IMG/VR virus record: IMGVR_UViG_3300025671_000552 | Span: 1 to 23,249 of that record | Source: a virus | Direction: 5' to 3' (one strand) | DNA: 23,249 bases | Shown here: positions 1-23,249 of the stretch, one piece after another | How positions within the stretch are numbered: position 1 is the stretch's first letter | How the letters are laid out: each line of letters starts with the position of its first letter | Translations under genes and position numbers: made by a program | The notes under the pieces: model-generated | Told to the model about the DNA's origin: nothing | Databases searched by the model: none | Seen by the model: the letters and a program-made list of their open reading frames with translations, nothing else

Positions 1-49
1 ACCCTACGTTAAACGGCGCAGATCCTATTCCGCTTACACCGTCAGACAT
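1..49 (-). CDS. Start of an unidentified protein, cut by the window edge
   Basis: An ATG at 47-49 lies directly after the TAG stop of the 160-aa gene, with no spacer, and opens a frame (MSDGVSGIGSAPFNVG) that runs off the window. The contact between stop and start matches the coupled layout of the genes before it. The minus-strand sequence upstream of the ATG is G-rich (GGGTGGTGGTAG) and could act as a weak ribosome binding site. Sixteen residues are too few to assign a family; lysis and late structural genes are both possible here. Confidence 0.55.
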   Translation of the reverse strand, partial: MSDGVSGIGSAPFNVG

Positions 50-532
50 CTACCACCACCCTGCGCCCAAACCAGTCAGCCATGTGCCGCCGCCAATAAT
101 CGCAACAAGCATTAACAAAAGCAGCACAACCAATACAGTTTCAAAGAATGCTGCTCGCCTTTCTTGCTGCCGGTATAATGTATCCTCGCGCTCTTTCTTA
201 ATCTTGCGACGAAGCTCCACCATTTCTCGCCAGGTGCCATAGCCAAATCTATTATTCAGCATTTGCTGCAAGTCTTTCTCTTGCTCGGCCAGCTTCTTCT
301 GGTGAATAATAATCTGCAAAGCCTCTTGCTCTACAGACCCAGATGAAAACAGCTTGGTAAATATTGGCGGGTTCTTGCGCTGCTGCTCCGCTCTGCCCAG
401 ATCAGCCGCAAAGCCATACCACTTGCCAAGAGCGCCAGCTACATTCTCTAATTCCTGACCCGCATAAACCATTTTGCGTACAAGGTTATACGCCTGTGTA
501 GCACCGGCAATGGCTGTAATAGGATCGATCAT
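50..532 (-). CDS. Conserved phage protein with C-terminal membrane segment, function unknown
   Basis: The protein has 160 residues. The N-terminal part (1-45) is mildly hydrophobic and alanine/glycine rich, opening with MIDPITAIAGATQAYNLV. A charged helical, probably coiled-coil middle follows (about 65-127, rich in Lys, Glu, Gln and Arg). A clear membrane segment lies at about 129-149, and the tail is a short Gly/Trp-rich stretch. I recognise this N-terminus as common in marine phage genomes, where it is annotated only as hypothetical. The start overlaps the stop of the 56-aa gene by four bases (ATGA), so translation is probably coupled. A role in lysis, or as a membrane-active virion component, is possible from the architecture and the neighbouring membrane proteins, but no catalytic motif supports either. 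Confidence 0.85.
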   Translation of the reverse strand: MIDPITAIAGATQAYNLVRKMVYAGQELENVAGALGKWYGFAADLGRAEQQRKNPPIFTKLFSSGSVEQEALQIIIHQKKLAEQEKDLQQMLNNRFGYGTWREMVELRRKIKKEREDTLYRQQERRAAFFETVLVVLLLLMLVAIIGGGTWLTGLGAGWW

Positions 533-699
533 GTGTCTTTACCTATCTTAATGTAAGACAAGCATGGAGAATTATAAGGAACGCGGATGGTATAAGGATA
601 ATGATGCCAGATCCCAGAGGGGCAACGATATATACAAGCAGTATATAAATATCCGTAGGTTGCCACGCCCACCAGTATATTGGTGAGCGAGCAGAGCAT
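529..699 (-). CDS. Small membrane protein (56 aa), unidentified
   Basis: This short frame fills what would otherwise be a 166-base gap. Its ATG (697-699) shares one base with the TAA stop of the 63-aa gene (TAATG), and its TGA stop (529-531) overlaps the ATG of the 160-aa gene (ATGA). Both junction types are used by other genes in this operon, which is good evidence that it is real although it is only 56 codons long. Residues about 4-24 (SLTNILVGVATYGYLYTACIY) form a hydrophobic segment that could span the membrane. The rest is short and rich in Tyr, Pro, His and Cys. No family is recognised. It follows a holin-like protein, so a lysis accessory role is conceivable. Confidence 0.68.
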   Translation of the reverse strand: MLCSLTNILVGVATYGYLYTACIYRCPSGIWHHYPYTIRVPYNSPCLSYIKIGKDT

Positions 700-890
700 T
701 AGCCCATCATATTTATGCGAAGAAGCAGAGCTATGATGAAGGCAGACGCACCAATAACAATCGCTTCCAAACGCTTAACGCGGTTAAACAAATCTTTGAA
801 TTGAATATCCATCTCGGTTTTAATGGCCACGATTTCCTTCTCCAATCCATCAATGCGCGTGTGAGCAGATGATACGGTGCGTTTATCCAT
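699..890 (-). CDS. Small coiled-coil plus membrane-anchor protein, holin-like / XhlA-like
   Basis: The protein has 63 residues. Residues 1-41 form an amphipathic charged helix likely to be a coiled coil (DGLEKEIVAIKTEMDIQFKD). Residues about 42-58 form one transmembrane helix (EAIVIGASAFIIALLLR). This order, coiled coil followed by a C-terminal membrane helix, is that of the haemolysin XhlA family and of several small phage holin or holin-accessory proteins. The ATG overlaps the stop of the DUF6447 gene by one base, and its own stop overlaps the next ATG by one base, so three genes are translationally linked. No endolysin lies in the window, so a lysis function is inferred from shape and size only. 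Confidence 0.8.
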   Translation of the reverse strand: MDKRTVSSAHTRIDGLEKEIVAIKTEMDIQFKDLFNRVKRLEAIVIGASAFIIALLLRINMMG

Positions 891-1093
891 TACTCTTCTT
901 CCTTTATTTCAGCCTTCAACTTTTGTAAGTATCCAGCGCGGCCGACTTGCATCTGTTCAATCTTTAACGTCATGCCATTGATGTTTGCTTCAAGAGCCTT
1001 GACTTGATTTACGCAGTGTTTTGCAACATCGCTTAGTTGATCTTCAGTGTATTCTACTTCGTCAATCGTAATGACCTTTTGTTCTTCAGTCAT
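890..1093 (-). CDS. DUF6447-like small protein
   Basis: The protein has 67 residues. The N-terminal part reads VITIDEVEYTEDQLSDVAK, followed by a helical stretch (KALEANINGMTLKIEQMQV) and a charged C-terminus. I recognise the ITIDGxEYxxxxLSxxAK pattern plus a helical hairpin as the DUF6447 family, which is frequent in marine phages including cyanophages and has no known function. The family name is from memory. The ribosome binding site AAAGGA lies upstream of the ATG on the minus strand. The stop overlaps the next start as TAATG. The position after the tail fibre genes and before a membrane-protein cassette is usual for such late small proteins. Confidence 0.85.
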   Translation of the reverse strand: MTEEQKVITIDEVEYTEDQLSDVAKHCVNQVKALEANINGMTLKIEQMQVGRAGYLQKLKAEIKEEE

Positions 1094-1110
1094 ATGATTT
1101 CCTTTCTATG

Positions 1111-1422
1111 TTATGCTGCCCACGGAACCCCGCTTGCAGACGTTGGATTAACTATCGCATCAATCTTAGAAGCAATAGCAGCTTCAGTATCAGCTTGTGA
1201 TACATGACCCCAGACCCAGCCTTGAGCCTGATCTTTTGTAATATCTGCATACGGCGTAAAGTCAGACGCAGAGGCATCGTAGGTTAAGCCACAGGTGCCA
1301 TATGAGCTTGCTGTGTTGCCATCGTCATCCTGACCAGTGCAGCGCCAGTGAGCAATGTATACGCCACCGTCAGCGAGTTCGTGTTCTAAGTTTGGAATAG
1401 TCCAAGTGTAAGTAATAGCCAT
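1111..1422 (-). CDS. Fibre-adjacent small protein, paralogue A (DUF7936-like)
   Basis: The protein has 103 residues, begins MAITYTWTIPNLEHEL and ends SGVPWAA. It contains the pattern GGVYIAHWRCTGQDDDG, then FTPYADITKDQAQGWVWGHV, which I associate with a small conserved family found beside tail fibre genes in marine phages (named DUF7936 from memory; treat the name as tentative). Its upstream neighbour is a diverged copy of the same protein. The N-terminal part is predicted beta-rich and the C-terminal part helical. The proteins may be virion or fibre-associated, or may act in fibre assembly. No enzyme motif is seen. The gap to the paralogue is 12 bases. Confidence 0.82.
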   Translation of the reverse strand: MAITYTWTIPNLEHELADGGVYIAHWRCTGQDDDGNTASSYGTCGLTYDASASDFTPYADITKDQAQGWVWGHVSQADTEAAIASKIDAIVNPTSASGVPWAA

Positions 1423-1434
1423 CTTATGTCTCCT

Positions 1435-1842
1435 TTATTCAGCAGCCCACGGCATACCTGTTGAGTTTGCTTGAGCAGCTATCTTGTTAGTAATGTTAGA
1501 TGTAATCAAACCCTCGTTATAGGCTTGAACACCGTTGGCTTGTATCCAGCCTAACACTGTGGCCTCTTCCAGTGCATCATAAGCCACGAAGTCACTTGCT
1601 GTGTGGTCAGGTGTAACAGGTACAACCCTAGTAACTGACTCAGTAACATCATTACCATCAGCATCTTGTCCTGTGACTTCATCAGCAGTGACTTCACCCA
1701 TATGCAAGTATGACCCTGACCGACTGTGACTAACCTCAGTGTCAGCATCTACGCCAGAACAAGACCAATCAACCTTATATACTGCACCTGTTGCAGTGAT
1801 TTTGTGCATATCATTAACAGACCATGTAAATGTAATTGCCAT
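1435..1842 (-). CDS. Fibre-adjacent small protein, paralogue B (DUF7936-like)
   Basis: The protein has 135 residues, begins MAITFTWSVNDMHKIT and ends TGMPWAAE. It aligns by eye with its 103-aa downstream neighbour: a MAIT(F/Y)TW start, (G)AVYKVDWSCSGVDAD against GVYIAHWRCTGQDDD, an ASDF(V/T)xY motif, a helix beginning near the WI/WVW residues, and the shared C-terminal G(M/V)PWAA. It carries an extra segment of about 30 residues in the middle (about 50-80, VTADEVTGQDADGNDVTESV). It follows the tail fibre by 17 bases. A tandem duplication followed by divergence and insertion is the simplest history. Function is unknown; a fibre-linked role is inferred from position only. Confidence 0.82.
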   Translation of the reverse strand: MAITFTWSVNDMHKITATGAVYKVDWSCSGVDADTEVSHSRSGSYLHMGEVTADEVTGQDADGNDVTESVTRVVPVTPDHTASDFVAYDALEEATVLGWIQANGVQAYNEGLITSNITNKIAAQANSTGMPWAAE

Positions 1843-1859
1843 GTTTTATCCTTTTCTGA

Positions 1860-4800
1860 TTAAGCGTTTTCTAGGGCAGTGATCCGTGCCTCTAAAGCAT
1901 CGTTCTTTGCCGATAGTTCTTGAATTGCCTTGACCAAAACGGGGATCAAATCTTGGCGAACAGATTTATACGGTTCTTCACCTTCGGGTGACGCATCTTT
2001 CCATTCGTCAATAAGGTCAGGGAAAACCTGTTCAACTTCTTGAGCAATAAAACCACGGTCATTTACTTGATCTTTGCCCCAACCTGACTTCCAATCAAAT
2101 GTGCGTGGACGTAAAGCTAAAACTTCGTCAAGCCCCACATCTAAGTCTCGCACGTTTTCTTTCATTCTCTGGTCAGAGATTGCGCTAATACTTGTGTTTG
2201 TTGCGAAGATTTGACCTGCGTTACTAACATAAAAGCGATACGCCCCAGCCGTCCCGTTATAGTAACTAAATCCGTCACCGCCGCCTGTGCTACCGTCGTT
2301 AACAACCCAACACGCACCGTGTTCTGGAAGTTTTACACCATCTCCAGCAGATTGGCTTCCGTTAATAGAAGAGCCAAAAACAGCTTTCCCCCCACTATCA
2401 ACAAACATCCTAGGATTACCATCCCCATCCGACAGCACGATGTTGTTGCTTGAGGTGCGGATGTCCAAGCCGCCAGAGTTGCCGGTGTATGAGCCGATGA
2501 TGGTGTTTTTGGAACCTGTTGTTATATTGCCACCACTGCTTCTACCCAAAAACGTGTTATACTCACCTGTTGTGGTATACCCTGCGCCATTTCCAACCGC
2601 AGTGTTGTTAGAAGTGGTGTTGACGTTGCGCAGGGTGTCCTTGCCTAACGCAACATTGTTAGTACCAGTAGTATTACTATACCCCGCCTGATACCCGACA
2701 GCAGTGTTGTTGTCAGCGGTGAGGTTGCTTGCTAGAGCCTCCACGCCAACGGCAGTATTATTAACGCCAGAAGTGTTAGCATACATAGCTCCATAGCCAA
2801 GACCCGTGTTGTAACTGCCTATGTTTGAAACAAGGGTGTTTGAGCCAAGACCAGTAACTTGTGTTGCTGTAACTCCGTAGTATCCAGATTTGTAGCCAAC
2901 TAAAACATTATTGCCAGCCGTAGTAATACTAGCGCCAGCACCGTAACCCAAAGCAGTGTTTTGATCACCAGTATTAATAGCAGTACCAGCTTCATCACCT
3001 ACAACCGTATTATAGTTACCGCCAGAGGCAATGCTGTTACCTGCGTTTACACCTGCACGAAAGTTGGATGTACCTGCTGTGGCTGTTTGTAGTGTACCGC
3101 CTGTGGATGCTATTATGAGATCACTCGCTGATGTGATGCGCATGGCTTCTGAGCCATTCATATGGAATGCAAGACCGCCAGAAGTATTATCTGCGTTTAT
3201 ATATCCAGTGGTTGAAGTTGTACCAAGCTGAACTTGTCGTGTGCTACCGCCTCTAGCAAAAACAATGTTACCATCAGCAGCTTGATTAACTGTGAGTTTT
3301 GCACCACCGCCAAGGGTTGCAGGGCCGGTAGTCGCAATACCAACATTACCGCTGCTGTCGATGCGCATGGCTTCTGATGGGACACCACTCGATGCAGTTT
3401 CAACAATAAAGTCTGATGATAAGTTGGAACTTGTGTTTGTGCTTGCACCAAAACCAATGCGCCCCATAGCTTGAAGGGTGCCGCTGGTTCTTTCCCCAGT
3501 GAATAGAATATCAGCACCAAATCCAACACCTGTCGTTCCCGAACTTTTAGCGACTACTCGCACCTGATCTGAACGTGTAGTTGTATTCGATGTTTCTTGC
3601 TCAAGATGAAGCTGTGAAGCAGGAGAACTCGTCCCAATGCCTACGTTACCACTGCTGTCGATGCGCATTCTTTCATTATTGGAATAACTAAAAAGAAGGT
3701 TATCACTATCAAAACGAATTGCTGATGAGGACGTAGGAGCACTGGTAACCAAGTTTGGACCGTCACCCAAATACAATGTAGATGATCCATTTACAAGCTG
3801 TAAATTCCCACCAGACACATGCAGCTTTTGACTAGGCGAACTCGCTCCAATGCCCACATTACCTGAGCTGTTGATGCGCATGGCTTCTGACCAAGAAATT
3901 GCAGCATTAGCAGTTCCAGAAGCAGCGTAATGCCAAGTATGTTTTCCATCTTCTTGGCTATATCGGGTGGCTTCATCTGTATGCGTATACTTCCAACCGC
4001 CATTATAGTAAGCGTTTTGGTTCATGTGAAAAGCGTAATCAGCTTCACCCCACAAGTTGTTTTCTTTAACGCCAATATGCAATGCCTTGCCTAAAGACCA
4101 AGTAGATAGGTCTGCAACCCCAATCCCAACAATGCCGCCATCATTAAACGTGACGCTAGGCGTAGCATTTCCAGAGTTATGGAAGTTTAGATCACCGTCT
4201 GCATCAATACCTAACTGCCACGTTTCTGTACCACTATTTTCTTCTAAAGATATTGCAAAATGATTTGAATCAGATTTTACATTTACGGGTGAATTTACAG
4301 AGGAACCTTGATAAGAACCAAAATCTGTTATCCCTGAAACATTTAATGTAGATGCCATATCTACAGCACCATCAATATCAACAACATCTAGGTTTGTTGT
4401 ACCGTCTACGTCTATGTCACCAGAGATGTCTAATGAAGCAAAGACAGAGGTGCCTGTTCCAGTAACAGTGCCGGTGACGTTTACACCTGTGCTATCAACT
4501 TTAACACGCTGTGTGCCACCTGTCGTAATGCCCACCTCGTCAGCCGCAGGGAAATAAATGCCTGTGTTAAGATCTCCCGTAGTTGTCAAAGACGGTAATG
4601 CATTCGTGCCATCGTCCAGAGAAATAACATCATTGGCGCTGACAACTATATTCGTACCGCCAGTCGTGTTGCCATTGCCCAGCACCTCAGCAAGCGTGTC
4701 AACCGTGCCAACCTGTGCATCAACATAAGCCTTAATAGACTGCTGCGTAGCCAGCTTAGTAGCGCTGTTAGACGCCATGTTATCTTCGTCTAAGATCCCA

Positions 4801-5894
4801 TCAACCGTAGTGCTGCTGGCAATGTTAAGACTTGTGTTAGTCGTAATCGCACCAACAACTTGAACCAGGCCAACAAACCCCAAAGTCGGAGATGTAAATG
4901 TTATCTGATCTCCACTACCATTTAAGACAATGCCAGCCTTACTTGCGCTGTATGACTCAATATTTACAGAACCATTGGTGGCTGAAAGCGTTGCCCCGCT
5001 ATAAGTCTGAGAGAAAAAGCTGGTAGTCGCGGCTATAAGCGGCTGTCTAAAACTACCATTAACCTCAAATGTCGGATTAGCCGTGCTGCCAAATGAAATC
5101 TTTTCAGATCCGTTTGTTGTAATAAAGGTTAAATAGTTATTAGAACCCTCTTTAATCTCCAAGGCAGTTGCAGAATTATCCGTCAGTAATATATCGCCGC
5201 TGCTGATTGAAAGCCCAGAAATAGTTGTGCCGGTGGATGCTACGCTAATCACCTCAGAGCCACCGACAGAAAAGTTTATCTGGTCTGCCGCGCCGAAATA
5301 CATGCCTGTGTTTGTATCGCCAATATTTGTAATGCTTGGCGCAGAAGCAGATCCATCTGCGAATGAAGCAACACCACTAACAGTTAGGTTTACCGTTCCA
5401 ATATCAGGAACATTAGACAGGCTTGTGGTTGTGATATTACCTGAGCTATCAAAGCTAAGAAGCTGGCTGGCTCTGCTACTTACCAGGGGCAGATAAAGAT
5501 TCTTGTTTATATCGCCTGGCTGAGAGCGAATAGTACGGTCAAATCTTTCATCGAGCTGCTGAGACATAACAACATTGCTGTCAAACTGCTCATTCAAAGA
5601 TGAAGCAAGCAAGTCACCAGCAGTCACAAAGTCCGTTGTTCTGGATAATGCCAAGTCACCAATAATTACCAGCTCATCCGTAGCAATCAACGCAGATGTA
5701 AGCGTTATTGACCCAGTGCCGTTTGAGTTTAGTGACACTGTGTAATCACTCGTAAGAGCAAGCAGGGTATTGTTTTTGTAAGCAGCAACATCTGCCTGAG
5801 CAAGCACGTTAAAGGTAAACGCGAATGGGCCGGTTCCAGTATTACCTGTGAACTCAACTCGGCGTGTAACCGGATTTATTGGAATGTCAGCCAT
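1860..5894 (-). CDS. Tail fibre with T7-type virion-anchoring N-terminus and C-terminal S74 intramolecular chaperone
   Basis: The protein has 1344 residues. Residues 1 to about 115 resemble the T7 gp17 N-terminal domain that binds the tail (VTRRVEFTGNTGTGPFAFTF and the following VVMSQQLDERFDRT region). The middle is a long Gly/Ser/Thr/Asn-rich shaft. Between about 660 and 930 it carries several copies of a MRIDSSGNVGIGTSSP-like motif. Residues about 960-1142 hold eleven NTAVGxxAG-type repeats like the head of YadA trimeric adhesins. The C-terminal 105 residues are a peptidase S74 chaperone, with the conserved SDQRMKEN (Ser1240, Lys1245) and RGFIAQEVEQVFP. In this family the chaperone assists trimer folding and then cuts itself off before the serine, so mature fibre should end near residue 1239. 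A C-terminal coiled coil follows (LSAKNDALEARITALENA). This is the likely receptor-binding protein. Confidence 0.93.
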   Translation of the reverse strand: MADIPINPVTRRVEFTGNTGTGPFAFTFNVLAQADVAAYKNNTLLALTSDYTVSLNSNGTGSITLTSALIATDELVIIGDLALSRTTDFVTAGDLLASSLNEQFDSNVVMSQQLDERFDRTIRSQPGDINKNLYLPLVSSRASQLLSFDSSGNITTTSLSNVPDIGTVNLTVSGVASFADGSASAPSITNIGDTNTGMYFGAADQINFSVGGSEVISVASTGTTISGLSISSGDILLTDNSATALEIKEGSNNYLTFITTNGSEKISFGSTANPTFEVNGSFRQPLIAATTSFFSQTYSGATLSATNGSVNIESYSASKAGIVLNGSGDQITFTSPTLGFVGLVQVVGAITTNTSLNIASSTTVDGILDEDNMASNSATKLATQQSIKAYVDAQVGTVDTLAEVLGNGNTTGGTNIVVSANDVISLDDGTNALPSLTTTGDLNTGIYFPAADEVGITTGGTQRVKVDSTGVNVTGTVTGTGTSVFASLDISGDIDVDGTTNLDVVDIDGAVDMASTLNVSGITDFGSYQGSSVNSPVNVKSDSNHFAISLEENSGTETWQLGIDADGDLNFHNSGNATPSVTFNDGGIVGIGVADLSTWSLGKALHIGVKENNLWGEADYAFHMNQNAYYNGGWKYTHTDEATRYSQEDGKHTWHYAASGTANAAISWSEAMRINSSGNVGIGASSPSQKLHVSGGNLQLVNGSSTLYLGDGPNLVTSAPTSSSAIRFDSDNLLFSYSNNERMRIDSSGNVGIGTSSPASQLHLEQETSNTTTRSDQVRVVAKSSGTTGVGFGADILFTGERTSGTLQAMGRIGFGASTNTSSNLSSDFIVETASSGVPSEAMRIDSSGNVGIATTGPATLGGGAKLTVNQAADGNIVFARGGSTRQVQLGTTSTTGYINADNTSGGLAFHMNGSEAMRITSASDLIIASTGGTLQTATAGTSNFRAGVNAGNSIASGGNYNTVVGDEAGTAINTGDQNTALGYGAGASITTAGNNVLVGYKSGYYGVTATQVTGLGSNTLVSNIGSYNTGLGYGAMYANTSGVNNTAVGVEALASNLTADNNTAVGYQAGYSNTTGTNNVALGKDTLRNVNTTSNNTAVGNGAGYTTTGEYNTFLGRSSGGNITTGSKNTIIGSYTGNSGGLDIRTSSNNIVLSDGDGNPRMFVDSGGKAVFGSSINGSQSAGDGVKLPEHGACWVVNDGSTGGGDGFSYYNGTAGAYRFYVSNAGQIFATNTSISAISDQRMKENVRDLDVGLDEVLALRPRTFDWKSGWGKDQVNDRGFIAQEVEQVFPDLIDEWKDASPEGEEPYKSVRQDLIPVLVKAIQELSAKNDALEARITALENA
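2469..3017 (-). repeat. YadA-head-like NTAVGxxAG repeats in the tail fibre
   Basis: Within the fibre, residues about 960-1142 contain eleven copies of a short repeat with consensus N-T-(A/V)-(V/L)-G-x-x-(A/S)-G, spaced about 13-20 residues. Examples are NTALGYGAG, NTAVGYQAG, NVALGKDTL, NTAVGNGAG and NTFLGRSSG. In YadA-type adhesins this repeat builds a left-handed beta-roll head. Here it lies just before the S74 chaperone and probably forms the distal, surface-binding part of the trimeric fibre. The fold is inferred from the motif. Confidence 0.8.
3135..3890 (-). repeat. Three exact 18-base direct repeats in the tail fibre gene
   Basis: The plus-strand 18-mer GATGCGCATGGCTTCTGA occurs exactly at 3135-3152, 3360-3377 and 3873-3890. 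A partial copy is at 3660-3668 (CGATGCGCAT). On the coding strand each encodes SEAMRI, the start of the repeated MRIDSSGNVGIG-like modules. The identity is at nucleotide level, not only protein level, so recent duplication or homologous exchange between modules is plausible. Confidence 0.8.
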
Positions 5895-5919
5895 GTCATT
5901 TTCCTATATCTATGTTTAC

Positions 5920-5948
5920 TCTATACCAGATTTTTGCAGATGATCCAA
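5920..5948 (-). promoter_or_regulatory. Weak sigma70-like promoter candidate before the tail fibre
   Basis: The 61-base gap between the ejection protein and the fibre is long for this operon. On the minus strand it holds TTGGAT (5943-5948) and TATAGA (5920-5925) separated by exactly 17 bases. The -10 matches TATAAT at four of six positions and the -35 matches only at TTG. A ribosome binding site AGGA precedes the fibre ATG by about eight bases. No terminator hairpin is seen in the gap. The match could be chance in AT-rich spacer DNA. Confidence 0.25.
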
Positions 5949-5955
5949 TAATTGC

Positions 5956-8433
5956 TTACCGGAAACCGCCTCCTGTTTGAATGATACTACTTGGTGGTAT
6001 GAAAAATGTTTGATCGTTTTCGCGTTCAACGCGACGCTCCATGCGACGAAGATAGCCAGGGTTGATAGTTTCTTGTAGCTGATACCAAATCAAATAATCC
6101 AGAACTGGCTTGGTGTAAAACACGTTTCCAAATGGAAGATTGCTTTTAAAGAACCTAATCCAATCTGGTCTTGCATCTACATCACCACCCAAAACAACAT
6201 CTCTAGTCTTTGCTACGTTATCTGCAAAATCAAATATTGCTGTAGCGCCTGGCCCAGCAACGGTAGCCAACATGCCGCCGCCGTATCTATTAGCTTCACC
6301 GAATAAGAAGTCACCGTATATCCCAGCACCACCACCTTGAAGCATCGCCGCTAATAATGTTTCCTTTGAGGGGGGCCTAACATCCCTTCCTTTGACAAGC
6401 TCCTTAAGCTGCATAACAAAATAACCAAGAACAGTCGTGCCAACGATTGTATTTATTAAAGCCATATTAGCGCCAATGCCGCGCTGTAGTTGTTCGCGCT
6501 TAGTCTTAGCTCCATAACCATACATATGACGTCCATAGACCTTACTAACAGCAGTAACTCCGAACGACTTAAACTGCCCCATGGTCCTGATTGCTTCGCC
6601 AGCTGCGGTGCCAGGTCTGTATCCACGCCGCACCATTGCCCTCTCTCTTGCGCCTGGAGAAATGACTGAGTTATCTACCTCAGAAACCAAAAGAGTAAAC
6701 AGGCTTTCCTTTATTCGTTGATCCTTAATGTTATCTGGCATTAGATACATTCTGCCATCTGGCCCTTTTTCAGTAGCCTTTCTGGCAATATCCCACTGCT
6801 CTTTTCCTATGCCATATATTCCAAGAATCCTTTTTAAATCGTCTTGAATCTTATCAAACTTGTTTGCCGACTCTACGCCAAGATCGTTTGAAATCATTAG
6901 GGCAACGCCACGTTTGTTGCTGTCTGTCCACGGACCCAAGAGGTTTAGTTTAAAAAACTGCCTCATCAACTTGTTGGTGGCGCCAGGAAAATCATCAGCA
7001 GCATTGAAGCGACCATAAAAATTGCCTAATTGACCTTCTAGACCAGCTCCTAACCTGTCAGCATATTCTCTTAGTTTGCCTTTTGGAGCACCTTTGACTA
7101 CAGCGGAAAAGCCATCTGCCCACGCATCTAGCAAAGATCTGCCTTGATATATTCTTGCTGAGGAAATGAAAGCAGTATCAGCTAAAGATGCTAAGAATAC
7201 ACCACCCAACTTTGACATCGTTTGAACGTCCCTTAATCCCTTCATAATAGTAGCAGAGGTAATATTGAAAGGATCGTTAATTTCTCCAGTAACCTCATCC
7301 AAAGCACTTTTAAAATTTACAGCATAAGGAATGCGGCTGTCTCTTCTTTGTATGTCTTTAAGCTTTTGCGGATCTGGATCATCTCTGTATTTAACTTCTA
7401 ATCTATCGATAATCTTATCCATCATCGCTTCTGGATTTGTGCCAAATACCTCCAAAAGAGCTGTAGCCCTAGCGGCTGATTGAAGATCTTCCGTGAATGC
7501 TTCCCTAAGAGAGGCCCGACCAAAATCTTGGTCATAATTGTACCAAGCCTCAGCATCATTAAAGATAAATAAACTGCCCTCACTTTCTTGTCTTGCTAGG
7601 TTTTTTGTACCCTTGAAGGATCTACTTACTTCTGTTCGATGGGTTGTTTTTCTTACGCCCGTTGTAAGGGTGGTGTATGCGCTATCTAAAAAACCCTCAA
7701 TTCGCTCTGGAGCAATTTCCATATTTTCATAATCAAGCTTATCACGAATAGTATTCTTCCAACTGTCTTTGGTTGCTTTGAGCATCTTTGCCCTATCGTG
7801 AACGGTTCCGACAACGCGACCTTGCTTTAGTCTTATGTATGCGCCAGCTTGATTTTCTCTTTGGAGCGCAGCGCGCTGATACTTAAACATTATCTCAGCT
7901 ATAGCTTTTGCATCGGCAGAAGCACCTGGCACACCCTTTGGCTTCTTAAGGTTTAAGTCACCCAGAGCCATAACTACTGATTTCTCAAACTCGCCTTTCA
8001 TATTGTCATACTTTGTAAGTAAGCCCTTAGCCTTTAGATCGCTAATAAGGCCCCCAAAGTAAGAGCTTTCTAATGCTTGACCAATAGCAGCAACAGATCG
8101 ACCCGATTCAAAAAACGGTGAGTTTACACCAACAAGCGCGGCCTCTAAGCCAAGAGATGGATTGCCAACCGCCTCATCAGCGCGCTCAGCAAGAGCAATT
8201 ATTCTTTGCTCTTTTAAGATATTCATGTACCGATTTCGCTTTTCAATTTTGCGAGCTAAATCGGTATCCCTCTTCATTGTTTCGCCGCGAATAAAGATAG
8301 CTGATTCCGCATCGGACAAAGGGAATAATTTAGACTTCTTAACAGCTTCTAAGTCTTGCAAGATTTCATCAATCTGCTCATCACTTAGTCTGTTTCTACT
8401 TGCTCTTTTTGCAACATCCCTACAATCGACCAT
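5956..8433 (-). CDS. Large internal virion (DNA ejection) protein, C-terminal gp16-like
   Basis: From the ATG at 8431-8433 the protein has 825 residues. A longer reading starts at a TTG at 8449-8451, but the ATG overlaps the previous stop as TAATG and has GAGGT four bases upstream, so it is preferred. Most of the protein is charged helix. The last quarter has hydrophobic, Gly/Ala-rich stretches (ANMALINTIVGTTVLGYFVM, then a GGGAGIYGDFLFG region and GGGMLATVAGPGATAIFDF) of the type seen in phage proteins that enter the host membrane during DNA ejection. Size, context after gp14- and gp15-like genes, and position before the fibre fit the T7 gp16 slot. The C-terminus is rich in Arg/Glu and ends QTGGGFR. 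Family assignment rests on context and composition. Confidence 0.8.
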   Translation of the reverse strand: MVDCRDVAKRASRNRLSDEQIDEILQDLEAVKKSKLFPLSDAESAIFIRGETMKRDTDLARKIEKRNRYMNILKEQRIIALAERADEAVGNPSLGLEAALVGVNSPFFESGRSVAAIGQALESSYFGGLISDLKAKGLLTKYDNMKGEFEKSVVMALGDLNLKKPKGVPGASADAKAIAEIMFKYQRAALQRENQAGAYIRLKQGRVVGTVHDRAKMLKATKDSWKNTIRDKLDYENMEIAPERIEGFLDSAYTTLTTGVRKTTHRTEVSRSFKGTKNLARQESEGSLFIFNDAEAWYNYDQDFGRASLREAFTEDLQSAARATALLEVFGTNPEAMMDKIIDRLEVKYRDDPDPQKLKDIQRRDSRIPYAVNFKSALDEVTGEINDPFNITSATIMKGLRDVQTMSKLGGVFLASLADTAFISSARIYQGRSLLDAWADGFSAVVKGAPKGKLREYADRLGAGLEGQLGNFYGRFNAADDFPGATNKLMRQFFKLNLLGPWTDSNKRGVALMISNDLGVESANKFDKIQDDLKRILGIYGIGKEQWDIARKATEKGPDGRMYLMPDNIKDQRIKESLFTLLVSEVDNSVISPGARERAMVRRGYRPGTAAGEAIRTMGQFKSFGVTAVSKVYGRHMYGYGAKTKREQLQRGIGANMALINTIVGTTVLGYFVMQLKELVKGRDVRPPSKETLLAAMLQGGGAGIYGDFLFGEANRYGGGMLATVAGPGATAIFDFADNVAKTRDVVLGGDVDARPDWIRFFKSNLPFGNVFYTKPVLDYLIWYQLQETINPGYLRRMERRVERENDQTFFIPPSSIIQTGGGFR

Positions 8434-10304
8434 TATGACCTCATCACACAAACAGTTGTTTCTTCAATGGTCTCAATATAAGCGCGAGCCTCTAATTCTA
8501 TTGCCTCTATGGCATCAAGTTCTTTTATTTGCTCAGAGGTAAGTTCATTTGCATCCCTAGCCGCCTTAATTAAAACCTCTTCACGAGCGATAATATCATC
8601 AATGTCTTGATTTTCTGTGAACTGAGTTGCCCATTCGTCAAACTTTGCAGAAGCATCTGGATCTGCCGTGGGGTCGCTTCTTGGGTCAATCGCATGACGA
8701 GCTAATAAATCGGCCTGATACTCTTCTATATCTCTGGCGACATCAATCCTAGCATCCATAAGGTTCTTGTTACTTCTGGCCATTTCATCAGAGATAAGAA
8801 CGATTTCATCGTCAGTAACATTTTCAACGCCTTTTTCTTTTAGCTCATCTTTTATATCTTGCCGCCTTGCTTGCTCTGCATCGAAATCATTCAGTGCATC
8901 AGATGACTTCCTCCAATCTTCAGCAGCCTCTGCGTCCTGCCGTGCAAATACAAAGCTTCCTCTCTTCTGATCGTCCAATGCCTTAACTAATTCATTCGTA
9001 TTTCTGCTTGAAATATATCCAGCTTCAAATGCAAATTCCGCCATATCATCAAGATCAAACTTAGAATTTGGGTTGTTAATTCCATTAACAGTTTTTCCGG
9101 TTTTACCTCGATATTCTCTCTTTGACGCGTATCCAATATTACTTAACTCACCCCTAAACGCAGGGGCATTATCATTTATACCGCCAACATCCCTTACAAA
9201 CTGCCCCAAATCAACAGGCTTGCCAGTTACTTTAGGTTTTATCATTTGCACATTTATATCGTGGTCTGTGACATACTGCCTAAGCGCAATTTCAAATGGC
9301 AGCTGCCCACCAGTGTACTGATACATGGATCTAGCTTGCTTGGCGGCTTGCGGAGCCTTAGCGACAATTTCTTCAGCAGCCTTTGGCGGTGGAGGTGTAA
9401 ATCCAGAAACATCCTCTCTAGGTGTTATTGTGGGCTCAACAGACGCAATAACCTCTTTTACGTCTACATCTGGCCTACTAAACATACCGGCGACAGTACC
9501 AATGGCTCCACCTAAGAAGAACCCAGCCCCAACATTGAACAGCGCATCGGACATTGTGTAGTCAAGTTGCTGATCTGCTGAGAGGCCATAATATAAAGGC
9601 TCAGTAAGCAAAGCACCAGCTGTACCCTCTATAGCCCCAACCCTTGCTCTGCCACCTACGCGGCCAAATCTAGCAATCGACGTAGCCTTTCCAGCTTGGC
9701 CAACGACAGGAATAAACATTGTTGCAACTTCAACTGGATCAGCGGCCATTGCCAGCATCCCGCCGCCAAACTTGGCAACGCCAGGCAACAAACCTTCTGG
9801 GCTTCTATTGATGATGGCGTTGCGGATAATCTCTTCTTTTTTACCCTCAGCAATCAACCTTGCCTCTTCAGCAGATGTTCGCTCTGTAAATGTTACGATT
9901 CCATCGTACATTTCGTTAAGCTCTTCTGGCTCAACCATCCTGCCTTCATCTATACTTTGCTGGTGAATAGCGCTTCTTTGAGTTTGATCTTGCTCATAAA
10001 TGTCCTTGAGTTGAGATTGCAAGCTTTCTCGCAGTATTGGATCTGTGGTTGTTTCAAGATCATATTCTATTTGGTATTGGCGCTGCTGTAGCTCTAAGTC
10101 TAACTCCGCTAGCCTGTCGCGCTCAGATGTCGTAAGTGCGCTTATAGACGCTTGAGCTTGCTCAAACTTACGGCTTAACAACGTGCCAGTCATCGGTGTC
10201 TTTGCCATTTCAGAAACAGCACGACCTAAAGAAACTTGCATAGTTTCAGAAAGCCCAGCTCTTAAGAACCTATTATCTGTTTTTAATGGCCTTGGCTGCA
10301 GCAT
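8433..10304 (-). CDS. Internal virion (ejection) protein with hydrophobic Gly/Ala segments
   Basis: The protein has 623 residues. The N-terminal 165 residues are a charged helical region (LAELDLELQQRQYQIEYDLE and following). Residues about 171-205 (GLLPGVAKFGGGMLAMAADP and on) and 250-277 (MSDALFNVGAGFFLGGAIGT and on) are hydrophobic and could insert into a membrane. A proline-rich linker (TPPPPKAAEE, about 304-313) precedes a long acidic helical C-terminal half. No lytic transglycosylase motif of the T7 gp16 N-terminal type is visible. Start and stop both overlap neighbours by one base (TAATG). The position between the gp15-like protein and the 825-aa protein, and the membrane-active look, make a channel or core component likely. 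It may be the N-terminal partner of a split gp16. Confidence 0.78.
   Translation of the reverse strand: MLQPRPLKTDNRFLRAGLSETMQVSLGRAVSEMAKTPMTGTLLSRKFEQAQASISALTTSERDRLAELDLELQQRQYQIEYDLETTTDPILRESLQSQLKDIYEQDQTQRSAIHQQSIDEGRMVEPEELNEMYDGIVTFTERTSAEEARLIAEGKKEEIIRNAIINRSPEGLLPGVAKFGGGMLAMAADPVEVATMFIPVVGQAGKATSIARFGRVGGRARVGAIEGTAGALLTEPLYYGLSADQQLDYTMSDALFNVGAGFFLGGAIGTVAGMFSRPDVDVKEVIASVEPTITPREDVSGFTPPPPKAAEEIVAKAPQAAKQARSMYQYTGGQLPFEIALRQYVTDHDINVQMIKPKVTGKPVDLGQFVRDVGGINDNAPAFRGELSNIGYASKREYRGKTGKTVNGINNPNSKFDLDDMAEFAFEAGYISSRNTNELVKALDDQKRGSFVFARQDAEAAEDWRKSSDALNDFDAEQARRQDIKDELKEKGVENVTDDEIVLISDEMARSNKNLMDARIDVARDIEEYQADLLARHAIDPRSDPTADPDASAKFDEWATQFTENQDIDDIIAREEVLIKAARDANELTSEQIKELDAIEAIELEARAYIETIEETTVCVMRS
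8438..8442 (-). promoter_or_regulatory. Ribosome binding site that fixes the start at 8433
   Basis: The minus-strand sequence GAGGT lies four bases before the ATG at 8431-8433, inside the end of the preceding gene. The alternative in-frame TTG at 8449-8451 lies upstream of this site and has no comparable site of its own. The TAATG stop/start overlap at the ATG supports the same choice. Confidence 0.65.
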
Positions 10305-12634
10305 TATTTTCTGCCTTCTCTGCGGCTAACTTTTGGTTCTTCTACTGGTGTAACCAGCTCTACTTCTATTTGCGGAGCTGGCCCCGTTCTGGCCTCACGG
10401 CGCTCTTCTGCGCTAATTCTTGGAAACACTTGCTTGGCAATTATATTTACGTCTTTAAACAAAACATCGACGTTTGATCCATCAGCCTTTTTAACCACAA
10501 CAAATCTGTCATTTATATTGTAGTGCAAGCGCAAGCCATCGCCCGTTTCATTGTTAAGCCATATTCCATTCGATGAGATACCAGCCAATGTAACAGGCTC
10601 ATCTGCAAATTCTGGCAGATCTGGAAAATCTATTGTTTCAACCTCAAGAAACCTAAGTGCGTTTTCTGTAAGTAAGCGCTGCATGTTTCTATCAATAGTG
10701 CTTGCATTGAGTGTTGGATCTACGGGAACAATGTATAGCCCCTGCTTTCTATTAACAATTTGCTTAGGATCGGCTTCTGGCAATAATTCAGCTACAGAGT
10801 TTTTAACAGCCTCTTGAAGAGTAATGTTACCTTCTTGTAATTTATAACCAGCAAGCTTAACAACAGTTTCATATTGCTGTAGATATATTGATCTAGCCTC
10901 ACCAGCGCTGCCTCGCAGAAATGCCTCTGTGTAATCAGATCCCTCTAAAATTGATCTAACTTCTGTTTTAATATCATTTTTATCAGTTGGAGCCATAGTT
11001 CCAAAAATATCTTTTTCACTTAGAGCAGCTATTTCCGCAAGATCTTGGCGAGTCTCTGGGTTGTCAGTATATAGCGCTTGAACATATTCCGGTTTTAATC
11101 CAGCCCTTCTTAGCTCTTCTGTAAATCCAGCAGAATAATCACCAAGGCTTACGCGCAATGCCTCAAATGTGGTTGCGGCTGTCTCTGTGGGCTGAGACTG
11201 AATAAGGTTTACTACCGCACCAGCAAACGGTTTCGGCATCACGTTCCTAAAACCCTTCGGGGTGTCCATGTCATCGTATTGAGATTGCGCAATTTCACGC
11301 ATCTTCAACAAACCTTGGGCAGCACCAGCAAAATCACCAACATTTAATTTGTCTTGTATATCCTCATAAACGCCCTGTGCTGCATCGTTCGTTGTAAGCA
11401 CATATAGCGCTCCATCCTGAGCTATCGCATTATCGCGCTGCTCTAAGGACTGCTGCCAAGCCAGCAAGGCGGCATCTGCCTTAAGTATTTCCTCTGGAGT
11501 TTTTGCATTATTAGCAGCAGCCTCATAATCAAGAGAAATCTCATCAATTAAATCTGGAGATAAAAAACCAACCGCACCAGTGTTCAGCACATTTTCCTGA
11601 GTTTGCGCCCAATCCGAAAAGATTTCTTCAGCGCCTTCATCGCCAAAAAGATCACGAATGTATTGCTCATCTATTTCAAAGCCTGGAGGTGGAGTACCTC
11701 TTTGCCTTAAAGCCGCCTCAGCATTGCTTAAATCAGTTATAAATTCGTTTTTTCCTTTGTTAATTTCTCTATCAAGATCACTTTGAAGCCTGGAAACAAA
11801 TGACCTATTTTGCTTAAAATCAAAACCAGGAAGAGGGTTTTTTTCGTACTCCTCAAGCAAAACTTTTTTCTGCCCAATAGGCGCTTCGTCAAAGCGAAAA
11901 ATGCGATTAAACTCAAGAGCTTTCGATAATGTTGCGTTTGCGTAATTTACAGATTTTTCTTTACTGGCTCCAATGTCCTGCAAATCACCAGCCAAAGAAT
12001 CTCCTAATTTTTGAAGATCCTCTTGAGTTACGCCTGGCTGCGTTGAGGCATCAATTATTTCCTGACCTCTAACTGTAGCTACCTTGGTTACATTTTCAGC
12101 CGCAGCCGCTTGAGCTTTTTTAAATGCAATATCAGAATATCTGCCTTGATAGGTCATTGCACTATCACCTAGACGAGCAGACAGAACACCAGCAGCAACC
12201 GGATCAACCGCTTGCATAGAGGCTGCGTAGCCATCTTGAATATCTGCCATAGACGCCTCAAACGCAGGCATAGACATATTGCCCTTGTCAGCATCACGAA
12301 CAAGATTTTGCATGTCTTGTTTCGCCAGGCTTTCAATCTCAATAACAGCAATCCGATTAGCAGCATCAAATGCAGCGCGTTCTGCTATTGTAGTAGGCCC
12401 ACCGGCCTCTTGTAGTGCTTGTAGGGTAGGCAAAGCGCCTTCTTCGCGCACACGCTCCTGACCTCGCAATTCCGCTGCTTGAGCGGCCTGTTTAAAGGCA
12501 AAGTCTGACATACGATCTACTTGCTGAGAAATGGTCTGGCCAAGCCTTGCCTGCTCACGCGTAGCCGCAAAGTCCATCTGTTGCGGCTGTCTGGTCTGTA
12601 AGCCGATGCGCTGATATCTGGGAAGGATAGCCAT
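10304..12634 (-). CDS. Internal virion protein, T7 gp15-like
   Basis: The protein has 776 residues, close to T7 gp15 (about 747). It is almost entirely charged and helical, with long Ala/Glu/Gln-rich stretches (LAWQQSLEQRDNAIAQDGAL; DFAGAAQGLLKMREIAQ) and no membrane segment. In T7 this slot encodes the middle ejection protein, which forms part of the periplasmic conduit. It lies eight bases after the gp14-like gene and overlaps the next gene by one base. The C-terminal 100 residues are more beta-like (GIWLNNETGDGLRLHYNIND) and end in a basic tail (KVSRREGRK). The assignment is from size, order and composition; sequence similarity to gp15 itself cannot be judged by eye. Confidence 0.8.
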   Translation of the reverse strand: MAILPRYQRIGLQTRQPQQMDFAATREQARLGQTISQQVDRMSDFAFKQAAQAAELRGQERVREEGALPTLQALQEAGGPTTIAERAAFDAANRIAVIEIESLAKQDMQNLVRDADKGNMSMPAFEASMADIQDGYAASMQAVDPVAAGVLSARLGDSAMTYQGRYSDIAFKKAQAAAAENVTKVATVRGQEIIDASTQPGVTQEDLQKLGDSLAGDLQDIGASKEKSVNYANATLSKALEFNRIFRFDEAPIGQKKVLLEEYEKNPLPGFDFKQNRSFVSRLQSDLDREINKGKNEFITDLSNAEAALRQRGTPPPGFEIDEQYIRDLFGDEGAEEIFSDWAQTQENVLNTGAVGFLSPDLIDEISLDYEAAANNAKTPEEILKADAALLAWQQSLEQRDNAIAQDGALYVLTTNDAAQGVYEDIQDKLNVGDFAGAAQGLLKMREIAQSQYDDMDTPKGFRNVMPKPFAGAVVNLIQSQPTETAATTFEALRVSLGDYSAGFTEELRRAGLKPEYVQALYTDNPETRQDLAEIAALSEKDIFGTMAPTDKNDIKTEVRSILEGSDYTEAFLRGSAGEARSIYLQQYETVVKLAGYKLQEGNITLQEAVKNSVAELLPEADPKQIVNRKQGLYIVPVDPTLNASTIDRNMQRLLTENALRFLEVETIDFPDLPEFADEPVTLAGISSNGIWLNNETGDGLRLHYNINDRFVVVKKADGSNVDVLFKDVNIIAKQVFPRISAEERREARTGPAPQIEVELVTPVEEPKVSRREGRK

Positions 12635-12642
12635 GTCTTAAC

Positions 12643-13101
12643 CTATAATTGTCCGTATCTATATGCGCCCTGTCCAAGCGTACCGGCAGCGCCAACATAA
12701 GAGCTTAACTGAGCTGCTTGCCCCGCTTGTTTGTAAATGCCAGCTTGTGTGCTTGCCTGACCAAGAGCCATAACTGCATTGTCAGCAGCAACATTAAACT
12801 CTCTAACGCCTTCACCTGTTGCAAACTTTTGCAAGGTAGCAGCAGACCCAGATGTGGGATCGGCTCCAACAGCAGAACGAGCAATAATAGCCGCAAGCGT
12901 TTGATTGAGATTGCGCAAGGCATCAACGCCCTTTTGCTTGTACGCAAGTGCCTCAGATCTGCCGCGAAGCTCTGCTTGCCTGGCTTGTTCTTCATATTGC
13001 CTGCGCTGAGCATTACCCGCAGCTATTGATCCAGCAGCAGAAACTCCAGCCATAGCAAGCTGAAAGCCACCACTGGTTACTAATGGAGCTAAAACAGCCA
13101 T
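12643..13101 (-). CDS. Internal virion protein, T7 gp14-like
   Basis: The protein has 152 residues. It has an N-terminal hydrophobic Gly/Ala segment (about 11-27, GFQLAMAGVSAAGSIAA), a charged Gln/Glu/Arg helix (about 29-75, RRQYEEQARQAELRGRSEAL) and an Ala/Gly/Gln-rich C-terminal half ending YVGAAGTLGQGAYRYGQL. This is the typical look of the small ejection protein gp14, which goes into the outer membrane at infection. It sits directly after the nozzle gene (one-base gap) and before the gp15-like gene, the T7 order. Confidence 0.88.
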   Translation of the reverse strand: MAVLAPLVTSGGFQLAMAGVSAAGSIAAGNAQRRQYEEQARQAELRGRSEALAYKQKGVDALRNLNQTLAAIIARSAVGADPTSGSAATLQKFATGEGVREFNVAADNAVMALGQASTQAGIYKQAGQAAQLSSYVGAAGTLGQGAYRYGQL

Positions 13102-13102
13102 A

Positions 13103-15673
13103 TCAATTCCCCACGCTTAAACGATATTCTAAGCCTAGAACGGTCATTGCCAACGGCACATTCTGACTTACAGTTATTTGTCCGGTTCCACTATAGCCCA
13201 GCAAGCCGTGAACGGTTTTAGTGCCGGTAAATGGATCAACAGGTTTGTCTAAAACATTCTCGCCAAGGTTTCTAAACGGAACTTGCTTGCCGTTGATTGT
13301 CATATTCTGAGTGCCATTGACGATTGCATCAACCTGGATGATCCTTTTCTTGAACCCTTGAACAGATCCAGAGGATAAAGTCGGCTCGGCTGGCATTGTT
13401 TTGGCTGTCACCGTATAATCAAGCCCAGCAACGAAGGATGTTGTAGAAGCCGTTGCAAAGTCCACACGGCCATCGTGACTTGCAACCTTAGTGCCATCAA
13501 TCACGCCATCGCGTATAATCTTAACAATTCTATCTCTAAGCCCAGTGCTGGTAACTTCTCCAGCAGCCCCTCCGGACACAGATCTATCTAAAGTAAGATT
13601 TGGATTAAACTTTTGCAGATGATAAGTGTTTGTAATATAGCTACTTACCCATGAATCACCGGCAGCATGAGCATCCCAGAATGCGCCAACAAACAATAAT
13701 ATTCTGGCATAGATATAATTATTACTTGTTACATCAGTAAAAGAAATCGTTGTCGGGCCTGGCCCATAAACAATTCTAATCAAAGTAACGTCACCATTTG
13801 CATTAATGGTTATTGTAGATGTGCCGTTGCCATATGATTCCCAAAACCCAGCATCCAAAGTTCCGACAGCGCCGTTCTTACCGAGATCTGCTCTTGGGTA
13901 GGAGTCAACAGTCTCCAGCAACCAAGCATATACACCACCGTCAGATGCGTCCTTTGTACCGGCAGCGATTTCGTTTATTGCTGCAGCAAGCCCATTGGTT
14001 GTATTCCAATCCATAACAGGAGCTTTAACGATTGTATAAACGTCTGAAATTTCTACACCAACAGCAATAAACTCACCGTCAGTTGTAAACCTACTAGGCG
14101 CAATCACATTCTGGCCAACCAGAATAGAGTAAACAGCCATTGAGCCATCTGTGCCATTTACCACAAACAAGCGATCTGACTCATCTGTAGATGCTGCGCG
14201 ACGAGCAGCAAGATCAACGGGGTTCTTTAGCAAGTGAGAGCTAAGAGCTGAAAGAGGCTGAACCTGATAAGATGCTGTTGTATCGCCAAACTGAAACGCA
14301 TTCAGAGATTTTCCCTGCCTTTGAATAAAGACAGACGCGCCGTTTAAATCTTCGATAGGCACACCAGGCTTAGAACCAAGCCTTGTTTGAGGTCTTATAA
14401 AGAAGCTCGAAGGTGTGATTGGATCATCGCTTGTTTGTATTACAGCGAACTCACCGCCCGTTGTGAATATTCGCAAGTCATTACCTGAGAACAAATTAAC
14501 AATGCTGTTAAGCTGGTTTGTGTTAATCGTTGCCTCAACTGACTCATCGTCAAGACCAGTGCCAGGATTAAAGTCAAAGTAATTAATTACATTAGATCCC
14601 CAGATCGTATTCTGCCTGGACTTAGATCCACCAAAGTACAAACGCCCTTCGTGGAATGCAGCAGACTTAGCCCAGCCCCTTGTGGTTGACCATACGTCCT
14701 CATAGCCATGCTCACTCTCCCAGTTACCGGCTGTAACAGCACTGGTATCAAAGAAGTTTACTTCAACAACAGCCTTCATTTCTGTAGAGGAAACAAACTC
14801 AACATATCGAGCGCGGCCAAAGGTGCTAATAACCTGAGCGTATTCACCAACAGCAGCAGCAGCAAATGGCTCAACCTTGTATCCTGTTGTGTTGTCTGGC
14901 GCTGTAGTCCAGGCTGGATAAACAGTTAGAACCTTTGTGGAAGCAACATAGTCCTCAACATGGCGCGTTTGCCCTGAGCCAGTACCAGATGTTAAAGTAA
15001 TAAACATTCCGTTTGGCTGATCGTCAGAGCTAAAGCTAGATGAGGATTTAAGGGTGATTGTATCAGCCCCGCCAGCCTGTGCCGTTCCTGTGTCTGTCGT
15101 TGCAGCTGAGGCCGTAATTGTAATATTACCAGTGGTGGCGCTAGGCGTAATGGTAAAGTTAGGCTGGTGCGTATCAAACGCATAAGCGTACTGAGGCAAG
15201 TTCGTCAGAGGCAAGTTTTCTAGCGTCCAAGACGTATCGCTGTTTCTCACCAGGCGTTTGGTTTGTAGATCCTCATGGCAGAGAATAAGCGTATCAACCG
15301 CCTGCGTGTAGTTAATCTCATCGAGCATAGCAGCAGTTATATCAGTGGCCGCAATGTAATCGTTACCAGAGGCGTTAATGTTTGTTTGCAGCGCTCCAGC
15401 CTTGAAAACATAGATCCTTTGATTGACCAAAACTAAAAGATAGCTGTCATTTACGCTGAACTCAAAAGGAATGATTTTAAAATCTGTAAACGTAGCACCA
15501 AAGTCATAGATGAACTGAAGCCCATCACGGCGACGAAACCCGCCTTGAGGCTGAATGATTACATTCGTAGCCTCTTCCAAGGCATTCTGATATTGCTGTA
15601 GATCCGTTCTGGCACGAATAAGCGGATCAAGCTCGCCAACCGAGAAATTGGTTTGGAACTGTATTACCCGCAT
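13103..15673 (-). CDS. Tail nozzle protein (tail tubular protein B / gp12-type)
   Basis: The protein has 856 residues. The N-terminus (QTNFSVGELDPLIRARTDLQ, then NVIIQPQGGFRRRDGLQF at about 37-54) is the hallmark of podovirus nozzle proteins, as is HEDLQTKRLVRNSDTSWTLE at about 133-152. The protein forms the distal tube of the short tail. Two segments look inserted. At about 180-268 there is a beta domain containing GTGSGQTRHV and a WTTAPDNTTGYKV end, a module I have seen in many phage structural proteins. At about 554-683 another segment separates YTIVKAPV from YHLQKFNPNLTLDRSV, which in relatives lie closer together as far as I recall. The length is slightly above T7 gp12 (794). One base separates it from genes on both sides. 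Confidence 0.88.
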   Translation of the reverse strand: MRVIQFQTNFSVGELDPLIRARTDLQQYQNALEEATNVIIQPQGGFRRRDGLQFIYDFGATFTDFKIIPFEFSVNDSYLLVLVNQRIYVFKAGALQTNINASGNDYIAATDITAAMLDEINYTQAVDTLILCHEDLQTKRLVRNSDTSWTLENLPLTNLPQYAYAFDTHQPNFTITPSATTGNITITASAATTDTGTAQAGGADTITLKSSSSFSSDDQPNGMFITLTSGTGSGQTRHVEDYVASTKVLTVYPAWTTAPDNTTGYKVEPFAAAAVGEYAQVISTFGRARYVEFVSSTEMKAVVEVNFFDTSAVTAGNWESEHGYEDVWSTTRGWAKSAAFHEGRLYFGGSKSRQNTIWGSNVINYFDFNPGTGLDDESVEATINTNQLNSIVNLFSGNDLRIFTTGGEFAVIQTSDDPITPSSFFIRPQTRLGSKPGVPIEDLNGASVFIQRQGKSLNAFQFGDTTASYQVQPLSALSSHLLKNPVDLAARRAASTDESDRLFVVNGTDGSMAVYSILVGQNVIAPSRFTTDGEFIAVGVEISDVYTIVKAPVMDWNTTNGLAAAINEIAAGTKDASDGGVYAWLLETVDSYPRADLGKNGAVGTLDAGFWESYGNGTSTITINANGDVTLIRIVYGPGPTTISFTDVTSNNYIYARILLFVGAFWDAHAAGDSWVSSYITNTYHLQKFNPNLTLDRSVSGGAAGEVTSTGLRDRIVKIIRDGVIDGTKVASHDGRVDFATASTTSFVAGLDYTVTAKTMPAEPTLSSGSVQGFKKRIIQVDAIVNGTQNMTINGKQVPFRNLGENVLDKPVDPFTGTKTVHGLLGYSGTGQITVSQNVPLAMTVLGLEYRLSVGN

Positions 15674-15674
15674 T

Positions 15675-16292
15675 TTAGTACCTTACACTGATTAAAGAAT
15701 AGTCCTCAATAACTTGCGGCGGCTTTCCTCGGCCATCAATATTCATGGCAGCTCGCATTTTACCACCACGCCCAGAATCAGCCGGTGTGCCATATGCCTC
15801 TGCCCTGAAGTAATCAGCCTTAGAGATTTGATCTGTTATAACGAAAGATAGCTTAGAAGCTAACGCATAGGTGAGCAGCTCAATAAAGTAAGGCGGCATT
15901 TTGCTTTCATCTACTGTCGCCTGGTAGTCAATGTAAACTTCTTCAAAGTTTGTATAGACCTGATCTTGGTAGATTTCCCAGCCGTATCTTACCGGCAACT
16001 GGCCAATGCCAGAGCTTTGAAACAGCGCTATAACGCCAGAAAGCATATCGCCTGGCATTTGATAAGCATACTTCCATTCGTCTACTGGAGCAGCAGCCAA
16101 TCGAGCAAGCTGTTCTTTTTGAACGCTCCAGCTCCAAAGGTAGCTTGATAAAAGAGTATCGCGCAGATCTGGGTATAATCTATCGCAAGCCTGGGCCGCA
16201 TCGCTTCCTTCTGTAAACGAAGAAATGGGCGCGGCACCCAACAGGATTAGAGCATCTGAGCAGATTGAGAGTGAAGTATCACCAGCGGCCAT
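15675..16292 (-). CDS. Tail adaptor protein (tail tubular protein A / gp11-type)
   Basis: The protein has 205 residues, close to T7 gp11 (196). Its N-terminus (TSLSICSDALILLGAAPISS) and the following SYLWSWSVQKEQLARLA, then WKYAYQMPGDML, are typical of the adaptor that rings the portal and receives the nozzle. The C-terminus (MNIDGRGKPPQVIEDYSLISVRY) is also characteristic. It precedes the nozzle gene by one base. AGGAGGG lies about five bases before the ATG on the minus strand, a strong ribosome binding site. This gene restarts translation after the hairpin at 16316-16333. Confidence 0.9.
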   Translation of the reverse strand: MAAGDTSLSICSDALILLGAAPISSFTEGSDAAQACDRLYPDLRDTLLSSYLWSWSVQKEQLARLAAAPVDEWKYAYQMPGDMLSGVIALFQSSGIGQLPVRYGWEIYQDQVYTNFEEVYIDYQATVDESKMPPYFIELLTYALASKLSFVITDQISKADYFRAEAYGTPADSGRGGKMRAAMNIDGRGKPPQVIEDYSLISVRY

Positions 16293-16315
16293 ATTGCCCT
16301 CCTGTTAGTGGGGAA

Positions 16316-16333
16316 GGGGAGCCGAAGCCCCCC
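16316..16333 (-). terminator. UUCG-capped GC hairpin between decoration and adaptor genes
   Basis: On the minus-strand RNA, GGGGGGC (16327-16333) pairs with GCTCCCC (16316-16322) around the loop TTCG (16323-16326). This is a seven-base-pair stem with one G-U pair and the very stable C(UUCG)G loop. The G-U pair becomes an A-C mismatch on the opposite strand, so the structure fits transcription of this strand. It begins five bases after the decoration gene stop. It is followed by TTCCCC, not a run of T, so it is not a classical intrinsic terminator. Partial termination, pausing, or protection of capsid mRNA from 3' decay are all possible. Confidence 0.6.
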
Positions 16334-16338
16334 AACCT

Positions 16339-16578
16339 TTAGATAACTGCCGTTGTAATAACGCCAGATGTATTTGTAGCAACAAGGGTCTGACCACCAT
16401 CGCTACCGTATGTATAGATCCAATCACCAGTAGTGATAAGAGCTTGAACGGTATTGAAGTAACCAGAACCAGCAATAGCAGCTTTGTTGTCACCAGATGA
16501 CTTATAGCTATAAATTGCTGGAGCATTGCCGCTTTTAGAAGCGCCAACTGTTGCCCAATTTGCAGATGCGAATGCCAT
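16339..16578 (-). CDS. Small probable head decoration or head-fibre protein
   Basis: The protein has 79 residues, begins MAFASANWATVGASKSGN and contains IAGSGYFNTVQALITTGDWI. It ends in a beta-rich Thr/Val stretch. I recognise this compact beta pattern with the SGYFN motif as a small protein found directly after major capsid genes in many phages, usually annotated as hypothetical or as a head fibre/decoration protein. It lies 15 bases after the capsid gene and would share its abundant mRNA, as expected for a stoichiometric capsid component. No enzymatic motif is present. Confidence 0.75.
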   Translation of the reverse strand: MAFASANWATVGASKSGNAPAIYSYKSSGDNKAAIAGSGYFNTVQALITTGDWIYTYGSDGGQTLVATNTSGVITTAVI

Positions 16579-16593
16579 TGTCTAATCTCCTAA

Positions 16594-17427
16594 TTATTCG
16601 GTGCAAGAAATTTTGACAATGCCTTCACCGTCGATTGCAACAGAACCGGCAGAGAACATCGAGCTAACCAAGAATGACGTTTTTTCTGGAACGTAATTTA
16701 CTTCGGTTTTCTGCGACATTGACTCAGCGTAGCCCATTGAATCCTGGTGCCAAGCAAAACAGGTGCGAGTAGAAGGCTTAGGAATACCACCCTCATCACG
16801 ATCACCCATAGTCAAAATGGTGAAGCCCATGAACGTGTTGATCTCACCTTGCACAAGAGCCTTTACAGCAGCAAAGTCTTGGCTAGTGATTTCAGTTTCA
16901 CCAAGCAATGCGTCAAGCTGAGAAGCATGCATGAGCAGTCTGCGACCCTCGGCGGGTACGTTCTTCTCATTCAATGCTTTAGCTGTAGCGCGTAGCTTTT
17001 CAATGTTCATGTTGGTGCCAGCACCGCCCACAGTTGTTGCAACTGTAGATGTACCAGTGGCCGCGTTCAGAGCATCAATCATAATCTGATCCATACGGCG
17101 AGCGATAGATTTAGATACGACTTGAACCAACTCAGAGCGCTCATCAAAGTTGATGTGCGATTGCTGGAAGATGTCTGAATATTCTGCCGCGATGTAATCT
17201 TCCATCGTTGCAGTTACTCGACCATAAGTCACGTTTAGTGGTGTGACATCAGTTTGTGGAACGCGAAGTGTAGCAACACCTTTTCCGATTGTGGGAAACT
17301 TTACAGTATTACCGGCTACTCCGGTGCGTGTCCGCATCGTGCCGCGAAGCAGCGATTCGGCTTGATACGCTTGTTTGACCTCAGAGTCGAAAAGATCAAC
17401 AAACGCCGTTGTGACGTTCTGCGCCAT
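16594..17427 (-). CDS. Major capsid protein
   Basis: The protein has 277 residues, shorter than T7 gp10A (345) but normal for the small HK97-fold capsid proteins of many marine podoviruses. It starts MAQNVTTAFVDLFDSEVKQA, then has KFPTIGKGVATLRVPQTDVT, typical of the N-arm and E-loop region. FQQSHINFDERSELVQVVSK leads into the long spine helix with RRMDQIMIDAL. The later part includes EGRRLLMHASQLDALLG and the C-terminal SSMFSAGSVAIDGEGIVKIS. It follows the scaffold gene after a structured 168-base gap and has the best ribosome binding site in the window (AGGAGGT). Frameshifted minor capsid forms, as in T7 10B, are not evident. Confidence 0.93.
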   Translation of the reverse strand: MAQNVTTAFVDLFDSEVKQAYQAESLLRGTMRTRTGVAGNTVKFPTIGKGVATLRVPQTDVTPLNVTYGRVTATMEDYIAAEYSDIFQQSHINFDERSELVQVVSKSIARRMDQIMIDALNAATGTSTVATTVGGAGTNMNIEKLRATAKALNEKNVPAEGRRLLMHASQLDALLGETEITSQDFAAVKALVQGEINTFMGFTILTMGDRDEGGIPKPSTRTCFAWHQDSMGYAESMSQKTEVNYVPEKTSFLVSSMFSAGSVAIDGEGIVKISCTE

Positions 17428-17434
17428 TGCAGAT

Positions 17435-17441
17435 ACCTCCT
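17435..17441 (-). promoter_or_regulatory. Strong ribosome binding site of the capsid gene
   Basis: AGGAGGT on the minus strand, seven bases before the capsid ATG, is a near-complete match to the anti-Shine-Dalgarno sequence and is stronger than most sites in this window. It lies just downstream of a structured RNA region, in an unpaired-looking segment. Confidence 0.85.
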
Positions 17442-17456
17442 ATTGGGTTTCAACAA

Positions 17457-17606
17457 AACGCTTCCGTTATCCGAGGGTCGGGCGGTCGCTTGCGCGTTAT
17501 GGCCGCGCCAGCCAGTAGAATACTACATCCAACGGGCCGGTGCGCGGTTAGCCGTTAAAGCTAAAATACACGCAAGCGATACTTATTGCAAGAGTTTAGG
17601 CTCTTT
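17457..17606 (-). ncRNA. Candidate structured RNA (three-way junction with flanking hairpins) in the scaffold-capsid gap
   Basis: The minus-strand sequence can form a nested set of helices. An outer 11-bp stem pairs 17569-17579 with 17486-17496 (TCGCTTGCGTG with CGCGCAAGCGA, one G-U). It encloses a hairpin TTAGC/GCTAA (17560-17564 with 17548-17552, 7-base loop). Immediately next to that is a long arm: CCGCG/CGCGG (17543-17547 with 17503-17507), a two-base bulge, CCGGCC/GGCTGG (17535-17540 with 17508-17513), and GTAG/CTAC around TATT. Downstream are CCGA-CCC-TCGG (17471-17481) and AACG-GAAG-CGTT (17457-17468). Upstream, AAGAG/CTCTT (17590-17594 with 17601-17605) straddles the scaffold stop. 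Both G-U pairs in the large stems favour this strand. It may be a leader controlling capsid translation, an RNA processing site, or a separate small RNA. No known family is recognised. Confidence 0.6.
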
Positions 17607-18366
17607 GCTGTGATTGGAACCATTGACGTTCTATTTTGGTGCGCCAGGCGGCATCAGTTTTCCAACGCGGATCTGCAATAGCAACATTAAGATCTTCTTT
17701 AGTAAACTCTTGCTGCTCAACTACCGGCTTGATCGGAATGTTCTCATTCGTAATGGCCTGGTGATACTTTAAAAACGCATTGATCGAGTCAGCATTGTTC
17801 AGAGAATACGCTATCGCTTCACGCTCAGAGTTATTCAAAGGTGCCTTTTGCAAGATGCGCTCTGTCATTTGGATCTTCTCAGAGGCGTTAGAGCCTAGCT
17901 TCTCCATTTCAGCGCGTTGATCGTATTCAATGCTTTCTTGCTCATCTTTTGACATCGATAAGACACGACCGGCCAGATCCTCGAATGCATCCTGGCTAAT
18001 CCCGTTTTCCTTAGCCCAATCCTGATATACGGCGACAGTCGGATCGTCAGAGTCCAAACCCTGATCCGCAAGTGAAGATATATCATACTGCTCCGGTGCT
18101 TTATGCTTGCCCGACTTAAACTTCTTTTCCAGCTCTGCGTAACTTTTCGCCAGCTTTTCAACATCAGGGCCATCCTCATCCCAAAACTTTGCAGGGTAAT
18201 AGTCAGGGCGCTCTAGCGGCCCATCATCATCTTCAGATGCTTGCATCTCTTCCTGTGGCTGTTCGTGAACCGGAATAGGTGCATCCTCTTGAGGAGCCTC
18301 TGGTTCTACCACGTTAATCAACGGTGCATCTGCATCCGCTTCTACTGCTGCCGCTTCCTCAGCCAT
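17596..18366 (-). CDS. Capsid assembly scaffolding protein
   Basis: The protein has 256 residues. The first 55 are strongly acidic and Ala/Pro rich (AEEAAAVEADADAP and following). The motif RPDYYPAKFWDEDGPDVEKL, then LAKSYAELEKKFKSG at about 72-86, is characteristic of T7 gp9-like scaffolds. A helical middle follows, and a C-terminal segment (ADPRWKTDAAWRTKIERQWF) resembles the capsid-binding tail of scaffolds. It directs coat assembly into procapsids and is lost before packaging. It lies between the portal group and the capsid gene and overlaps the Bbp19-like gene by eight bases. The stop codon lies inside a small hairpin. Confidence 0.9.
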   Translation of the reverse strand: MAEEAAAVEADADAPLINVVEPEAPQEDAPIPVHEQPQEEMQASEDDDGPLERPDYYPAKFWDEDGPDVEKLAKSYAELEKKFKSGKHKAPEQYDISSLADQGLDSDDPTVAVYQDWAKENGISQDAFEDLAGRVLSMSKDEQESIEYDQRAEMEKLGSNASEKIQMTERILQKAPLNNSEREAIAYSLNNADSINAFLKYHQAITNENIPIKPVVEQQEFTKEDLNVAIADPRWKTDAAWRTKIERQWFQSQQRA

Positions 18367-18616
18367 TGTTTGACCTTTCTATTTTTTTCTCAATCATGCG
18401 AACGATCTCTGCCATTCCTGTTCTAGCATAACCAAAGCTCGCATCTTCTCCAGGGTGCCAAGTTGGTTGCTCAATCGTAACGCTACGCAAATGGCTTAGA
18501 ACCTTCTGCCCTTCAGAACTTTTGAAAACCTTGCCATATAGAATGTCTATATCTTCGGCTCTTGGCGCTTCACTGACAGCCTGGGTTAATCCTTCCCAGC
18601 CTTCGGGTGAACTCAT
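18359..18616 (-). CDS. Bbp19-like small phage protein
   Basis: The protein has 85 residues. The stretch VFKSSEGQKVLSHLRSVTIE, then FGYARTGMAEIVRMIEKKIE, matches the pattern of the Bbp19-like phage domain: a first helix with F/L...S.GQKVL, a loop with aromatic and Pro residues, then (x)GxxxxxxxIxxxI. The family is commonly found between portal and scaffold genes and its role is not established. The ATG overlaps the portal stop by four bases (ATGA) and its stop overlaps the scaffold start by eight bases, so all three are likely co-translated. Confidence 0.82.
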   Translation of the reverse strand: MSSPEGWEGLTQAVSEAPRAEDIDILYGKVFKSSEGQKVLSHLRSVTIEQPTWHPGEDASFGYARTGMAEIVRMIEKKIERSNNG

Positions 18617-20175
18617 TGCATTGCCTCCATTGTGGCCCCTCCATCAGTTGCAGCGGGTGGGCCTTGTTCTGCCATCATTGCTTGCTGCATCTGTTCCATC
18701 ATCATTTGCTGCTCTTCTGGTGTGGTAAGCAGTTCTTGGTTTATGTTCATCTTGCTTGCGATGAATTGTGTTATGCGCGGGATAGACAGAGCTGCTTGAC
18801 CCTGTGGGCCGAGAGCATTGGCGATCTGCATAAACTGCACAATATCGTTTACCTCTTGTAGTTTCTGAGCCTGAGCCAAAGGAGCTACCGGCGTAACCTT
18901 AACCTCAACGCCATTCACCTTCAGCGGTAGGTCGATGAAGCCCTGCTGATCCATGATAAACAGAATGCGCGATACAATTGGAACCATTGTCTCATCTATC
19001 AACCGGCCAAAGGCAGATCCTAGATTAGTCGCAAGCTCACGAGATCTCTCTGCAATCTCTGTTGCTGATCGAGCAGACATATTGTCAGGCGGCAACGTGT
19101 CATCCATCAGGATCTTCTTCACGTTCATACGCAGATCATTCATTACGATCTGGCTTACGTTAAAGTCACCGGCTCTAGGGAGAGGAGCCAGTGACGCACC
19201 CTGGGGGCCACCGTTACGAGCGACACCGATAACCGCGCCAGGCTGTATCTTAATGTTCTGAGGATTGAGAACTCCATCATCTGCCGCCGTATATACACCA
19301 GCGATTGCCAGAGAAGCATTCTTGAGAACCAGCTCAACAGTTTTGTTAAGCGTTTTAATGTCAGAAATGGCTGTAACCAATGGGCCACGGCCATATATCT
19401 CACCAGCCACCTTCATATATCGAGCAACAATAAACGGCGATGACTTCATTGTTCGGTAGACAAGCTCTTGCTTCTTGCCTGGCCAGATAACGTGATAGCA
19501 ATACATAGCCCGCTCATAGTCATAGATAACCGCATCCATTAGATCGATCTCTTTAGACGGTGATTGCTCTATTGCTTGAGCTAGTTCGCTGGTCATTTCC
19601 GCATCGGGAAACTCTTGTGGTATCGCTTCGGCTTTCATGCGGAGCTTGCGGTAAACATTATCAACGTTTCCGAATGTACCTTCCTCGATAGCAACAAGAT
19701 ACTGAGGAATAGGTGTAAAGCGAATAGGCGTAACCTCATCACCAGGCGTCACCATCATCACGGCAGTACCCACGCAAAGATCCAACAAGAACTCACCCAT
19801 AGCCAGATCAAAGTTAGTTTGCCGCATGATTTCAAACATACGCGTGGTATAAGCATCGAGCGCTGCCTGAGCCTGTGGCTGTTGTTGTTGTGGAATGCCA
19901 GTGCCAGCCTCTAGGCGGCACCATTCCTTTTGCGGGGGAAACAAGCCAGCCTGGATGCGATTAGCAAAGCGCTGAGTGGCGTGAATGGCTGTGGAGTCAA
20001 AGACCCTTGCCATCTTACCTTTGCCTGGCACACCGCCCTCATAATAGCCTGAGTATAGGTTTCGTTGCGGAAGAGCGAACTCATAGCAATCTTCATAGAT
20101 AGAACGCCACTCATCCTTGCGAGCCTGAGCTTTGGCTTCACGTTCAATAATATCTTTTACATTCAGCCGAGCCAT
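18613..20175 (-). CDS. Portal (head-to-tail connecting) protein
   Basis: The protein has 520 residues, near T7 gp8 (536). It shows the usual Head-tail connector pattern: an N-terminal helix with EWRSIYEDCYEFALPQRNLY, then VFDSTAIHATQRFANRIQAG and LFPPQKEWCRLEAG. A central YHVIWPGKK region is followed by SPFIVARYMKVAGEIYGRGP and the conserved long helix region around SARSATEIAERSRELATNLG. The C-terminal 50 residues are Gln/Met rich (TTPEEQQMMMEQMQQAMMAE), a typical disordered end. It forms the dodecameric channel at the packaging vertex. It follows the 84-aa basic protein by four bases. Confidence 0.95.
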   Translation of the reverse strand: MARLNVKDIIEREAKAQARKDEWRSIYEDCYEFALPQRNLYSGYYEGGVPGKGKMARVFDSTAIHATQRFANRIQAGLFPPQKEWCRLEAGTGIPQQQQPQAQAALDAYTTRMFEIMRQTNFDLAMGEFLLDLCVGTAVMMVTPGDEVTPIRFTPIPQYLVAIEEGTFGNVDNVYRKLRMKAEAIPQEFPDAEMTSELAQAIEQSPSKEIDLMDAVIYDYERAMYCYHVIWPGKKQELVYRTMKSSPFIVARYMKVAGEIYGRGPLVTAISDIKTLNKTVELVLKNASLAIAGVYTAADDGVLNPQNIKIQPGAVIGVARNGGPQGASLAPLPRAGDFNVSQIVMNDLRMNVKKILMDDTLPPDNMSARSATEIAERSRELATNLGSAFGRLIDETMVPIVSRILFIMDQQGFIDLPLKVNGVEVKVTPVAPLAQAQKLQEVNDIVQFMQIANALGPQGQAALSIPRITQFIASKMNINQELLTTPEEQQMMMEQMQQAMMAEQGPPAATDGGATMEAMQ

Positions 20176-20179
20176 TTAC

Positions 20180-20434
20180 TTATCCTTTTTTATTCCGTTG
20201 AGCAAAGTTACGAGCTGCCTCAACAGAGCCAAATCCCCACGCCTTGAGAGCCAAAGCCTTTCTAGTGGGCCTGCCCTTTTCATCTTTCATTGGGCCTTTC
20301 ATGCCAGCAAAACGAGCAGCAAAGCTAATTCGCCTAGGGTTTGTTCCTGACGTTAGCTTTCTGCCCATTCCAAATTTTTTACGGCCAGCCTCGTTAAGAC
20401 CACCCTCTGAGCTTTGAAACTTTTTTGCTACCAT
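20180..20434 (-). CDS. Small basic protein, DUF6321-like
   Basis: The protein has 84 residues and is very basic. The pattern GGLNEAGRKKFGMGRKL, then RRISFAARFAGMKGPMKDEK and GRPTRKALALKAWGFGS, matches a small family I know as DUF6321 (name from memory), with the consensus GGLtxxGRxxx...RxxSFxARmxGmKGPMKxxxGxPTRKALALrxW. Family members occur in many phages near packaging and portal genes; the function is unknown. The strong positive charge suggests nucleic acid binding. AGGGG lies upstream of the ATG on the minus strand. Confidence 0.82.
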   Translation of the reverse strand: MVAKKFQSSEGGLNEAGRKKFGMGRKLTSGTNPRRISFAARFAGMKGPMKDEKGRPTRKALALKAWGFGSVEAARNFAQRNKKG

Positions 20435-20443
20435 AGCCCCTAC

Positions 20444-20572
20444 TCAATCTTTAGATTTAGCAGCTTTGCGCTTAGGGGCAGCTTCCTTAGCGGCAACCTT
20501 TACCTCTTTAGGCTTTTCCTGAGCTGGCTTTGCGCGATTATGAACTCGTGGATCTGATTTAATCTGTGTCAT
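20444..20572 (-). CDS. Very small Lys/Ala-rich protein (42 aa)
   Basis: An ATG at 20570-20572 opens a 42-codon frame ending in TGA at 20444-20446. The protein begins MTQIKSDPRVHNRAKPAQEK and ends in a Lys/Ala/Pro repeat-like tail (KVAAKEAAPKRKAAKSKD) resembling histone H1 or bacterial nucleoid-protein tails. It fills the otherwise empty space between two basic genes, overlaps the preceding gene by 14 bases, and ends nine bases before the next start. AAGG lies six bases before the ATG. The biased composition and tight fit support a real gene. No family is recognised; DNA association is inferred from charge alone. Confidence 0.65.
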   Translation of the reverse strand: MTQIKSDPRVHNRAKPAQEKPKEVKVAAKEAAPKRKAAKSKD

Positions 20573-20942
20573 TTGTTGCCTTTTCTATATTAAGCAGCAA
20601 GGCTCTTCTTTTCTTGGCCTTCTCGCCTTGTTTCTTTTCAAACTTTATTCTGCGCTTGCGACCCTCTTCTTTGATCTTGGCGCGCTTTTCCGCAGCAGCA
20701 TCCTTAACTGGGGGAGCTGGTTTTCTTTTTTTACGTTTTTTGCTTAGGCTCTCTATAGCAGCCCTAGACATTCTTGCCGCCTCTGCCATGTCCTCGCCTC
20801 TTCCAGAAATTGTACTGCGAGATATTGCAGTCAGCGGCCTACCGCCAATATCAGCACTAACCTGGTTAAACGCATCTCCAATTCTAGCCCTAGCGCTCGT
20901 TCTTGGAGTTGGGGAGTATGGTCTAGCTCTTGGCCTTACCAT
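20559..20942 (-). CDS. Highly basic unidentified protein
   Basis: The protein has 127 residues. The first 20 residues are Arg/Pro/Ser/Thr rich (MVRPRARPYSPTPRTSARAR). A central region around SADIGGRPLTAISRSTISGR follows, then a Lys/Arg-rich stretch (about 68-118, with KKRKKRKPAPPVKDAAAEKR and KKQGEKAKKRR) that is probably a single helix. The start overlaps the previous stop as TAATG. No family is recognised. With the 42- and 84-aa neighbours it forms a cluster of basic proteins between the packaging and portal genes. A DNA-bound head component or an assembly factor acting against the acidic scaffold are possible inferences. Confidence 0.8.
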   Translation of the reverse strand: MVRPRARPYSPTPRTSARARIGDAFNQVSADIGGRPLTAISRSTISGRGEDMAEAARMSRAAIESLSKKRKKRKPAPPVKDAAAEKRAKIKEEGRKRRIKFEKKQGEKAKKRRALLLNIEKATNDTD

Positions 20943-21181
20943 TATTGACCGCCGCCCAGCAGTCTGGTTTGCGGCAAGTCACCTGGCCCCTCTTGGCGAG
21001 CTGGAGAGAACAGAAGCCTCATACCACCGGTGCGGCGCAACCGGCGACGAGCCTGAGCGCCCTGCATCTGTGTACGCTCTTCAGATGCTGCACGCTCCTC
21101 TGCCCTTACGCGAGCAGCTTCAGCATCCGTTTCTGCCTGAGTAGGGCCACGCTTTTTGCGACCACCAAATAATCCCGCCAT
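20942..21181 (-). CDS. Small Arg-rich protein of a phage family found next to portal genes
   Basis: The protein has 79 residues. It starts MAGLFGGRKKRGPTQAETDA, continues as an Ala/Glu/Arg helix (DAEAARVRAEERAASEERTQ), and ends with ARRRLRRTGGMRLLFSPARQ and a Gly-rich tail. The pattern of a short GGxFGG(K/R)K start, a charged helix and (R)RTGG(x)RxLxS is familiar from many marine and enterobacterial podoviruses, where it lies close to terminase or portal and is annotated as hypothetical. It follows the acetyltransferase-fold gene by one base and overlaps the next start by one base. Function is unknown. Confidence 0.78.
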   Translation of the reverse strand: MAGLFGGRKKRGPTQAETDAEAARVRAEERAASEERTQMQGAQARRRLRRTGGMRLLFSPARQEGPGDLPQTRLLGGGQ

Positions 21182-21182
21182 G

Positions 21183-21662
21183 TCAAAACCTCGTCATCAT
21201 GCAGTAGTCAGCCCCCTCTGGGCCAAACTTTCTCATAACACTTTCTACCTCAAAATGCAGTGCTTTGGCAAACCTAAATGCGCTATCATTTTCTACTTTT
21301 ACACAGATTTGTAGCCTTCTAACCCCATAATCTTGCAAAGCGATATCGGTTACAGCCCTTGCCCCGCGCACAAGTGATATCGCATGTTTGGAAAGACCCT
21401 CGCCTGGCACCATCCACATCTCTGCCAGGCCATGCCAAATATGCCGAATACCAAAAACTGTAACAACCTTGCCGCGACCAATACCCGCCCAGCTCCAGCC
21501 ATCCTCAGAATTATCCCAAATATAATCTATATAGTTTGGAATATACTCCATGTATTCTTTGCTATCTTCTGCCATACGCATTCTGGCCAGATGCTCGTAG
21601 CGCAGAGGAACAATCTGCTCATCTTGGCTCATGCGGAACTCTGGAAGCTGTATTAATCCCAT
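21183..21662 (-). CDS. GNAT-fold protein, T7 gp13-like
   Basis: The protein has 159 residues. The order of elements fits a GNAT fold: an N-terminal beta-helix region (VPLRYEHLARMRMAEDSKEY), a strand pair with GWSWAGIGRGKVVTVFGIRH, WHGLAEMWMVPGEGLSKHAI, a long helix (VRGARAVTDIALQDYGV), then RRLQICVKVENDSAFRFAKA and a final strand pair. The NDSAFRFAKALHFEVE motif matches the C-terminal motif of GNATs and of T7 gp13 (DUF2833), a protein needed for virion morphogenesis whose chemistry is not established. The canonical acetyl-CoA loop (Q/RxxGxG/A) is not evident, so catalytic activity is doubtful. It overlaps the TerL stop as TAATG. Confidence 0.78.
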   Translation of the reverse strand: MGLIQLPEFRMSQDEQIVPLRYEHLARMRMAEDSKEYMEYIPNYIDYIWDNSEDGWSWAGIGRGKVVTVFGIRHIWHGLAEMWMVPGEGLSKHAISLVRGARAVTDIALQDYGVRRLQICVKVENDSAFRFAKALHFEVESVMRKFGPEGADYCMMTRF

Positions 21663-23185
21663 TAGAAGATCTCGAAGTCTGTTGCGGCATTAAACGTCTG
21701 ACCACCGGCAAAGCTGTTGCCGTAGTTACCGCGCCGCAATCGACGCTGCTCACCACCACCCAGCATTAAATAGCCAAACGCATCCCCGCAGTGAGAATGC
21801 TCATTCTTTACCGGCATGTCCTTGAACCGCTCCTGGCCAGCACCGAGAGATTGACGCTTGAAAAAATAACCACCGGCCAAAGACTTTCGCACCCGCAAGC
21901 ATTTCTTGTTTATCATTAGACCAGGTTTACCACCCACCAGCCGGTTCATAGGCGCAGCAGCGGCCTCACGGCGCACGTTAAAGGCGTTACTATCGGTCGG
22001 AGATGCTTTGAAACCAATCGAGCGCAAGTGATCGAAGGCAGTCACCTCATAGATCTCATCGCGCTTGTTACCGGCGGGATCGCCCCAGATTACCACCTCA
22101 GCCTTATTGAAGCTCGCAGCGATCTTAGCCAGTAGCTCTTGTCCAAACCTCTCAAGCCCCATGTCAAACGTCACAAGCTCATCCAGAACCTTCCAGGCAC
22201 CACCAGATGTACGCTGCCCGAAGATAGCGGCTGGCGTCAAACCAAAGTCAACGCCGATCTGCAAGGGATATTGTGGGTCATAAGTGACATCACCTGACAT
22301 CATATCATCATCGTACTCAGGCCATACCGGACGCCCTTCTTGTACAAACGTGTACTTGCCCTCAGCATAGCACCTAATCCAATCAGCATTCTTACCGCCG
22401 AGAAGCTGCTCATAGTACCCGCTAGGCAGATGAACCTTGTTCTCAGCAGAGGGATTAACCATCCACCACTTAGCCCCAGAGAACACAAACCCATTGGCCT
22501 CTGGGTTTTCTGGTAGATCCTTAGCACTTACCTCCAGCACACCGCCTGGTTGCCGGTAGAACTTCCACGGAAACCGACCGCCAATAGGATTCTTCTCTGC
22601 CAGCTCATGCCACCAGTGATCGGCGTCAGGCGGGTTAGTGTCCATGATAATGCCATACCAGGACGCGCCACCGTCAGACTGAGTAGGATAACGGCCAACA
22701 CGGTGCGTCAGCCCGTCGATCACAGCCTTCGGCAGCTCGCGGGCCTCGTTTACCCATGCCCCTGTTAGCTCCAGCGACAGCAGCTTCCTTACATCTTGCG
22801 GCGTAGAAAGAGCCATGAAGATAACTTCGCAGTCTATACCAGGCGCACCTTCCCTCGAAGGCAGCTTTAGATGGTGCGTGATAGGCGGTTGCCAGCGCAT
22901 TGGCCCCCATACATCCTCTGGGAATAGCTCTTGCCAGGTCTTAATCGTTGTTGTTCTTAGCTCTGGATAGGTATTGCGCACGATTACAAACCGAGAATAC
23001 CGAATGCCATCACGCGGTGAGGGCTTTTGCTGAACAGCCTTGAGCATTATTTCAGCAGCGCAGCCGTATGACTTACCAGATCCAACCGGCCCCATAATGC
23101 CGCGAACAAAAGATTTATCGTGTAGAAACTTCCATACCGTTGCAGACTTGGAGAAATCCAAGTTCATGCTGGGAAGATCAGTCAT
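21662..23185 (-). CDS. terL: Terminase large subunit (packaging ATPase and nuclease)
   Basis: From the ATG at 23183-23185 the protein has 507 residues. The ATPase shows Walker A GPVGSGKS (32-39), a Walker B-like LTGAWVNE (140-147, catalytic Glu147) and a coupling motif region IIMDTNPP (179-186). The nuclease has three acidic residues in GVDFG (Asp313), GDPAG (Asp369) and HCGDAF (Asp468). It drives genome packaging at the portal. Starts at 23197 and 23188 are also in frame. The chosen one has GAGG six bases upstream and overlaps the end of the upstream frame by eight bases. The stop shares a base with the next start. Confidence 0.95.
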   Translation of the reverse strand: MTDLPSMNLDFSKSATVWKFLHDKSFVRGIMGPVGSGKSYGCAAEIMLKAVQQKPSPRDGIRYSRFVIVRNTYPELRTTTIKTWQELFPEDVWGPMRWQPPITHHLKLPSREGAPGIDCEVIFMALSTPQDVRKLLSLELTGAWVNEARELPKAVIDGLTHRVGRYPTQSDGGASWYGIIMDTNPPDADHWWHELAEKNPIGGRFPWKFYRQPGGVLEVSAKDLPENPEANGFVFSGAKWWMVNPSAENKVHLPSGYYEQLLGGKNADWIRCYAEGKYTFVQEGRPVWPEYDDDMMSGDVTYDPQYPLQIGVDFGLTPAAIFGQRTSGGAWKVLDELVTFDMGLERFGQELLAKIAASFNKAEVVIWGDPAGNKRDEIYEVTAFDHLRSIGFKASPTDSNAFNVRREAAAAPMNRLVGGKPGLMINKKCLRVRKSLAGGYFFKRQSLGAGQERFKDMPVKNEHSHCGDAFGYLMLGGGEQRRLRRGNYGNSFAGGQTFNAATDFEIF

Positions 23186-23249
23186 CATCTGCCTCATACG
23201 TTGTGGTAATGTCTGGCCCCTTCATATTGATCCCAACAATCGAAGGCTT
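23178..23249 (-). CDS. C-terminal end of an upstream protein, cut by the window edge
   Basis: A frame open from the window edge encodes KPSIVGINMKGPDITTTYEA and then DDD, stopping with TGA at 23178-23180, eight bases inside the chosen TerL start. A second frame is also open up to a TGA at 23194-23196, which would overlap the longer TerL start as ATGA, but its translation (rich in Cys, Trp, His and Tyr) looks less protein-like. The acidic end and the position before TerL would suit a small terminase subunit, but the fragment is too short to assign. Confidence 0.4.
   Translation of the reverse strand, partial: KPSIVGINMKGPDITTTYEADDD

Follow-up and report, generated by a model that had tools for sequence, protein, structure and literature searches.

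T7-like phages need their capsid protein in hundreds of copies and their tail adaptor in about a dozen. In the DNA analysed here (the window, 23,249 nucleotides of IMG/VR virus record IMGVR_UViG_3300025671_000552), a short G/C-rich sequence able to fold into an RNA hairpin stands at the boundary between the capsid and tail genes, which raises the question of what such an element does at this place and which RNA polymerase would make it.

The hairpin and its neighbours

The gene set of the window fits a T7-like podovirus and, in addition to the genes listed below, includes a T7-type capsid assembly protein (PF05396), a head-tail connector (PF12236) and a further tail protein (PHROG 376). Among isolates, Methylophilales phage MEP301 is the closest, with 61.6% identity in the capsid protein and 50.7% identity between the tail adaptor of the window and the MEP301 tail tubular protein A; a contig derived from a bacterial bin (L333) is closer, with a capsid identity of 68%. 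The features that bear on the hairpin are as follows.

15675-16292, minus strand: tail adaptor (tail tubular protein A) gene, 205 aa; PHROG 394 tail protein, E 9.3e-34
16297-16303, minus strand: AGGAGGG, identified by eye in the sequence as the Shine-Dalgarno-like element of the tail-adaptor gene
16304-16315, minus strand: tail of the hairpin, UUCCCCACUAAC, a pyrimidine-rich, degenerate U-tract of two U, assigned from the sequence and the T profile of the clade
16316-16333, minus (coding) strand: conserved RNA hairpin, assigned from sequence, energy, and conservation with covariation in relatives; 5′ arm GGGGGGC (16333-16327), UUCG loop (16326-16323), 3′ arm GCUCCCC (16322-16316)
16339-16578, minus strand: capsid decoration-like gene, 79 aa; AlphaFold model matching LME-1 capsid chain 9eg4_H
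16594-17427, minus strand: major capsid protein gene, 277 aa; PF19821, E 1.7e-70; PHROG 3437, E 2e-52
17428-17595, minus strand: structured leader of the capsid gene; 43 columns invariant among 20 aligned sequences, with compensated pairs

Direct reading and a stem-loop scan give a C(UUCG)G loop on a stem of seven base pairs, one of which is G·U and the other six G-C. The initial annotation had described seven pairs made of G and C throughout; the number of pairs and the loop were borne out, and the G·U pair corrects the composition. The same annotation had put the stem five bases past the decoration gene, upstream of the tail adaptor gene and with no T-run behind it, and the coordinates and the tail sequence agree with this: the decoration-like ORF has its stop codon at 16341-16339, the stem begins 5 nt downstream of it, the hairpin ends 23 nt upstream of the tail-adaptor ATG (which begins at 16292), and the sequence 3′ of the hairpin, UUCCCCACUAACAGGAGGG, carries no T-run. 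The 79-aa ORF finds no family match in Pfam or PHROGs. Nevertheless, the proposed name of decoration gene is reasonable, because the AlphaFold model of its product (mean pLDDT 92.8, 39 homologues) matches chain H of the icosahedral capsid of phage LME-1 (9eg4, cryo-EM) with an E value of 4.6e-05, a TM score of 0.84 and 26% identity.

The energy of the stem, −13.2 kcal/mol, ranks third among the ungapped stem-loops of the coding strand in a scan with loops of 3-8 nt, and a second scan with loops of up to 10 nt places the hairpin fourth of five stem-loops at −11 or better, two of which are wholly intergenic in a window that has 742 intergenic bases in total. CUUCGG occurs nine times on the two strands of the window and twice on the minus strand, the stem-closed minus-strand copy being the hairpin. 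A search of Rfam returned no match at gathering score in the window, and the hairpin site itself gave a sub-threshold CrcZ match only (13.4 bits compared to a gathering score of 95, E 0.62). When a 91-nt region was folded and compared with shuffled sequences, the z value was −1.46 and 21 of 200 shuffles folded equally well. This single-sequence folding statistic is weak, and the significance of the hairpin comes from its relatives.

Two further stems of the window are recorded here as separate observations. One is a second strong intergenic hairpin on the minus strand (666-689, in the gap 533-698), which reads CGCUCACCA(AUAUAC)UGGUGGGCG, has an energy of −14.2 kcal/mol and is without a U-tract; the other, a stem of −18.2 kcal/mol, lies inside the head-tail connector gene (19165-19195, minus strand).

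Conservation and covariation in related phages

Conservation of the stem in relatives had been set beforehand as a check on the hairpin. Capsid-based searches supplied 80 window-type, 80 MEP301-type, 80 SI2-type, 2 CKB-S2-type and 80 Greip-type loci, to which named phages were added; one locus recurs under the same identifier across these searches. Of the resulting 331 loci, 317 were scored and 14, in which the capsid or tail-adaptor match was missing, cut or misplaced, were left out. The scored loci reduce to 196 distinct sequences when compared over the last 60 nt upstream of the tail-adaptor start. A hairpin was called if its energy was −12 kcal/mol or better and if it ended 10-30 nt before that start; some energies in this survey were calculated on DNA letters (T for U) and lack the UUCG bonus (−12.3 instead of −13.2 kcal/mol for the stem of the window).

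By this definition, the hairpin is present at the capsid/tail boundary in 44 of 45 window-clade, 60 of 64 MEP301-type and 31 of 35 SI2-type distinct sequences, as well as in both CKB-S2-type sequences and in the single sequences of Vibrio 1.254 and Hodr. It precedes the tail-adaptor gene in 3 of 47 Greip-type sequences and is absent from the one HTVC028P sequence. The same test was passed by 18 of 980 dinucleotide shuffles, by none of 194 regions upstream of the capsid gene and by 7 of 579 windows within the tail-adaptor gene. The hairpin is found far beyond chance, and relatives keep the stem, with covariation, so that one half of the refuting condition set beforehand was survived. The lone miss in the window clade (L031) does carry the hairpin, a wrong start codon having been chosen for it, and the other misses are MEP301-type (L129, L137, L164 and L166) or SI2-type (L217, L224, L227 and L245). 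Eight identical window-type loci that appeared to be without the hairpin in an earlier pass were an artefact, a spurious out-of-frame ORF having been taken as the upstream gene. All four related contigs from bacterial bins (L333, L334, L335 and L336) have the hairpin.

Since MAFFT misaligns stems whose loops differ in size, an alignment of the gap sequences analysed with RNAalifold (44 sequences, the near-duplicate L033 being left out of the 45) yielded only 5 pairs, and pairs were therefore counted in register, eight of them outward from the loop. Counted in this way, the paired cells amount to 196 of 200 in the window clade, 232 of 232 in the MEP301 type and 160 of 160 in the SI2 type (25, 29 and 20 distinct stems, respectively), compared to means of 72, 53 and 69% after column shuffles and to 38-67% after sliding one arm, figures that are an upper bound because picking the best helix biases the count towards paired cells; what counts is how many pair types each position shows. 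Both sides have changed in 43 cells of the window clade, 104 of the MEP301 type and 35 of the SI2 type.

The kind of pairs that replace Watson-Crick pairs bears on the strand at which the stem is selected. Under a strict symmetric rule, in which a mismatch was counted only if it was single and lay between Watson-Crick pairs, internal G·U pairs outnumber A·C mismatches by 116 to 4 over 98 distinct stems and by 20 to 0 in the window clade. The opposite strand would show A·C at these positions, so selection sees the sense RNA, and the hairpin acts at the level of the coding-strand transcript. An earlier, looser count gave 247 G·U and 91 A·C over 128 distinct stems and did not show the excess in the window clade (57 and 60, respectively) because its helices were over-extended.

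The relatives also provided observations on the surroundings of the hairpin. L003 is 99% identical to the window in the capsid and 97% in the tail adaptor but only 67% in the decoration protein, and L040 has a differently paired stem (GGGGCGG/CCGCCCC) adjoining a tail-adaptor match of 100% identity, so that in these loci the decoration gene and the hairpin vary independently of their neighbours. L335, a contig of 186,520 bases from a Hyphomicrobiales MAG, holds relatives of the capsid, decoration and tail-adaptor genes inside a long contig of a bacterial bin, where a prophage or a mis-binned phage of the window's group may exist. Most Greip-type pelagiphages carry another hairpin, positioned right after the capsid stop codon, with a stem of about 12 bp and a near-fixed purine-rich loop, GGAAGCGAGAGUGGAA, the core of which occurs in 30 of 45 distinct segments (for example, at about 2742-2781 of L084). 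Its stem covaries in a comparison that displayed 40 of the 45 pelagiphage-type segments, the next start codon is a few nucleotides downstream and a U-tract is absent; within the loop, tandem G·A pairs topped by a GAGA loop could form.

U-tract, polymerase and comparison with known elements

In the window clade, the loop is UUCG in 14 of 44 hairpins, GCAA in 7, GAAA in 5 and GUAA in 2, with other sequences in the remainder and sizes of 3-6 nt; stem length is 7-12 bp and energies range from −13.2 to −21.5 kcal/mol. The 8 nt past the stem contain a mean of 5.0 T in the SI2 type, 3.5 in the MEP301 type and 2.98 in the window clade (UUCCCC in the window itself), and T after the last G-C pair fills 52 of 88 of the first two places in the window clade and 120 of 352 of the next eight. 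A U-tract, defined as at least 5 T in the 8 nt past the last G-C pair, is present in 28 of 32 SI2-type, both CKB-type and the one Vibrio sequence, and in 8 of 43 window-clade and 7 of 56 MEP301-type sequences scored. Three of the contigs from bacterial bins have it, namely L333 (a UUCG hairpin followed by UCCUUUUUU), L334 (UUUUU) and L336 (AGCCUUUU), and L335 does not.

A terminator score written here after that of d'Aubenton-Carafa, whose constants were sought and found in no paper, is positive in 29 of 32 SI2-type, both CKB-type, the one Vibrio, 9 of 56 MEP301-type and 9 of 44 window-clade sequences. With the same formula, T7 Tphi scores +22 and the hairpin of the window −19. On a tree of 147 capsid sequences (135 of them scored), a quick tree in which many forks are weakly supported, the state of the U-tract requires 16 changes; the hairpin stays constant while the U-tract comes and goes.

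The hairpin is placed with greater regularity relative to the downstream gene than to the upstream one. Its centre is 33.5 nt (sd 1.26) from the start codon and 17.3 nt (sd 2.33) from the upstream stop codon in the window clade, and 36.7 nt (sd 0.98) and 32.5 nt (sd 4.98), respectively, in the MEP301 type, with no clear difference between start and stop anchoring in the SI2 type; as the sequences are related, the test values for this anchoring are not strict probabilities. The base of the stem lies 18-24 nt upstream of the tail-adaptor start in the window clade, and a constant spacing of 20 nt may simply be the space that a ribosome requires.

Partial termination with a phage polymerase had been among the roles suggested in the initial annotation. 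The T7-type RNA polymerase family PF00940 was found neither in the window nor in any of 29 relatives' records (20 + 9), which included the full records of MEP301, SI2, CKB-S2 and Vibrio 1.254 together with IMG/VR records that may be fragments, as the window is; T7, as a positive control, gave E 9.9e-110. The MEP301 paper agrees, as its authors describe a phage that depends on its host and for which no RNA polymerase is reported (available text of PMC8024684), and the authors who described the Skadi pelagiphage report no viral RNA polymerase and could not identify terminators (available text of PMC10504331). As no T7-type polymerase was found in the window or in these 29 records, a terminator for a phage polymerase was rejected.

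The leader on the other side of the capsid gene (73% mean identity over 20 sequences, picked by the analyst from the loci of the window clade) is a strongly conserved multi-helix RNA with compensated helices and has no match in Rfam. Its conservation upholds the earlier suggestion that the capsid and decoration genes are bracketed by RNA structure. The beginning of the leader is promoter-like, with TTGCAA (17591-17586) and TATTTT (17568-17563) separated by 17 nt, and the MEP301 leader has TTGCAA, 17 nt and TATATT, both read by eye, the former from the alignment. This element is probably a promoter for the host polymerase. If it is, the capsid and decoration genes would constitute a unit bounded by the leader and the hairpin, much as phi10 and Tphi bound gene 10 of T7.

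Terminator Tphi of T7 works with the phage's own polymerase. The match in position that had been drawn between Tphi and the hairpin holds: the T7 record annotation has Tphi at 24210, the end of gene 10 at 24162 and the start of gene 11 at 24228, which is the same capsid/tail-adaptor gap, and both hairpins end shortly before the ribosome-binding site of the tail gene. However, TTTTTT follows Tphi whereas two U follow the hairpin of the window, and a T7-type polymerase was found neither in the window nor in its 29 relatives' records. Because the U-run and the phage polymerase, the two defining features, were tested and found absent, the hairpin may be called Tphi-like in position and probable effect and is not filed as a Tphi-type terminator.

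The GC-rich stem with its G-rich 5′ arm and C-rich 3′ arm is that of an intrinsic (Rho-independent) terminator, and SI2-type, Vibrio, CKB-S2 and bin-derived relatives have full U-tracts at the same place. The window clade differs in its degenerate U-tract and in a rule-based score that is not positive in 35 of 44 hairpins. The hairpin of the window is a candidate intrinsic terminator, with the hairpin feature present and the U-tract, as read from the sequence, marginal. Its tract, UUCCCCACU, closely resembles UUCCGCACG, the tract of a B. subtilis terminator that works in vivo and is the only one with two U in the available part of the study (PMC8060035). In long-read RNA data of the T7-like phage LUZ100, what appears to be a strong terminator directly follows the capsid gene (available text of PMC10134795); unlike the window phage, LUZ100 carries a T7-type polymerase and phage promoters.

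Tuerk reportedly described CUUCGG hairpins of T4 and other phages in 1988. Such hairpins are also treated in the available text of PMC8948821, and they share with the hairpin of the window a C(UUCG)G loop on a stem, an intergenic position and a phage mRNA; in the window clade, unlike in the T4 type, UUCG is optional (14 of 44). The intercistronic hairpins of the Rhodobacter puf operon, a precedent for mRNA stability (available part of PMC8625941, citing Klug 1987), are likewise stable hairpins between differently expressed genes of one operon, whereas the window has a single short hairpin, known from its sequence, between capsid and tail genes. The words 'terminator' and 'hairpin' do not occur in the main text of the MEP301 paper as available (PMC8024684), none of the terms sought occurs in PMC10580990, and no published description of the hairpin at the capsid/tail boundary was found in the literature searched. 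Capsid-end terminators and intergenic CUUCGG hairpins are already known; what is new, within that literature, is the deep, covarying conservation of a boundary hairpin with a labile U-tract in T7-like phages that depend on the host polymerase.

Candidate roles at the capsid/tail boundary

Combining these observations, we favour, with a probability of roughly one half (0.52), a leaky terminator for the host polymerase that also forms a protected 3′ boundary and enriches capsid mRNA over tail mRNA. According to this model, the window phage, a T7-like podovirus, would rely on the RNA polymerase of its host, and the hairpin would mark the 3′ boundary of the capsid-decoration mRNA. That polymerase would transcribe the capsid and decoration genes, probably from a promoter in the capsid leader; once the hairpin has been made, a fraction of the polymerases would stop just past it and the rest would read on into the tail genes; and transcripts with a 3′ end at the hairpin, whether formed there or by trimming, would be shielded from 3′ exonucleases. 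The net outcome would be more capsid and decoration mRNA than tail mRNA. Considering (i) the ordinary intrinsic terminators at the same place in nearby lineages, (ii) the two U that follow the hairpin of the window, and (iii) the tail genes that are still to be read, a leaky terminator explains most of the findings. The LUZ100 and B. subtilis terminators are precedents for it, the latter a solitary one, which counts against the model, as does the scarcity of the hairpin before the tail-adaptor gene in Greip-type pelagiphages (3 of 47). Partial termination in the window phage, protection of the 3′ end, the altered mRNA ratio and the promoter are what we infer from them. The initial annotation stands in regard to the T7 position, the conservation of the stem, the bracketing and the decoration gene, and its phage polymerase is abandoned.

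The poor terminator score, the labile U-tract and the anchoring to the start codon count against the model and lend some probability to roles in RNA stability and in translation. As the U-tract changes 16 times while the hairpin stays, the hairpin may have a job without termination, and an anchoring that is tighter to the downstream start than to the upstream stop counts against a plain terminator, which needs no such anchoring. A pure mRNA-stability element, in which no termination takes place and a downstream cut in the polycistronic RNA admits 3′ exonucleases, which halt at the hairpin so that the capsid-decoration segment outlives the tail segment, would account for a very stable stem without a U-tract in most of the window clade, for the conservation of the hairpin through the 16 changes of the U-tract and for the frequency of ultra-stable loop types (UUCG in 14 and GCAA, GAAA or GUAA in 14 of 44 window-clade hairpins), and it has the puf operon as a precedent (available part of PMC8625941). 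This explanation is rather improbable, for it leaves unexplained the full U-tract terminators at the exact place in many relatives and does not predict the anchoring to the start codon. The anchoring speaks for a translation-side element, in which the hairpin, at the upstream edge of the tail-adaptor ribosome-binding site, would insulate the site from ribosomes leaving the decoration gene or set initiation, keeping the tail adaptor low: the distance from centre to start hardly varies (window clade, 33.5 nt, sd 1.3; MEP301 type, 36.7 nt, sd 1.0), and in the window clade the stem base precedes the start by 18-24 nt. A scarcity of indels since divergence would fix the distance equally well, however, and masking of the Shine-Dalgarno sequence by the 3′ arm is not supported, and we consider a translation-side element unlikely. 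The idea of a masking switch had come from complementary stretches noticed by eye in certain relatives; it was rejected, as the sequences' own pairings have a mean of −6.73 compared to −7.20 for swapped ones (permutation p 0.956).

That one hairpin is strongly conserved at a fixed place would also suit an operator-like binding site for a phage or host protein, such as feedback by the capsid or decoration protein. The loops of the window clade, however, vary freely in sequence and in length (3-6 nt), as do several stem pairs, and no conserved unpaired signature is seen in that clade, making a protein site very improbable; an operator with a fixed loop was rejected outright on the varying loops. 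Least probable of all, to the point of being hardly credible, is a chance stem or a DNA-level palindrome (a cruciform or a recombination site) with no role as RNA. Its case consists of the weak single-sequence folding (z −1.46) and the looser count of 57 G·U to 60 A·C in the window clade, which came from over-extended helices, whereas 98-100% of stem cells are paired in relatives compared to 53-72% after column shuffles, and it is for the most part refuted by the excess of internal G·U over A·C (116 to 4 overall; window clade, 20 to 0), which a DNA palindrome would not produce. An RNase III site was set aside, a stem of 7-12 bp being short.

In addition to the leaky terminator, we put forward, tentatively and with a modest chance of being right, a wider proposal for host-polymerase-dependent T7-like marine phages. 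In these phages, a boundary hairpin anchored to the start codon and independent of the U-tract would set the capsid-to-tail ratio via protection of RNA ends or insulation of ribosomes, and the canonical terminator would be one of several interchangeable states, which include a U-tract, no U-tract and the purine-rich loop before the next start codon in pelagiphages. The natural variants with and without a U-tract could inform on the minimum U-tract that the host polymerase needs and on whether such hairpins end transcripts or protect them. T7 solves the problem of the capsid/tail ratio with its own polymerase, its promoters and Tphi. The marine relatives seem to be without a T7-type polymerase and yet keep the boundary hairpin through deep divergence. 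As no such polymerase is seen and the hairpin is kept, this solution at the capsid/tail boundary may be more general than the T7 polymerase.
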